Shown: positions 1-64,000 of the stretch, piece by piece
How the letters are laid out: the number at the start of each line of letters is the position of its first letter
How positions within the stretch are numbered: position 1 is the stretch's first letter
Assembly: GCF_003268005.1 (NCBI RefSeq)
Contig: NZ_CP014213.1
Span: 2,315,501-2,379,500, forward strand
Length of the DNA: 64,000 nt
Direction: 5' to 3'
Source: Methanosphaera sp. BMS
GTDB lineage: Archaea; Methanobacteriota; Methanobacteria; Methanobacteriales; Methanobacteriaceae
Notes under the pieces: generated by a model
Told to the model about the DNA's origin: nothing
What the model saw: only the letters and a program-made list of their open reading frames with translations
Databases searched by the model: none
Program-made: the position numbers and the translations under genes

Positions 1-459
1 TTGTTCTATGAGTTCTACTGCTCCACTACCGACAGATACTCCCCCTTCATTGATATGCGTATTTTTTCTAATGGACTGACCTACATGTATTGCCTTTGTA
101 AATACCTTTTCCAGTTTTGGTCCAATCGTAGCCTCTTTGATTGCATTTTTACGTGCAGTCTTTATCTGTCCGAGTATCTGATCTTCACCCATTATCATGG
201 ATTCAAGTCCTGAGGCTAATCTTAAAAGGTGGTTTATTGCAACGTCATCCTTTTCAACAATAAAGTTTGTTGTTGGTAGGGTCACATCATCATCTACAAT
301 AAGGTATATCTCGTATCTGTTACATGTCTTAAGGGTTACTTCCTCTTGTATGTTAAGCTCTTCGTGTAATTTGGAATTCAAGTCGTCTAATTTGGAATAT
401 GATTGTTCCATAGTTCCAATATCTGCGATTTTATAGTCTATTCGTATATTTAATAACAT
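1..459 (-). CDS. hemA: Glutamyl-tRNA reductase, N-terminal part (cut by window edge)
   Basis: Reduces glutamyl-tRNA(Glu) to glutamate-1-semialdehyde, the first committed step of C5 tetrapyrrole synthesis (siroheme, F430, corrinoids). The minus-strand frame opens with MLLNIRIDYKIADIGTME and contains LKTCNRYEIY, the TCNR(T/Y)E block with the catalytic Cys, followed by LLRLASGLESMIMGEDQILGQ, the family signature. Only about 153 residues are inside the window; the C-terminal NADPH and dimerisation domains lie beyond position 1. The ATG at 459 has a good ribosome-binding site (AGGGGATAAT) just upstream. It lies downstream of the precorrin-2 dehydrogenase gene on the same strand, a usual pairing for siroheme and F430 precursors. 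Confidence 0.93.
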   Translation of the reverse strand, partial: MLLNIRIDYKIADIGTMEQSYSKLDDLNSKLHEELNIQEEVTLKTCNRYEIYLIVDDDVTLPTTNFIVEKDDVAINHLLRLASGLESMIMGEDQILGQIKTARKNAIKEATIGPKLEKVFTKAIHVGQSIRKNTHINEGGVSVGSGAVELIEQ

Positions 460-603
460 TAATTATCCCCTGTCATAATCAATAAAAATAATTCTTTTTT
501 AATTTTTAAATAATGTTTATCAATGATTCTTGATTTTAATACTTATGCTATCTTTTTAATTATATATCCTCTTTTTAATACTTAAATAATTTGTAAAGTT
601 AAC

Positions 604-1233
604 TTAAAATTTTTCTATGATTTCTTTAACATATCTTTTTGCTTCATCAATATCATTGTTCTGGATAAGCTCTCTTACTCTTTCATCTTCATTAATCTTA
701 AGCATGTATTCCTTTCTATCCTGCTGTGAATCCACGTTCGCTTTCAGCAATTCTCTCACATATTCCTGCAATTGAATATAATAAATATCCTCATCGGTTA
801 TGATACTTTGAATCTTTTTTCTGAGTGTTTTTGCCATTAAGGGACTTTTGGAACCGGTGTATACGGATATTGTCACGCCGCCGATATCGAATGTCGATGG
901 AAATATCACATTGCTGATTGAAGGATCGCTAGAACAGTTGATAAGTTTATCGTTTGCTTGGAGTGCTATTTTCTCATTGAGTTCGATGTCATCTGTGGCA
1001 ACAACAATCAAATCTGATTCGTCAATCAGATTGTCCAATTGATCATTGTCATAAAAATGTGCACCTTTCTCCAGAAATTCATCTTTAACGTCTTCATCAA
1101 TTGATTTGGTAACTATGTTGACATTGGACTGGGCCTTTAAAAATCTTCGTGCCCTTCTTATTCCAACCGAACCTGTACCTATTATCAGTACATTCTTGTC
1201 TTTCATATCTAAATATAATGAGGTTAGTGCCAT
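604..1233 (-). CDS. Precorrin-2 dehydrogenase / sirohydrochlorin ferrochelatase-like
   Basis: NAD-dependent oxidation of precorrin-2 to sirohydrochlorin, possibly also iron chelation, as in the Met8p/CysG N-terminal family. The 209-residue protein has an N-terminal Rossmann motif (VLIIGTGSVGIRRARRFL, about residues 15-32), then DLIVVATDD (about 75-83), and the conserved INCSSDPSISNVIFPS and SKSPLMAKTLRKKI blocks of the family. The ATG follows GAGGTCAT, a strong Shine-Dalgarno (SD) site. Placed directly upstream of hemA on the same strand, so both steps of the siroheme/F430 precursor path are probably co-expressed. Which of the two activities is retained cannot be told from sequence. Confidence 0.88.
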   Translation of the reverse strand: MALTSLYLDMKDKNVLIIGTGSVGIRRARRFLKAQSNVNIVTKSIDEDVKDEFLEKGAHFYDNDQLDNLIDESDLIVVATDDIELNEKIALQANDKLINCSSDPSISNVIFPSTFDIGGVTISVYTGSKSPLMAKTLRKKIQSIITDEDIYYIQLQEYVRELLKANVDSQQDRKEYMLKINEDERVRELIQNNDIDEAKRYVKEIIEKF

Positions 1234-1281
1234 TAGATGACCTCTTTAAAAATAATTTAAAAAATAAGTATATGAATGAAA

Positions 1282-1764
1282 CTATAATGTTTTCATCCTA
1301 AGATTTCTTATTGCAGTTTTCAAGTCATTATCTGATGATTCTAATTCGTTTTTTGCTTCATCAAATGATATGTTAAATGTATCCGCCAATGATTGTATAT
1401 CCTCATCAGAATAATTTACAGTATTAACATTTGAATGTTTTAATATTTCTTCAGCTAACTGCTTTTTAAGAGTCATGTACTCATCATGGCTGATGCCGTT
1501 AGCCTGTAGTTCCATATCCCTTAGTGGGCATGGCTTTGAATCTTTACAACACCATACGAATGAACCAAAACATGTACTTGCCCCATATTTAAGTTTTGTT
1601 TTTTTGGCAAAGTCCTCTTTAATTTTTACAAATTCCTGTGGAGTCAACCCTATTTCATTAATTTTCATATGTACTGGACATGGCTTAACCGGTGGACAAC
1701 AGAATGCTAATCCACGTGCATCTCCTCCTCTACATACATGAGCTGGTGCATCATCCCATCCCAT
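1282..1764 (-). CDS. Methanogenesis marker protein 9-like, Cys-rich, with UBA-like tail
   Basis: 160 residues. The first half is very Cys-rich: CRGGDARGLAFCCPPVKPCP (about residues 11-30) and a second block with CFGSFVWCCKDSKPCPLRD (about 65-83). This looks like a duplicated metal or iron-sulfur binding unit and matches what I recall of methanogenesis marker protein 9, a family restricted to methanogens with unknown biochemistry. The C-terminal 45 residues (DEDIQSLADTFNISFDEAKN... to the end) have the pattern of a UBA-like three-helix domain, as in archaeal NAC. The ATG has a strong AAGGAGGGAT site. The next gene downstream of its promoter side is the Dus-like TIM barrel, suggesting a functional pair. 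Confidence 0.75.
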   Translation of the reverse strand: MGWDDAPAHVCRGGDARGLAFCCPPVKPCPVHMKINEIGLTPQEFVKIKEDFAKKTKLKYGASTCFGSFVWCCKDSKPCPLRDMELQANGISHDEYMTLKKQLAEEILKHSNVNTVNYSDEDIQSLADTFNISFDEAKNELESSDNDLKTAIRNLRMKTL

Positions 1765-1835
1765 TCATATCCCTCCTTATTAGTATCCAATATTTTTTAT
1801 AGTTATTTATAATTTGTTAAATATCAATATTATAC

Positions 1836-2567
1836 TTATTGAAATATATGGGTAATGTCTCCATCAAGTGCTGCACGTGCTACCGATACGCTACTTGCAC
1901 CTGCGTCCAACATTTTCTGATATCGTTCATGACTTGTCACGCTATTGTTTGCTATGATATGCATATCTGTAATTGAAGCTATCCTGTTGATGATTTCATA
2001 ATCCGCCTCATCTATGCCCGGGTTAAATGCATCTACATGTAAATATTTGACGGGATATGATTGAATGGATTCCACTATTTTTAATGTATCAACATCTTCT
2101 ACGTTGGCCCTTATCTTTACACTAATGTCGAATGTGGTATTTTCACATAACGCGTCTATCATTTCAAGCAACAATTTCTCATTTTTGAGCAGTGCTTGAC
2201 CTGCACCCGCATCCTGTGTTGCTTCTTGTCTACAATGGGCATTTATTTCCACGATATCCAATTGTGTATTTTTATATATTGCCTTGAATGAATCAGCACT
2301 AACTGCTCTCATGTTTGCCGCTATTTTTCCTTTCCATTTTGGATTATATTCTTTTATGATATCTATCTGTTCATTAATATCCTCTGATAAATGATGAGGA
2401 CATGTGATAAATTCTTGCCTGTATTTTACAGAGTTTTCCAGTCCCGCTTTAAATGTCTCCAAGTCGATGTTATATCCACCTAGCGTTATGATATCTACAT
2501 TTTGTTTTGTGAATTTCTTACAAAATTCACCGTCATTAATTCCTGCCATTGCTGATAATACATTCAT
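1836..2567 (-). CDS. Archaeal Dus/NifR3-related TIM-barrel protein
   Basis: 243 residues resembling tRNA-dihydrouridine synthase in overall fold: VLSAMAGINDGEF at the N-terminus (Dus proteins have APMAGVTD), VEINAHCRQEATQDAGAGQA in the middle (Dus has NxGCP at this place), and IIANNSVTSHERYQKMLDAGASSVSVARAA at the C-terminus (phosphate/FMN-binding loop region). It matches the archaeal NifR3-related putative TIM-barrel group of unknown function. The Dus catalytic Cys motif is not conserved, although NAHCRQE contains a Cys, so dihydrouridine synthase activity should not be assumed. The ATG follows GGGTGAAG. It lies upstream of the marker 9-like gene on the same strand. Confidence 0.72.
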   Translation of the reverse strand: MNVLSAMAGINDGEFCKKFTKQNVDIITLGGYNIDLETFKAGLENSVKYRQEFITCPHHLSEDINEQIDIIKEYNPKWKGKIAANMRAVSADSFKAIYKNTQLDIVEINAHCRQEATQDAGAGQALLKNEKLLLEMIDALCENTTFDISVKIRANVEDVDTLKIVESIQSYPVKYLHVDAFNPGIDEADYEIINRIASITDMHIIANNSVTSHERYQKMLDAGASSVSVARAALDGDITHIFQ

Positions 2568-2781
2568 TATACTTCACCCATATTATATCAATATTCATTA
2601 ATATGTAACATAGTTAATAAGTACTTTGATAACTTTTTGTAAAAAAATATTTGATTGGAGCTTAATTAGATTGGATGTTTAATCCTTCCTAAATTCATTA
2701 TACTTTCAAATAACGATTTTTAAACAAAAAAATTAAAATTAGTAAGTATGTTTTTTCATACTATTTCTTGATTAATCAGAT

Positions 2782-3543
2782 TTATTCGAGGTCATTAAGT
2801 AATAACACTGAATCACTTGTCTTATTTGCTCTTATATCCTCTAATCCAATATCTGCTAAATCTGCAGCTCGGCCAGGGGTCTTTGCCATTCCCACGCCTG
2901 CCTTAAGTTTAACGTTGGTCTTCTCATCAACCTTTTTGAGCACTTCTCTTAATTTGTCCATGCTGATATTGTTTGATGGGGCCATGTAATTGTCTCCACC
3001 AATGAAGAAGCATAATGCATTCTCGTTTCTAAGCTCAAGCATTAATTCATACAATACATTATAAACTTTAATGGATGTGTCATAGGCATTCTCCACATCG
3101 GTCAAAGTATTTGTTATGTCATTAATGTCTATATGAGCTATCTGTACAAGACTGTCATCCTCATCTGCAAGTGAATCGATATTCAATATCTCACATCTTT
3201 CGGATGATTGTGCTCCTCCACCCTGTTGAATCATTTTTGTAGCAATTTCCTGGGCCTCATATGCAGTTTCTGCACATCCAACACCCATACTGATTGTTAT
3301 AGGGTATCTGTTTCGGATTGATTCCTGAATTCTTTTATGATCCTCATAATCCATTCCATTGCTCACGGCAATTAAATTATCAAATCTGTTGAAGAAAACT
3401 ATTGCATCATGTGAACCAAATTCACGTTCCAAATCTCCGTATAATCTTGATTGTAACGTTTGTAAATCAGGTTCAAACCTTGGCCCTGGAGTTACAGTCC
3501 ATGGTCCATAATTATCTATCTGAATTAGTGTTATCTGTATCAT
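2782..3543 (-). CDS. gch3: GTP cyclohydrolase III (archaeal type)
   Basis: Converts GTP to 2-amino-5-formylamino-6-ribosylamino-4(3H)-pyrimidinone phosphate, the start of archaeal flavin and F420 deazaflavin synthesis. The 253-residue protein begins MIQITLIQIDNYGPWTVTPG, the typical start of this family, and contains FFNRFDNLIAVSNGMD and FIGGDNYMAPSN, two nucleotide-cyclase-like halves with acidic metal-binding positions, then GVGMAKTPGRAADLADIGLE. Length is normal. The ATG follows GTGATG. Lying directly downstream of cofD and cofE, it puts three F420/flavin steps in one gene string. Confidence 0.94.
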   Translation of the reverse strand: MIQITLIQIDNYGPWTVTPGPRFEPDLQTLQSRLYGDLEREFGSHDAIVFFNRFDNLIAVSNGMDYEDHKRIQESIRNRYPITISMGVGCAETAYEAQEIATKMIQQGGGAQSSERCEILNIDSLADEDDSLVQIAHIDINDITNTLTDVENAYDTSIKVYNVLYELMLELRNENALCFFIGGDNYMAPSNNISMDKLREVLKKVDEKTNVKLKAGVGMAKTPGRAADLADIGLEDIRANKTSDSVLLLNDLE

Positions 3544-3578
3544 TTCATCACTTAAAAAAATATTTTTAATCCCATTAT

Positions 3579-4481
3579 TTATACTTCTTCAATAATCGTT
3601 CTACTTAGAGTTATCTTATCGTTCATGTTTTTAAGTATTATATTCTCTATTGAAACTTTGGGTATAAATTCCTCTATACTATCTTTATATTTTTCATCAT
3701 TAGTATTTATTATGTAATGATTAAGGAAATCTTCATATATTTTTGCAACTGCCCTGCAATTAATCTCCATACCCTTTGCCCGCATAAACTTTGCAGCCGG
3801 ACCACTAATTGAATCCTCACCTACAAGTGGGGATACGCTAGTAACATGGGTTTTTTTCAATGCATTTCTAACTCCTGGCATAGATATGATTGGATTTATT
3901 GATGTAATAGGATTTGATGGGCCTATAATGACCTGATCGGCATTTTCTAAACTTGATATCACATTGCTTGATGCTTCTACAGTATTGTACTCAATATCCA
4001 CTACCTCAGGCTTTGATTGGTGTTTTATCAGAAATTCATGAAAAGACATTGTGCCCTCATTCGTATGAATTTTAACAATGCTATCCTCGTTGCTCATCGG
4101 AAGAACCCTACTGCTTATGCCTAGTTTTTCACATTGTATTTTAACGGCATCCTCAAGTGAATGTTTCTTAAGCAGCATAGTCTTCTGTATCTTTAATGCA
4201 CGGTCTTTATCACCAATTCTAAGTGTTTCATCAAAACCCAATTCTACAAGTGTTTCATGTGTATGGAATGTATCGTCACGTCTGCCATACCATACATCCT
4301 CATTTATCAGGTCTGTCAGGGTATACATCACACTGTCAATATCGGCCGATACATAAACTCCGCTGAAATAATCATTTTCCAACGTATTTACAATAACAGT
4401 CAATTCTTCTGGATTTACCACTTCCTTTAATCCTTGAAGTAGCTTCGGAGTACCAGTTCCACCGGATAATACACAAATCAT
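3579..4481 (-). CDS. cofD: LPPG:Fo 2-phospho-L-lactate transferase
   Basis: Transfers phospholactate to Fo, forming F420-0. 300 residues starting MICVLSGGTGTPKLLQGLK, the nucleotide-binding start of the CofD family. Also present are DDTFHTHETL (Fo-binding region), RIGDKDRALKIQKT, and IIGPSNPITSINPIISMPGV followed by SPLVGEDSISGPAAKFM, the conserved family blocks. The start lies a few bases after the cofE stop, so the two genes are clearly one operon. Confidence 0.96.
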   Translation of the reverse strand: MICVLSGGTGTPKLLQGLKEVVNPEELTVIVNTLENDYFSGVYVSADIDSVMYTLTDLINEDVWYGRRDDTFHTHETLVELGFDETLRIGDKDRALKIQKTMLLKKHSLEDAVKIQCEKLGISSRVLPMSNEDSIVKIHTNEGTMSFHEFLIKHQSKPEVVDIEYNTVEASSNVISSLENADQVIIGPSNPITSINPIISMPGVRNALKKTHVTSVSPLVGEDSISGPAAKFMRAKGMEINCRAVAKIYEDFLNHYIINTNDEKYKDSIEEFIPKVSIENIILKNMNDKITLSRTIIEEV

Positions 4482-4486
4482 ATCAA

Positions 4487-5251
4487 TTACCTGAACGCGT
4501 CCATACTTTTTTCTCTAATTATCTCATCAATTGATGAATCATTAATTGAACACTTTGAAAAACGGGAATCATATCCTCTAATTAACACAAGACAAATTCC
4601 ATTATCGCTTTGACCCATAAGAAGGCTTGCGGCAGAGGCCAATTCATCACCTGTAGCTTCAATAGTACTTTGCAGCTCCTGATTGTACAAGTCATAACAT
4701 CCTCTAAAGTCACTGCATGGATGTATGCCGCTAACGCCTATGGCAACACCGATTGCACCGACACGCCATGCACGGCCTTGGGTATCCGAGATAATCACTG
4801 CAATATCACAGCCATATTTCTCATCAAGATATTCTTTAATTTTCTGTGCTGATTTGTCTGGATTAACAGGTAGCGGAGTAACATAACCCTCTTTGCAATT
4901 ACTGTTGTCAATGCCGCTATTTGCACATATGAATCCATGTTTTGTCTCTGTTATTATCAAGCCTTCCTGGCATCTGAGGACGTCATTGGAGTTATCCAAT
5001 ATTATCTGACATAATTCGGCATCTTTTTTGCTAACTTCAGACATTTCAATGGCTTCTTCTGTTACTTCAACATCATCCACCTTTATGATATTTCCCTCAG
5101 CTTTGCTGACAACAGTTTCAGCAAGTACCAATATGTCATCGTCCTGTAGCTTGATGCCATTTTTCTCCAATGAATCATAAATTATCTCCGACAGATTATC
5201 ATTTTCTTCAATAAGGGGAATGTCTTCTATTCCAATTAACTCTATACTCAT
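4487..5251 (-). CDS. cofE: Coenzyme F420:L-glutamate ligase
   Basis: Adds gamma-linked glutamates to F420-0 with GTP. Family blocks seen: IELIGIEDIPLI at the N-terminus, DDILVLAETVVSKAEG, ITETKHGFICANSGIDNSN (the conserved anion/metal site), ISDTQGRAWRVGAIGVAIG and TGDELASAASLLMGQ. The open frame reaches 5317 (276 residues), but the start at 5251 gives the family's normal N-terminus (about 254 residues) and has GTGAT about seven bases upstream, while the outer ATG has no ribosome-binding site. I therefore chose 5251. First of the cofE-cofD-gch3 string. Confidence 0.94.
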   Translation of the reverse strand: MSIELIGIEDIPLIEENDNLSEIIYDSLEKNGIKLQDDDILVLAETVVSKAEGNIIKVDDVEVTEEAIEMSEVSKKDAELCQIILDNSNDVLRCQEGLIITETKHGFICANSGIDNSNCKEGYVTPLPVNPDKSAQKIKEYLDEKYGCDIAVIISDTQGRAWRVGAIGVAIGVSGIHPCSDFRGCYDLYNQELQSTIEATGDELASAASLLMGQSDNGICLVLIRGYDSRFSKCSINDSSIDEIIREKSMDAFR

Positions 5252-5381
5252 ATTATCACAGTCAACACTTTTTTTTTCAATTAACTCTAATCTCAAAGAA
5301 TTTATTAGCAATTTCATTCAACTGATAAAATAATCAATTCATAATTTTTTTTTAAAAAAAATATTATAGGGTGGGGGTTAT

Positions 5382-5999
5382 TTATTCAACGGGATTCTTA
5401 TAACCGATTTCCCAGTCATCATCCTTAATAAATGCAGCACAGCTTGTTACAGGATTTGTAAATTCACTAAATGATCCTTCTCCAAATATGTATTCACATG
5501 CTTCCTGTGCATTGCTTGCTTCATATTCAACGCTTCTTGGTGAGTTGTGTTCATAAGTGGAAACATAGTATGCTTCATTAGGGTTTACTTTAATAACTTC
5601 CAGGCTGCTGTCGGTTACAATACCAATAAATCCGTTACCGTCCTTGTTGATGACTGCACCAATACGTGGCGTGTTATAGTCATCCTTTTCATAATCCATA
5701 GTCAACAATGAATATGCAAGGCTGTCTCTCAGGTTCATTCCTTCTCTTATTTTACCGGCAATAATGTCGGTATGTGAACCATTTGTAATTACACATACAT
5801 CATCAATTATGTCAACACAATTGTAGCTTATGTATGGATTTTTATAGATGTCTCCTTCTGAACCTTCTGTAGGTACAATTGCCACCTTGTTGTCATTCAC
5901 TACTGATTTACGATTTGGAAATGATCTACTTGACACACGATATGATGCATAAGTTCCATTTTCATTACTTCCAATTGATATTATTCTTCCAAGATACAT
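5382..5999 (-). CDS. purO: IMP cyclohydrolase, archaeal type
   Basis: Closes FAICAR to IMP, the last step of purine synthesis; archaea use this enzyme instead of bacterial PurH. 205 residues, normal for the family, starting MYLGRIISIGSNENGTYASY, with SSRSFPNRKS and the C-terminal NPVTSCAAFIKDDDWEIGYKNP typical of PurO. Strong SD site AGGAGTTGAT before the ATG. It sits about 65 bp upstream of the cofE start region on the same strand and just after exbD. Confidence 0.95.
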   Translation of the reverse strand: MYLGRIISIGSNENGTYASYRVSSRSFPNRKSVVNDNKVAIVPTEGSEGDIYKNPYISYNCVDIIDDVCVITNGSHTDIIAGKIREGMNLRDSLAYSLLTMDYEKDDYNTPRIGAVINKDGNGFIGIVTDSSLEVIKVNPNEAYYVSTYEHNSPRSVEYEASNAQEACEYIFGEGSFSEFTNPVTSCAAFIKDDDWEIGYKNPVE

Positions 6000-6027
6000 G
6001 TCTAATCAACTCCTAATTTAATGTCTG

Positions 6028-6432
6028 CTATGATGCGGACGGTGCTCGCACCGCTACATCATCTAATTCTGCAGGTGATGTTATTGTTATCGATCCAGTT
6101 TTTGAATCCATTACTATTTGGCCTTCATCCATTACTCTTGTATGTACTGCTATAGCACCATTTCTTATGTATTCTGACTTGTCAACACCATTTACCGTTA
6201 CCTTATGCAGTCCATTTAACGGCATCAGATAATACTCCGATGTACCTGATTGACTGGTAGGCTTTGCAGATATCTGTTCCGGTGTATGATTCTGGTCCAG
6301 TGATGGTTGTTGGCTAATCATTACTAATAGAAATATCATTATTGTAAAAATCACATCTAATAATGGTACAAGATTAATGTTTGGTGTTTTCTGGTCGATT
6401 TTATTCTTAAATCTTTTCGTGTCTATGGTCAT
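6028..6432 (-). CDS. exbD: ExbD/TolR-type biopolymer transport protein
   Basis: Small membrane protein with one N-terminal transmembrane helix (about residues 18-38: NLVPLLDVIFTIMIFLLVMI) carrying the conserved Asp (LLDVIF) used for proton coupling in ExbD/TolR, followed by an extracytoplasmic domain of about 90 residues. The open frame can start at a GTG at 6441, but the ATG at 6432 is preceded at good spacing by GGTGAG, so I chose 6432. It follows exbB almost without a gap and is clearly co-translated with it. The partner of the motor is unknown; archaea have no TonB/outer-membrane system. Confidence 0.85.
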   Translation of the reverse strand: MTIDTKRFKNKIDQKTPNINLVPLLDVIFTIMIFLLVMISQQPSLDQNHTPEQISAKPTSQSGTSEYYLMPLNGLHKVTVNGVDKSEYIRNGAIAVHTRVMDEGQIVMDSKTGSITITSPAELDDVAVRAPSAS

Positions 6433-6442
6433 TAATCTCACC

Positions 6443-7285
6443 TTATTGTCTTAGTTTACTTTCAACAATTCTGTTAGATGCGTCTGTTCTTTCACGTATA
6501 ATTGTTTTTATACCTTTTTCTAACATGTTCGGCTTAATGTCTATCAATAGATTTGCCTGTTCTTCATCTATTTCTCTTACCTTAATTATACCTGGTGCGT
6601 CCTGTAGTGCTTCAATGACTTCTTCTTTATCTGATTCAATCCAGATTTTCATTTCGGCATATCTCCAGTTGCTCATTTTCTTGGCTATTTCAATGTTGTC
6701 CAACTGCACTTCTATTAAACTTTTGATGTATGTATAAAACGGTAGTAATATGATTGCAACGGCCAATCCAAAGATTGTTGTAATGATTGAGACATAGATA
6801 CCATTTGACATTAAAGTAATATCACTATTTACGCCTAATTGTTTAAAGGTATACCACATTCCTATTACAGTACCAATTAATCCGAGTAAAGGAGCAATTT
6901 CAATTATTGTTTGTAGGGATGAAAGTCCTTTCATCATTTTACCCATTTCAACGATAAATACCTGTTCCATGTTGTCTTCTACTTCTGATTTGCTTCTGTA
7001 ACCTATCTTAAGTGCTTCTGAGATGATTCTTGAAATTGGTGTTTTGAAGTTTCCAATAGCTCTTAGTGCCTCTAATGAACCACCATGTGCCATTGACTCG
7101 TTAACTATTATCATTATTTCGGATAAGTCAATCTTTGAAGCTCTTCTTAAATAGATTATTTTTTCAATTGCTAGGAATAATCCATATAATCCTATAATCG
7201 TAAGGATATAAGTGATTATTCCCCCACTTTGAAACATGGATACTAAGTCATTAAATGTTGAAATGATTATTCCTAAAAAGTCCAT
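6443..7285 (-). CDS. exbB: MotA/TolQ/ExbB proton channel family protein
   Basis: 280 residues. A hydrophobic N-terminus (about 17-45), a cytoplasmic loop, then two transmembrane helices with LLGLIGTVIGMWYTFKQLG (about residues 140-160, the ExbB/TolQ signature) and VSIITTIFGLAVAIILLPFY. The C-terminal about 60 residues (KIWIESDKEEVIEALQDAPG onward) are an extra soluble domain of unclear role. SD site AAGGAG before the ATG. Forms a pair with the downstream exbD. ExbB fits better than MotA because of length and the ExbD partner. Confidence 0.86.
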   Translation of the reverse strand: MDFLGIIISTFNDLVSMFQSGGIITYILTIIGLYGLFLAIEKIIYLRRASKIDLSEIMIIVNESMAHGGSLEALRAIGNFKTPISRIISEALKIGYRSKSEVEDNMEQVFIVEMGKMMKGLSSLQTIIEIAPLLGLIGTVIGMWYTFKQLGVNSDITLMSNGIYVSIITTIFGLAVAIILLPFYTYIKSLIEVQLDNIEIAKKMSNWRYAEMKIWIESDKEEVIEALQDAPGIIKVREIDEEQANLLIDIKPNMLEKGIKTIIRERTDASNRIVESKLRQ

Positions 7286-7393
7286 TTTCTATAACTCCTT
7301 AAGTCAACTGTAATAAATTTTTAATTATCTGTCATTATTAATAATATTTATATTTAACTTTTATACTATATTAATTTACAGTTTTTTATCATA

Positions 7394-8023
7394 TTATCTT
7401 TCTTTCATTTTCACTACAGTATTCCATGTCTGTCTAACAATTGGAGGGAAATTTTTATTTAGACTTTCAAGGTAAGCTATGGTATATTTATCGCTGGGAT
7501 AACCTGATCCTATATCTCCATATTCTCTGCGGAGTATTGCCATCTGTTTGTCTCTTTCAACCTTGGCTATTATTGACGCTGCCGATACGATGTCATATAT
7601 GTCATCTGCCTTATGTCGGGTAATCACTTCGATTTCAGGGTATTTTTCTTGTATGTTGTCATGGAATCTGTCTTCTTTTACGTCAATACAGTCTATGTAA
7701 CATTTGTCTGGATTGCTGCGTGTTATTATATCGGTCATTGCATTTGTCTCTATCTGGTTTAGGTTTGTTCCATTGAGTCTTAGATTATCTATTTCCTGTG
7801 CGGTTATTATGTTGGTGTATGTTTGACTTATTTTTTTGATTTTTCTTGAAAGAACGCTTCTTTTTTTACTGCTAAGTCTTTTTGAGTCCTTAACTCCTAT
7901 TCTTTCTAAGAATCTGATTTTATCTATGGGCATCAGTACTCCGCCTATTACAAGTGGACCCAATACGGAGCCACGTCCGGCTTCATCTATACCTAATGCG
8001 TATGTTTTTTCATCTGTTGACAT
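7394..8023 (-). CDS. rnhB: Ribonuclease HII
   Basis: Cuts RNA in RNA-DNA hybrids and at single ribonucleotides. LGIDEAGRGSVLGPLVIGG (active-site Asp-Glu), VKDSKRLSSKKR, CYIDCIDVK (third acidic residue) and HKADDIYDIVSAASIIAKVERD (fourth acidic residue) are all present. The open frame runs up to 8131, but the added N-terminal part is Lys/Ile/Asn-rich and not family-like; the ATG at 8023 gives MSTDEKTYALGIDEAG, the normal start, with AGGA at somewhat long spacing. Divergent from the archaetidylserine synthase gene. Confidence 0.94.
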   Translation of the reverse strand: MSTDEKTYALGIDEAGRGSVLGPLVIGGVLMPIDKIRFLERIGVKDSKRLSSKKRSVLSRKIKKISQTYTNIITAQEIDNLRLNGTNLNQIETNAMTDIITRSNPDKCYIDCIDVKEDRFHDNIQEKYPEIEVITRHKADDIYDIVSAASIIAKVERDKQMAILRREYGDIGSGYPSDKYTIAYLESLNKNFPPIVRQTWNTVVKMKER

Positions 8024-8283
8024 AATTTTTAATTTCCTGGTGTTTATGTTATCTTTTTTATTTTTTTTAATAATTGAATTTTTGCAAAATGATATTTTTT
8101 GTATCATTATAATAACATTTATATGTATCAATAAACAATGTTTAATTATAAGTATTTTTATTATTTATTTTAACATTATTGAATTGCCATTAGTGAATAT
8201 GATATAATCCATAAAATAATTAAATATATCTGTTAATTGATACATAAATATAAATTAAAGCAAATAAAAAAGGGAGTTCAAAT

Positions 8284-9030
8284 ATGGAAACAAACATATT
8301 AAAAATTATTACATTGGCGGATATAGCTTCATTGGCAAATGGATTATGTGGATTTTTCTCAATAATATCAATACTTCAAAACAATGTCATACTATCTGCA
8401 CAACTATTGCTACTGGCAGTGATCTTTGATGCAATGGACGGAACATTAGCCCGACTATTTAATAGTGGCAATGTCGAACATGACGTCTTCGGAGAAACAA
8501 TTGACTCTTTATCTGATATGGTTTCCTTTGGTGTGGCACCAGCCGTAATCATCTACATGATAACTGGTCAATTATATGTCTTAATAGCATCAGCTCTCAT
8601 AGTCATCTGTGGAATATTAAGATTAAGCAGATACAATACCATAAGTGCATTTACAGATGCTCCTACAACAACATTCATAGGATTGCCAATACCTGTAACG
8701 TCTTTTATACTGGCGGCATTTATGCTATCCTCATATAATGTCATGCTGCTATTTGTCGTTATGATTGTATTGTCAATATTGATGGTAACGGATATAGAAT
8801 ACCCTAAAATCAAAGAAATACCTATAATAGTAATTGTATTGATATTGATGATACTGGCAGCAATTCCATCCTTAAATGCAATGCTATACAAAATTCCGGC
8901 ATATCTCCTATTGATTCTTGGATTATTATATGTTGTTGGAATTATTGCAATTTCTATATATGATAACAGAAACATTAATGGTAAATTACAGGAGTTTGAT
9001 GACTTTACTAACATTCTAAATAAACGATAA
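8284..9030 (+). CDS. CDP-alcohol phosphatidyltransferase, probably archaetidylserine synthase
   Basis: Integral membrane enzyme that joins CDP-archaeol with serine. The CDP-alcohol phosphotransferase signature D-x2-DG-x2-AR-x(8)-G-x3-D-x3-D is seen as FDAMDGTLARLF followed by GETIDSLSDMVSFG (about residues 52-81). Several transmembrane segments follow. The N-terminal ITLADIASLANGLCGF and SFGVAPAVIIY are typical of PssA-type enzymes, so serine is the likeliest head group; inositol cannot be fully excluded. AAGGGAGTT precedes the ATG. Confidence 0.87.
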   Translation: METNILKIITLADIASLANGLCGFFSIISILQNNVILSAQLLLLAVIFDAMDGTLARLFNSGNVEHDVFGETIDSLSDMVSFGVAPAVIIYMITGQLYVLIASALIVICGILRLSRYNTISAFTDAPTTTFIGLPIPVTSFILAAFMLSSYNVMLLFVVMIVLSILMVTDIEYPKIKEIPIIVIVLILMILAAIPSLNAMLYKIPAYLLLILGLLYVVGIIAISIYDNRNINGKLQEFDDFTNILNKR

Positions 9031-9067
9031 AATACTTTTTTTTATTGTAATATTTTTTTTTTAAATT

Positions 9068-10216
9068 ATGAAAAGATTGCATCGATTATTAAAACATAAC
9101 AAAAACATTTATCAACGATTGGAATTCTTAAAAAAAGATGACAAACCAAAACTTCATAGAAATGAAAATTATGACTATAAAAATGATGATTCAACTAAAG
9201 AATTTAATGTAGGTTTAATTGTCATTATACTGGTAGTCTTATTGTTGATTACATTCGGATATTACCTCTTGGTATTTCAGCCACAAATGCAGGAATTACA
9301 GGAACATAAAAACATCAAAATCAATCAGGTTAATCAACTATTCAACACCACCACGTCGGAGGATGCCAATAAACAAGCAATTCTTGCAAAAATAGACTCT
9401 GCATCCACAGTCAGTCAAGTGGATGACATAGACGTATATGCATGGGCAACGCCGATAATCAAGAATAATCTTAAAGAACAAATAAAAAGCCAAAAGGATA
9501 AGTTTGGAAGGGTACAGATAAACACTGAAAATACAAGCAACATAATAAGCCAAAGTGATGCAAACAAGTACTTAAATACATTGGATGCAGATGGCTTATC
9601 AAAAACCTCAATATCCATGCCCGATACAGTGATAATACCTTTGAGCTTAAACAGGCGTCAGGCAGCCAGTGGCCTGTTGAAAACTGGAGACAGTGTGGAT
9701 ATATACAATACCAACAAAGAAATAAGTACCAGTCATGACCATTTAAACGCTACTGGTGATACTCACGAAATTTCCGATGAATCTAATCAGACAGAAAACA
9801 AAACATCCCTTGAAAACATTCCCGTAAATTCGACCGTGGATAAAAAATTAGTGGGTGGGGCAACTGTTGTATCAATTCTTAGATCAAAGGATTCGGGAAG
9901 TGTAGACAGCAATATAGAATTAAGTCAATATCCACATACTCGAAATTATACACAATCCAGTAAGGTGGATATAGAAGAGGTAATCCGAGCTAAAAGCTCC
10001 GGAACTCTGGATGAATCAAAACTAAAAATCATACTTGAGGATTACGGCTGGAAAATATCCAATTATGAAAGACTGGCTAATATAGGTGATCTTGACTGTG
10101 AATATATTATCATGCTTGAAGTGCCACGTGATGCCACTCAGGATTTGATAAATAACATGGACACGTTACTTCTTGTAATACCAAGCTATGACGCACCGGA
10201 TTGGGTGATACTGTGA
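9068..10216 (+). CDS. Membrane-anchored DUF515-like protein with SAF/CpaB-like segment
   Basis: 382 residues: a basic cytoplasmic N-terminus, one transmembrane helix (about 48-68, VGLIVIILVVLLLITFGYYL), a coiled stretch, then an extracellular domain. VIIPLSLNRRQAASGLLKTG followed by DSVDIYN (about 194-220) resembles the SAF/CpaB-like pilus assembly fold, where periplasmic loops handle a similar R-x-x-A-x-G-x-L-K-x-G-D-x-V-D motif. It appears to match DUF515, an uncharacterised family of Methanobacteriales/Methanococcales. The ATG is only 38 bases after the previous gene and has no SD site; a poly-T run precedes it. It overlaps the next gene by four bases. Confidence 0.62.
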   Translation: MKRLHRLLKHNKNIYQRLEFLKKDDKPKLHRNENYDYKNDDSTKEFNVGLIVIILVVLLLITFGYYLLVFQPQMQELQEHKNIKINQVNQLFNTTTSEDANKQAILAKIDSASTVSQVDDIDVYAWATPIIKNNLKEQIKSQKDKFGRVQINTENTSNIISQSDANKYLNTLDADGLSKTSISMPDTVIIPLSLNRRQAASGLLKTGDSVDIYNTNKEISTSHDHLNATGDTHEISDESNQTENKTSLENIPVNSTVDKKLVGGATVVSILRSKDSGSVDSNIELSQYPHTRNYTQSSKVDIEEVIRAKSSGTLDESKLKIILEDYGWKISNYERLANIGDLDCEYIIMLEVPRDATQDLINNMDTLLLVIPSYDAPDWVIL

Positions 10217-10587
10217 AAAATGATGAAAATAAAATGGATAAATATTTTGAAAATTTAACTGATAGAGAACGAGCAATATTTGAAGGTGGTATAAGTATGG
10301 GTTCACTATATCATCAATTTGTCGGAACCCCTGTAAATCTTGATACCTGCACTTCATTGGAAGATGCCATAAGAGAAAGTATTATGCTGCAACCTGCAGT
10401 AATTGATGTGGTAGTTAAATTAGATAAAGGATTGATTAAACAAGCAACTTCTTTGTCAACATATACTTCTCTTGCAGGTAACATGCTGAATATTGAGATT
10501 ACTACCAAAATTCATGAAGAATTGGTTACTACATGTATATCATATAATGAAGAATTGGATTATCCATTGATGTATATAAAGGACTGA
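10213..10587 (+). CDS. mptD: Archaeal dihydroneopterin aldolase
   Basis: Cleaves 7,8-dihydroneopterin to 6-hydroxymethyl-dihydropterin plus glycolaldehyde in methanopterin synthesis. About 124 residues with FENLTDRERAIFEGGISMGS, LYHQFVGTPVN and the C-terminal YNEELDYPLMYI, which I recognise as the archaeal MptD family (unrelated to bacterial FolB). The start is taken as GTG at 10213, overlapping the preceding stop (GTGA) with GGTGAT three bases upstream; an inner ATG at 10234 is the alternative. Its stop directly abuts the stop of the convergent coiled-coil gene. Confidence 0.83.
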   Translation: MKNDENKMDKYFENLTDRERAIFEGGISMGSLYHQFVGTPVNLDTCTSLEDAIRESIMLQPAVIDVVVKLDKGLIKQATSLSTYTSLAGNMLNIEITTKIHEELVTTCISYNEELDYPLMYIKD

Positions 10588-11364
10588 TTAACTTTCATCA
10601 TCATTCCCTTTTTTATCTTCTGTTCCCGCTGATAATTCCTTAATCTCTTCGGGAAGTCTATTTAACAAACGGTCAATAAAACTCATGCTTTGAACCTGGC
10701 CTATGGCAAAACTGTATTTTTCCAATCTTTTCAACGTATCATTCAATTCATCCTGTGTCTTGTTCAGTCTTTCCTGTGCATGTTCTCGTTTGTTTTTAAT
10801 TTTAGTATTTTCCTGAACTTGTTTGTTAGTCTCATCCACTTGCTGTCTGTATTTTTCTTCCAATATGTTGTTATCATTGTTTAACTTATAAATTGTGTTC
10901 TTTTGTGTTTCCACTTCTTTTTCTAATTTATCAATATCCTTTTTAAGTCTTTGAATATCTTCATTTGATCGACTTAGATTGTCCTTCAGGTTTTTATTTT
11001 CATTTTCCTTACTTAAAATTGTTTTTTCCTGTTCGGTTATTATTTTCGAATCATTTTCAGACTTTTTATCGAGTTCTTCTATTTTTTCCTTTAGACTTGC
11101 ATTTTCATTCTCTTTTTTTGAATATGATTCTTCCAGTGTGGAGTGTTTTTCATTAAGATTTTTGATTTCATCTTTTAAATTGTTGATTTTTGTTTTTGTA
11201 ACTTCCACATCATAAACATCCTCGGTGATATAATTTTCAATAGCCTTTTCGATTTCTTCTGAAGTATGTTTATAAGTAGTTCCATATTCCTCTTCAATTT
11301 TTTCCTGGAATTTGTTCCATAAATCCTCATTGATCTTTACTGTTTTTCTTACATATTCGCTCAT
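10588..11364 (-). CDS. Ribbon-helix-helix / long coiled-coil protein, unknown function
   Basis: I do not recognise a named family. About 258 residues from the ATG at 11364. N-terminus SEYVRKTVKINEDLWNKFQE followed by KIEEEYGTTYKHTSEEIEKA has the look of a ribbon-helix-helix DNA-binding domain (short beta strand, then two helices, residues 3-45). Residues about 55-215 are a nearly unbroken charged heptad coiled coil (Lys/Glu/Asn-rich). The last 40 residues hold a less polar segment, VQSMSFIDRLLNRLPEEIKE. The frame is open to 11448, but the ATG at 11364 has AGGTATGG upstream whereas the outer ATG has none. It faces a gene-free stretch with an array of GTATG motifs, which suggests binding there. 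A centromere-binding (ParB-like) or repressor role is only a hypothesis; no ParA ATPase is nearby. Confidence 0.7.
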   Translation of the reverse strand: MSEYVRKTVKINEDLWNKFQEKIEEEYGTTYKHTSEEIEKAIENYITEDVYDVEVTKTKINNLKDEIKNLNEKHSTLEESYSKKENENASLKEKIEELDKKSENDSKIITEQEKTILSKENENKNLKDNLSRSNEDIQRLKKDIDKLEKEVETQKNTIYKLNNDNNILEEKYRQQVDETNKQVQENTKIKNKREHAQERLNKTQDELNDTLKRLEKYSFAIGQVQSMSFIDRLLNRLPEEIKELSAGTEDKKGNDDES

Positions 11365-11473
11365 ATTACCATACCTAGTTACTCTATTTATCTTCGGGTA
11401 ATATATATTTAATGCTTCCCTCCTGCTTTTTAGCCGGTTGTCAGACATGACAAAAAAGATGAAATCATCTTTT

Positions 11474-11890
11474 CAAAGTATGTTTTCATATCTATGATTA
11501 TAATATATGTTTTCGCAATTATGTCTTTTCTTTATCCTCTTTTGAAATGTTGTTTTTTAAAGTATGATTTCATACTTCATACTTTTTTACATATTGTGCA
11601 TTAAAGTTGATTTCATAGTTTCAATGTATGATTTCCGATTTTCAAAAACAAATATTTGAATTTAAAATTATGAATTTTGAAATTAATTTTTCATGTAAAA
11701 TCGAAGTATGTTTTTCAAAATCAAATATCTGAAAAGTTGAAAAACATCCTCATCAAAAGTATGTTTTTCAAAGTATGATTTTTGTTTTTGACTGATGATG
11801 AAATTTATTATAAAACAGTTACTCTCCCTTTATTTGTAGTTTAAACGATTATTTGTGATTTTTCAAGAATTATGTTTTTTCATATTTTGA
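11474..11890. repeat. Array of AAGTATG(A/T)TTTTCA motifs, direct and inverted
   Basis: Six copies of GTATG(A/T)TTT on plus at 11478, 11562, 11626, 11706, 11759 and 11773, plus inverted copies (TCATACTT at 11570-11577 and 11577-11584; TTGAAAAACAT at 11737-11747) and weaker matches near 11505 and 11870. AAGTATGA-TT-TCATACTT at 11560-11577 is a perfect 8-bp inverted repeat. TTGAAAAACAT at 11737-11747 pairs perfectly with ATGTTTTTCAA at 11761-11771. Spacing is irregular, so it is not a CRISPR. It lies 110-530 bp upstream of the ribbon-helix-helix gene start and is probably its binding region. Confidence 0.72.
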
Positions 11891-12497
11891 TAATATTTCG
11901 CCATATTTCATAATAGGTGTCACCATTTTTTTCATTAAATAATTTGGATATATTTCACTGTAAGTCATGGCAAATAATTGAAAAAAAATGTGGGGTTGAC
12001 AGTAATATTTCACAATCGGATAAGTGGATTATGTGATGAAGATTCATATTAAATTCTTGCATATAAGCACAGGGCATATGCCAAAAATTATCCCTGATGA
12101 ATACCAGGAATCTAGTTAACATATGTCAAATTATAATAAATTGTCATTACTTTTTAGCTATTTTATCATAGTTTTTTCTATTATTTGTTGAAATTATCTG
12201 TTATTTCTTTATACAAACAAACATTGTATAATAATATCCATGTTTTCACATATCCTTTCTATCCATTTGACCTTTTTAATTGTATATTCAAACATATTAT
12301 TTTTTATATTAAAAAAAATAAATATACATATATATAATCTTGAATGTTCGGATAGTAATGTTATACAAAATTCATTATTTATTTGATAAGAAAATATCCC
12401 AGTATCATGTTAGGGTATATACAAGGATATTTTTTCACAGATTTATTATTATATACAAGTTATATTTTATAAATTCATAAAAGATAGGTAAACAGGG
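11891..12497. other. Gene-free stretch between motif array and kor promoter
   Basis: No open frame with a ribosome-binding site on either strand. Very AT-rich. The only items seen are a 10-bp palindrome GGCATATGCC at 12073-12082 and short CAGGG/CCCTG arms around it. No tRNA-like or GC-rich RNA element visible. Confidence 0.5.
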
Positions 12498-12507
12498 TTT
12501 TATATAA
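12498..12507 (+). promoter_or_regulatory. Probable TATA box of the kor-sucC operon
   Basis: TTTATATAAA lies about 67 bases before the korD start. It fits the archaeal TATA box, placing transcription start near 12530 with a leader of about 40 bases. Position and sequence only; no other support. Confidence 0.55.
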
Positions 12508-12573
12508 AGACAATCACCCTTTCATACTTTTCTTTTTAATCAAGATTTAAATAATCGATAATTAGGTAATAAT

Positions 12574-12774
12574 ATGATATACTTAAACGAAGACTTGTGT
12601 AAAGGATGCTATTTATGTATGGAAGTATGTCCACGTAAAGTATACACACCTTCTGAAAATTTAAATCATAAAGGAATACGTGTACCTGTATTTGACCTGG
12701 AAAAATGTGTTAAATGCCAGTTATGTACATTAATGTGTCCTGATCAAGCAATTTTAATAGAGGATGATGATTAA
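12574..12774 (+). CDS. korD: 2-oxoglutarate:ferredoxin oxidoreductase, delta (ferredoxin) subunit
   Basis: 66 residues with two 4Fe-4S motifs, CKGCYLCMEVCP (about 9-20) and CVKCQLCTLMCP (about 48-59). Carries electrons between ferredoxin and the catalytic subunits. First gene of korDABC-sucC; its end touches the start region of korA. Ferredoxin-type subunits of pyruvate or 2-oxoisovalerate enzymes look similar; the sucC neighbour supports 2-oxoglutarate. Confidence 0.88.
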   Translation: MIYLNEDLCKGCYLCMEVCPRKVYTPSENLNHKGIRVPVFDLEKCVKCQLCTLMCPDQAILIEDDD

Positions 12775-12775
12775 T

Positions 12776-13900
12776 ATGGCCGATAAAGAAGTATTTGTAC
12801 AAGGAAATGAAGCCTGTGCATTAGGTGCAATAGCTGCAGGTTGTAGATTCTTTGCAGGTTACCCAATTACTCCATCAACCGAAATTGCAGAAATAATGAG
12901 TAAAAAGCTACCAACCGTTGGTGGCAGATTCATACAGATGGAAGATGAAATCTCCGCAGTAGGAGCCATAATAGGTGCCAGTTGGGGTGGACAGAAAGTT
13001 GTTACAGCTACCAGTGGTCCAGGATTTTCCTTAATGCAAGAAAACATAGGTTATGCAGCAATAACTGAAACACCAATAGTAATAATAAACATGCAAAGAG
13101 GTTCTCCATCAACAGGTCAACCTACACGTTCAGCTCAGGCAGATATGATGCAGACAAGATGGGGATCACACGGTGACTACGAGACAATATCACTTGCTCC
13201 ATCATCAGTACAGGAGTGCTTTGACTACACAGTAGAAGCATTCAACCTCGCAGAAAAATATCGATGTCCAGTATTTGTAATGGCAGATGAAATCGTAGGG
13301 CACATGAGAGAAAAAATCACAATACCAGAAAAGATTGAAATCACGCCAAGACAAATGCCAGAAAAAACAGACAACTACCTACCATATGATGCACCGGCAG
13401 ACGGCACAACACCAATGCCCGCATTTGCATCAGGATTCAACATACACGTAACAGGATTAACTCATGATGAAAGAGGTTATCCAAGTACGGATGATCCAGA
13501 AGTACATTCAAAGCTAGTCACAAGATTATGCAATAAAATACTAAAAAACAGAAGCGACATAGCTCAGATTGATACAAAATTCATCGATGATGCCGATACA
13601 ATCGTGTTAAGTTACGGTATACCCTCCCGGTCTGCACTAACAGCAGTTAAAAAGGCAAGAGAGAACGGATTAAAAGTAGGCTACATTAAACTAGGAGTAG
13701 TATGGCCATTTGCAGAAGAATTACTCCTCGAGTATACAAAAAATGCAAAAAGAATAATAGTCCCAGAATTAAACCTAGGACAAGTATACCTAGAAGTAGA
13801 CCGCGTACTTGGTAAACATGCTAAAGTGGAACTAGTATCTAAAATAGGTGGAGCACTCATAACACCAGATGAAATTTTAGATAAAATAATGGAGGAATAA
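12776..13900 (+). CDS. korA: 2-oxoglutarate:ferredoxin oxidoreductase, alpha subunit
   Basis: Makes 2-oxoglutarate from succinyl-CoA and CO2 with reduced ferredoxin, the anabolic end of the reductive incomplete TCA cycle in methanogens. 374 residues: domain I with GCRFFAGYPITPSTEIAEIM (substrate-binding site), ISAVGAIIGASWGGQKVVTA, TSGPGFSLMQENIGYA, then domain II (from about 265) with SYGIPSRSALTAVKKARENG. An ATG at 12764 overlaps korD, but the ATG at 12776, giving MADKEVFVQGNEACALGAI, is the usual start. GATGAT lies just upstream. Confidence 0.92.
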   Translation: MADKEVFVQGNEACALGAIAAGCRFFAGYPITPSTEIAEIMSKKLPTVGGRFIQMEDEISAVGAIIGASWGGQKVVTATSGPGFSLMQENIGYAAITETPIVIINMQRGSPSTGQPTRSAQADMMQTRWGSHGDYETISLAPSSVQECFDYTVEAFNLAEKYRCPVFVMADEIVGHMREKITIPEKIEITPRQMPEKTDNYLPYDAPADGTTPMPAFASGFNIHVTGLTHDERGYPSTDDPEVHSKLVTRLCNKILKNRSDIAQIDTKFIDDADTIVLSYGIPSRSALTAVKKARENGLKVGYIKLGVVWPFAEELLLEYTKNAKRIIVPELNLGQVYLEVDRVLGKHAKVELVSKIGGALITPDEILDKIMEE

Positions 13901-13902
13901 AA

Positions 13903-14772
13903 TTGATAGAAAATGAACATCCTCATAAATTTATTAAATATCTACGTCCTGAAAGACTACCTCATCTATTCTGTCCAGGTTGTGGAAACGGGATAATATT
14001 CAACACATTATTCAACGCAATAGAAATGTCCGATATAGACTTTGAAAATATCAGTATGGTATCAGGTATAGGCTGTTCCTCAAGAATCCCTGGATATGTA
14101 AAATGTGACTCACTACACACAACACACGGACGTGCCATAGCATTTGCCACAGGACTAAAAATGGCAAATTCAAACCAGGACGTAATAGTAGTAACCGGTG
14201 ACGGAGACGCTACATCAATCGGTGGAAACCACCTTATACACGCAGCACGTAGAAACATTGACCTAACAGTAATATGCGTAAACAATGACATATACGGTAT
14301 GACCGGAGGACAAATAAGTCCAACCAGCCCAAAGGGAAGTTATGCTACAACAGCACCATACGGATCAACCGACAAGCCATTCAACATAGCAGAAGTAGTT
14401 AAGGCCGCCGGAGCATCCTACGTGGCAAAATATACCGTAGCTCAGCCAATACAGGTATCCAATGCAATCAAAGATGGACTGGCCAACAAAGGCTTTTCAT
14501 TCATAGAAGTAATAGCCCAATGCCCAACATACTACGGACGTAAAAATAAGCTTAAAACACCAATATCAATGATAGACTGGTTTAAAGAAAACACAATTAC
14601 CTTAAAACAGGCAGAAGACATGACCGATGAAGAATTAGAAGGTAAAATAATTACAGGCGTATACGTTAATAAGCCAAGAGCAGAATTTATCGAATCAATA
14701 GATGCAATCGCAGCACAAAACTCTGAAATTACACCAGAGGACAACATCAACAAAGCATACATGGGTGATTAA
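13903..14772 (+). CDS. korB: 2-oxoglutarate:ferredoxin oxidoreductase, beta subunit
   Basis: Thiamine-pyrophosphate-binding subunit. 289 residues; LFCPGCGNGIIFN near residue 22 (binding Cys motif), GIGCSSRIPGYVKCDSLHTT, then VVTGDGDATSIGGNHLIHAA and NNDIYGMTGGQ, the GDG-NN thiamine diphosphate motif. The start is TTG at 13903, set by GGAGG at 13891-13895; there is no closer ATG. Follows korA with a two-base gap. Confidence 0.94.
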   Translation: MIENEHPHKFIKYLRPERLPHLFCPGCGNGIIFNTLFNAIEMSDIDFENISMVSGIGCSSRIPGYVKCDSLHTTHGRAIAFATGLKMANSNQDVIVVTGDGDATSIGGNHLIHAARRNIDLTVICVNNDIYGMTGGQISPTSPKGSYATTAPYGSTDKPFNIAEVVKAAGASYVAKYTVAQPIQVSNAIKDGLANKGFSFIEVIAQCPTYYGRKNKLKTPISMIDWFKENTITLKQAEDMTDEELEGKIITGVYVNKPRAEFIESIDAIAAQNSEITPEDNINKAYMGD

Positions 14773-14774
14773 CA

Positions 14775-15332
14775 ATGAGAACAGAAATAAGAATCGGTGG
14801 ATTTGGTGGTCAAGGAATATTAATGTGTGGTATAATCATAGCAAAGGCAGCATCACTATACGACCATAAATTCGCAGTACAAACCCAATCATACGGTCCA
14901 GAAGCAAGAGGAGGAGCATCACGTACAGAAGTCGTATTGAGTGATGAAGAAATAGACTATCCAAAGGTTGATGCACCTGAAGTATTCGTAGCTATGAGTC
15001 ACGAAGCATTCCTAAAGTATGTGGAAGATGTAAAGGACGGTGCAATACTAATAACAGATCCAGACTTGGTAGATGAAGATGAAATAATAGACATCATCAA
15101 CAAAAAGAATTTCAAATACTACACCTCCGATGCAACCAAACAAGCACAAGATACGCTTGGACTAAAAATAGTTGCAAACATCGTAATGCTAGGTTCATTT
15201 GTAAAGGCAACCGGATTAATCTCTGAGGAATCAGCAAGAAAAGCAATCCTTGAAAGTGTACCACCGGGTACAGAAGAAAAAAATATAAACGCATTCGAGC
15301 TAGGAATGGAAGTAGTAAAAAAAGCAAACTAA
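14775..15332 (+). CDS. korC: 2-oxoglutarate:ferredoxin oxidoreductase, gamma subunit
   Basis: 185 residues starting MRTEIRIGGFGGQGILMCG, the Gly-rich start of the gamma subunit family, with QSYGPEARGGASRTEVVLSD (CoA-binding region) and a normal C-terminus. Begins two bases after korB with no room for separate promoter. Completes the four-subunit enzyme. Confidence 0.92.
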   Translation: MRTEIRIGGFGGQGILMCGIIIAKAASLYDHKFAVQTQSYGPEARGGASRTEVVLSDEEIDYPKVDAPEVFVAMSHEAFLKYVEDVKDGAILITDPDLVDEDEIIDIINKKNFKYYTSDATKQAQDTLGLKIVANIVMLGSFVKATGLISEESARKAILESVPPGTEEKNINAFELGMEVVKKAN

Positions 15333-15387
15333 TAAAGAATACAATACAAAAATAATTATAACAAAAAAAATAGCACATGGTGAAATA

Positions 15388-16491
15388 ATGAATATACATG
15401 AATATGTTGCAAAAAATATCTTCAGACTATGCAATATAAAAGTACCTGAAAGTTACCTTGCAAACACTCCCGAAGAAGCATATGAAAGAGCACAAATGAT
15501 AGGAAAACCTGTAGCGGTAAAATCCCAGGTACTAACCGGTGGACGTGGAAAAGCCGGAGGAATATTATTTGCAGATACACCTGAAGAAGCTAAAGAAAAA
15601 ACCAAAGAACTATTCAAAAAAACAATCAAAGGAGAAAAAGTAACCAAAGTACTGATAGAAGAAAAAGTAGAAGGTACCATAAGTGAATACTACCTGACCA
15701 TCATTCTAGACCGTGACGCCAAAAAACCACTAATCATGGCAAGTACAGCCGGTGGAATGGACATCGAGCAGGTAGCAAAAGAAACTCCTGAAAAAATAGT
15801 CAAAAGATATGTGGAACCACTAGAAGAATTCATGCCATACCAGGCAAGAAACATAGCACTCGAAATGGGTGTAGACACAAGTGAAATATCCGCTATCGGA
15901 AACTTAATCTGGAAATTATACCAGGCATTCCAAGAATATGACGCTACAGTAGCAGAAATAAATCCACTAATCAAAACAGAAAAAGGATTCATCGCCGCAG
16001 ATGCAAAAATGGCAATAGACGACGATGCATTCTTCAGACACACAAAACTCAAAGAAATGGATGAATTCAAAGATAATGAATTTGCATACGTAAAACTTGA
16101 CGGAAACATAGCCGTAATAGGAAACGGGGCAGGATTAACACTAACCGGTATGGACTTAATAGAATACTACGGAGCAAAACCAGCCACCTTCCTTGATGTA
16201 GGTGGAGGAGCATCCGAAGAAAGTATTACACACGCAATTGAACTAGTGCTTAAAAATCCAAATGTTCAAGTCATCTTCCTAAACGTACTTGGTGGAATAA
16301 CACGTGCAGATGACGTGGCAAGAGCAGTGGTAAACATCGCAAACGAATACGGTAACAAAGTGCCAATAGTAACCAGACTAACAGGAACAAACGAAAAAGA
16401 AGGTCAGCAAATACTCAAGGACAACGGCATTTCCTTCGAAACATCCATGGAAAAAGCAGCACAAAAAGCAGTATCACTGTTAAATTCATAG
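15388..16491 (+). CDS. sucC: Succinyl-CoA ligase (ADP-forming), beta subunit
   Basis: Forms succinyl-CoA from succinate, the substrate of the Kor enzyme upstream. 367 residues: ATP-grasp N-terminal half (VKSQVLTGGRGKAGGI about 43-58), AEINPLIKTEKGFIAADAKM, and C-terminal GNGAGLTLTGMDLI and FLDVGGGASEESI (CoA-ligase phosphohistidine-accepting domain). Spacing to korC is 55 bases with GGTGAAATA before the ATG. The alpha subunit (sucD) is not in the window. Confidence 0.95.
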   Translation: MNIHEYVAKNIFRLCNIKVPESYLANTPEEAYERAQMIGKPVAVKSQVLTGGRGKAGGILFADTPEEAKEKTKELFKKTIKGEKVTKVLIEEKVEGTISEYYLTIILDRDAKKPLIMASTAGGMDIEQVAKETPEKIVKRYVEPLEEFMPYQARNIALEMGVDTSEISAIGNLIWKLYQAFQEYDATVAEINPLIKTEKGFIAADAKMAIDDDAFFRHTKLKEMDEFKDNEFAYVKLDGNIAVIGNGAGLTLTGMDLIEYYGAKPATFLDVGGGASEESITHAIELVLKNPNVQVIFLNVLGGITRADDVARAVVNIANEYGNKVPIVTRLTGTNEKEGQQILKDNGISFETSMEKAAQKAVSLLNS

Positions 16492-16573
16492 ATTTTTCTA
16501 TGGATTATCTTTTTTTAATTCTTTTTTATTACCAATTTTTTGCATCTATTTTTTCTATGAGCATTTTGCAGCT

Positions 16574-17305
16574 TCAGATTTCAAATAATTTTGCAGGATT
16601 TATCTTAAATTGTAGCATGTTTGCGGATTTTTTACCTTTATCTCCACCTTTACGTTGCATACTGATTTTTCCGATTTTCAGATTACCCTTTGGTGTTATG
16701 AAAACTTCTCCTTTCGAATAATAATTAATTACTTTATTAATAGGTTGCAAGATCCATCGTATGTTATCTGTCTTTTGAACAACAAGTATCCATTCTGTCG
16801 AATAGGGGCCTCTACCTCTGAGTAAATCACAGATAATCCATATCTTGTTGTCATTAAAGAAGTTCAATATATCTTTTTGTTGTTTTGCTGAAAATTCATT
16901 TAAGTAAATTCTTTTTTTATCATCATCAGTACATGGTTTTAGTTCGCCAGTATAATATTTTAATAGTTCTGTTATATCATCAGGTATGTTCCACATCTTT
17001 TGATAGTTGTCAATCCACCTTTTATCGACTTGATTAAATCCTCTATAGCTGCTTAGTGATTTGACCTGTATATTATGGGTGTCGGTATGTTCGGTATCTG
17101 TTCTTGATATCTTAACTTGTATATCTGTTTTATTGTTTCTTATTGTATTGCTTTTTACTGATATGATCTCACTTAGCTTGTAACCCATTATTTTTAACCA
17201 TTGTTTGGAGTCTTCATCTTCTTTCCAGTTATTGAATTTATTCACGATATCCTTTTCACTTTGAAAACCGCTTTTTGCAATTTCAGAACCATTCTGTTTA
17301 ACCAT
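16574..17305 (-). CDS. Type II restriction endonuclease (partner of the m5C methyltransferase)
   Basis: Called mostly from position: it overlaps the end of a DNA cytosine methyltransferase gene by eight bases and is not otherwise a housekeeping protein. About 243 residues. NNKTDIQVKISRTD and HNIQVKSLSSYRGFNQVDKR look like the D-x(n)-(E/Q)xK core of a PD-(D/E)xK nuclease. The C-terminal QRKGGDKGKKSANMLQFKIN is a block I associate with some type II enzymes. The recognition site cannot be read from sequence. The inner ATG at 17305 is preceded by GGAAG at good spacing, while the outer ATG at 17320 has none. Confidence 0.72.
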   Translation of the reverse strand: MVKQNGSEIAKSGFQSEKDIVNKFNNWKEDEDSKQWLKIMGYKLSEIISVKSNTIRNNKTDIQVKISRTDTEHTDTHNIQVKSLSSYRGFNQVDKRWIDNYQKMWNIPDDITELLKYYTGELKPCTDDDKKRIYLNEFSAKQQKDILNFFNDNKIWIICDLLRGRGPYSTEWILVVQKTDNIRWILQPINKVINYYSKGEVFITPKGNLKIGKISMQRKGGDKGKKSANMLQFKINPAKLFEI

Positions 17306-18287
17306 TGTAAATACTTCCATCTTTTATTAGCTCTCTAATTATATACTGTAATATGTCAATTATGATACTGTTACCAAATTGCTTATGTGCCTGTGCTATG
17401 GATGGATTGATTTCATAATCATCTGGAAATCCCATCAAACGGGCAGTTTCACGTGGATGTAACTTTCTTACATTATTGTCAATATAATATAATCCTGTTT
17501 TTGAACCATTTCCTCCACCGGTTGCTGATAATGTTATTGCATGACCTTTATCTGAATATATTCTATCTCCCTGGCCGCCCTTATTTACGGTACCTACACG
17601 GATAGGTTTATTACTGCGAGAATTATTTATTTTACTGGTATCCAGTTTGTATTTCTTATTCAACACGAATTCATTCATGTTCCCTTTTAGCAGGATGTCT
17701 TCAAGGGCCACATCTTCATTTGTCGGATCTGGAAACTTAAAGTTGTGATTATCGATATCCTCTCTGATACATATGATGTATATGCGTTTTCTGCTTTGAG
17801 CGATACCATATTCACTGGCATTTATGACTTTGTAATATATATTATATCCTAATCTTTCCAGGTTCTCCTTAATTGTTATGAATGTTTTGCCGTGGTCATG
17901 TCTTTCTAGGTTACTTACATTCTCTAAAAATATAATCTTTGGTTTGTGATGTTTTGCTATTCTTATAATTTCAAAAAATAAGGTTCCTCTGATGTCTTCA
18001 AAACCTAATTGTTTTCCGGAGATGCTGAATGCCTGACATGGAAAACCTGCACATAATATGTCATGTTTTGGGATATTTTCCTCATTGATGTTGCGGATAT
18101 CTCCATGGGAGTGTGTGTTGAAATTCGTATCATATGTTTCACATGCATATTTATCTTTGTCTATACTGTATACACATTTTGCCCCAAATGATTCAAATGC
18201 TATTCTGAACGCTCCTATTCCTGAGAATAAGTCTATGAATTGCATATCTTTCAGCAGTTCTTTTTCATTTTCACTTAAGTTTATCAT
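17298..18287 (-). CDS. DNA (cytosine-5)-methyltransferase
   Basis: Protects the genome from the neighbouring nuclease by C5-cytosine methylation. 329 residues with all main motifs in order: I FIDLFSGIGAFRIAFESFG (about 17-35), IV GFPCQAFSISGKQLGFEDIR with the catalytic Cys, VI FLENVSNL, VIII QSRKRIYII, IX/X RETARLMGFPDDYEI and AHKQFGNSI. The target-recognition region lies around 220-275 (KGGQGDRIYSDKGHAITLSA). No strong SD site. Type II R-M gene pairs are often acquired by transfer; this one sits between housekeeping operons. Confidence 0.95.
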   Translation of the reverse strand: MINLSENEKELLKDMQFIDLFSGIGAFRIAFESFGAKCVYSIDKDKYACETYDTNFNTHSHGDIRNINEENIPKHDILCAGFPCQAFSISGKQLGFEDIRGTLFFEIIRIAKHHKPKIIFLENVSNLERHDHGKTFITIKENLERLGYNIYYKVINASEYGIAQSRKRIYIICIREDIDNHNFKFPDPTNEDVALEDILLKGNMNEFVLNKKYKLDTSKINNSRSNKPIRVGTVNKGGQGDRIYSDKGHAITLSATGGGNGSKTGLYYIDNNVRKLHPRETARLMGFPDDYEINPSIAQAHKQFGNSIIIDILQYIIRELIKDGSIYNG

Positions 18288-18506
18288 TTTTTACTTCAAA
18301 CCCTTTGGTGCTTATTTTAATTATATTTTATGAATTATTATTTATATATTATTTGATTAAGTAAATTATTTCTTCTGACATAGTATTTTTGAGTATGTCT
18401 CTATTTTTCCATGTTCCATACTTTAATCTACTTTACTTTCTCATTGTTCTACCCTTTTTATTATAACTCATAACTAATACCCTATATCTTATATGTTATA
18501 TGTAAT
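18288..18506. other. AT-rich gene-free stretch beside the R-M genes
   Basis: No supported open frame. Contains the upstream region of the methyltransferase gene and leads into the 14-bp tandem repeat. Promoter elements are not clear in this composition. Confidence 0.4.
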
Positions 18507-18603
18507 AACTTATATCTATTAACTTATATCTAATAACTTATATGTACTAACTTATAACTAATAACTATGTTCTTATAACTAATAAGTAAAAACTTATAAT
18601 AAA
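18507..18603. repeat. Seven tandem copies of a degenerate 14-bp repeat
   Basis: Period exactly 14: units begin AACT at 18507, 18521, 18535, 18549, 18563, 18577 and 18591. First four units are AACTTATATCTATT, AACTTATATCTAAT, AACTTATATGTACT, AACTTATAACTAAT; the later ones diverge. It lies about 220 bp upstream of the methyltransferase gene and just downstream of the DUF1002 gene. Too short and spacerless for a CRISPR; looks like a slippage or protein-binding array. Confidence 0.8.
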
Positions 18604-18694
18604 ATCAAGGCTGTTCTAAGATATATGGTTGATATCAAAACGATAAAAAAATGTTATAAAAAAATGGTTAAAAGAGGATATGGGGAAGAGAGTG

Positions 18695-19573
18695 TTATTT
18701 TTGAGGTAGGTATTTGTCAAGTAATGATTGAATTGTTCTCCAAATCATATCAAATATATTTTGTGCATCTTCACTGTTTATATAATCGGATACCTGATTT
18801 TGGTATTGATTTGCCTTATCCTGAACGGATTGCGTTTGCTGAATACTGTCTGCTATGTTGTTTATGTCATCACCGGATATCTGGATGTTGTTGTTGCTTG
18901 CAATGTTGTTTACAATATTGATTATGGTCTGCTTATCGGTGGTATTTTCCTTTTCAACTTCATCTTTAGCCTCATCAACTAAGTTTGCAACATCATCAGC
19001 ACTAAGGTTTGTGTTATTTACAACTTCACTTTGTGTATAAATCTCATTGTTTGCAGCATTCTTAACTTCCTCAGGGATAAGTTGACCGGTTGCAGTTTCA
19101 TACGCTTTCATAATACCTGCAAGTGCTGATTCACCGGTTGCCGTAATAGGACTGGTTACAATCACATGGCCCTTTTTAATTCCGGCGGAGTCAAGTGCGG
19201 ATTTATACATACTAGGTGTTACAGTGGTAATTTTTGGATCTACATCAATTTTAATATTGTTGTTGCCACTTAAATCAACCATTGCACATGAAAATATCTG
19301 ATTGGAATTATAAGTCCTTTGACTTATACCGGATGATATTCTGTTAACGTCATTTGATGTAATAATCTTTTCATCTGCATCCTTCAAACTTACATGTCCA
19401 TTTCCTTCAAAGTATTCATCTACCATCTGTTTATATTCAGGATTATTATATGTTGTTTCACCATATGTTACTGCTATAGAATTGTTTCCATTACCGCTTG
19501 AAGAACCCAGCGGTACAAATAATCCCACAGCAATAATTATCAGTATTATTATACCAATAAGTTTTCCACTCAT
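18695..19573 (-). CDS. Secreted/membrane-anchored DUF1002 protein
   Basis: 292 residues. N-terminal hydrophobic helix (about 5-22, IGIIILIIIAVGLFVPLG) acts as signal or anchor; the rest is polar and extracellular. VTYGETTYNNPEYKQMVDEY, SSGISQRTYNSNQIFSCAMV, VTPSMYKSALDSAGIKKGHV and IVTSPITATGESALAGIMKA fit DUF1002, a family of unknown function found in Firmicutes and Methanobacteriales. The second half (about 190-292) is Asn/Asp/Gln-rich with coiled-coil character. The ATG follows GAGGTGAT. Its spread between Firmicutes and gut methanogens hints at exchange in the gut, an inference only. Confidence 0.78.
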   Translation of the reverse strand: MSGKLIGIIILIIIAVGLFVPLGSSSGNGNNSIAVTYGETTYNNPEYKQMVDEYFEGNGHVSLKDADEKIITSNDVNRISSGISQRTYNSNQIFSCAMVDLSGNNNIKIDVDPKITTVTPSMYKSALDSAGIKKGHVIVTSPITATGESALAGIMKAYETATGQLIPEEVKNAANNEIYTQSEVVNNTNLSADDVANLVDEAKDEVEKENTTDKQTIINIVNNIASNNNIQISGDDINNIADSIQQTQSVQDKANQYQNQVSDYINSEDAQNIFDMIWRTIQSLLDKYLPQK

Positions 19574-19603
19574 TTTATCACCTCTACTATAATAATTTAC
19601 ATT

Positions 19604-20551
19604 CTAATTATTATACTTTGTGGGTAATTTATCTCCGAGCAACAATACCCTACTTTTTTCAACTTCATTTATAACATCCAAACCAGCCTTACTGGCCACG
19701 TCATATGCAAAATCATGCAATTCTTTGGTTGTAGGCATATTTTCCCATTTTAACCTGTTTCTTGAGTCTCCGACAAACATGTATGCCTTTATTTCAACAT
19801 AATCAATGTCCGTTTTATCAATAATTTTTGCATATTCATCTGTATTAAGCATATTCAACTCATTGACAGACGTGATTCTAAGAACCTTCCTTGTATCAAG
19901 GGTACTTAATAATTCAAGGCTTTCATTTAATTTTTCCCATCCATTTTCTACCTGTGGAAGACATACCTTCCTATAAACATCCTTGTTCGGAGCATCCAAT
20001 GAAATGTATAGTTGGGTCGGCTCCTCATCTTCAAGCTTCTTAAGCAAATCAGGTCGTTCACCATTCGATACTAGAAATGTAGTAAAGTCCTTCTTTTCAA
20101 ACTCCCTTAAAAGCTGATTGATTTCAGGATATAATAACGGTTCACCGGCTAAGCTAATGGCCGCATTATTGGGAGTTAGGCATTCGTCAAGCTTTTTGGG
20201 ATTTGCATTTTCGTTGCCGAAAAATCCGCATAGCAATTGTTTCTGATTGGCTATGCAATCCTCAATAATAGTCTTTGGGTCATCATAGTCATCACTATCC
20301 CATGATGTCTTGGTAATCTCAGTATCCCTCCAACAGAATAAACATTTATGTTGACAGTAAGGTATTGCAGGTGACATTTGAAGACATCTATGGCTTTTAA
20401 TTCCATAGAACTCTTCCTTATAACAGACACCATCATCAACAATACTCTTTCTGGTCCAGTGACATATCTTGTTACCGCTATGCAGATGTTGTCCGCTAAA
20501 TCGATATCCTTTCTTTTCCATATCTTTCTTTTTTGTTTCTGAAATTAACAT
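19604..20551 (-). CDS. taw1: 4-demethylwyosine synthase (radical SAM)
   Basis: Builds the tricyclic wyosine base at G37 of tRNA-Phe from pyruvate and N1-methylguanosine. 315 residues: KSHRCLQMSPAIPYCQHKCL with CxxxCxxC (C-Q-H-K-C-L-F-C, about residues 67-74) for the 4Fe-4S cluster, FCWRDTEITK, ISLAGEPLLYPEINQLLREF and LYISLDAPNKDVYRKVCLP, all typical of TYW1/Taw1. No SD site before the ATG at 20551; an inner ATG at 20521 is the alternative start. Archaeal versions lack the flavodoxin domain of eukaryotic TYW1, as here. Confidence 0.93.
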   Translation of the reverse strand: MLISETKKKDMEKKGYRFSGQHLHSGNKICHWTRKSIVDDGVCYKEEFYGIKSHRCLQMSPAIPYCQHKCLFCWRDTEITKTSWDSDDYDDPKTIIEDCIANQKQLLCGFFGNENANPKKLDECLTPNNAAISLAGEPLLYPEINQLLREFEKKDFTTFLVSNGERPDLLKKLEDEEPTQLYISLDAPNKDVYRKVCLPQVENGWEKLNESLELLSTLDTRKVLRITSVNELNMLNTDEYAKIIDKTDIDYVEIKAYMFVGDSRNRLKWENMPTTKELHDFAYDVASKAGLDVINEVEKSRVLLLGDKLPTKYNN

Positions 20552-20751
20552 ATGAATATTTTATTTGTTTTTTATTGGTTAAAAATATATTTGAAATATT
20601 CCTTTTTACCATCCACCTGTAATTTTCAAGAAAGGAATTTCATGGTAAATTACTATAATTTAAATGTATATAATATATAATATTAGTAAGATGATTTTTT
20701 TATCTTCAAATATAATAAAAATTATTAACTTATAATTAGTAGGTATTTTTT

Positions 20752-21429
20752 ATGGCAAAAAACAAAACACCAATAATAATATTAAATTATAAAACATATC
20801 TGGAATCAACTGGAAATAATGCAATACAATTATCAAAATACGTTGAAGAAGCAAGCAACGAAAGTGGTGTCAATATGGCAGTAGCACCACAAGCAGTGGA
20901 TTTATACAATGTCATAGAAGCTGTTGATATACCAGTATTTAGCCAGCACATGGATGCTATAACACCTGGTGGACATACCGGTTCAACACTTCCTGAGGCA
21001 ATCAAGCAATCCGGTGCAGTGGGATCATTAATAAACCACTCAGAACAAAGATTAACATTAGCTGATATCGAAGAGGTTGTATCTAAAACTAAAGACTTGG
21101 AATTAAGCAGTGTCTTATGTACAAATAACGTGAAGACAAGTATGGCCGCATCATTATATAATCCGGATTACATTGCAATCGAACCACCCGAATTAATCGG
21201 TACTGGAATACCTGTATCCAAGGCAAATCCGGAAGTCGTTGAAAATACTGTCACTCAAATACATGATATAAACAGGGACATCTCAGTATTATGTGGTGCA
21301 GGAATAACCACTGGTGAGGATATGAAAGCTGCATTGGATTTAGGTGCTGAAGGAGTACTCCTTGCTTCAGGAATTATCAAAGCAGATAATCAAAAAGATG
21401 CCTTACTTGATTTGGTAAGTTTAATATAA
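20752..21429 (+). CDS. tpiA: Triosephosphate isomerase (archaeal)
   Basis: Interconverts dihydroxyacetone phosphate and glyceraldehyde 3-phosphate. 225 residues, the short archaeal form: IILNYKTYLEST (catalytic Lys), LINHSEQRLT (catalytic His), AIEPPELIGTGIPVSKANPE (catalytic Glu and loop 6), LCGAGITTGEDMKAALDLGA. Followed 16 bases later by pgk, so the two lower-glycolysis enzymes are in one operon. Confidence 0.97.
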   Translation: MAKNKTPIIILNYKTYLESTGNNAIQLSKYVEEASNESGVNMAVAPQAVDLYNVIEAVDIPVFSQHMDAITPGGHTGSTLPEAIKQSGAVGSLINHSEQRLTLADIEEVVSKTKDLELSSVLCTNNVKTSMAASLYNPDYIAIEPPELIGTGIPVSKANPEVVENTVTQIHDINRDISVLCGAGITTGEDMKAALDLGAEGVLLASGIIKADNQKDALLDLVSLI

Positions 21430-21445
21430 TAAGGGGTTTTTTATC

Positions 21446-22672
21446 ATGGAACATGAATTCAATACTATGGATGATTTTGACTTAGAAGGAAAAACAGTAC
21501 TATTGAGAGTAGATGTCAATTCACCTGTAGATCCGCTAACGGGGGATTTACTTGATGATACAAGAATGCAATTACACTCTATCACAATCAAGGAATTGCA
21601 TCAGCGTGGTGCAAAAGTGGTTGTTCTTGCTCATCAAAGTAGGCCTGGTAAGTCAGATTTCACCACACTTAAAGAGCATGCAATATCATTATCCAATATC
21701 GTAGGATGCGAAGTACAATATGTTGATTCAATATTCACAAAACAGGCACAGGATATCATTTCCAATATGGTAAACGGTGAAGTTGTACTTCTTGAAAACT
21801 TAAGATTCTTCTCTGAAGAAATGCCTAAATTAACCGTGGAAGAACAAAAAAACAGTATCTTGGTACAATCACTTGCACCTCTTGCTGATTATTATGTAAA
21901 TGATGCATTTGCAACAGCTCACAGATCACAAACATCTCTTATTGGATTTGCAGAAGTTCTTCCATCAATGGCCGGACGTGTAATGCAACAGGAATTGTCC
22001 TCATTATATGGAATACTTGACAACGCTCAACAACCACGTGTATATGTATTGGGTGGAATCAAAGCCGATGATTCCATTGAAGTGATGGCAAATGCCCTTA
22101 AAACTGATAGGGCGGATTGTATCTTAACAACCGGACTGGTGGCAAACATATTTCTCGTTGCGAGTGGAGTTGACTTAAAAGAATACAATTATAATTTTAT
22201 AGTGGAACGTGGATATGAAAGTTATATCGATGTTGCTAAAGAATTGTTGAAAGATTATTCCGATAAGATAATTTTACCTGTTGACTTGGGAATTCTTGAA
22301 AATGAATCTCGTGTTGATTATGCCGTTGATGAAGTACCTAATTTGCCTATTTATGATATAGGATTAAAAACTATTGAATTATATAAGGAGAAAATCTATT
22401 CTGCTAAAACATTATTTGCAAATGGACCTGCTGGTGTATTTGAGATGAAAGAATTTAGTAAAGGTACTCAGGACTTGGTGAATGCATTATCATTATCCGA
22501 AGGATTTTCTATTATTGGTGGAGGACATTTAGCAGCTGCTGCTAGTAATATGAACTTGGATGGAGAAATAACTCATATTAGTAGTGGTGGAGGGGCCAGT
22601 ATTAATTTAATTTCTGGTAAAGAATTGCCGGCAGTTAAAGCATTGGTTGATTCAGCTAAACGATATAAATAA
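21446..22672 (+). CDS. pgk: Phosphoglycerate kinase
   Basis: 408 residues. VLLRVDVNSPVDPLTG (N-terminal substrate region), LAHQSRPGKSDFTTLKEHA, LLENLRFFSEE, YVNDAFATAHRSQTSLIGF and the C-terminal IIGGGHLAAAASNM for nucleotide binding. Normal length for archaeal Pgk. Ends with a hairpin-plus-T terminator at 22697-22720. Confidence 0.97.
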   Translation: MEHEFNTMDDFDLEGKTVLLRVDVNSPVDPLTGDLLDDTRMQLHSITIKELHQRGAKVVVLAHQSRPGKSDFTTLKEHAISLSNIVGCEVQYVDSIFTKQAQDIISNMVNGEVVLLENLRFFSEEMPKLTVEEQKNSILVQSLAPLADYYVNDAFATAHRSQTSLIGFAEVLPSMAGRVMQQELSSLYGILDNAQQPRVYVLGGIKADDSIEVMANALKTDRADCILTTGLVANIFLVASGVDLKEYNYNFIVERGYESYIDVAKELLKDYSDKIILPVDLGILENESRVDYAVDEVPNLPIYDIGLKTIELYKEKIYSAKTLFANGPAGVFEMKEFSKGTQDLVNALSLSEGFSIIGGGHLAAAASNMNLDGEITHISSGGGASINLISGKELPAVKALVDSAKRYK

Positions 22673-22696
22673 AATTAAATTTAATTATTTGATATG

Positions 22697-22720
22697 AAAG
22701 GATACTTCTTATCCTTTTTT
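22697..22720 (+). terminator. Hairpin and T-run after pgk
   Basis: AAAGGATA (22697-22704), loop CTTCT, TATCCTTT (22710-22717), continuing into T residues. Perfect 8-bp stem, 25 bases after the stop. Archaeal termination relies mainly on the T-run. Confidence 0.7.
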
Positions 22721-22763
22721 CTATCCATTTTGGCTTTGCTTAGGTGATGATATAACCATAACC

Positions 22764-22773
22764 TTTATATATA
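22764..22773 (+). promoter_or_regulatory. Probable TATA box of first tRNA group
   Basis: TTTATATATA about 65-74 bases before tRNA-Thr. Matches the archaeal TATA consensus and is the clearest such site before the Thr-Pro-Tyr tRNA group. Confidence 0.6.
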
Positions 22774-22837
22774 AAGAAGGACTTAAATAATAAATGACTT
22801 CTACTTGTTATATGCTAACAAGTATTATGAGATATAT

Positions 22838-22911
22838 GCCTTAGTAGCTCAGTCTGGTGGAGCACTTGACTTGTAATCAAGCGGTCGGGGGTTCAATTCC
22901 CTCCTGAGGCT
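22838..22911 (+). tRNA. tRNA-Thr (anticodon TGT)
   Basis: 74 bases. Acceptor GCCTTAG pairs with CTGAGGC; anticodon stem CTTGA/TCAAG encloses CTTGTAA with TGT; T arm contains GTTCAAT. CCA is not encoded. First of a six-tRNA group. Confidence 0.95.
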
Positions 22912-22933
22912 CTATATCATATAATTTTAATGG

Positions 22934-23008
<75 letters not shown>

Positions 23009-23012
23009 TTTA

Positions 23013-23086
<74 letters not shown>

Positions 23087-23153
23087 TATACCTTAATATT
23101 TTGTATGTTATTAAATTAACATACAATGTATTAATTTATAGAAAATGATAACA

Positions 23154-23161
23154 TTTATATA
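23154..23161 (+). promoter_or_regulatory. Probable TATA box before tRNA-Asp
   Basis: TTTATATA about 60 bases before tRNA-Asp, in the gap after tRNA-Tyr. Suggests a second transcription unit for Asp and Lys tRNAs. Confidence 0.55.
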
Positions 23162-23220
23162 CTATAAGCAATATAGTATAGTATAGTTGCTTTTATAACT
23201 AAAATAATTATTTAGCATAT

Positions 23221-23292
23221 GCCGTGGTAGTGTAGAGGCTATCATGCAGGCCTGTCGAGCCTGCGACTCGGGTTCAAGTCCCGGCCACGGCG
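23221..23292 (+). tRNA. tRNA-Asp (anticodon GTC)
   Basis: 72 bases. Acceptor GCCGTGG pairs with CCACGGC, discriminator G; anticodon stem CAGGC/GCCTG with loop CTGTCGA gives GTC. Confidence 0.95.
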
Positions 23293-23308
23293 TTACACAT
23301 TTTTATTG

Positions 23309-23382
23309 GGGCTCGTAGCTCAGTCTGGGAGAGCGCCTGGCTTTTAACCAGGCGGTCGCGGGTTCAACTCCCGTCGGGCCCG
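23309..23382 (+). tRNA. tRNA-Lys (anticodon TTT), copy 1
   Basis: 74 bases. Acceptor GGGCTCG pairs with CGGGCCC; anticodon stem CTGGC-loop-CCAGG region with TTT in CTTTTAA. Differs from copy 2 at a single base (GCGCC against GCACC in the D-arm/anticodon junction). Confidence 0.95.
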
Positions 23383-23462
23383 TTATATTATACTTAATTT
23401 TATTGAATCTATTTTAAGTTATTATTTAATGTTATATTTAGTTATTAAACATTTTTTTATTG

Positions 23463-23536
23463 GGGCTCGTAGCTCAGTCTGGGAGAGCACCTGGCTTTTA
23501 ACCAGGCGGTCGCGGGTTCAACTCCCGTCGGGCCCG
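23463..23536 (+). tRNA. tRNA-Lys (anticodon TTT), copy 2
   Basis: 74 bases, nearly identical to the copy at 23309-23382. Same acceptor, anticodon TTT and T arm. The two copies are 80 bases apart and arose by a recent tandem duplication, or are kept alike by gene conversion. Confidence 0.95.
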
Positions 23537-23651
23537 TTTTATAATGATAATTTTTTTTCTTAGTAATCATTTTATACTATTAAAAATATAACTATACTTT
23601 AATCTTATTAATGTTGATATATTAAGACTTATTAAATTGGAGGATATTACT

Positions 23652-23885
23652 TTGAACGTGGATATATTACAACATAACTTAGTTCCGGAACATTTAATCT
23701 TATCAGAAGAAGAAGCACAAGAGGTTCTCGATGAACTAAATGTCTCCGAAGATCAAATCCCAAAGATATTACCTGCAGATCCTGTAGTCAAAGCCATCGG
23801 TGCAAAAGTTGGGGATATGCTTAAAATTACCAGAAAAAGTGAAACAGCCGGTGTTTTTGTAGCATATCGTATGGTAAGAGAATAA
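23652..23885 (+). CDS. rpoH: DNA-directed RNA polymerase subunit H (Rpb5 C-terminal-like)
   Basis: 77 residues with LNVDILQHNLVPEHLILSEE and VKAIGAKVGDMLKITRKSET, the archaeal RpoH/Rpb5 fold. The frame is open from a TTG at 23637, but that codon overlaps the SD site GGAGG (23639-23643); the TTG at 23652 is eight bases after it and is the start. Normally it is immediately followed by rpoB; here an unrelated gene and a long gap intervene. Confidence 0.93.
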   Translation: MNVDILQHNLVPEHLILSEEEAQEVLDELNVSEDQIPKILPADPVVKAIGAKVGDMLKITRKSETAGVFVAYRMVRE

Positions 23886-24224
23886 TCTTATCCTAACAAA
23901 ATTCTTTTTTTAAATTTTAACCATAATCTTTTTTATTCATATTAATTCTTATTTTGTTGTTTCATCACTATTTTATTCACAATTATAATGATGTAAATTA
24001 ATTTTATCTTCTTATATTATTTCTTGTCAAAATTATTTTTTCTTAAATTAATTGTACTCCAATCCAGTGTATATGAATAAAACTTGAAAAACACATTAAC
24101 CTATTATGATTTACTTCAAAAAATACATGAAATTGGATTTTTTTTGTTTCAAAATAATTGACAATTTCTAATGGGAAAATATTTTAGTCATAAGTTATTA
24201 AACAATTAATGGGAGGTATAAAAA

Positions 24225-24728
24225 ATGAATTTTTCTATAAGTGAAAAATATAGTTCAATTATCATGATTATTCTGGGTATCATAGCATTATTATTCCCAA
24301 TGCTTTCCACTGGAGCAATCGGTTTCATGAGTGGAATTGTTCTAATATTATTGGCGGCTGGTTTTATAATTGCCGGAATATCAGAATTGATTTTAACTAA
24401 ATATTATGGACTTGCATATATCATTCTTGGTATATTATCTATGGTACTTGCTTGTTGTTTTATATTTAATCCTGCATTAGTATCTGGAATTTTAGGATTT
24501 ATGATTTATCTATTCGGTATCCTGTTAATTGCATTAGGTATAATCTTGTTCTTTATTGGACCATTAGGTATACTTGGTATTATTACCTTAATGTATGGTA
24601 TATTAACTATTGTTGTAGGTTACTTCATTAATGATCCTAGAATGTTAGGTACATTAATAGGGTTATGGCTATTAATATTTGGAATATCATCATTATTCCT
24701 TGACAATAAAGATTATATAGATGTATAA
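24225..24728 (+). CDS. HdeD/DUF308-like membrane protein
   Basis: 167 residues with about six short hydrophobic segments arranged as repeated pairs (IIMIILGIIALLFPMLSTG, LAYIILGILSMVLACCFIFN, LFGILLIALGIILFFI, and others), the pattern of the HdeD/DUF308 family of small integral membrane proteins. Molecular role unknown; in bacteria linked to acid resistance. Good SD site GGGAGGT. It sits alone between rpoH and rpoB2, where related genomes usually have no gene, and ends with a T-run. Confidence 0.72.
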   Translation: MNFSISEKYSSIIMIILGIIALLFPMLSTGAIGFMSGIVLILLAAGFIIAGISELILTKYYGLAYIILGILSMVLACCFIFNPALVSGILGFMIYLFGILLIALGIILFFIGPLGILGIITLMYGILTIVVGYFINDPRMLGTLIGLWLLIFGISSLFLDNKDYIDV

Positions 24729-25707
24729 TCTTAAACTATCTTTTTTTTAAGTTTAATATTTTTACTTTTCTCATTTAATAATTTCCTATGCTTAACTGAT
24801 ATCTTAATGAGGGTCGTATTTTTGGGGGGGCACTGTCCATCTGACCTTATTTATATTTTTCATAATCTATTTTGACAACCAATATATATTTATATGATGT
24901 GGTATATACATATGATATACGTATTAATTTATAGAATTAAATGTTAAATCATGTTTCCTTAATCAGATTTTAGAGTTCTATGTTTATTCAAGCGTAGGAT
25001 TTGAAAAACGTTATTCTAAAATTCAATATGAAAAAAGTAATTTAATCAGGCTTTTAAAATCTTATGTAAGGTTTTAAGTTTTGATTTTTGTAGAATATTT
25101 GATATATTTAAAATAAGTTTATAATAATATCTAATAATTGCATTTCAGGGATTGATTATCTTTATTGTATTTTATGGAATTTTTTTATGATTTCAATGTA
25201 ATTTATCTTTGAAGAAAACTATTAGATTAAGTGATGGGTTATTTATAAATTGGATTTTTTTTATATTAATTTATAAAATATTTTCTTTGTATTTTTTGTT
25301 GGATTTTTTTAATTGCAAAGACTTAGTTATCGGCATGATGACTCTATGGATGTAGATACATTTTTATCTTAAGATGACTCTATGAAAGTTCCTGAGAATT
25401 TTATCTAAATTTAAAGGGGATTCTATCCGTTTGGTTATTTTACATGATGACTTGCTCTTTGGAAAATTTAACGAATAATTCATAAACCTATAAATCATTT
25501 AATCTAATTTTTATATTATTATTTCATCTAATTACCATCACTTATGGGTGATTAATAATATGCGTAATTATTGGCTTTTAATATGAATCTCTTTTTATAA
25601 ATATCGGATATTGTCAGTAGTTGATTGAAAAACTAAAAAGAATCAAATTATGATAGAGTAGTGTGTAATATTATTTTATTGATTCTTTTGTATTGGGAGA
25701 TGGATAT
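24729..25707. other. Almost 1 kb without genes upstream of rpoB2
   Basis: No open frame with a ribosome-binding site on either strand, no tRNA. A 12-bp direct repeat GATGACTCTATG occurs at about 25337 and 25373. A short G-run (24824-24830) is the only GC-rich spot. Must contain the promoter of the RNA polymerase operon. Confidence 0.5.
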
Positions 25708-27225
25708 ATGACTAAAAACGCATGGTCGTTAGTTGATTCATTTTTTGATGAATATGATATCGTTGATCACCATATACGTTCATACAATGATTTCTTGGAT
25801 AATAAAATTCAGGAAATTGTCGATATAACTGAACCAATCACCCTGGATCATGGGGAATATACTATCAAGACAGGTGATGTTGAAATAGTAAAACCATTTA
25901 TCAAGGAAGCTGATGGTTCAAAAACTACCATCGAACCTGCTGAGGCCAGGTTAAGAAATCTTAACTATTCCGCTCATATGTATCTTGACATGGCCCTTGT
26001 AAAAGGCAACAGTGAAGATTATGAGATGGAAAAGGTATATATAGGTGAGTTACCTGTCATGCTTAAATCAAAGGCATGTCACTTACATGGTTTAAACGAT
26101 GAAGAGTTGGAAAAAGTTGGTGAAGATCCACAGGACCCTGGAGGTTACTTCATTGTAAACGGTTCTGAAAGGGCTATCGTTACAATGGAAGAAATTGCAC
26201 CAAACAAAATAATCTTAGAACAAAGTGAAAAAGATAAAGCTGATAGAAGAGCACGTGCAGTTGTAACTTCTATTAAAAGTGGATTCCGTGCAAGAATAAC
26301 TTTAGAATACAGAAAACCTCATAAAAAAGGTGTATTTTTAAGAATATCATTCCCTTATGTACCTGGTGAAATACCACTTGTAATCCTGTTAAGGGCACTT
26401 GGATTTGAAAAGGATGTTGACTTGGTAAACAGTGTATCCGAGGACATTAATACACAATTCCTGTTAATAGATGATATACAGACAACTGGTATAAACACTC
26501 AATATGATGCCGTAAAATACATCGGTAACAGGGTAGCAAAAGGAATGACTGAAGAGTATAGAATTAAACGAGCAGAAGATGTCATTGACCGTTATCTATT
26601 GCCTCATGTAGGAGTTGCTCCTGAAGATCGTATAGATAAGGCAGTATATCTTGCTGAAATGACTGATATGCTTTTACAAGTTATTAACGGTGAACGTGAA
26701 CCTCACGATAAGGACCACTATGCCAATAAAAGATTAAGAGTATCCGGAGATTTAATGGAAGACCTCTTTAGGGTGGCCTTCACATCACTCACAAGGGATA
26801 TGACCTATCAATTGGAACGTAGTCTTTCAAGAGGAAAGGAGCCTTCCGTAAAACAGGCGGTACGATCTGATGTAATTACCGAAAACATTAAACACGCAAT
26901 TGCAACAGGTAACTGGGTTGGAGGAAGAGCAGGGGTTAGTCAGTTGCTTGACAGAACCAGTTACATGGGTACATTATCACACCTTAAACGTGTTGTAAGT
27001 CCATTGTCAAGAAGTCAACCTCACTTTGAAGCAAGAGATTTGCATCCAACACAATTTGGAAAGATATGTCCAAACGAAACGCCGGAAGGACCAAACTGTG
27101 GTTTGGTAAAAAACCTGGCCGTAATAACAAAGATATCCGAGGGATATCCATTGAAGGATATTGAAAAGGATATCAAAGCAATGGATTTAATCACACCATT
27201 AGATCATAACCTAGAACAAATATAA
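25708..27225 (+). CDS. rpoB2: DNA-directed RNA polymerase subunit B'' (N-terminal half of Rpb2)
   Basis: 505 residues covering the protrusion, lobe and fork of the beta-like subunit. GGYFIVNGSERAIVTMEEIA, LKRVVSPLSRSQPHFEARDLH and HPTQFGKICPNETPEGPNCG are the classic Rpb2 blocks. Start at the ATG 25708, set by GGGAGATGG; the open frame's earlier TTG lies inside that site. Ends just before rpoB1, giving the split B seen in methanogens. Confidence 0.97.
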   Translation: MTKNAWSLVDSFFDEYDIVDHHIRSYNDFLDNKIQEIVDITEPITLDHGEYTIKTGDVEIVKPFIKEADGSKTTIEPAEARLRNLNYSAHMYLDMALVKGNSEDYEMEKVYIGELPVMLKSKACHLHGLNDEELEKVGEDPQDPGGYFIVNGSERAIVTMEEIAPNKIILEQSEKDKADRRARAVVTSIKSGFRARITLEYRKPHKKGVFLRISFPYVPGEIPLVILLRALGFEKDVDLVNSVSEDINTQFLLIDDIQTTGINTQYDAVKYIGNRVAKGMTEEYRIKRAEDVIDRYLLPHVGVAPEDRIDKAVYLAEMTDMLLQVINGEREPHDKDHYANKRLRVSGDLMEDLFRVAFTSLTRDMTYQLERSLSRGKEPSVKQAVRSDVITENIKHAIATGNWVGGRAGVSQLLDRTSYMGTLSHLKRVVSPLSRSQPHFEARDLHPTQFGKICPNETPEGPNCGLVKNLAVITKISEGYPLKDIEKDIKAMDLITPLDHNLEQI

Positions 27226-27236
27226 GGAGAATTATA

Positions 27237-29048
27237 ATGGCAACAGTTAAAGTATATATAAATGGTAAATTAATTGGAACAACAGAAGATCCAGAAGCAT
27301 TTGTAGCTGAAGTTAAAGCCAAAAGAAGATCTAATGAGTTGACTAATGAATTGAATATCACTTACTATGAAGAAAATAGTGAAGTATTCATATTCACCGA
27401 TCCGGGACGAGCTAGAAGACCATTGGTAATAGTTGAGGATGGTGTGTCAAAGCTTACCGATGAAATCATCGACGATGTTGTGGAAGGAAAACTCAAATGG
27501 TTTGACCTTATACACAATGGTATCATCGAATACATTGACGCAGAAGAAGAAGAAAACGCTTACATAGCAATGTTCGAAGAGGATTTAACCCCTGAACATA
27601 CACATCTTGAGATAGATCCTTCAACAATGCTTGGTATATGTGCAGGAATTATTCCATACGCTAACCATAACTCTTCTCCGAGAAATACGATGGAAGCAGG
27701 TATGACAAAACAGGCATTGGGATTGTACGTGTCAAACTATAATTTAAGAACAGATACACGTGCACATCTATTACATCAGCCCCAGATGCCTGTCGTAAAA
27801 ACAAAGAGTATGGAGTCAACCGAGTATGATAAAAGGCCATCAGGTCAAAACTTTGTAGTGGCAATTCTTTCATATCAGGGATATAACATGGAAGATGCAC
27901 TTGTTATGAACAAGGCCGCATTGGAACGTGGACTTGGTAGATCATCATTCTTCCGTTCATATGAAGCATCCGAAAGAAGATATCCTGGTGGACAGGAAGA
28001 CCACTTCGAATATCCTGAAAATATGGTGAGAGGATACCGTTCAGAGGAAGTTTACAAAAACCTCGATGAGGATGGACTGATAAACCCTGAGGTAACCGTA
28101 GACTCCGGTGACGTACTCATAGGTAAAACATCCCCTCCTAGATTCCTGGAGGATGTGGATGAATTCGGTACTGTAGCCGAAAGAAGACGTGAAACAAGCG
28201 TTACTGTTCGTCATGGTGAACATGGTATAGTCGATAAGGTAATGCTTACAGAAACCATTGAAGGAAGCAAACTTGCAAAAGTAAAGGTCAGAGATCACAG
28301 ACAACCTGAATATGGTGACAAATTCGCATCACGTCACGGTCAGAAAGGGGTATTGGGTCTAATAGTTCCTCAAGAAAACATGCCGTTTAATGAAAATGGA
28401 ATGTGTCCTGACTTAATGATAAACCCTCATGCTATCCCATCAAGGATGTCCATCGGACAGATTATTGAGATGCTTGCAGGTAAGGCAGGATGTATGGAAG
28501 GTAAACGTATAGACGGAACGCCATTTACAGGTGTGCCTGAGGAAGAAATCAAACGTCTGCTACATGAAAACGGATTTGAAACTCATGGCCGTGAACAGTT
28601 ATACAATGGTATAACCGGTGAAAGATTCAATGCAGAAATCTTTGTGGGAGTAGCATACTACCAGAAATTACACCACATGACATCAGATAAGGTCTATGCC
28701 AGAAGCCGTGGTCCTGTACAGGTACTTACCCGTCAGCCAACAGAAGGTAGGGCAAGAGAAGGTGGACTCAGATTTGGGGAAATGGAACGTGACTGTCTAA
28801 TTGCACACGGTGCAGCATTATCCCTAAAGGAAAGACTTCTTGATGAGTCAGACAAATATGAGGCATTGATTTGTGGAGATTGTGGAAGACTTGCAGTAAG
28901 GGATAAGATACGTGACAGAACTTACTGTTCAATATGTGGTGAAACTGAAACATTCCCTGTAGAAATTTCATATGCATTTAAATTATTGTTAGATGAACTT
29001 AAATCACTATGTATATCTCCAAATCTTGTATTAGAGGATAAAGCATAG
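27237..29048 (+). CDS. rpoB1: DNA-directed RNA polymerase subunit B' (C-terminal half of Rpb2)
   Basis: 603 residues with the hybrid-binding and wall domains: SYQGYNMEDALVMNKAALER, GDKFASRHGQKGVLGLIVPQ, MRFGEMERDC-type GGLRFGEMERDCLIAHGAA, and a C-terminal zinc ribbon (CGDCGRLAVRDKIRDRTYCS followed by IC). Twelve bases after rpoB2. Confidence 0.97.
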   Translation: MATVKVYINGKLIGTTEDPEAFVAEVKAKRRSNELTNELNITYYEENSEVFIFTDPGRARRPLVIVEDGVSKLTDEIIDDVVEGKLKWFDLIHNGIIEYIDAEEEENAYIAMFEEDLTPEHTHLEIDPSTMLGICAGIIPYANHNSSPRNTMEAGMTKQALGLYVSNYNLRTDTRAHLLHQPQMPVVKTKSMESTEYDKRPSGQNFVVAILSYQGYNMEDALVMNKAALERGLGRSSFFRSYEASERRYPGGQEDHFEYPENMVRGYRSEEVYKNLDEDGLINPEVTVDSGDVLIGKTSPPRFLEDVDEFGTVAERRRETSVTVRHGEHGIVDKVMLTETIEGSKLAKVKVRDHRQPEYGDKFASRHGQKGVLGLIVPQENMPFNENGMCPDLMINPHAIPSRMSIGQIIEMLAGKAGCMEGKRIDGTPFTGVPEEEIKRLLHENGFETHGREQLYNGITGERFNAEIFVGVAYYQKLHHMTSDKVYARSRGPVQVLTRQPTEGRAREGGLRFGEMERDCLIAHGAALSLKERLLDESDKYEALICGDCGRLAVRDKIRDRTYCSICGETETFPVEISYAFKLLLDELKSLCISPNLVLEDKA

Positions 29049-29072
29049 CTAATTTGCAAGGAGGATTAATAG

Positions 29073-31694
29073 TTGAAAGGAATAATTAAAAAGATATCTG
29101 AGATAGACTTTGGTTTAATGTCTCCTGAAACAATCAGGAAGATGTCCGTAACCAAGATTGTAACTCCGGATACATATGATGAAGATGGTTATCCAATAGA
29201 AGCGGGACTTATGGATCCAAGACTTGGTGTAATCGATCCTGGACTCAAATGTCGCACATGCGGTTCTAAAGGTGGAGACTGTCAGGGACACTTTGGACAT
29301 ATTAACTTTGCAAGACCCGTTATTCACGTAGGATTTGCAGATACCATACATAAGATATTAAGATCTACCTGTCGCAGCTGCGGTTGTGTACTCTTAAGCG
29401 ATACCGAAAAGGAAAAATACAAGGATAAGCTTGAAGAAAGAATAGCCAATGGTGAAGATATTTCCAAAATCTTAAAACAGATTCACGTAGCCGCTAAGAA
29501 AGAAAAATGTCCTCATTGTGAAGAGGAACAGGTAGAAATAAAAATTGACAAACCGATTTCTATCGTTGAAGGTAACTACAAACTAACGGCAAGTGAAGTA
29601 CGTGAAAGATTGGAAAACATACCTGAAGATGATTATATCTACATAGGTATCAACAAGGACGTTGCAAGACCTGAATGGATGGTATTGACTGTTCTGCCTG
29701 TACCTCCTGTAACGGTAAGACCTTCAATTACTTTGGAGACCGGTGAACGTTCTGAGGATGACTTAACCCATAAGCTTGTAGACATATTACGTATCAATCA
29801 GAGATTGAAGGAAAATATGGAAGCGGGAGCTCCACAGCTGATTGTTGAGGATTTATGGGAATTGCTCCAATATCACGTTACAACCTACTTTGATAATGAG
29901 GCAAGTGGAGTGCCACCGGCAAGACACAGATCCGGAAGACCATTGAAAACACTGGCTCAGCGTCTTAAAGGTAAGGAAGGAAGGTTCAGAAGTAACCTTG
30001 CAGGTAAACGTGTAAACTTCTCAGCACGTACGGTTATCTCACCGGATCCTAACATCAGTATCAATGAGGTTGGTGTTCCTGAGATGATTGCAAAGGAAAT
30101 TACCGTACCTATCACCGTGACAAAGTGGAACATAGACCAGATGAAGGAATACATTAAAAACGGTTCAAACGTTCACCCTGGAGCCAACTATATAATAAGG
30201 CCAGATGGACGTAAAATAAGGGTCTATGACGAAACCAAAGAGGCAGCAATGGAAAACCTGGAGCCTGGTTACATAGTCGAAAGACACATCATCGATGGGG
30301 ACATAGTACTGTTTAACCGTCAGCCATCACTTCACCGTATGTCAATGATGGCTCACGAGGTAAGGGTGCTTCCTTACAAAACATTCAGATTACATCTGTG
30401 TGTATGTCCGCCATACAATGCAGACTTCGACGGAGACGAAATGAACATGCACGTATTCCAGACACCTGAAGCACGTGCCGAGGCAAACAATATCATGAAG
30501 GTACAGGAACATATCCTATCACCTCGTTATGGTGGTCCGATTATCGGTGCTATTCACGACCATATTACCGGTGCATACCTGCTTACACATAAGGACACGG
30601 TCTTTGAAGAGGATAAGGCTCTTCAAATAATAAAAAGGGCTAAAATGCCTCTGCCTGAAGCTAAGGGCGAACCTTGGACAGGTAAGGAAGTATTCAGTTT
30701 ACTTCTTCCGGACAGGCTTAACCTTGTATATAAGGCTGAAATCTGTAGAAAATGTGAAGAATGTAAATATGAAAACTGTGAATACGACGCTTATGTAGTA
30801 ATCAGTAACGGTCAATTATTACAGGGAGTAGTGGATGATAAGGGATACGGTTCCGGTAGTGGAAAAATACTCGATGCTATCGTGAAACAATTCGGTCCGG
30901 CCGAAGCAAGATACTTCCTGGATCATGCTACAAAACTGGCTGTATTCGGTGGTGTAATGCAGAGAGGATTCACAACCGGTACGGCGGATGAGGAAATTCC
31001 TAAAGAAGCTGAGGAACGTATTGCAGAGCTTCTTGAAGAATCCGACCAGAGGGTAGAACGTCTAATTCAAACATATGAAGACGGTGAACTTGAAGCATTG
31101 CCTGGCCGTAGCTTACGTGAAACACTTGAGATGAAAATCATGCAAGTGCTAGGGGAAGCTAGGGACAACACTGGGGTTATCGCAGAACGTTACTTTACAA
31201 CCTCAAACAGTGCGGTTATCATGGCACTTACCGGTGCAAGGGGTTCCATGTTGAACCTAACTCAGATTGCTACCTGTGTAGGACAGCAGGCTGTTCGTGG
31301 TGGACGTATTAACAGGGGTTATATAGATCGTACATTACCTCACTTCCACAAGGGGGATGTTGGTGCTAAGGCAAGTGGATTTGTAAACAGCAGTTACAAA
31401 CATGGACTTGATCCATTGGAATTCTTCTTCCACGCTATGGGTGGTCGTGAAGGACTGGTGGATACCGCTATTCGTACAGCACAAAGTGGTTACATGCAAA
31501 GACGTCTTGTAAATGCATTGCATGACTTGAGTGTACATGAGGATGGTACCGTAAGGGACAACAATGGTGTAATCGTTCAGTTCAAGTATGGGGAAGATGG
31601 AATCAACCCGGCAAAAAGTGATTATGGAAAAGTTGCTGATTTAGATAAGTTGATTGAAGAAATGAGATTAGAATCTAATGTAGCAGGTAAATAA
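29073..31694 (+). CDS. rpoA1: DNA-directed RNA polymerase subunit A' (N-terminal part of Rpb1)
   Basis: 873 residues. Zinc-binding clamp [17 protein letters not shown] (about 60-76), second zinc site CRSCGC (about 101), [20 protein letters not shown], and the catalytic [12 protein letters not shown] (about 449-460) holding the active-site magnesium. Bridge helix region [20 protein letters not shown]. Starts at TTG (29073) with GGAGGATTAATAG upstream. Confidence 0.97.
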
Positions 31695-31704
31695 TGGTGA
31701 TCTT

Positions 31705-32874
31705 ATGGATTTGGATGAAATTCAAAATATAGTTAATGAAGTAGGTGCAGGTTATTTTCCAATAAAGCTTGTTCAGGAAATCAATGATGCATGTAATCGT
31801 AACGATTTAAGTGACGATGAGGTAGAAACCTTGGTTCTTAAGGTCAAGGAAGCTTATGAACGTGAAGAAGTTGAACCTGGAGAATCTGTTGGAACTATTG
31901 CAGCTCAGTCTGTAGGAGAGCCTGGTACACAGATGACCATGCGTACTTTCCACTATGCAGGGGTAGTAGAGTTAAACGTAACTTTAGGTCTTCCTCGTCT
32001 TATTGAGGTTGTGGATGCTCGTAAGAAAATCTCAACGCCTACTATGGAGATATATTTCACTCCTGAGTATAGTAATGATGAGGAATTCATTACCAAAATG
32101 GGTAATACCATCGGTAAGATTACGTTGAACGACATTATTAAGAACTTCAACGTAAATTATATGGACAACGTCATTACGGCTGAAATTGATCAGGATATCA
32201 TTGATGAAAGAAGACTTGATATTAATGAAATTTTAAGTGTGATTGATAAAACTTTTAAACAAGTAAAAATAGATAATAATGTACTGAGTTTTGAAACCAC
32301 ATTTTCTAAAGATGAAGAAAAAATTTCACATGGTATTCGAGAATTAAGATTACTTGCAGATAAAATCAGAGATCTTCAGATTAGTGGTGTTAAGGGTATT
32401 GGTAAGGTAGTTATTCGTAATGAACATGATGAGTGGGTTATCCACACTGAAGGTTCAAATATCGGTGCCATCTTAAAACTGGAAGGTGTCGATATAGTTA
32501 GGACAACTACGAACGATATCTATGAGATTGAAAAAGTTCTTGGAATTGAAGCGGCAAGAAATGCCATCATCCATGAGTTATACACGACAATGGAAGAACA
32601 AGGGCTTAGTGTGGATATTAGACATATCATGTTAGTTGCTGATATGATGACAGTTGACGGATTCGTAAAATCCATTGGCCGTCATGGTATCAGTGGTGAA
32701 AAATCAAGTGTGCTTGCAAGAGCAGCATTTGAGGAAACCGGCAAACACTTACTTAACGCTAGTATTCGTGGAGAAACCGATAAACTCTCAGGTATTATCG
32801 AGAATGTCATTGTAGGTCAACCTATACCTCATGGTACGGGGTCAGTTGGCATAAATATGAAAGAAATTGATTAA
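31705..32874 (+). CDS. rpoA2: DNA-directed RNA polymerase subunit A'' (C-terminal part of Rpb1)
   Basis: 389 residues. [20 protein letters not shown] and [20 protein letters not shown] form the trigger loop; [19 protein letters not shown] and the C-terminal [20 protein letters not shown] complete the jaw. Starts ten bases after rpoA1 with GGTGATC upstream. Confidence 0.97.
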
Positions 32875-32888
32875 TTAGGAGGCAACAA

Positions 32889-33185
32889 ATGGATATAGAA
32901 AGAGGAATCCGTGTAGCCGTAGATACTGGTAAGGTTATATTAGGATCCAACAAAACAATCCAAGCTATAAAACTTGGTAATGGAGAATTAGTTGTAATCG
33001 CTAACAATGCTCCAAAAACTTTAAAAGATGATGTAGAAGCATATTCAAAATTATCTAATATACCAGTATACACTTTTGAAGGTTCAAGTGTGGAATTAGG
33101 TTCAATCTGTGGTAAACCATTCACAGTAACAACCCTTATGATTCAAGAACCTGGAGACTCTAATATATTAGAGATTAAGGAGTAA
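32889..33185 (+). CDS. rpl30e: Ribosomal protein L30e
   Basis: 98 residues of the L7Ae/L30e family: GKVILGSNKTIQAIKLGNGE, LVVIANNAPKTLKDDVEAYS and the conserved SVELGSICGKPFTVTTLMI. Part of the conserved rpoA2-L30e-nusA-S12-S7 order. Strong SD TTAGGAGG. Confidence 0.95.
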   Translation: MDIERGIRVAVDTGKVILGSNKTIQAIKLGNGELVVIANNAPKTLKDDVEAYSKLSNIPVYTFEGSSVELGSICGKPFTVTTLMIQEPGDSNILEIKE

Positions 33186-33626
33186 ATGAACATTATGTCC
33201 GTCAAATTCACAAGCAATGAAATAAGATATATTGCATTGTTTGAAACTGTTACCAATGCAGTTGTTAAGGATTGTATTGTAGATGACGAACATGATAGAG
33301 TTACTTTTTTGGTAAAAAAAGGAGACATGGGATTAGCAATAGGAAAACGTGGTAGTACTATTGCTAAGATGCAAAAATCAGTTGATAAGAGTGTTGAAAT
33401 AATGGAACACTCTGATGACCCAGGCGAATTTATAAAAAATTTATTATCTTCTGCTAAAGTAAATTCAGTGGAATTTACTACAGATAGTAAAGGTAACAAA
33501 ATCGCCACCTTGGATGTCGACTCAAAGGATAAGAAAAATGCCATTGGTAAAAATGGTCAAAATATCCAGCGAGCCAGACAATTTGCTAAAAGACAATTTG
33601 AAATTAGTAATATAATCATAAACTAA
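33186..33626 (+). CDS. nusA: NusA-like transcription factor
   Basis: 146 residues made of two KH domains (GDMGLAIGKRGSTIAKMQKS and KKNAIGKNGQNIQRARQFAK), lacking the S1 and C-terminal parts of bacterial NusA, as normal for archaea. Binds RNA; probably acts in elongation or termination. The ATG at 33186 is directly after the L30e stop with SD AAGGAG only three bases away; the inner ATG at 33195, giving MSVKFTSNE, is equally likely. Confidence 0.93.
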   Translation: MNIMSVKFTSNEIRYIALFETVTNAVVKDCIVDDEHDRVTFLVKKGDMGLAIGKRGSTIAKMQKSVDKSVEIMEHSDDPGEFIKNLLSSAKVNSVEFTTDSKGNKIATLDVDSKDKKNAIGKNGQNIQRARQFAKRQFEISNIIIN

Positions 33627-33657
33627 CCGTATTTATGATTTTGGTATTTGGGCATAC

Positions 33658-33677
33658 TTAAGCAAAATCTTGCTTAA
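33658..33677 (+). promoter_or_regulatory. Inverted repeat in the nusA-rps12 gap
   Basis: TTAAGCAA (33658-33665), four-base loop, TTGCTTAA (33670-33677), perfect 8-bp arms. No T-run follows, so it may be a regulatory or processing hairpin in the mRNA rather than a terminator. Confidence 0.45.
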
Positions 33678-33880
33678 AATCCAACGCCTAAATTCTTAAA
33701 GAAACTCAGTTAATACTAAAAGCTATGATGAAAAGTACGTAAATAATAAGTGCAGCATCACAAATAACAGCTCTATATGTAAACGGTGAACAAAAATTAT
33801 CATCACATGTATTGCATGTGGAGATGTTTTATTAAAAAAACTTTGAATAGAATAATTAATGTATAAATGGAGGAATAAAT

Positions 33881-34306
33881 TTGCCAGGATTATTCGCAGC
33901 AAAAAAATTAAAAGATAACAGACAAAACTTCCGATGGAAAGACACACAATACAAACGTAAAACCCTCGGATTAGATATTAAAGCAGATCCGCTAGAAGGA
34001 TCACCTCAAGCTAGAGGAATCGTAATTGAAAAAGTAGGTATCGAAGCAAAACAGCCTAACTCTGCAATCAGAAAATGTGTAAGAGTTCAATTAATTAAAA
34101 ACGGTAAACAAATCACTGCATTTGCACCAGGTGACGGTGCTATCGGTTTTATCGATGAACACGATGAAGTAATGATTGAAGGAATCGGAGGACCATCAGG
34201 TAGGTCCATGGGTGATATTCCTGGAGTAAGATGGAAAGTTACAAAAGTAAACAACGTAGCTTTATCAGAAATGGTAAGTGGAAAAATCGAAAAACCAGTA
34301 AGGTAG
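33881..34306 (+). CDS. rps12: Ribosomal protein S12 (uS12)
   Basis: 141 residues, with [20 protein letters not shown] and [20 protein letters not shown], the universal decoding-centre loop (PNSAIRK). Start is TTG at 33881 with GGAGGAATAAA upstream. Linked to rps7 27 bases later. Confidence 0.96.
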
Positions 34307-34333
34307 ATATTTACGCATAGGAGTTTAATTAAT

Positions 34334-34897
34334 ATGAGCTTTAAATTATTTGACAAATGGGATGTAACAGAAGTTACAGTAGAAGATATGGGATTACAAA
34401 ACTACATATGCTTAGATGAAATTGTTGTACCACACACTATGGGACGTCACGTAAAAAGACAATTCGCAAAATCCAAAGTATCAATCGTAGAAAGATTAAT
34501 GAACAAAGTAATGAGAACCGAAAGAAACAGTGGAAAGAAAAACAAAGCATACTCCATGGTAGAAGATGCATTAGATATCATCCACAAAAAAACCGAACAA
34601 AATCCTATACAAGTATTAGTAAAAGCTGTAGAAAACACAGCACCTAGAGAAGAAACAACCCGTATTAAATACGGTGGAATCGGTTACCAAATAGCTGTAG
34701 ATATAGCACCACAAAGAAGAGTGGATTTATCATTAGGATTCATCACAAAAGGTGCAATGCAGTCAGCATTCAAAAACAAAAAATCAGCAGCACAATGTTT
34801 AGCTGATGAAATATTACTTGCAGCAGATGAAGATTCAAGAAGCTTCGCTGTACAGAAAAAAGAAGAAAAAGAAAGAGTAGCAAGATCTGCACACTAG
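34334..34897 (+). CDS. rps7: Ribosomal protein S7 (uS7)
   Basis: 187 residues; VERLMNKVMRTERNSGKKNK, VLVKAVENTAPREETTRIKY, GGIGYQIAVDIAPQRRVDLS and the conserved CLADEILLAADEDSRSFAVQ at the C-terminus. Ends with a hairpin-T terminator, separating it from the EF-2 gene. Confidence 0.96.
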   Translation: MSFKLFDKWDVTEVTVEDMGLQNYICLDEIVVPHTMGRHVKRQFAKSKVSIVERLMNKVMRTERNSGKKNKAYSMVEDALDIIHKKTEQNPIQVLVKAVENTAPREETTRIKYGGIGYQIAVDIAPQRRVDLSLGFITKGAMQSAFKNKKSAAQCLADEILLAADEDSRSFAVQKKEEKERVARSAH

Positions 34898-34905
34898 ATT
34901 TTAAG

Positions 34906-34934
34906 GATATACTTCTTTCTTATATCTTTTTTTT
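34906..34934 (+). terminator. Hairpin and T-run after rps7
   Basis: GATATA (34906-34911), nine-base loop, TATATC (34921-34926), then eight T. Confidence 0.65.
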
Positions 34935-35088
34935 AGAATCATGAATTTTATCACAAATCTTTAAAATAAATGAATCCTTGGTATTCACAATTTTAATGAC
35001 ATGATAAAATAAACAAATGCTAATCAATATAAAAAGTATAAAGTAAACTTTAAACATAAATTATTATAATAAAAATAAGGTGATATAT

Positions 35089-37281
35089 TTGAGTCGACGA
35101 GATCAAATGGTAGATAAAATCAAAGAATTAATGTATGAGCCAGATTATATCAGAAACATCGGTATAGTAGCTCACATCGACCACGGAAAAACAACATTAT
35201 CTGATAACCTATTAGCAGGTGCAGGTATGATTTCAGCTGATTTGGCTGGAGATCAAAGACTACTTGACTTCGATGAACAGGAACAGGAAAGAGGTATCAC
35301 CATCGATGCGGCAAACGTATCAATGGTACACACATACGATGATGAAGAATACCTAATCAACCTCATCGATACACCAGGTCACGTAGACTTCGGTGGAGAC
35401 GTAACACGTGCAATGAGAGCAGTAGATGGTGCTGTTGTAGTTGTATGTGCAGTAGAAGGTGTAATGCCTCAAACAGAAACAGTACTCAGACAAGCATTAA
35501 AAGAAAATGTTAAACCAGTACTTTTCATTAACAAAGTGGACAGGCTAATCAACGAATTAAAACTCGATGATGCTGAATTACAAAACAGATTCATTAAAAT
35601 CATCGCAGGAGTAAACAAACTCATCAAAAACATGGCTCCTGAACAATACAAAAATGATTGGCAAGTAAAAATTGAAGACGGTTCAGTAGCATTCGGTTCA
35701 GCATACCACAACTGGGGTATCAACGTACCACACATGCAAAAAACCGGAATCACATTCAAAGATATCGTAGCATACTGTAACGAAGATAACCAAAAAGAAT
35801 TAGCACAAAAAATCAAAATCGAAGAAGTTATCTTAGGAATGGTAGTAGAACACTTACCAAGTCCAAAAGTAGCACAGGCATACAGAATTCCTAAAGTATG
35901 GTCTGGAGATATCGAATCAGTAGAAGGACAAGGTATGATAAATACTGATTCAAAATCACCATTAGCTGTAATGGTAACAGACGTAAGTATCGACAAACAC
36001 GCAGGTGAAATAGCAACCGGTCGTGTATATGGTGGATCAATCGAAAAAGGATCAGAAATATTCTTCGTAGGTTCAATGAGCAAAGCAAGAACCCAACAAG
36101 TAGGAGTATATATGGGTCCTGAAAGAATCAACACCGATGCAGTACCAGCAGGTAACATCGTAGCAATTACCGGAGCTAGAGGAGCAGTTGCAGGGGAAAC
36201 CATCACAGATGCAGACCACAAAATCGCACCATTCGAAAGTTTAGAACACATATCTGAACCGGTAGTTACAGTAGCAGTAGAAGCTAAAAATACAAAAGAC
36301 TTACCAAAACTCATTGAAGTACTAAGACAGGTAAGTAAAGAAGACCCAACAATTCGTGTAGAAATTAACGAAGAAACCGGTGAACACTTACTGGCTGGTA
36401 TGGGTGAATTACACTTGGAAGTTATGATTTACAGAATCAACGAAAAAGGTGTGGAAGTAGACACTTCAGAACCTATCGTAGTATACCGTGAAACCATTGC
36501 AGGTACAGCTACAAACGTTGAAGGTAAATCACCTAACAAACACAACAGATTCTACATTGACATCGAACCATTACCTGAAAACTTAATGAATGCCATTAAC
36601 GAAGGGGAAATCGAAGAAGGTAGAGTAAAAGGTAAAGAAGAAGCTAAAAAATTCCAAGATGCAGGAATGGACAAAGACGAAGCAAAACGTGTTTGGGACG
36701 TATACAAACACTGTATGTTCGTTAACATGACTCGTGGTATCCAATACCTCGCCGAAATTAAGGAATTATTACTTGAAGGATTCGAATCAGCACTTGAAAG
36801 CGGACCATTAGCAAACGAAAAAGCAATGGGATTCAGAATCAACCTCATGGATGCAAAACTCCACGAAGACGCAGTTCACCGTGGACCTGCTCAGGTATTA
36901 CCTGCTATAAGAAAAGCTATCTATGGGGCAGTAATGCTTGCTCAACCAACACTCATGGAACCAATGCAAAGAGTATACATAAGTGTACCTCAAGACTACA
37001 TGGGTGCAGCAACTCGTGAAGTACAAAACAGACGTGGTCAAATCGTGGAAATGGGTCAAGAAGGAGATATGTCAACTATCGAATCAAAAGTACCTGTAGC
37101 TGAAATGTTTGGATTTGCTGGTGACATCCGTTCAGCAGCTGAAGGACGTTGTATTTGGTCAACTGAAAACTCAGGATTTGAAAGAATCCCAAGAGAACTA
37201 CAAAATCAAATCGTAAAAGAAATCCGTCAAAGAAAAGGTCTAAACCCAGAACCATATGGACCTGATCACTACCTAGGATAA
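35089..37281 (+). CDS. fusA: Elongation factor 2
   Basis: GTPase that moves the ribosome. 730 residues. P-loop [40 protein letters not shown] (switch I region), [27 protein letters not shown]-terminal [17 protein letters not shown] carries the His expected to become diphthamide. The frame is open from GTG 35080, but that codon lies inside the SD site AAGGTGAT; the TTG at 35089 gives [16 protein letters not shown], the family N-terminus. Confidence 0.97.
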
Positions 37282-37283
37282 GA

Positions 37284-37323
37284 TTACTATTTATCATAGT
37301 AAACTTCTTTTACATTTTTTTTT
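37284..37323 (+). terminator. Hairpin and T-run after EF-2
   Basis: TTACTAT (37284-37290), five-base loop, ATAGTAA (37296-37302), followed by T-rich sequence ending in nine T. Confidence 0.6.
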
Positions 37324-37539
37324 AATTTACTTATTATTATCGTCTATTTTTTAATATAAATCCAAAATCAAATCCTAAAAGTTAATTCAAAGCTAATTAA
37401 CTCATTGAAATATTTTGATAAATAGCTGATATTGAAAAAGTATATTAATAACAATTAACATAAAGAATAATTGATAAAAAAAATTTATTGTAATTTAATT
37501 AATGTACATAAAGATAATATGAAATATATTTTACAAGGG

Positions 37540-37628
37540 AATATAACAATTCCCTGTTATATTTCTTTGTATGAATACATTTCTTTTATTACAAAGTTAG
37601 AGGACGTTCTCTAGATAAGTAAATCTAG
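37540..37628 (+). promoter_or_regulatory. Two inverted repeats in the EF-1alpha upstream region
   Basis: AATATAACA (37540-37548), loop ATTCCC, TGTTATATT (37555-37563), a perfect 9-bp stem; then CTAGAT (37611-37616), loop AAGTAA, ATCTAG (37623-37628). The second lies in a stretch with more G and C than its surroundings. Could be operator sites or leader RNA structure for EF-1alpha; no T-run makes termination unlikely. The rest of the 450-base gap holds no gene. Confidence 0.5.
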
Positions 37629-37731
37629 CAATCGGCTTACTAACACTTATAAATCACACTATATGAAAAAATAGTTCCTGATTTATAAATTATATTCAAA
37701 ATACATGTTATATTAATATGGAGGAAATATA

Positions 37732-38973
37732 ATGGCAAAAGCAAAAGAACATATGAACTTAGCAGTAATTGGTCACGTAGACCACGGAAAATCAACATTA
37801 GTAGGACACCTTTTATTATTATCAGGTGCTATCGCAGAACAACAATTAGATGAAGGAGAAGACAAATTCAGATTTGTTATGGACAAACTCGGAGAAGAAA
37901 GAGAAAGAGGAGTAACCATCGATCTCGCTCACGAAAAATTCGAAACCAAAAAATACGAATACACTGTAGTAGATTGTCCAGGACACCGTGACTTCGTTAA
38001 AAACATGATTACCGGTGCTTCACAAGCTGACGCAGCAGTTCTCGTAGTAGCTGCAAACGACGGTGTAATGCCACAAACAAAAGAACACATCTTCTTATCA
38101 AGAACTTTAGGTATCAACCAAATTATCATTGCAGTAAACAAAATGGATTTAGTTGACTACTCACAAGACAAATACAACGAACTCAAAGAAGAAGTAGGAA
38201 ACTTAATCAAAACAATCGGTTTCAACCCTAAAGAAGTACCTTTCATACCATTATCTGCATTTGAAGGAGATAACATAACAGAAAAATCATCCAACACACC
38301 ATGGTATGACGGAAAAACTTTAATTGAAGAATTAGATGAATTCGCAGCACCTGAAAAACCAACATCATTACCATTAAGATTACCTATTCAAGACGTATAC
38401 TCAATTACCGGTGTAGGTACAGTACCTGTAGGAAGAGTAGAAACTGGTATCTTAAAAACTGGTGACAACATAGCATTTGAACCAGCTGGAGTAACTGGTG
38501 AAGTAAAATCTATCGAAATGCACCACGAAATTCTCCCTGAAGCAGAACCTGGAGACAACGTTGGTTTCAACGTAAGAGGTGTAGGTAAAAACGATATTAA
38601 ACGTGGAGACGTAGCAGGAACCACAGCTAACCCACCTAGCGTAGCAAAAGAATTCAAAGCACAAGTTGTTGTATTACAACACCCTGGTGTAATCACAGTT
38701 GGATACACACCTGTATTCCACGCACACACATCACAAGTAGCTTGTACATTCTTAAGATTAGACACCAAACTCGACCCTGCAACCGGTCAAGCTAAAGAAG
38801 AAGACCCTGACTTCCTCAAAACTGGAGATGCAGCAATCGTTACCATTAAACCTACAAAACCTATGGTAATTGAAAAAATCAAAGAAATTCCTCACATGGG
38901 AAGATTCGCTATCCGTGATATGGGTCAAACCGTAGCAGCAGGTATGTGTATTGACATTACCGACGCTAAATAA
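37732..38973 (+). CDS. tuf: Elongation factor 1-alpha (EF-Tu homologue)
   Basis: 413 residues. [20 protein letters not shown] (P-loop), [15 protein letters not shown] (switch I), [24 protein letters not shown], and C-terminal [32 protein letters not shown] precedes the ATG. Delivers aminoacyl-tRNA. Ends in a terminator that overlaps the stop codon. Confidence 0.98.
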
Positions 38974-39008
38974 GTAAATTAACATTTACTTATTAACTTT
39001 TTTCTTTT
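38971..39008 (+). terminator. Hairpin and T-run ending the EF-1alpha gene
   Basis: TAAGTAAAT (38971-38979, including the stop codon), loop TAAC, ATTTACTTA (38984-38992), then a T-rich run. Perfect 9-bp stem. Confidence 0.7.
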
Positions 39009-39167
39009 AAATTTAGATTCCCATGTGATAACTATTTTTCAAATGGATTATTTTACAAGGATAAAATATTTTGCATGTGTTAACCTATATTTTTCATATG
39101 TAACTTTTGAATATAATTGCATGGAGTCTGGTAAACGATTATTTTTTTATTTATAAGGAGAATTTGA

Positions 39168-39476
39168 ATGAACAAAGCTAGAATTAAACTAACAGGAACC
39201 GACCCAGAAAAAATAGCTGACGTATGTGATCAGCTTAAAAAAATTGCTGAAAGAACTGGTGTCGACTTATCCGGACCTATCCCACTTCCTACTAAAAAAT
39301 TAGTAGTTCCAACAAGGAAAAGTCCTGATGGTGAAGGTAAAGCATCATGGGAAAAATGGGAGTTAAGAATTCATAAACGTCTTGTAGGAATTGAAGCTGA
39401 TGAAAGAGCTATGAGACAGGTTATGAAAGTTAATGTTCCAGATAATGTAAGTATTGAAATAGAACTTAAAGCATAA
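39168..39476 (+). CDS. rps10: Ribosomal protein S10 (uS10)
   Basis: 102 residues, [20 protein letters not shown] and [20 protein letters not shown], then [20 protein letters not shown], all family blocks. AAGGAGAATTTG before the ATG. Last protein gene of the cluster; tRNA-Ser follows. Confidence 0.96.
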
Positions 39477-39545
39477 TCATAAACTATATAAATCATTACT
39501 ATCATATATAGTAATAGATTTGTATTAGTTAATTTTTTTTAAAAT

Positions 39546-39629
39546 GCCGAGATAGCAAAGCCAGGTAACGCGCCGGACTTGAGATCCGGTGGGCAATTGC
39601 CCGCATGGGTTCGAATCCCATTCTCGGCG
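39546..39629 (+). tRNA. tRNA-Ser (anticodon TGA)
   Basis: 84 bases with a long variable arm (type II). Acceptor GCCGAGA pairs with TCTCGGC, discriminator G; anticodon stem CCGGA/TCCGG encloses CTTGAGA with TGA. Variable arm GGGCAATTGCCC forms a stem. Confidence 0.95.
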
Positions 39630-40101
39630 TAATTTTTATATTCACATACTATATTTTTATCATTTATTTTTTATTTTTTTTGAATTTACAATTACTTTGA
39701 GATCTTTTTATTTTTTAATGTTTTTTCACGTATTTTAAAATGGAATCCTATTGTTTTTATATGCTTTTCAATTGCAGTTATCAATTCTTTTTTGAGAGAT
39801 TTTCCTTAACAATCCATTAAACTATTGATTGATGTATGGTATCATCTTTTTTATTTAAAATTAACCAAGGTTTCTTTATGATAATCAATTTCATGATTAA
39901 ATATATTGCATTCAATTACATTTAACTTGACAATCACTTAGTCTACTTTCAAAATTATCCATGTATTAGAGGGGTTTCTTTTTCCCATCAATATGATTTT
40001 TGGACATTTCATTGAAATAATAGTCAGGGGATGTTAATATTACTCTTAGTAAAAATAGAAAAATAATGGGGGTCATTAGGTTAAATGGATGATTAACCGA
40101 G
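39630..40101. other. Gene-free AT-rich stretch
   Basis: Between tRNA-Ser and the convergent aRF1 gene. T-rich immediately after the tRNA (terminator-like). Nothing else recognised. Confidence 0.4.
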
Positions 40102-41334
40102 TTATACCTTGTATCTGAGGATTCCTGCTATTCCACCGAATGCACGGTCAAGTTGAGTTCCTTCTTCTGTCTCGATGGATATGATTTCCACTTGTGTAGC
40201 TACTTCCTCTGCAAGTTCGATGAATTCCTCTGTGGTTTCCTGTGTTTTTGTAATGTTCATCTTGTCATTACAGTTAGGACATTGTTTGTCCGGTGCTTCC
40301 TGATGTTGTCTTGTCGTTATGACTTCTATCGTACCGCATGAAGGGCATTGGTATGTTTGCCTGTTTGTCTTAAGGTTTTCTGATAACAGAAGTGTTTCTA
40401 CCGCTCCCATCTGCAGGTTTTGTCTAACCTGTTTTTCACCATATGTGGAAAGACCATTTTCGGATATGAGTCCTGAAAGGAATTTCTTCATCAGTTTCTT
40501 TTCTCGCATGATGTCCATTTCTTCAAGTGCATCTGTGGATTCATCAATTACCTCCCTTATTCCAAAGTCTCCAGTATATGATGTGTCTACGATGTTGATG
40601 ATTTTATCCTTTATCCTGTAGTCCAGGTAATCTCCCTCTTCAAAGTCATTTTTTGTATGACCCGGTCCTCCAATAAGTACACCTTTGAGTTCATCATCAA
40701 TAGGCAGGAACGTGTCGTTGGAATGTTGTCCTATACGTTTTAGGAATTTATGTGCCTCATCTTCAATTACACGGTCAAACCTTCTTTGTGATTGTCCTCC
40801 GGCTTTATGTTTGCCTGGTACACCACTGGTTAAGGTTTTCACGATGTCTATTCTTTTTCCTCTTAGGGTTGCTATCGTTGCCTCCTTCCTGTCAAGTACC
40901 AGTACGCCGTATACTTCCTTGTATTCTATTATCTGTTTTAAAGGATCCAGGAAGAATTGGCTGTCACAGTGGTAGATGTATGTCTGTACAGGTTCCGGCG
41001 GTTCAAACACGTATGTCTCCATCTTTTCGGTACCTGGTCCTCCCTTAGGTATCATTCCTACAAACATTACCAGTCCTTTTTCGGGTGGCTGTGGGAACAA
41101 TTTAAGTCTTTGGATGATTACCTCAATCGCGGATTGCACATTTTTTCTAGTCTGTTTACTCTTGATGTTGGAACTTTGTCCGATTTCATCAACCATCTGT
41201 TTTCTAACGTCACTTACCTGTTTGTCGTGTGGTATGTATACACTCACAAGTTCGGTTCCTCTTCCTTTTTTATCCTCTAATTCTTTCAATGTCTTTTTAA
41301 CTTCATACATTTCCTTTGATGATACTTCACTCAT
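40102..41334 (-). CDS. prf1: Peptide chain release factor aRF1
   Basis: Reads all three stop codons and releases the peptide. 410 residues: NIKS motif at 56-59 (stop codon reading), GGQ motif at 179-181 (peptidyl-tRNA hydrolysis), and a C-terminal minidomain with CPSCG and CPNC zinc-ribbon-like pairs. SD AAGGATTTTGAT before the ATG. Confidence 0.96.
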
Positions 41335-41866
41335 ATTATCAAAATCCTTATTAAATTATATAATGTTGTTAATGATTAAATTAAATTGTTAAATATGTGT
41401 AATCGTTCTCGTTTTTTTGTAGGCGGTTATATTGTTATATTTTTTTTGTTTGAAGAATTCGTTACACAATCATAAAAATCGATATCCATATTTATAGTAT
41501 ATTATAATGTTTGTTTTTCATAGTATTTTATATTGATTGTTTTTTTGTCATGATATCTTCATCCTTTCTGGATGGATGATTTTTCTTCCCCGGATATTTC
41601 TTGTTTTATATGAATTATACGAATGATTATTTTATAGGTTATAATCTTAACATGATGTTATAGTTGATATAAATACGTTTATTTTTATCCTCATATGGAA
41701 TATTTATTATTTAATTCAACTCATGTATATCTAACATATTCATTAATTCATTTTTATGATAATTCCTTTGTTCCCATTTCCCGTTGATTTTTTAGATAAC
41801 TATATCAATATTTTTTAACATAAATAAATAGTGATAATATAATATTAATTTATGGGGTTTTAATTA
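41335..41866. other. Divergent gene-free region
   Basis: Separates prf1 (minus) and pyrH (plus) and must hold both promoters. AT-rich; no open frame or RNA gene seen. Confidence 0.4.
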
Positions 41867-42541
41867 ATGCGAATTGTAATAGCAATAGGCGGATCAATAT
41901 TACTCAAGGAATATGATAGTAAAAAGTTTGAAGCATATGCAGAAATAATAAAACAATTGAATGACGATCATGAAATATTCATAGTTGTTGGTGGAGGACG
42001 ACCGGCACGGGACTACATTGGTGTTGTAAGAGATATGGGCGTATCCGAATCCATATGTGATGAGATAGGTATACAAGTTACACGTGTCAATGCCAGATTA
42101 TTGCAATTAGCTCTTAAAAACGAGTCCTACCCGGCAATTCCCGAAAACTTCCAAGAAGCATTGGAATATGCTTGCAGTGGAAAAATTGTAATCATGGGTG
42201 GAACGGAACCGGCTCACAGTACCGATGCGGTAAGTTGTATACTTGCAGAGTACGTTGACGCCGATTTGGTGATAAATGCAACCAGCGTTGATGGATTATA
42301 CGATAAGGATCCAAACAAGTTTGATGATGCCAAAATGTTTAGTCAGGTAACACCGGACAAGCTTTTGGAAATAGTATCCACCAATGACAACAAGGCAGGA
42401 ACCTATGAATTTATTGATAAAACGGCAATTGGAATTATCAAAAGATCTAACATAAAAACGGTTATAGTGAATGGTAACAACCCTGAAAACGTTAAAAAAG
42501 CTATAACAGAACCAATTGGAACTCTAATTGTTAATGAATAA
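41867..42541 (+). CDS. pyrH: UMP kinase
   Basis: Phosphorylates UMP to UDP; archaeal short form of the amino-acid-kinase fold. 224 residues: [75 protein letters not shown] and [14 protein letters not shown]. Followed 25 bases later by the small zinc-ribbon gene. Confidence 0.95.
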
Positions 42542-42566
42542 ACACTTTTTTCAGGAGGTAAATTAA

Positions 42567-42758
42567 ATGGTAGTAGAAGCTCACAGACACTGTGCTATAT
42601 GTGGTAAACCGATACCATTATCTGAATCATTCTGTTCTGACCAATGTCAGGAAGCATTCCAGCTAAAACAGAAACAAGTAGCTAAACAGAGAAAAATATT
42701 ACTCGCACTCGTAGCTATATTCGTGATTATCTACTTTGCATTCATGTTCCTTAAATAG
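42567..42758 (+). CDS. Small zinc-ribbon membrane protein (DUF2116-like)
   Basis: 63 residues. HCAICGKPIPLSESFCSDQC (about 8-27) is a CxxC-x(n)-CxxxC zinc ribbon; the C-terminus is one transmembrane helix (about 43-62). It matches DUF2116 of euryarchaea, function unknown, possibly a membrane-tethered zinc protein. Strong SD CAGGAGGT. Confidence 0.8.
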   Translation: MVVEAHRHCAICGKPIPLSESFCSDQCQEAFQLKQKQVAKQRKILLALVAIFVIIYFAFMFLK

Positions 42759-42952
42759 GATCATGAATTTCTTTTTTTAATTTTTTGTTATTTAATATAG
42801 TTTAAACTCATTTTATTTAAATAATCAGCATAATTTTCTATAAAAATATTTTTTTTAACTATTTATTAGTGTAAACTCTTCAAAAATAAGTATCAGTTCT
42901 AGTTGATGGGGAGATGATTTTTTTTTAATAAAAAAATAAAAAAAAGAGGGTG

Positions 42953-44737
42953 TTATAATGCCACACCCATTTCCAATTGTTCGGTTAGTTCCTTATACCT
43001 GTTTCTAATGGTCACTTCTGTAACACCCGCGATGTCTGCAACGTCACGTTGTGTTTTTCTTTCACCCAGTATTACACTGGCAATGTACAATGCCGCAGCC
43101 GCTACACCTGTCGGACCACGACCACTGGTTAAACCATTCTGCATGGCCTCATTGATTATTTCAATTGCCTTGGATTGAACTACACCTGATAAGTTAAGTT
43201 CACTTGCAAATCTTGGAACATAATCAATAGGGCTGGTAGGTGGAAGCCTTATGTGTAATTCTCTAGTAAGGAATCTGTAAGTTCTACCTACCTCTTTTTT
43301 GCTTACACGTGAAACTTCTGCTATTTCATCAAGTGTCCTTGGCACTTGACATCTTCTGCAAGCGGCATATAAAGAAGCAGCAACTACTCCTTCTATACTT
43401 CTTCCCCTGATAAGCTTGTTTTCCACGGCATTTCTGTACACGACAGAAGCTGACTCACGTACAGATCTTGGAAGACCCAGTCTGGATGAGTCACGGTCAA
43501 GTTCACTAAGTGCGAATGCAAGGTTTCTTTCAGTAGCCCCGCTTATTCTTATTTTACGCTGCCATTTTCTAAGCCTGTACCACTGTGCCCTGTTTCTTGC
43601 AGGGATGTCTCTTCCATAGATATCCTTGTTACGCCAGTCAATCATGGTAGACAATCCTTTATCGTGTATGGTATATGTGATTGGAGCACCTACTCTTGTA
43701 CGTTTGTCCCTCTGTTCATGGTCAAATGCCCTCCATTCAGGACCCATATCAACAAGGTTGTCATCAATTACAAGTCCACATGTACCACATACAACTTCTC
43801 CACGTTCATGATCATTTATCAAACGTGTAGATCCACATTCAGGACATTTGGTCTCTTTTTTCTCCATCTCTGCAACGTCTTCTTTCATCTGTTGTTTTTC
43901 ACTGATACCTCTTTCTTTTTCCAGTTCTGCTTCCAGTTCCTCGGAGTCGGTGTTGTCAATTTTGATGATTTCCTCAACGTCTAAATCGGAGTTTGACATT
44001 AATTCTATGTCACTGTCTTCATCCATCATGATGTCAGTACCGGTCATTGGTGCCGTCATGAATTCACTCATGTCGTCGGTTGTATCATCATCGTTGGAGT
44101 TTTTGTCATCTTTGAAGTTGTCCATGATTTCAAGTAATGGATTAGGATTACTTCTTTTAGTCTTTTTGCTTGTCTTGTCCGTTTCTTCACTTTTCTTTTT
44201 CTTTGGTCTTCCTGCCTTTTTCTTAGGAGCCGCATCTTTTTTCTTTTTAGGTCTTCCCGGACCTCTTTTTTTAGGCTTTTCTTCAGGTTCGTTTTCTTCA
44301 GTTTTTTTCTTTTTTGGTCTTCCTGCTTTTTTCTTGGCCGGGGTTTCTTCTTTTTTGGGTCTTCCTGGGCCTCTTTTTTTAGGCTTTTCTTCGGTTTCCA
44401 AGATGGTGGTTTTGTGTTTGTCGTCTAATTCATCATCTTCTACAACATCTTCTTCAGCCTTTTTTTCCTTTTTAGGTCTGCCCCGTTTTTTAACTTTCTT
44501 ATTGGTGGTTGTTTTATCGTCACTTTCAGAGTCTTCTTTTTTCTCACTGTCGGAGTCTTCTTCAGCTTCTTCAGCTTCTTCAGCTTCTTCCTCTTCAGAT
44601 TCATCTTCAGTTTCCTCATTTTCTTCTTCAGACTCTTCTTCTTCAGCTTCTTTTTCTTCTTCTTCAGGTTGATTTTCAGCTAAGTTTTCTTCTTGTTCTT
44701 CTATTTGTTCGACTTGTTCTTCTTCTACTTTTTCCAA
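42953..44737 (-). CDS. tfb: Transcription initiation factor TFB with long AT-hook/acidic N-terminal extension
   Basis: Residues about 298-594 are a complete TFB: zinc ribbon C298/C301/C317/C320, B-reader region [20 protein letters not shown], and two cyclin folds with [20 protein letters not shown] and [20 protein letters not shown]. Archaeal TFB normally is about 300-310 residues; here about 290 residues precede it. They comprise a very acidic stretch (1-75), then five AT-hook-like GRP cores (RGRPKK at 85-90; GRPKK at about 125, 139, 161 and 176) in Lys-rich context, including a duplicated unit of about 35 residues, then an Asp/Glu-rich linker. AT hooks bind the minor groove of AT-rich DNA. 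The given start is a TTG with no SD site; the frame is open upstream to 44848 (see findings). Confidence 0.9.
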
Positions 44738-44814
44738 TTCTTTCTTAGCTTTTTTCTTATCATCTTTTATTCTTTTAGAAGATTTATGAGGTCTTCCATA
44801 TCTTCTTTTTCGTC

Positions 44815-45099
44815 TTAGTATGCCTGCCGTGGTCTCATCCTCCTTTTCTTATTTTTTGGTGGTAAGTAAACTGCTTCCCCCACATTTATCTTATGGAATT
44901 TCTTGTTTGTCTTAATTGATACGTATGGATTTTTTGTTGATCCAATGATATCATTAATTTTGCCAATGGCTTTGTTGTTTTTGTTGACTACAAGCAATCC
45001 AATTCGTGGGCTTTTATTTGATGGTACTATTATTTTATTAGTACTTGTAACATGGCTTATATTACCAATCTTTTTTAATTTGCTGTTTTTCCTTGTCAT
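44815..45099 (-). CDS. gar1: H/ACA RNA-protein component Gar1
   Basis: 94 residues with [40 protein letters not shown] and VGEAVYLPP, the Gar1 beta-barrel that binds Cbf5 for pseudouridylation. Basic C-terminus [13 protein letters not shown]. No SD site before the ATG. Its 3' end overlaps the open frame leading into tfb, and carries AAAAGGAGGATGAG, which looks like a ribosome-binding site for tfb. Confidence 0.88.
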
Positions 45100-45644
45100 G
45101 ATTTTTTTAAAATTTTTATTTAATTTTTCAATTAATTAGGAAATGTTATATTGTGAATAACTTGTTTTAGGGTCATGTTTTTATTGTTGAAATTTTTATA
45201 TTTAAAAAAATTGTAATTTGTCGGATCTTGATGTTTTGTTTGTGGAGTTCATATCTTGATGATATTTTAAGTCAATGTAAATCATTATTTCCTATTTATT
45301 TTAATTATCATCGTTTCATATTCTTTTTTCACTATCGAAAATTATATTTCTATAATTTATACTAGTAGTTTGTATGTTTTAATATATATACTTTTGGATA
45401 CCTTTATATACTAATGTCTTTTCATTTAATTCTTATATATATACTTTATATCCCCGAACATTATTTTTTGAATCTTAATTAACTAATAATTAATTTGTTC
45501 TTTAATTAAAAACTTAATGGATGGATATACTCGAAGCATACAAATTATGGAAAAATACTAATAGGCAAATAAGACATTCAAATCAAATATGGGTGAATAA
45601 AAAAAATGATGAATAAAAAAAATAATCATCAGGATAAAAATAAA
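45100..45644. other. Gene-free AT-rich stretch
   Basis: Promoter region of gar1-tfb (minus) and downstream region of the RraA-like gene. Very AT-rich with short palindromes (around 45478-45500). No open frame of weight. Confidence 0.4.
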
Positions 45645-46316
45645 TTAGTCAATATCCAATATCTTATCCATCCGATTGTCCGGATCATTCATTTGAGCCA
45701 TAAGCTTCTGCTCAAATTTCTTAATATTGGATACCTCCTCCAAGACATCATCAATTCTCTCCTTAGGAACAACAACAACGCCTTCACTATCGCCTACAAT
45801 ATAATCCCCATTAACAATGACATTACCCTCGATATTCAAACGTTCATTAATAACACCATTGTTCAATGCATAACCGGCATTAGGCATAGTGGCTTTGGAA
45901 TAAACGGGATAACCCAAGTTTTTAATTCCCTCAGTATCACGTGAAGCCCCATTAATGACAGTGGCCTGAAGACCATGTTTTTGTGCAGCTTGTGAAGCCA
46001 ATTCTCCCCAAATGGCCGTTTCATCATCAGAACAATCAATCAATAATATCTCATCTTCCTCACATTCATATATTGCCTTGATACCAGTACCCCAGTCACT
46101 GGAATTAGTCTGTGCAGTTCTGATTTTTCCTACAATTTTAGATTTTCCATCAATCGGCTTAACATTCCGGATAACTCCATTCTTACCACATACCTTTTTC
46201 ATAGCATCAGAAACATTATCCGTGGTGGCCTTATCAAGTAGGTTATCTAAAGTAATTTTGTTTTTGTTTTTTCCATGATTCAAAATATTCTTCGGTGTAA
46301 TCTTATTAACAGACAT
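45645..46316 (-). CDS. RraA-like / HMG-aldolase family protein
   Basis: 224 residues from the ATG at 46316, which follows GGAAGGATA; the outer start overlaps that site. TTDNVSDAMKKV, IWGELASQAAQKHGLQATVI and INGASRDTEGIKNLGYPVYS match the RraA/4-hydroxy-4-methyl-2-oxoglutarate aldolase fold, and IVNGDYIVGDSEGVVVVP is its C-terminal signature. In methanogens the true substrate is unknown; RNase E regulation as in E. coli does not apply. Lies downstream of the DUF211 gene on the same strand. Confidence 0.82.
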   Translation of the reverse strand: MSVNKITPKNILNHGKNKNKITLDNLLDKATTDNVSDAMKKVCGKNGVIRNVKPIDGKSKIVGKIRTAQTNSSDWGTGIKAIYECEEDEILLIDCSDDETAIWGELASQAAQKHGLQATVINGASRDTEGIKNLGYPVYSKATMPNAGYALNNGVINERLNIEGNVIVNGDYIVGDSEGVVVVPKERIDDVLEEVSNIKKFEQKLMAQMNDPDNRMDKILDID

Positions 46317-46357
46317 CATTATCCTTCCCAAAAAAAAATAATAAAAAAAAGTTTAAA

Positions 46358-46648
46358 TTAATCTTGTGGTGTTGTTACCTCTTCGACTAATTTTCTACCG
46401 GCAACAACTTCATCAACACTATGAACAGAAGCTCCATAATGTTCAATAGCCTCTTTAATCTGATTATACTTAAGATCTGATCCTTCCATAGTGATTTTAA
46501 TATTCTCAGTATCCTTATCAATTTCCATTAATGTAATGTTAACACCATCAACACCATCAAGATCACTTAAATAAAGTGCAAATGAAGGCAGTGATGGGCT
46601 ATGTGGTTTAAGCACATCTAAAACTACTCTTATCAACGCATTCTGCAT
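46358..46648 (-). CDS. DUF211 protein (MTH889-like)
   Basis: 96 residues. LIRVVLDVLKPHSPSLPSFA and GVNITLMEIDKDTENIKITM, then YGASVHSVDEVVAGRKLVEE are the full DUF211 pattern, a small ferredoxin-like fold found in euryarchaea that forms oligomers; role unknown. Strong SD CGGAGGATT. Forms a two-gene string with the RraA-like gene. Confidence 0.88.
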   Translation of the reverse strand: MQNALIRVVLDVLKPHSPSLPSFALYLSDLDGVDGVNITLMEIDKDTENIKITMEGSDLKYNQIKEAIEHYGASVHSVDEVVAGRKLVEEVTTPQD

Positions 46649-46998
46649 TCTGTTAAATCCTCCGATTTAATAATTCATTATTATATTAATATATGGTACT
46701 TTATATAATAAATATATTTTTTTTCTTTATATGCGTAGGATTACTTAAAATCATATTTTTATCAAAAAAATACTCCATTTCATCTATTAAAACCTAAAGT
46801 TAATGAAATATGCTTGAATCAAATAATATTATGTTAATGTAATTTTTTTTCTTCGTTATATTATTATATAACGCAATAAAAATAAAGAAATATGACAAAC
46901 TAAAAACAAAGAATAAAAAAAGGTTACCTGAAGATTAACTATAGATTATAACCAGTTAACAATAAACGTTGTAAAAAAATAGAGCAAAAAAAGGGAGT
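46649..46998. other. Gene-free stretch
   Basis: Contains the minus-strand promoter region of the DUF211 gene and the 3' end region of the adhesin gene. No open frame or RNA seen. Confidence 0.4.
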
Positions 46999-49900
46999 TT
47001 AGTTGGTGATTTTTATCACTTTTGTCGTGTTTCTCTGTGAGTTGTATGCCAGTCTATCCTGTGTAATAACCTCTATATTGGCGTAGTTTTTAGATTGAGG
47101 TACCGGTATGTTTTTAAGGTCTAAGACTCCATCGGTTGTGTAGTAGTACTGTACATTGGTACCGTTTTTGAGTGTTACACCATTAACTTTTATTATACAC
47201 TTGTTAGGACCGGCCACTACATTGCCGAGATAGTCCTTGATTGTTATTTTCATGGATAATGTGTGTGTCCTGTTGTTTATTGTGGCATTGGCTAGGTTGA
47301 TTGTGATGTTTGATCTTTCCACCTGGAAGGTTGGTGTTTTTGTCATAATATTCTGATAGTTTTTATTGTAGAGTCCCACTTGTATTGTGTGATTTTTTGG
47401 TGTTAATGTCTGCATATCTGTTACGCAGGATATTCCTAGTGGTATTGTGTAGTTAACCGTTGCCGTACCGTTTACTATCTTGACTTTAAGCATTTCTCCG
47501 TTAGCATCCTTGAGCGTTATACCGTTTATTTTGAAGTATACGTATTCGTCCTGGTATCGTGTTATGTTGCTTGTTTTTTTGCCGTTTGTGGTGTCATAGA
47601 TTTTAGCGGTTATCGTGAGTACTTGTCCCTGTTTGATTATCTTCTTGTTTGTAGTTACTTCTATTGTAGCGTTACGTTTGGATATATTTATACTCGCAGG
47701 GCTACTAGTGGATGCATTGTATATCGTTGTACCCACATAGTATGCAGTTATGTTTTTAGCATTGGTCATATTAATATCTGGTATGATAGTTGCTGTAGCT
47801 ACTCCCTTTACGACTTTTATCTTGAGTGGGTTATTTGAACCGGTTAGTTTTCCGTTGTCTTTTATTGTTACTCCGTTTACTTTGAATATGAGATTTCCCT
47901 CGTTTACCTTACCTCCGTTTGTATCGGTTACTGTTGCTTTGATGGTGAGTTTTTCTCCTATAACACCAATAACTGGGTTTACCGTGGTTTGTGTTTTTAT
48001 CTTGTTCTTGACTGTTATTTTGATGGTTTTTGTACTGTTGTTGTATCTGCTGTCTCCAGTGTATGTTGCGGTTATGTTTTGTGTTTCAACTTTAGTAGGT
48101 GTATAATTTTGTGTTACTATTCCATTATTGTTTGTTTTTGCCGTTACTGTTTTTCCATTGATATTTAATGTTACTTGTTGATTTGCTAACTTGTTTCCAT
48201 CTGCATCTGTTAGTGTCACGGTAATGGTTACTTGTGTGTTGTTTATAGGTGTGGTGTTGGATACTTTAAGATCTATTTTTGTATTTATTTTTTTGACTGT
48301 GATGTTGGTTGTCGCGGTACTGCTATTGTGCTGACTGTCTCCATTATATGTAGCAGTTATTGTTTGTTTTTCTACTTTGGTTGGCGTGTATGTTTGTGTT
48401 GCTATTCCATTGTTATTGGTTTTTATGTTGAAAGTTTTATCACTTACTTTTATTGTAATATTTTGATTTGCAATTGCTTTATTATCAGCATCTGTCAGTG
48501 TTGCTGTAATTGTAATGTTTGTATTGTTTACTGGTGTGCTGTTGGATACTTTTACTGATAGTTTGGTGTTAATTTTCTTAACGGTTATGCTGGTTGTTGC
48601 AGTACTATTTATGTATTGGCTATTTCCATTATAGGTTGCTGTTATTGTCTGTTTTCCTAGCGTTGTTGCCATGTAGGTTTGGGTTACTATTCCATTATTG
48701 TTAGTTTTAACTGTGAATGTTTTATCTCCAGTAGTTATTGTAATGTTCTGATTTGTCAATTTATTGTCATCTGTATCTGTTAGTGTTACGGTTATGTTGA
48801 TTGGTGTGTTGTTTATTGGTGTATTATTGGATACTGTTAGTGTTAGTTGTGTGTCTATTTTGTTTGCGGTGATTTGTATTGTTGTGCTGTTTTCTTGGTA
48901 TGGATTGTTTGCCTTGTATGTTGCGGTTATGGTTGTTGTTTGGTTGTTTGTTGGTGTGTATTCGATACTTGCAATACCCTCGTTGTTTGTTGTTATCGTA
49001 TTTGTCTGGTCTTTTATTGTTACGAGTATGTTTTGTCCTGGTAGTGTGTATCCTAGTTGGTCTTTTAGTGTGTAGGTTATGTTTATTGTATCATTTACGT
49101 ATGGTTGTGTATTGTTTATGGTGGCTTCTATTGTCGTGTTTAACTGTTCATATTCTACATTAAATTCAAGAGTAGCACTAGCATCTTTATATACTGTGGA
49201 CTCATTTGCATATTTTGCTTCAACTGTTATCGTGTCATTATTATTTACAGTTACAGGGTATATTAACTTACCGTTTTCACCTGTTAGGTTATTATATGTT
49301 AGTAGGGTATCTGTTGTGTTTTTTATTGTTAGTGTTATGTTGGCATCTTTTACTCCATTTTTATCCACATCAAGTAATTCTACAGTTATGTTAAATGTTT
49401 TATTAACATATACCGTCTCATCACTTTTGCTTATATTTAGTGTCGTGTTTATTTTTTCAACAGGTATTAATATACTCCTGGTTGAGTATTTATAACTTGT
49501 TGTTTCAGGATGTGAAGCGTTTACTGTGATTGTTTGATTGTTTACTGGCATGTATTCCAGGTAGGCGATTCCATATTGGTTTGTTTGAAGTGTCTGTTCC
49601 TGATTGTTAATTTTTATGTCTATTTGCTGATTTGATAGGTTTTTATTATTCACGTCTGTTAAGTGGAATGTTAAATTAATAACATCATATACATATGGAT
49701 TAGTGTTATTAGATGATATTGTAAGTGTAGTGTTAACCTTCTCATCATAGAACACATTACCCACAACACGAGCACTACCCTGACCGGTTGTATTTGTGTA
49801 TATTGTATTATTGTATTCAGTTGTATCATCACCTATATTATCCTCTATTTTAACGTTTTGACTACCCTCTGCTATTTTAATTGGTTCACCGTTTTTGGGT

Positions 49901-52524
49901 GCGTTGTTGGCTATGAAATTATTCTCCTCAACAACCACAACACCACGATTGTTGTATATTGCTGCTCCATCTTTGTATGCAGTGTTGTTTGTTAATGTGG
50001 AGTTAGAAATATTAAATGACTCCCCGCCGTTGTGTATTGCTCCTCCACGACCAGTTCCATCGTTAGGATTTCCTGCTTTGTTGTTTTCCAGTATGGAGTG
50101 TATGATTGTTAGCAAACCATAGTTGTATATTGCACCTCCATCAGTGCTTGCGGTGTTATTGTTGAGGTTGGATTGTGTTATGTTAAGATTACCACCATTA
50201 CTGTTGTATATTGCACCTCCAACTACATATTGTCCTGTTGCCTTGTTTTGTGTGAGGTTGGATTGTGTTATGGTAAGATTACCACCATTGTTGTATATTG
50301 CTCCTCCCCATCCATAATGTCCTGTTGCCTTGTTTTGTGTGAGGTTGGATTGTGTTATGGTAAGAGTACCACTACCAGTGTTGTATATTGCACCTCCAAG
50401 TCCATATGTTTGTCCTGTTGCCTTGTTTTGTGTGAGGTTGGAGTCTGTTATGGTAAGAGTACCACCATAGTTGTATATTGCACCTCCACTCCCATCTAGT
50501 TGTCCTGTTGCGGTGTTATTGGTGATATTGGCATTGGTTATATTAATAGTTCCCGCATAGTTGTGTATTGCACCTCCATATCCATAGTTTTGTCCTGTTG
50601 CTGTGTTTTGTGTGAGGTTGGATTGTGTTATGGTAAGATTACCACCTTCGTTGTATATTGCACCTCCAAGTCCATCTCTATTTTGTCCTGTTGCGGTGTT
50701 ATTGGTGATATTGGCATTGGTTATATTAATAGTTCCCGCATAGTTGTGTATTGCACCTCCATATCCATAGTTTTGTCCTGTTGCTGTGTTTTGTGTGAGG
50801 TTGGATTGTGTTATGGTAAGATTACCACCTTCGTTGTATATTGCACCTCCAAGTCCATCTCTATTTTGTCCTGTTGCGTTGTTTTGTGTGAGGTTGGATT
50901 GTGTTATGTTAAGATTACCACCACGGTTGTATATTGCACCTCCAAATCCATATCCATTTTGTCCTGTTGCCTTGTTTTGTGTTAGGTTGGAATTTAATAT
51001 TGTTAAGTTACTGCCTGTACCATTGTTAACTATTGCTCCCCCATATTCAGTTGCGTTGTTATATGTTAGATTGGTGTTGTTCAGGGTTATGCTACCATTA
51101 ACATTGTTTATTGCTCCTCCATTCTTTGTTGCGTTGTTGTATTCAAGTATTGAATCGTTAATGTTTAAATTACCACCATATGCGTTGTGTATTGCACCTC
51201 CAACTCCATTTTGTTGTCCTGTTGCTGTGTTGTTGTTGAGGTTGGATTGTGTTATGTTAAGAGTACCATCTTCGTTGTATATTGCACCTCCAACTCCATT
51301 GTATTGCCCGTTTGCTGTGTTTTCGTTGAGTTTGGATTGTGTCATGTTAATAGTACCATATATGTTGTATATTGCACCTCCTTCTCCACTTGTTTGTCCT
51401 GTTGCTGTGTTTTGTGTGAGGTTGGATTGTGTTATGGTAAGAGTACCAGTGTTGTGTATTGCACCTCCTTCTCCACTTGTTTGTCCTGTTGCTGTGTTTT
51501 GTGTGAGGTTGGATTGTGTTATGTTAAGAGTACCACCATATGAGTTGTGTATTGCACCTCCACATCCATTGTTTTGTCCTGTTGCTGTGTTTTGTGTGAG
51601 GTTGGATTGTGTTATGTTAAGAGTACCACCATATGCGTTGTATATTGCACCTCCAACTCCCTCTAGTTGTCCTGTTGCGGTGTTTTGTGTGAGGTTGGAT
51701 TGTGTTATGTTAATAGTACCACCATATGCGTTGTATATTGCACCTCCATCTCCATCTCCATATTCTTGTCCTGTTGCGGTGTTTTGTGTGAGGTTGGATT
51801 GTGTTATGTTAATAGTACCACCATATGCGTTGTATATTGCACCTCCATCTCCATCTCCATATTCTTGTCCTGTTGCTGTGTTGTTGTTGAGATTGGTGTT
51901 GGTTATGGTAAGAGTACCAGTGTTGTATATTGCACCTCCCTCTCCATATCCAATTTGTCCTGTTGCGGTGTTTTCAGTGAAGTTGGTGTTGTTTATGTTA
52001 AGAGTACCAGTGTTGTATATTGCTCCTCCTTGTCCATCTTGTGCATGACAGTTGGTGATTGTGATGTTGTTAAGGTTTAACATTTGATTACTTGTTATAT
52101 TTAAAAATCGGTATTTGTTATCTCCGTTTATTGTGTAACTGTTTCCGTTTATTGTAATGGTCTTTATATTAGTATTTAGTGTTGGGCTGGCTGTGAGTGT
52201 TATGTTGGAGTTAATGTTTATAGTTACTTCTTCATCGGTACTATTTAATGCATTTTTTAGTTCAGCGTAATCGCTTACGTCATGGGTTTGGCTTGCGGTT
52301 TTTAAGTTTTCTTCTTTTTTGTTTATTTTCTTTTCATTTATTATATTTTCTTCTATATCTGTTATTGTGTTGGTATTTTGTACTGTTTCTTTTGTATTTA
52401 TATCAGTACTTTGTGTTGTGATTGTATCACTTGTGGATTCATTTTGTATATCTGCTGCAGTTGCAACTCCCACTAAGAGTACTAATACTATGACAAATAA
52501 CAGTACTTCTTTTATTTTTTTCAT
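46999..52524 (-). CDS. Adhesin-like protein with beta-helix repeats and Ig-like repeats
   Basis: 1841 residues, secreted. Signal peptide 1-23 (KKIKEVLLFVIVLVLLVGVA then TAA). Residues about 80-140 lead in; about 140-860 are a right-handed beta-helix built of units such as GGAIYNTGTLTITQSNLTQN and NTATGQ (period about 28-35). About 880-1560 are seven or so Ig-like (Big/invasin-type) repeats of about 90-95 residues with NNNGIATQTY... and ITATYNGDS blocks. The rest is further Ig-like. It ends without a clear anchor. Very Thr/Asn-rich; the bulk of such proteins in gut Methanobacteriales are thought to mediate attachment or cell-wall contacts. Contains recent exact tandem duplications. Confidence 0.9.
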   Translation of the reverse strand: MKKIKEVLLFVIVLVLLVGVATAADIQNESTSDTITTQSTDINTKETVQNTNTITDIEENIINEKKINKKEENLKTASQTHDVSDYAELKNALNSTDEEVTININSNITLTASPTLNTNIKTITINGNSYTINGDNKYRFLNITSNQMLNLNNITITNCHAQDGQGGAIYNTGTLNINNTNFTENTATGQIGYGEGGAIYNTGTLTITNTNLNNNTATGQEYGDGDGGAIYNAYGGTINITQSNLTQNTATGQEYGDGDGGAIYNAYGGTINITQSNLTQNTATGQLEGVGGAIYNAYGGTLNITQSNLTQNTATGQNNGCGGAIHNSYGGTLNITQSNLTQNTATGQTSGEGGAIHNTGTLTITQSNLTQNTATGQTSGEGGAIYNIYGTINMTQSKLNENTANGQYNGVGGAIYNEDGTLNITQSNLNNNTATGQQNGVGGAIHNAYGGNLNINDSILEYNNATKNGGAINNVNGSITLNNTNLTYNNATEYGGAIVNNGTGSNLTILNSNLTQNKATGQNGYGFGGAIYNRGGNLNITQSNLTQNNATGQNRDGLGGAIYNEGGNLTITQSNLTQNTATGQNYGYGGAIHNYAGTINITNANITNNTATGQNRDGLGGAIYNEGGNLTITQSNLTQNTATGQNYGYGGAIHNYAGTINITNANITNNTATGQLDGSGGAIYNYGGTLTITDSNLTQNKATGQTYGLGGAIYNTGSGTLTITQSNLTQNKATGHYGWGGAIYNNGGNLTITQSNLTQNKATGQYVVGGAIYNSNGGNLNITQSNLNNNTASTDGGAIYNYGLLTIIHSILENNKAGNPNDGTGRGGAIHNGGESFNISNSTLTNNTAYKDGAAIYNNRGVVVVEENNFIANNAPKNGEPIKIAEGSQNVKIEDNIGDDTTEYNNTIYTNTTGQGSARVVGNVFYDEKVNTTLTISSNNTNPYVYDVINLTFHLTDVNNKNLSNQQIDIKINNQEQTLQTNQYGIAYLEYMPVNNQTITVNASHPETTSYKYSTRSILIPVEKINTTLNISKSDETVYVNKTFNITVELLDVDKNGVKDANITLTIKNTTDTLLTYNNLTGENGKLIYPVTVNNNDTITVEAKYANESTVYKDASATLEFNVEYEQLNTTIEATINNTQPYVNDTINITYTLKDQLGYTLPGQNILVTIKDQTNTITTNNEGIASIEYTPTNNQTTTITATYKANNPYQENSTTIQITANKIDTQLTLTVSNNTPINNTPINITVTLTDTDDNKLTNQNITITTGDKTFTVKTNNNGIVTQTYMATTLGKQTITATYNGNSQYINSTATTSITVKKINTKLSVKVSNSTPVNNTNITITATLTDADNKAIANQNITIKVSDKTFNIKTNNNGIATQTYTPTKVEKQTITATYNGDSQHNSSTATTNITVKKINTKIDLKVSNTTPINNTQVTITVTLTDADGNKLANQQVTLNINGKTVTAKTNNNGIVTQNYTPTKVETQNITATYTGDSRYNNSTKTIKITVKNKIKTQTTVNPVIGVIGEKLTIKATVTDTNGGKVNEGNLIFKVNGVTIKDNGKLTGSNNPLKIKVVKGVATATIIPDINMTNAKNITAYYVGTTIYNASTSSPASINISKRNATIEVTTNKKIIKQGQVLTITAKIYDTTNGKKTSNITRYQDEYVYFKINGITLKDANGEMLKVKIVNGTATVNYTIPLGISCVTDMQTLTPKNHTIQVGLYNKNYQNIMTKTPTFQVERSNITINLANATINNRTHTLSMKITIKDYLGNVVAGPNKCIIKVNGVTLKNGTNVQYYYTTDGVLDLKNIPVPQSKNYANIEVITQDRLAYNSQRNTTKVIKITN
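50511..50876. repeat. Exact tandem duplication of 183 bp inside the adhesin gene
   Basis: Copy 1 at 50511-50693 and copy 2 at 50694-50876 read the same base for base by eye, encoding two repeats of 61 residues (two beta-helix units each). In frame. Confidence 0.85.
51678..51875. repeat. Exact tandem duplication of 99 bp inside the adhesin gene
   Basis: Copies at 51678-51776 and 51777-51875 encode identical 33-residue units containing GDGDGGAIYNAYGGTINITQ. In frame. Shows expansion by recombination or slippage. Confidence 0.85.
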
Positions 52525-53131
52525 ATTGAACTATCCCCATTAGTTATAGTTTATTATGATATTCTATATGTGAAGTGGTGGTATTTAATATTTTTTAGAG
52601 TTTTTTATAAAAAAAGAAGTTAAATTAAATAGTAATATACTTATTAAAGAGTTTATATTCTGAAATTACTGATTTTTCTTAGGGCTGTAATGATTGTATC
52701 CTATGTATCTTTTTTCTATGATTATTTAATGTAGGTACATGATTAATCATGATAATTAGGGGGTGAATATTATCTTTTTTTATACAATTTTCCTGGCGTA
52801 TAATTATTTGTGTTTTTGTTCATTTTGTAGGTCCAATTAGTATATCTTATATTTTTTATTATTTTTCTTGTTTTACTAATCTTTTGTTTATAATATAATT
52901 ACTTTTTGTATCTATCTGTTTATTTTGTTCTTCTTCTTTTCTTATGTTTTGTCGCATATTATATTAATATGCGATATATTTGAGTTTTATCCGGTAATGT
53001 TAAAATATTGTCTTTAATATTTATTTTCTTCTATGATATTTCCAATGTTTTCTTGTCATATATTCATATACCATGTTTTTTTGGGTGGTGGTTTTAGTCT
53101 TCATGTTCTCATATAATTCTAAAATAAAATA
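52525..53131. other. Gene-free region upstream of the adhesin gene
   Basis: Contains the adhesin promoter on minus. AT-rich, with no frame of weight. Nothing else recognised. Confidence 0.4.
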
Positions 53132-53236
53132 TTATTTCTTTATAATTTTTTTTAGTTGATGTTCTATTTCATTGACTTTGTCTAGGGCCTGTTTGCTGGA
53201 TGGGCTTCTTTTTGATTCACTTTTTTCAGATGTCAT
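53132..53236 (-). CDS. Possible 34-residue basic small protein
   Basis: Open frame MTSEKSESKRSPSSKQALDK followed by 14 more residues ending LKKIIKK. It is richer in G and C than the noncoding sequence around it and has a plausible codon pattern and amphipathic helical end. No SD site before the ATG; a leaderless message is possible. Function unknown. Could be chance. Confidence 0.35.
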   Translation of the reverse strand: MTSEKSESKRSPSSKQALDKVNEIEHQLKKIIKK

Positions 53237-53548
53237 ATTTGAATTTTATAATGTTACTCACATTTTTGGTGTCTAAAATTATAATTACTTTTATTATCTA
53301 TCACTGATAAAGATATAATTGTATAAAATATATAACGAAGTAATTCTTATTATACTTTTATACAATGGTTAAAATAATATTTTGACCTTTAATTACATAT
53401 TCGAATTGAATATTAAATTTACTATACTAATGATAACGTTAATTAAAGATGTATATTACATCATTTCATAAATTATGATATTGAAAATATTTTTTCATCG
53501 CTTTCTTAATGTTTGATTAAATTTATCAATATAATTAAAGGCGATAGA

Positions 53549-55033
53549 ATGACACATAAAAATGCCAAATATCATGATGATGAGGATTATTATTACATGG
53601 TAAAGGATGAAGTAACAACAACAAAATACTTGATTCATTCACAGATAAATGCAAAGGGTTTTGTAGAAAAACCTGACGTGGTAGGAGCAATCTTTGGTCA
53701 GACAGAGGGACTGCTAAGTGACAGTCTTGATTTGAGGGAACTGCAGAAAACAGGCCGTATCGGTAGAATAAAAGTCGACATGACCAATAAATCCGGAAAA
53801 ACTAAGGGTGAAGTAATCATACCTTCAAGTCTTGACAGGATAGAAACTACAATATTGGCTGCATCCCTTGAAACAATCAATCGTGTAGGGCCATGTGAGG
53901 CTAGTCTACGTATTACCAAGATAGAGGATGTACGGGCCGTAAAAAGAAGAACCATAGTGGAACGTGCAAAGGAACTCTATAAAAATATGATGGAAGAGTT
54001 CACACCTGAAAGTACACGTATGATTGATGAGGTAAAAGAATCAATCAGACGACCTGAAATAATTGAATATGGGGAAGAAGGATTACCCGCCGGACCAAAC
54101 ACGCCAACCTCTGATGCTATATTAATAGTTGAGGGAAGATCTGATGTGTTAAATCTACTTAAGTATGGGATAAAAAACACCATAGCTGTAGAGGGGGTCA
54201 ATGTTCCAAAAACGGTTGCAAAGCTAACCAAAGAAAGGACTGTAACGGCATTTCTTGATGGTGATCGTGGAGGAGACCTGATACTTAAGGAGCTATTGCA
54301 AATTGGTGATATTGACTATGTAACAAGAGCGCCAAGAGGATTGGAAGTGGAATATTTGGATAAGGACCAGGTAATCTACGCACTTAAAAACAAGACGTCG
54401 GTTGAAAAAATCACATCACAGGCAAACTACAATCACAACTCACACAACTACATCAGAAACAATAACAAATACAACAAGACATCAAATAATCAGAAAACAG
54501 ACGTAACTGAGGAACATAAGAAGATAATTGATGACAACAATAAGTTCAAAAAAGAAATGAACCTGAACAACACATTAAGTGATGATGATGCTTCCCTGGA
54601 TTATCAGGAAGATACCACTTCACAGGATGCTTCAAATAATTCCAACGACAGCACGCAGGAATTGGATGACAAAAAGCCTGCCGATACAAAAGTTCAAATC
54701 GATAATGAAGACGTTGACAAAACAGAAGAGATGGATGATGGTCAGCAAGGTCAAAACAAACATCAAAAGATACTTGAAGAGTTATCAACAACTGGATGTG
54801 GACGGTTATATGATGAAGACTTCAACATGATTGCTGAAGTGAAGGTTGAAAACATTTATAATCAAATCAAATCCTCTGATAAACCTATAAAAACAGTAAT
54901 ATTTGATGGAATAATAAGTCAGAGACTTGTGGATTTATCAAAAGAGAAAAATATTGAAAGCCTTGTGGCAGTTAAAATGAATGAGGTTGTTAAAAAACCC
55001 GAAACTATAAAGATAATAACCAAGAAATCATGA
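53549..55033 (+). CDS. dnaG: Archaeal DnaG-type primase/exosome-associated protein
   Basis: About 494 residues. [40 protein letters not shown] and the TOPRIM core [20 protein letters not shown], then [18 protein letters not shown], are the archaeal DnaG blocks. The start ATG 53549 follows AAAGGCGAT; the frame is open slightly earlier. An Asn/Asp/Gln-rich linker of about 125 residues lies between TOPRIM and the C-terminal [20 protein letters not shown]. In archaea this protein associates with the RNA exosome and has primase activity. Confidence 0.93.
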
Positions 55034-55095
55034 TTTTATTTAAGGAGAATTCATTCTCCATTTTTTTTTCAAGGCAAATGATTGGGGGGATAACT

Positions 55096-56055
55096 TTGAC
55101 ACAGGAATATTTGGATGAAATAGATTTTGAGGAAAGTATGGAAGATTACATTCTGGAAATGGATATTCAAAGTTATTCATCAAACACTTTAAAAACTTAC
55201 AAATCAATACTTAATAACTTTTATCACTATTTGCTAAAACAAAAAAAGATCAATAGTCCTAAGGCAATTTTACGTTCATTCAAAAAATACATACAACACT
55301 TGAAAAGAGACAAGAATGTCTCACAGAATTATCTATATCTTGTAACGGTAGTATTGAAGAAATTCTTCGAATTTGCCGAGATACAGATTACCGATGAGAT
55401 TAAAGCACCAAAAAGAACCAAATCATTACCAAAATCCTTAAACGAACAGGAGGTATATGATTTAATACATGCAAAGGATGATAAGTACGATCCTGAAAAA
55501 TCAAATCCTCAGAATATCTCACGTCTAAGAAATAAATTAATCTTAACCTTACTTTATTCAACAGGACTACGTGTATCCGAACTTATAAAACTTAAAATAT
55601 CAACCATTGATGAAAAGGAACGGACAATACGTGTAAGGGGTAAAGGTGAGAAGGATAGGATTGTAATATTCGATGGCAATACATTGGATTTAATTCATGA
55701 ATATCTGGACAAAAGGAATATGGATAGTGAATATCTGTTTCTTAACCAGGAGGGGAATACTTTAAGTCCAAGGTATGTTCAGTTGATGATTAAGGACTAT
55801 GCAGAAAAGGCTGAAATCACAAAAAAGGTTACTCCTCACGTGTTACGTCACTCATTTGCAACGCACTTATTAAAAAATGGTGTGGATATCAGGGCAATAC
55901 AGCAATTACTTGGACATAGTAATCTCAGTACCACCCAGATTTATACGAGTGTGGATATGCACACGCTTAAAAATGTATATGATGATGCATGGTCTTCAAG
56001 AGACAGCAATATAAGAAAAACACAAGAAGAGATAAATGCTTCTTTAAACTTATAA
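55096..56055 (+). CDS. xerA: Tyrosine recombinase, XerA-like
   Basis: 319 residues. N-terminal SAM-like domain ([20 protein letters not shown]). Catalytic set: [13 protein letters not shown] (Arg), [20 protein letters not shown] (H-x-x-R), [15 protein letters not shown] (His and Tyr nucleophile). Resolves chromosome dimers at a dif site in archaea. The frame is open from 55030 and overlaps dnaG, but a GGGGGG run precedes TTG 55096 at good spacing, giving [20 protein letters not shown]. Co-directional and directly after dnaG, likely one operon. No neighbouring phage genes, so housekeeping XerA is more likely than an integrase. Confidence 0.88.
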
Positions 56056-56147
56056 CTTACTATTTTTTTCATAATTTTATATTTTATCTGCAATATTATC
56101 TTATTTATTAATCGGATATTATCCAATGATTCTTGTTTTTTGTTCCA

Positions 56148-56851
56148 TTAAAGTCCAGACAATACCATAATAAAAATGAACATATCCGTACATAGATGTG
56201 TTATATATGGCACTAGTAAGTTTTTGGTTTTCACATATCCATAAAACTCAAATATTGAGCCAAATCCCTGTAGGGCAAGGACAGAAACCAATGACTTCAT
56301 ATCTGTCAGATGCAGCAGTGCAAAAAATATCCTTATAACAATCATTGAAACTATAATTGATACTTTACGATTGCCAGTATATTTGTACACTAACCGTAGG
56401 AAGAACATGAACGGAATGAATTTAATCAGTTTTTCCCCCCATCAGTGAGCAGAATAATGACAGTAACATGATTAGTGTCACAGAACCAGCACTTACTATG
56501 TCGCTACCGCTCAATGATAAGAACGCAAGTAAAGAACTAATTATCAGTGCATATGCCAAATAACCAACAAACAGTATAATGGCAAGCTTTATTTCACTTC
56601 TTTTTGGCTTATGAAATGGTGCAGTATAATCCCATTTGAGATAATACAATACCGCAACGAGAGGTATTAGACAAAAAAGCAGTCCGTCTATTATCTTATT
56701 ATCACATATGTTCATTGCAATAAATGATATGAACACGGAAAGTAAAAGCACTATCCATCCGGTCTTGGGAATATGGGGATTTTTCTTATAAAACGGAAAA
56801 TCCCTGTCTTCATCTTCTAAATTAAAATAGTCTAAGTTTTGGATAAATTAC
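56148..56851 (-). pseudogene. Decayed CPBP-family membrane protease
   Basis: Two frames make one protein: residues from FNLEDEDRDFPFYKKNPHIP through MLLLSVFISFIAMN and LIMLLSLFCSLMG, then a shift at the six-C run 56435-56440, then EKLIKFIPFMFFLRLVYKYT, IRIFFALLHLTDMKSLV and YGYVKTKNLLVPYITHLCTD. One base fewer in the run joins them. It resembles CPBP (CAAX protease-like) integral membrane proteins, including the FALLH motif, although the EExxxR motif is not clear. The upstream frame also lacks an ATG/GTG/TTG near its natural start. Confidence 0.65.
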
Positions 56852-56995
56852 TTTTGTCTTATGTTAATATAATCTGTTGTAGGATGGTGATTGATTAACT
56901 GTGGGGGGCAATTGTTCAATTTCATCATTTGTTTATAAAAAGAGTGTGATTTGTGTGACTGGTTTTTAACAAAGAAAGGGGATTGAAGAATAGTA

Positions 56996-57613
56996 TTATT
57001 CTTCTTTTGGTAGTATTGATGTTGTTATTCCGGATGCTATCATAATCTTAAATAAGTCACCAACAACAAATGGTACTACTCCCATAAATAATAGTTCAGG
57101 AAGTGTTAATACGCGTCCAGAGTTAAGCATAGTATTGTATAAACCAATTAATCCTGGTACATAAATACATACAAAGTTTGCAATCATCAAGGTAAGAACG
57201 CTTCCAACTGGTTTTCTTGCATTTACATAATTGTCAAATACGTAACCTGTAAATATTGCCGCAAAGATAAATCCTATGATATATCCTCCACTGGCATGGA
57301 ACATAAATGCTAAACCGTGGTTCATATTGGTAAACCATGGCATTCCAACTATACCTAGAAGGGTGTAGAGTATCATGGAAAATCCTCCCCATTTACTTCC
57401 AAGAAGTACTCCGGCAATTAACACTGCAAAGGTTTGCAGGGTTATAAGTACTGGACTCCATGGAATTGCCAGTGATACCTGGGCCATAAGGCCGGTAAAA
57501 CATGCAAAGAGGAATGACGTTAAAAGCATGGTAACTGTATCTGCATTGTTTCTCCATGAATACCATGAATTTTGCATTTCGTGTACTCTTTCTTTGTTGA
57601 TATTTAATTGCAT
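56996..57613 (-). CDS. bioY: Biotin transporter substrate-binding subunit BioY
   Basis: 205 residues with about six transmembrane helices. VSLAIPWSPVLITLQTFAVL, IAGVLLGSKWGGFSMILYTL, and FMFHASGGYIIGFIFAAIF are the BioY signature (biotin-binding region). Works alone or with an ECF energising module; no ECF ATPase genes are next to it. Strong SD AGGAGGTT. Suggests the cell scavenges biotin. Confidence 0.93.
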   Translation of the reverse strand: MQLNINKERVHEMQNSWYSWRNNADTVTMLLTSFLFACFTGLMAQVSLAIPWSPVLITLQTFAVLIAGVLLGSKWGGFSMILYTLLGIVGMPWFTNMNHGLAFMFHASGGYIIGFIFAAIFTGYVFDNYVNARKPVGSVLTLMIANFVCIYVPGLIGLYNTMLNSGRVLTLPELLFMGVVPFVVGDLFKIMIASGITTSILPKEE

Positions 57614-58114
57614 AGTTTAACCTCCTATCGTTTATATATAATTATATTAAATAATCGGTATTTGTACTTTTTATAATGATTATTTTCAATACCATAATTA
57701 TATTTGGCATAACTACTATTTGAATTTATTTTTTTTGTCAGTATGTTGGATACTATTTTTCATGGATTTTGTATATTGGTGGTTTAATGATTCAAAACAA
57801 ATCTTTTAATCAAATTAATCGATTTAGGGGGGTGTATGTTCTTTTTTTGATAGATTACTTGGAGTAGATGTTAGGAGTGTATTTTATTTTCCTTCTGTTG
57901 TGTGGGTATTTGCCTAAGATTAATCTAGTAAACTATATATTCTACTTTAAACATAAATAATATCATATCTAAATTGTATAAAATATACATTTTTTAATTT
58001 ATTATGATTATCTCATCATTTACTTAATGATTTTTTTTAAGTAAACATGTTATTTGAAACATGTGTGATATTATTTAATCATAAAAACAGAAATATATTT
58101 CGAGGGAATTTTTT
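57614..58114. other. Divergent gene-free region bioY / aIF5A
   Basis: Holds both promoters. AT-rich; no clear operator for biotin regulation and no open frame. Confidence 0.4.
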
Positions 58115-58513
58115 ATGGCAACAAAAGTAGTTGAGATTAAAACTTTAAAACAAGGAAAATACTTAGTATTAGGTGGAGAAGCTTCAAAAATTACCAGTAT
58201 TTCAACATCATCTCCTGGTAAACACGGTGCAGCTAAAGCACGTATTGAAGCAGTAGGAATTTTTGATAACCAAAAAAGAAGTCTTGTAAAACCTGTAAAC
58301 GCTAAAGTGGACATACCTATCATTGACAAAAGAGTAGGTCAAGTATTAGCTATAATGGGTACTGAAGTACAATTAATGGACTTAGAAACTTATGAGACAA
58401 TCGAATTACCTATACCTGATGACTTAAAAGATGCAATCAGTGAAGGTGTAGAAGTAGAATACATCGAAGCTATGGGTAATATGAAAATAATGAGAACAAA
58501 AGGTGGAAATTAA
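58115..58513 (+). CDS. Translation initiation factor 5A
   Basis: 132 residues. The hypusine loop [19 protein letters not shown] has Lys36 as the modified residue. Helps translation of Pro-rich stretches. Followed by T-runs without a clear hairpin. Confidence 0.96.
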
Positions 58514-59430
58514 ACACTATCCTTTTTTCCAATATCTTTTTTTTTATCAAATTTTTTTTTTCCAATAATTTAAATTACATTTAATTATTCATTGTTATTG
58601 TTGAATATATTATTAACAATTATTAATTACTATTTTGTCGATAATTTTATAAAAATAATGATAATTAATTTACAAAAAGTAATATAATGGAGATTATTTT
58701 TATTATATACCCTTAATCATTAGCATTTTGTTTAAGGATTTATTGTATTATTATAAAAAGTAAATTTATATATTAGTAATAATATAAATTATATTAGTTA
58801 ATTAGCTATACAAGAATGAATATATTTAAAATTCATATAAAAGAAGAACTGATGAATCATAAATTCATGGTAAGTTATATAGTATAATTCAAAATTTTTT
58901 TCTTATAAAAGATTTTGAAAAAACTTCATTTTATATAATTATAATTTTAAATATTATACATTCTTTTTCAAAGGGAAATAATCTACACAATTAAAATCCT
59001 GAGCATGAAAATATAGCTAAGAAATAGAACAGTTAAACTAGTTCTATCATACTACATAACTTTTTTTAAATCATATTGTGCTGTTAAACAATCAGAGATA
59101 TTAAATGTCCATGTTTCGTACATAGTTATTATTTTAATAATTTTTCATATTTTTTATACTCAAATCAATTAATAGGTTATCATTTTTTTTCGATTCATGG
59201 GTATTGGTGTTATTTTACTATAAGTTAAATTAAAACCAATCTGCTTTTAGGAAATTAAAAAAATCATTTGGGAAAGTTTTATACATCATGGGATTATCTT
59301 GATTTGGCATTATGGTCAGTAATCTGATTAATCAGCATATTAACAATATCAAATCTTTTTCAATCTCTTATTATAAACTAATTTAAAAGTTATTTGATTT
59401 TCAAATTCAAAAAAAGGGAAGTTGAGGGGT
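58514..59430. other. Nearly 1 kb without genes
   Basis: Very AT-rich, no open frame with ribosome-binding site, no tRNA-like fold. T-runs right after the aIF5A stop probably end transcription. Nothing else supported. Confidence 0.45.
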
Positions 59431-59922
59431 TTAATCTCTTTTAGGACCCATATAAATAACCGGTAAATGTATTTCGGTTTGAATTTCTTCAACAGGGGTA
59501 TTTTCACTGGCCGGAAGATAAATTTCAGTTATAGGTCCTACAATGTCATAATCATTTTCAATCGCATAATTTACCATTTCACGTACCGATTCATTGAAGT
59601 TTTTATGGGAGCCCACGTGTCTTGCTGCTAAAACGGTATGTGCCGTTAATTCCTTAAGTCCCAATTTTCCTAATCTTGCGGCAGGCTTGCCATCCGCAAA
59701 GAAATCCTTGATAGGCATACCTACCTCAAAAATCTGGTCATTTTCCGCACGTTCTTCCAGGTCATTGTCATATGATCCATACGGGAAGCCAACAGCCTCC
59801 AATCCATTATCATGAATAAGCTGAGCTACCTCTTCAATAAACTCTGGTAATTTACTAAAACTATCAATATGAGGTACATAAGCCACTTTCTGATCTTCTA
59901 TCTTTTTTTCAACAATTTTCAT
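59431..59922 (-). CDS. GyrI-like small-molecule-binding domain protein
   Basis: 163 residues, single domain: VEKKIEDQKVAYVPHIDSFS, EEVAQLIHDNGLEAVGFPYG, TAHTVLAARHVGSHKNFNES, GPITEIYLPASE. This is the GyrI/AraC effector-binding (SOUL-like) fold that binds small hydrophobic cations or metabolites. No DNA-binding domain, so a stand-alone sensor or hydrolase. SD GGAGTG before the ATG. Confidence 0.8.
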   Translation of the reverse strand: MKIVEKKIEDQKVAYVPHIDSFSKLPEFIEEVAQLIHDNGLEAVGFPYGSYDNDLEERAENDQIFEVGMPIKDFFADGKPAARLGKLGLKELTAHTVLAARHVGSHKNFNESVREMVNYAIENDYDIVGPITEIYLPASENTPVEEIQTEIHLPVIYMGPKRD

Positions 59923-60232
59923 ATAAACACTCCATTATCTATCTGATTCTGTTATAATCATGTCTCTAATTTTAAAGATTATTTTTATATTTTTTCCTAT
60001 TATTACTTTTATTGTTAGAATCATATAATACTTTTATCAATGCCATTTACCTGACCCTATCATTTATGCCACCCCTCTTTTTTTTTAACGTTCTGTATGA
60101 TTTCAACACAACTGCGAGTATCATACATATAATAATATGGAGGCCAATAAAAAAATCTCACCTCCATAAAATCATTGCATTTACTTGAAAACTTTACTAT
60201 CGACATCTACAATCAAATCAAAGGAGAAAAAA
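59923..60232. other. Gene-free stretch with a GTATGAT inverted repeat
   Basis: GTATGAT (60095-60101) and ATCATAC (60120-60126), 7-bp arms 18 bases apart. The left arm reads GTATGATTTCA, the same motif as the array at 11.5-11.9 kb. No gene. Confidence 0.4.
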
Positions 60233-60672
60233 ATGATTAAGTCTAAATACAGGGTTATGTTTGTCATATTTGCAGTTGTGGTGTCATTTGCTATTCAATC
60301 AATAAGCGCCACATCTTTGGATTCAAATGACTATTCGATTGATGAAAATTGTCAGGATTCAAATGCAAATCATGACTTGGGTATGGACAATAACACGGAA
60401 AAATACAATAACCTAAACGATAATGCATTTTCAACAACAGGCAACCAAGCCGTCAATGTAAAAAAGGATACATATTTGATGTGGTGGCAACACATAACCT
60501 GTCATATTCTGATAACACACTGGAATTTGATAGCTACGGTTATGAAGTAGGTCTTCACAGCATATACGTGTAGTATACTGCCGATTTGATTCATGATTTA
60601 ATATTGAAAACGGGTCAGACCAACTGTTACTTGCATGTTACAAGTCAGTCCGTACTAAAAATAGTGGATTAG
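60233..60672 (+). pseudogene. Broken secreted protein / adhesin remnant
   Basis: Starts at ATG 60233 with AAGGAG. Signal peptide IKSKYRVMFVIFAVVVSFAI up to ISA, then a polar stretch. At the six-A run 60460-60465 the frame breaks: one more A restores KKGYIFDVVATHNLSYSDNT then LEFDSYGYEVGLHSIYV. This frame is cut by TAG at 60571-60573 and continues YTADLIHDLILKTGQTNCYL HVTSQSVLKIVD to TAG at 60670. At least two disabling changes, so a decayed gene. Confidence 0.7.
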
Positions 60673-60707
60673 AGATTGTCATCTCTAATCATTCTTTTTT
60701 TTGATTT
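60669..60707 (+). terminator. Hairpin and T-run after the broken gene
   Basis: TTAGAGAT (60669-60676), loop TGTC, ATCTCTAA (60681-60688), then T-rich sequence. Confidence 0.65.
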
Positions 60708-60729
60708 TATTTTATTGGCGGGTCATGGA

Positions 60730-63570
60730 CTATAGATTGTTTGCACTTCTTGGATAGCTGCTAATAAGTCCGCATCTAAACAGGCTATAACCATATGAAC
60801 CGGCAGACATGACTGCCTTTGCATCGGCTTCAAGTTCAGCCTGTGATAACCGGGATAAGTTATTGTCATATGTTTGAAGTACGCTAACTACCTTACAATA
60901 TTTGGCGCGACTGACAACATATTCCGTTGATGATTTAAGCCATTCACGTCCTGCATTGTATTCGTATTTGTATGTCATAGGAAGCATCACATCAAGATAC
61001 CTGCTTAACTCGAGATAGTCCTGTCCATAGTATGTCTTTGTACCTGCTTTTTCGGCAAATACACATGCAGACAATTGTAAATTGCTGTCATAATCCTTGA
61101 TTATGGCGTTAACTGATTTTACGAAGTTCGTGATGATGTTTGGATTTACAATACTTACCTTCGTTCCACTATATCTTACATAATCAAGACATACACCATT
61201 AACTCCATTCAGCTTAATGACATTTTTAATAAATGATCTAAGGGTATTCTGTCTGGCAGTGGACACATCGTCACCACTGAAACATATCACCCATGCATGA
61301 ACACGTATAGGTGTATTCTTACATAAAGCGGCCACATTTTTCAAGTTGGCCACATCATTTGTGGAAGCCCTTACCTGAACATAAACATCGGTGACACCAA
61401 CGTTTATCCAGGAATTCACCATGCTTTTTGTCACACCGTAACCAATCTGAACGAAGTATGAGGTTATCTTTGACTTTATCAGACTGCTTTTAAGGGTTAA
61501 CTGATTGTTTAGTTTGCAGTTGTATGTGTAAGCGGTCACGCTTACGCTGCCATCTTGGGTGTATTTGTCACTAAGACTGCATACACCGTTTGCAACGCTT
61601 TTTTCTATCGACTTGGATATGCCTCCGCCGTTAATTGTTACATTAAACGTTAATGCAGGTAACCTTGTGGCATCTATTGAAGTAAATGTCTTTCCGTCAT
61701 ATACCCGGTTAACACTTGCAGTAGCAGTAACTGTTTTGGTTGTCTCATCTGAGAGGGCATCAAGCTTAAAATAAACCCAATTGTTCACGCTAAAGCCATT
61801 GGCATTCTGTGAATTAACGGAGTTTTTTAGCCACCAGTTATAGTTTGCATTAACTGCTCCGTTATAGTTGCACACGTCAATCTTGTTGTTTTCACCAATA
61901 ACGCAATAGTTGACTGTAGTCTTTCCCTGGTTGTTATATATTGCCCCTTTTACGCTATTGTTGTTTTTTGTGACCGTTGACTTTGTGACTGTAAGTACGG
62001 ATTTCTGGTTGAATATGGCAGAACCCGTGTCTCCTATGTTTTTTGTAAAGTTACAGTTTGTAATGGTGTTTGATATTCCACTATCACATCTAAGATATAC
62101 TGACCTGTTTGTATTGTATGTTATAACTGAATCCTTAAGCATCAGCTGGTTCTTGTTTGTAACATATACTGCAGCTCCATGAACTTTGGCAGTATTTGAT
62201 ATGAACGTGGATGAATCTATGCTCGTTGTTTTCACTATGTTTGATGTACTGCTTATGGCAGCACCATTTGTGGCCCGGTTATTTTCAAATTTTGAATCGG
62301 ACATTTTTAATTCATAGCTACTGTATACTCCTCCCCCTTCATTCGTTGCACTATTTGAATCAAAGGTTGATGAAGTAATTGTTGTCGTGTTTTTGACTGC
62401 TATGGCTCCACCATCATCTGCACGATTGCCTTTGAATTTGGAATTGCTTATCGTCGTTGTTCCGCTTGAGTATATCGCCGCTCCATAGTTTGTAGCGGTA
62501 TTCTTTTCAAAGTAAGTGTTTTTGACTTGTAATGGTGATTTAATGTCGTATATTCCGGCTCCATGAACTGCTCTATTGTCAGAAAATAGACATGAGTCTA
62601 TGATTGAATTCTTTGCTGATTCTTCTATCAATATGCTTGAATTTATGTTGCTTGTAAAGTTACATGATAGTAGATTCATGTATGACGTTGAGTATATTGC
62701 TGCAAATTCCGTTGCCTTATTTGATGCAAATACGCATTTATTTGCCTCAAGTGAGTTAAGGTTATAAATACATGAAGCGTATTTGGCGGTGTTGATCATA
62801 AACAACGATTTGAACATGTATAATGTTCCCTTGTTGTATATTGCACCACCATTTCTTGCTTCATTGGAGTACATTCGTACGTGTTTCATGCTCAAATAAC
62901 CCTTGTTGTATATTGCACCACCGTTTTCATCAAAAGCATTTTTAAGGGTTATCGTTTTTATGCTGACTCGTGCTCTTGTTGCTATCGTGAATAGGTGCCT
63001 GTTTTGGGCATTTATTATGGTAGTTTTAGGGTTTTCTCCCATTATTGTAATGTTCTTGTCTATTAGAATTCCGTGTTCGTAGTATGTTCCGCTTAATACA
63101 TATATTGTATCATAGTTTTTTGCTATTTTAAGTGCATTTTTAATGCTTTTCAATGGGCTGTTTTTTGTTCCACTGTTGTTGTCACTGCCTTTTAAGCTAA
63201 CGTATATTACTTTATTGGCGGTTGCCGTTTTAAGGTTGCTTTCAGAATTAACTATCTTGACGGCAGTGTTGGTGTTGTCTGTATTTTGTATTGTTGCATT
63301 GTCTGTGTAGTGTGTGCTGTCTTCTTTTTGATTGTTCTGGTTGATATTATTCTTGTTTTCTATGTTATCGTTCGTGTTGATATTGATGTCATTATCTACT
63401 TTCATATTGTTAACAGTATTATCTGTTGTAATTGAATCTTCATTTGATATTATTGTACTTTCTTGTGTTAACGTAGCATTATCTGTTGCAGAAATACAAG
63501 TTAAACATATTAATATTGAAAGGACAAATAGTATCGGAAATATTTTCTTAAATAATTTTCTTTCTAAAAT
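60730..63570 (-). CDS. Adhesin-like protein with beta-helix and glycosidase-like C-terminal domain
   Basis: The ATG at 63405 (891 residues) starts inside the protein: upstream, in frame, lies KIFPILFVLSILICLTCISA, a signal peptide. That frame opens at 63573 and contains no ATG, GTG or TTG, but AAGGAAGGTG at 63586-63577 is six bases before an ATT at 63570, which I give as the likely start (about 946 residues). After the signal come Asn-rich sequence and a right-handed beta-helix (GGAIYNKGTLYMFKSLFMIN, GGAIAVKNTTTITSSTFDSN). The last 260 residues form a TIM-barrel-like domain: INVGVTDVYVQVRAST, NGVNGVCLDYVRYSG, DVMLPMTYKYEYN, resembling putative glycosyl hydrolases (DUF4015-like). Suggests wall or glycan binding or cleavage. 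Confidence 0.8.
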   Translation of the reverse strand: MLERKLFKKIFPILFVLSILICLTCISATDNATLTQESTIISNEDSITTDNTVNNMKVDNDININTNDNIENKNNINQNNQKEDSTHYTDNATIQNTDNTNTAVKIVNSESNLKTATANKVIYVSLKGSDNNSGTKNSPLKSIKNALKIAKNYDTIYVLSGTYYEHGILIDKNITIMGENPKTTIINAQNRHLFTIATRARVSIKTITLKNAFDENGGAIYNKGYLSMKHVRMYSNEARNGGAIYNKGTLYMFKSLFMINTAKYASCIYNLNSLEANKCVFASNKATEFAAIYSTSYMNLLSCNFTSNINSSILIEESAKNSIIDSCLFSDNRAVHGAGIYDIKSPLQVKNTYFEKNTATNYGAAIYSSGTTTISNSKFKGNRADDGGAIAVKNTTTITSSTFDSNSATNEGGGVYSSYELKMSDSKFENNRATNGAAISSTSNIVKTTSIDSSTFISNTAKVHGAAVYVTNKNQLMLKDSVITYNTNRSVYLRCDSGISNTITNCNFTKNIGDTGSAIFNQKSVLTVTKSTVTKNNNSVKGAIYNNQGKTTVNYCVIGENNKIDVCNYNGAVNANYNWWLKNSVNSQNANGFSVNNWVYFKLDALSDETTKTVTATASVNRVYDGKTFTSIDATRLPALTFNVTINGGGISKSIEKSVANGVCSLSDKYTQDGSVSVTAYTYNCKLNNQLTLKSSLIKSKITSYFVQIGYGVTKSMVNSWINVGVTDVYVQVRASTNDVANLKNVAALCKNTPIRVHAWVICFSGDDVSTARQNTLRSFIKNVIKLNGVNGVCLDYVRYSGTKVSIVNPNIITNFVKSVNAIIKDYDSNLQLSACVFAEKAGTKTYYGQDYLELSRYLDVMLPMTYKYEYNAGREWLKSSTEYVVSRAKYCKVVSVLQTYDNNLSRLSQAELEADAKAVMSAGSYGYSLFRCGLISSYPRSANNL

Positions 63571-63746
63571 AAATTACACCTTCCTTATTAAATATTAAGT
63601 AGTAGTACTTAAATATTTAACGGATAATATCTTCAAAAAAATAGCTTTTTAATCCAAAACATATGTTATAATATAAAAATAAGGCAATTAAACTGTCAAT
63701 GTGATAAATAAAATATGTTTTAACAAAAAAAATTAGGAAAAGGGAT

Positions 63747-64000
63747 TTAATTTCTTATTATGATAAACATCATGTATACTATGAAAATTGCAAGTAATAT
63801 GATACCATCTTTTTTATTAAAGTCCTGCTTATCATATGCCAATACATAGGATATTCCAAGAAGCACTATCATAACAACCGTGTCAACTAGCATTACCTGG
63901 GTTGTTTGGATAGGACTTATCACATTGGTTAAACCAAGTATAAACAAAATATTAAATATGCTGCTTCCGATAGCATTTCCTAATGCAATATCCTGTTTTT
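63747..64000 (-). CDS. Na+/Ca2+ exchanger family protein, C-terminal end (cut by window edge)
   Basis: The minus frame runs to the window edge: ALGNAIGSSIFNILFILGLT (the CaCA family G-N-x2-GS-x2-FN motif), then NVISPIQTT and two more transmembrane helices, ending FIVYMMFIIIRN. Exchanges sodium or protons for calcium across the membrane. Only the C-terminal about 83 residues are seen; the first ATG in the frame (63947) is internal. Confidence 0.85.
   Translation of the reverse strand, partial: KQDIALGNAIGSSIFNILFILGLTNVISPIQTTQVMLVDTVVMIVLLGISYVLAYDKQDFNKKDGIILLAIFIVYMMFIIIRN

Follow-up and report, generated by a model that had tools for sequence, protein, structure and literature searches.

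The type-A locus and its array

The window analyzed here, a stretch of 64 kb, corresponds to positions 2,315,501-2,379,500 of the 2.87-Mb single-contig genome of Methanosphaera sp. BMS (G000). Within it, a gene for a predicted ribbon-helix-helix (RHH) coiled-coil protein, designated type A, lies next to an upstream array of short repeats, and the pair is framed by two neighbors that serve as synteny anchors (Table 1). Near the oxidoreductase operon, at 16574-18287 on the - strand, a DNA cytosine methyltransferase-like gene and then a restriction-endonuclease-like gene form a probable restriction-modification pair. The RHH gene itself can be read as a longer open reading frame starting at 11448, but since a TATA-like box lies inside this extension and all orthologs start at the MSEYVRKT position, the ATG at 11364 was taken as the start.

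Table 1. Features of the type-A locus, in window coordinates
Feature	Position	Strand	Basis
Dihydroneopterin aldolase gene (DHNA, PF04038), convergent neighbor, synteny anchor	10201..10587	+	
Type-A RHH coiled-coil gene, 258 aa (MSEYVRKT...)	10588..11364	-	ORF; start by 15-species alignment and TATA-like box
Conserved C-terminal hook MSFIDRLLNRLPEEIKEL, residues 226-246	10627..10689	-	Alignment, amphipathicity, AF2 helix 229-242
Coiled-coil stalk, residues 48-225 (~175 residues)	10690..11223	-	AF2 continuous helix 31-225; alignment
Predicted RHH DNA-binding head, residues 1-47	11224..11364	-	Family profile match to NikR; AF2 helices
TATA-like box of RHH gene (TTAAATATATATTA)	11399..11412	-	~35-48 bp upstream of start; by eye
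Array, 17 type-A units (RAAAWCAWM-WTY)	11460..11880	14/17 on - (strand of the RHH gene)	PWM scan, k-mer and repeat statistics
4Fe-4S ferredoxin subunit of 2-oxoacid:ferredoxin oxidoreductase, divergent neighbor, synteny anchor	12574..12774	+	

An earlier note on this DNA had proposed an N-terminal RHH domain followed by a coiled coil of 160 residues, and both features are supported by profile comparison and structure prediction, with a stalk of ~175 residues. A profile of the family's N termini detects the RHH domain of NikR (2bj1 residues 2-44, E 8.6e-5), and the AlphaFold (AF2) model has an extended N terminus, helices at 13-27 and 31-225, and a short last helix at 229-242. An extended segment followed by two helices is the succession seen in RHH domains, and the second of these helices continues as a long coiled coil. 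Confidence exceeds pLDDT 90 for most of helix 31-225, and pTM is low, as expected of a single long rod. A Foldseek search with the monomer gave only a weak best match (6gyg, a plasmid regulator, E 6), perhaps because the strand of an RHH domain pairs in the dimer only, and Pfam scans of the protein yielded no RHH family among their matches. Full-length Pfam and NCBIfam matches (SMC, Rad50, BRE1 and others) were rejected as coiled-coil noise. Taken together, the profile and model evidence supports a distant membership of the RHH (MetJ/Arc/CopG) superfamily. No Pfam or NCBIfam family describes such RHH coiled-coil proteins, nor was a description of them found in the literature searched.

Conservation along the stalk is poor in the middle and strong in the last third. 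Strong conservation marks the last 75 residues of the type-A protein, which finish in the pattern M-x4-R-x5-P-x3-K-x-L, with M, R and P invariant over all paralog types. This C-terminal hook is the most amphipathic part of the protein and is rich in acidic residues.

Upstream of the gene, the six reported copies of GTATG(A/T)TTT within about 300 bp are all present, at 11478, 11562, 11626, 11706, 11759 and 11773 (11478-11781), and all lie on the + strand. Nine further copies occur in the window, giving a total of 15 against 3.75 expected, a count that none of the shuffles reached; for this motif, picked post hoc, the Poisson P of six copies in the array stretch is ~2e-10 with the rest of the window as rate. 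Genome-wide, 4 of the 11 exact matches to AAGTATGWTTTYNNA fall within the ~300 bp of the array. A position matrix for RAAAWCAWM-WTY, learned from 15 orthologous upstream regions that include the window locus, finds 16 sites in the densest 450 bp of the array, compared with a maximum of 3 and a mean of 0.32 in a 400-kb sample of the same genome (14% of it), which together with the window provided the background. Because the matrix was partly trained on this locus, the exact-pattern count and a motif-free repeat score carry more weight as independent statistics. The latter reaches a z of ~9-15, a value as high as which was seen in no dinucleotide-preserving shuffle; its maximum over 69 control intergenic regions was 7.1, at oriC. 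Arrays are present in all 15 type-A loci examined; by repeat score alone some species are significant and others are not, and several arrays in the latter rest on the common motif. A gapped-pattern search for further type-A clusters was confounded by T-rich low complexity.

The description of these repeats as palindromic holds in part. They are dense and a few pair as palindromes, for example GTATGATTTCATAC at 11562, but most are direct repeats of an asymmetric unit. Could they have arisen by chance in AT-rich DNA, next to a coiled-coil gene that has nothing to do with them? Base composition would favor this, the genome being rich in A and T and the unit in A; however, the dinucleotide-preserving shuffles and the 400-kb background rule it out, and it is contradicted by the conservation seen over 15 loci and by the nearly block-diagonal match of motif to type described below, leaving chance a negligible probability.

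Distribution and distance from the replication origin

Of 20 Methanosphaera genomes, a homolog search showed 17 to have the type-A gene and its array together at one syntenic position; the order there is DUF515 - DHNA - RHH coiled-coil gene - array - ferredoxin - oxidoreductase within the extent of the stretches compared. The remaining three genomes keep the order of the flanking genes, with DHNA conserved there as at the 17 orthologous loci, and have a DHNA-ferredoxin gap of ~440-500 bp that contains neither an RHH coiled-coil gene nor a type-A site. The absence of both from these empty loci implies that gene and array were gained or lost together; a neighbor-gene tree was poorly resolved as to which. 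Two nearly complete genomes (G001 and G012) have no family member at all, so the family is not essential for chromosome segregation. Elsewhere in G000, a 64-aa frame (C1:525500-525661) matches the hook profile with an E of 2e-6 and is probably a decayed family member.

The idea that the array marks an origin-proximal element did not survive. The replication origin of G000 is recognizable from several mini-ORBs, TTTACACTTG(A/C)AA, upstream of the main cdc6 gene, cdc6-1 (L097:11809-12533, ~2,027,800-2,028,530). This gene, at ~2.027 Mb, lies ~300 kb from the type-A array, and the corresponding distance is 191, 208 and 809 kb in three other near-complete genomes, while the 64-kb window has no mini-ORB. 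A related reading takes the array as an iteron-type origin or replication-control site in its own right. Iteron-like repeats beside a DNA-binding protein would suit such a role, as would the large non-coding stretch that holds the array of plasmid pNP174 (see below), but the position of the origin, the lack of an ORB in the window and the three genomes without a type-A module make it very improbable.

The earlier observation that no ParA gene adjoins the locus was upheld: the neighbors are DHNA and ferredoxin, the window contains no ParA match, and the best match of the genome lies near oriC, ~276 kb away. There, at ~2,050,300 (L137:10319-11427), a ParA ATPase gene is followed by one for a 110-aa protein with a ParB-like start (ALGRGLDALI). 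The ParA gene is ~22 kb from cdc6-1/oriC in G000, and three further genomes have it at ~20 kb from cdc6-1. These two genes are possibly the minimal chromosomal Par system of Methanosphaera, and the oriC-near ParA is a more conventional candidate for chromosomal partition than the RHH coiled-coil family.

Paralogs, private arrays and plasmid pNP174

The RHH coiled-coil family includes at least six array specificities. Besides type A, type B is found at metXY, type D at guaB and type E, in one genome, in a block with an archaeal histone gene that it adjoins (L075), with types C and F elsewhere. The array repeats are CAACAT/GCAACAT in type B, GTAAAACA in type C, TGTTAACA in type D, TGTACACA/TGTATACA in type E, and ATCTTACC or AATATTAC in type F. 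When each motif set was counted at every locus, with consensuses learned from the same loci, the resulting motif-by-type table was near block-diagonal with little crossover; the D motif, for instance, occurs at 22 per kb at D loci and at 0-1.5 elsewhere. The outward-facing residues of the RHH strand, at DNA-reading positions assigned from known RHH structures, also differ by type, being R-T-K in A, R-S-Q in B, and T-T-R or Q-T-R in C, D and E. Paralogs with Q/T-T-R have TGTnnACA-like units in common, and those with R-T-K, R-S-Q or K-S/T-N/S carry other motifs. Units are mostly spaced by 11 bp, about one helical turn, in types D and E and several type-F loci, and by 7/14 bp in type A, and in types A, D, E and F the majority are oriented one way. 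The hook is conserved across paralogs while the heads diverge. The motif-by-type table and the joint presence of gene and array in 17 genomes strongly support, at the level of sequence, a pairing of each paralog with its own array.

A further paralog, type G (L079:3428-4225 in G013, a genome without the type-A module), has no array detectable by k-mer or repeat statistics. Beside the type-F gene in two genomes (L070:461-1886 and L078:1081-2466) are two small RHH-like genes resembling those of mobilization modules, which suggests integrated or fragmented plasmids. Matches from another genus, g10 (284-300 aa, covering columns 46-160 only), were rejected as an unrelated coiled coil without RHH head or hook, and a viral origin of the family was likewise set aside, as two IMG/VR scans (with type-F and type-D proteins) and a phage tblastn gave no relatives. 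Coiled-coil proteins of other genera (L140:2777-3466, L141:105-710, L082:155-763 and L139:2846-3379) carry a similar hook on a different, non-RHH head, perhaps AbrB-like; the L140 and L141 genes have AACTCA repeats upstream, together with a mini-ORB-like TTTACACTTG site. Similar hooks on non-RHH heads in related genera argue that what these proteins do in common lies in the hook, with the head supplying the address.

The 174-kb plasmid pNP174, from Methanosphaera sp. ISO3-F5, has a type-F gene at 118870-119844 with 41 array units in the ~800 bp upstream, 26 of whose spacings are 11 bp. Nearly all copies of ATCTTACC in its 174 kb (24 of 26) fall within this array. No pNP174 match was found to the ParA (AAA_31), MreB_Mbl or tubulin profiles, and ten of its proteins that were scanned included no partition ATPase; the plasmid may have a divergent partition motor beyond the profiles used. 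A second array, of 16 GTAGCACA copies on either strand, occupies a 1.2-kb gap downstream of the RHH coiled-coil gene (L068:4346-5550) and is possibly the plasmid origin.

How much of this could be autoregulation? According to the main rival explanation, raised already in the earlier note, the arrays are operators only, bound cooperatively upstream of the protein's own promoter so that the protein controls its own expression, negatively or positively, and perhaps that of the divergent ferredoxin/oxidoreductase genes. Autorepression is classic for RHH proteins, the type-A, type-D, type-E and type-F arrays sit directly upstream of their own genes, and the last unit abuts the TATA-like box in many type-A species. 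For the window locus this explanation may hold, although the nearest unit there is ~48 bp upstream of the box, but it does not account for the family as a whole. The type-B array of the same genome comprises 20 units, all on one strand, 3.1 kb from the B gene and between two convergent genes, which by eye we take to be an fbp-like gene and metX. Arrays are present at the corresponding position in three further species (G005, G017 and G006); at the type-B loci of G002 and G003 no large CAACAT array was found. An array so placed is not simply an operator. Moreover, 41 phased units on a plasmid are far more than autoregulation needs, and the coiled coil and hook common to all paralogs are left unexplained, so that operator function alone appears unlikely, if still a serious contender.

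Alternatively, the proteins might bridge arrays or fold local chromatin as an architectural scaffold of the MatP or KfrA kind, with no part in segregation. The oligomerization potential of the coiled coil and the fixed syntenic positions on the chromosome, one of them beside the histone gene, would agree with this, but each array is one cluster rather than dispersed sites, and the presence of one on a plasmid fits partition better. We regard a purely architectural role as improbable.

Proposed function and comparison with known systems

We favor, with a probability of roughly 0.55, a two-part DNA-addressing module that would act as a KfrA- or ParR-like centromere or tether. The RHH head, as a dimer, would bind the directional units beside its gene, and this predicted binding of protein to array is well supported by the sequence comparisons. 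The stalk of ~175 residues would then project the C-terminal hook, which, being common to all paralogs, might meet one shared cellular partner or surface, perhaps the chromosomal ParA, FtsZ, an SMC complex or, despite the hook's many acidic residues, the membrane. The array would be a centromere-like or tethering site, serving stable inheritance in the case of pNP174 and positioning or anchoring the locus in that of the chromosome, with autoregulation of the gene as a by-product; paralogs in one cell would use different array sequences, much as coexisting plasmid partition systems do. The centromere-like site suggested in the earlier note is plausible and is the reading preferred here, with a role in segregation or tethering that we infer. 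The family looks like an undescribed module of this kind. It is tempting to go further and speculate, tentatively and at somewhat less than even odds, that there is a new class of archaeal DNA segregation or anchoring modules lacking a motor gene of their own, in which interchangeable heads with private iteron arrays are joined to a universal hook for one host partner, on chromosome and plasmid alike.

To our knowledge, how chromosomes and large plasmids segregate in Methanobacteriales methanogens is largely unknown. The module would offer a way into this question, with the array defining the DNA, the hook defining the partner, and the empty loci acting as natural knockouts beside a plasmid example. 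The arrays and their proteins might also be put to use as stability elements in methanogen vectors.

Several known systems have features in common with this family. KfrA of IncP and IncU plasmids combines a DNA-binding head with a helical coiled-coil tail of variable length and direct repeats beside its own gene, and has a reported tie to the segrosome and plasmid stability; its head is a helix-turn-helix and its operator consists of five 9-bp repeats overlapping the promoter (PMC7783346, PMC7821693). The long alpha-helical tail and a repetitive site adjoining the gene are shared, whereas the family described here has an RHH head, up to 41 units and a conserved C-terminal hook, is archaeal and mostly chromosomal, and has one array away from its gene. 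KfrA_N is also absent from the families listed in Pfam scans of the protein. In type II partition (R1, pSK41 and C. perfringens), the RHH protein ParR acts with adjacent parC direct repeats, each 10-20 bp long (11 bp in R1), which are family-specific and allow several systems per cell (PMC9426499). An RHH protein with an adjoining array of family-specific direct repeats is found here too, but with a very long coiled coil and no adjacent ParM; the actin-like MreB_Mbl profile found only Hsp70-sized chromosomal ORFs of 620-840 aa and none on pNP174.

SegB is likewise an archaeal RHH protein; its gene overlaps segA, and it recognizes dispersed palindromes, with sites upstream of the cassette and a proposed role in chromosome segregation (PMC12284271). 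Unlike SegAB, ParABS and ParFG, the present loci have no adjacent gene for a ParA-type ATPase, and their sites form a single dense directional cluster rather than the dispersed palindromes of SegAB. Differences from MatP/matS lie in the one cluster and in the background density elsewhere in the 14% genome sample, without macrodomain-wide sites, and an archaeal origin differs in that ORBs are found at cdc6-1 (~2.028 Mb in G000) and not at the array. The type III partition protein TubY, a partner of TubZ and TubR, has a MerR-like DNA-binding head, a coiled coil and an amphipathic C-terminal helix in a lysine-rich, membrane-binding tail (PMC7762940). This three-part layout recurs here with an RHH head and an acidic-rich hook, and no TubZ was found. 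On the features tested, the family is a member of none of these systems, and its closest precedents are KfrA, ParR/parC and TubY.
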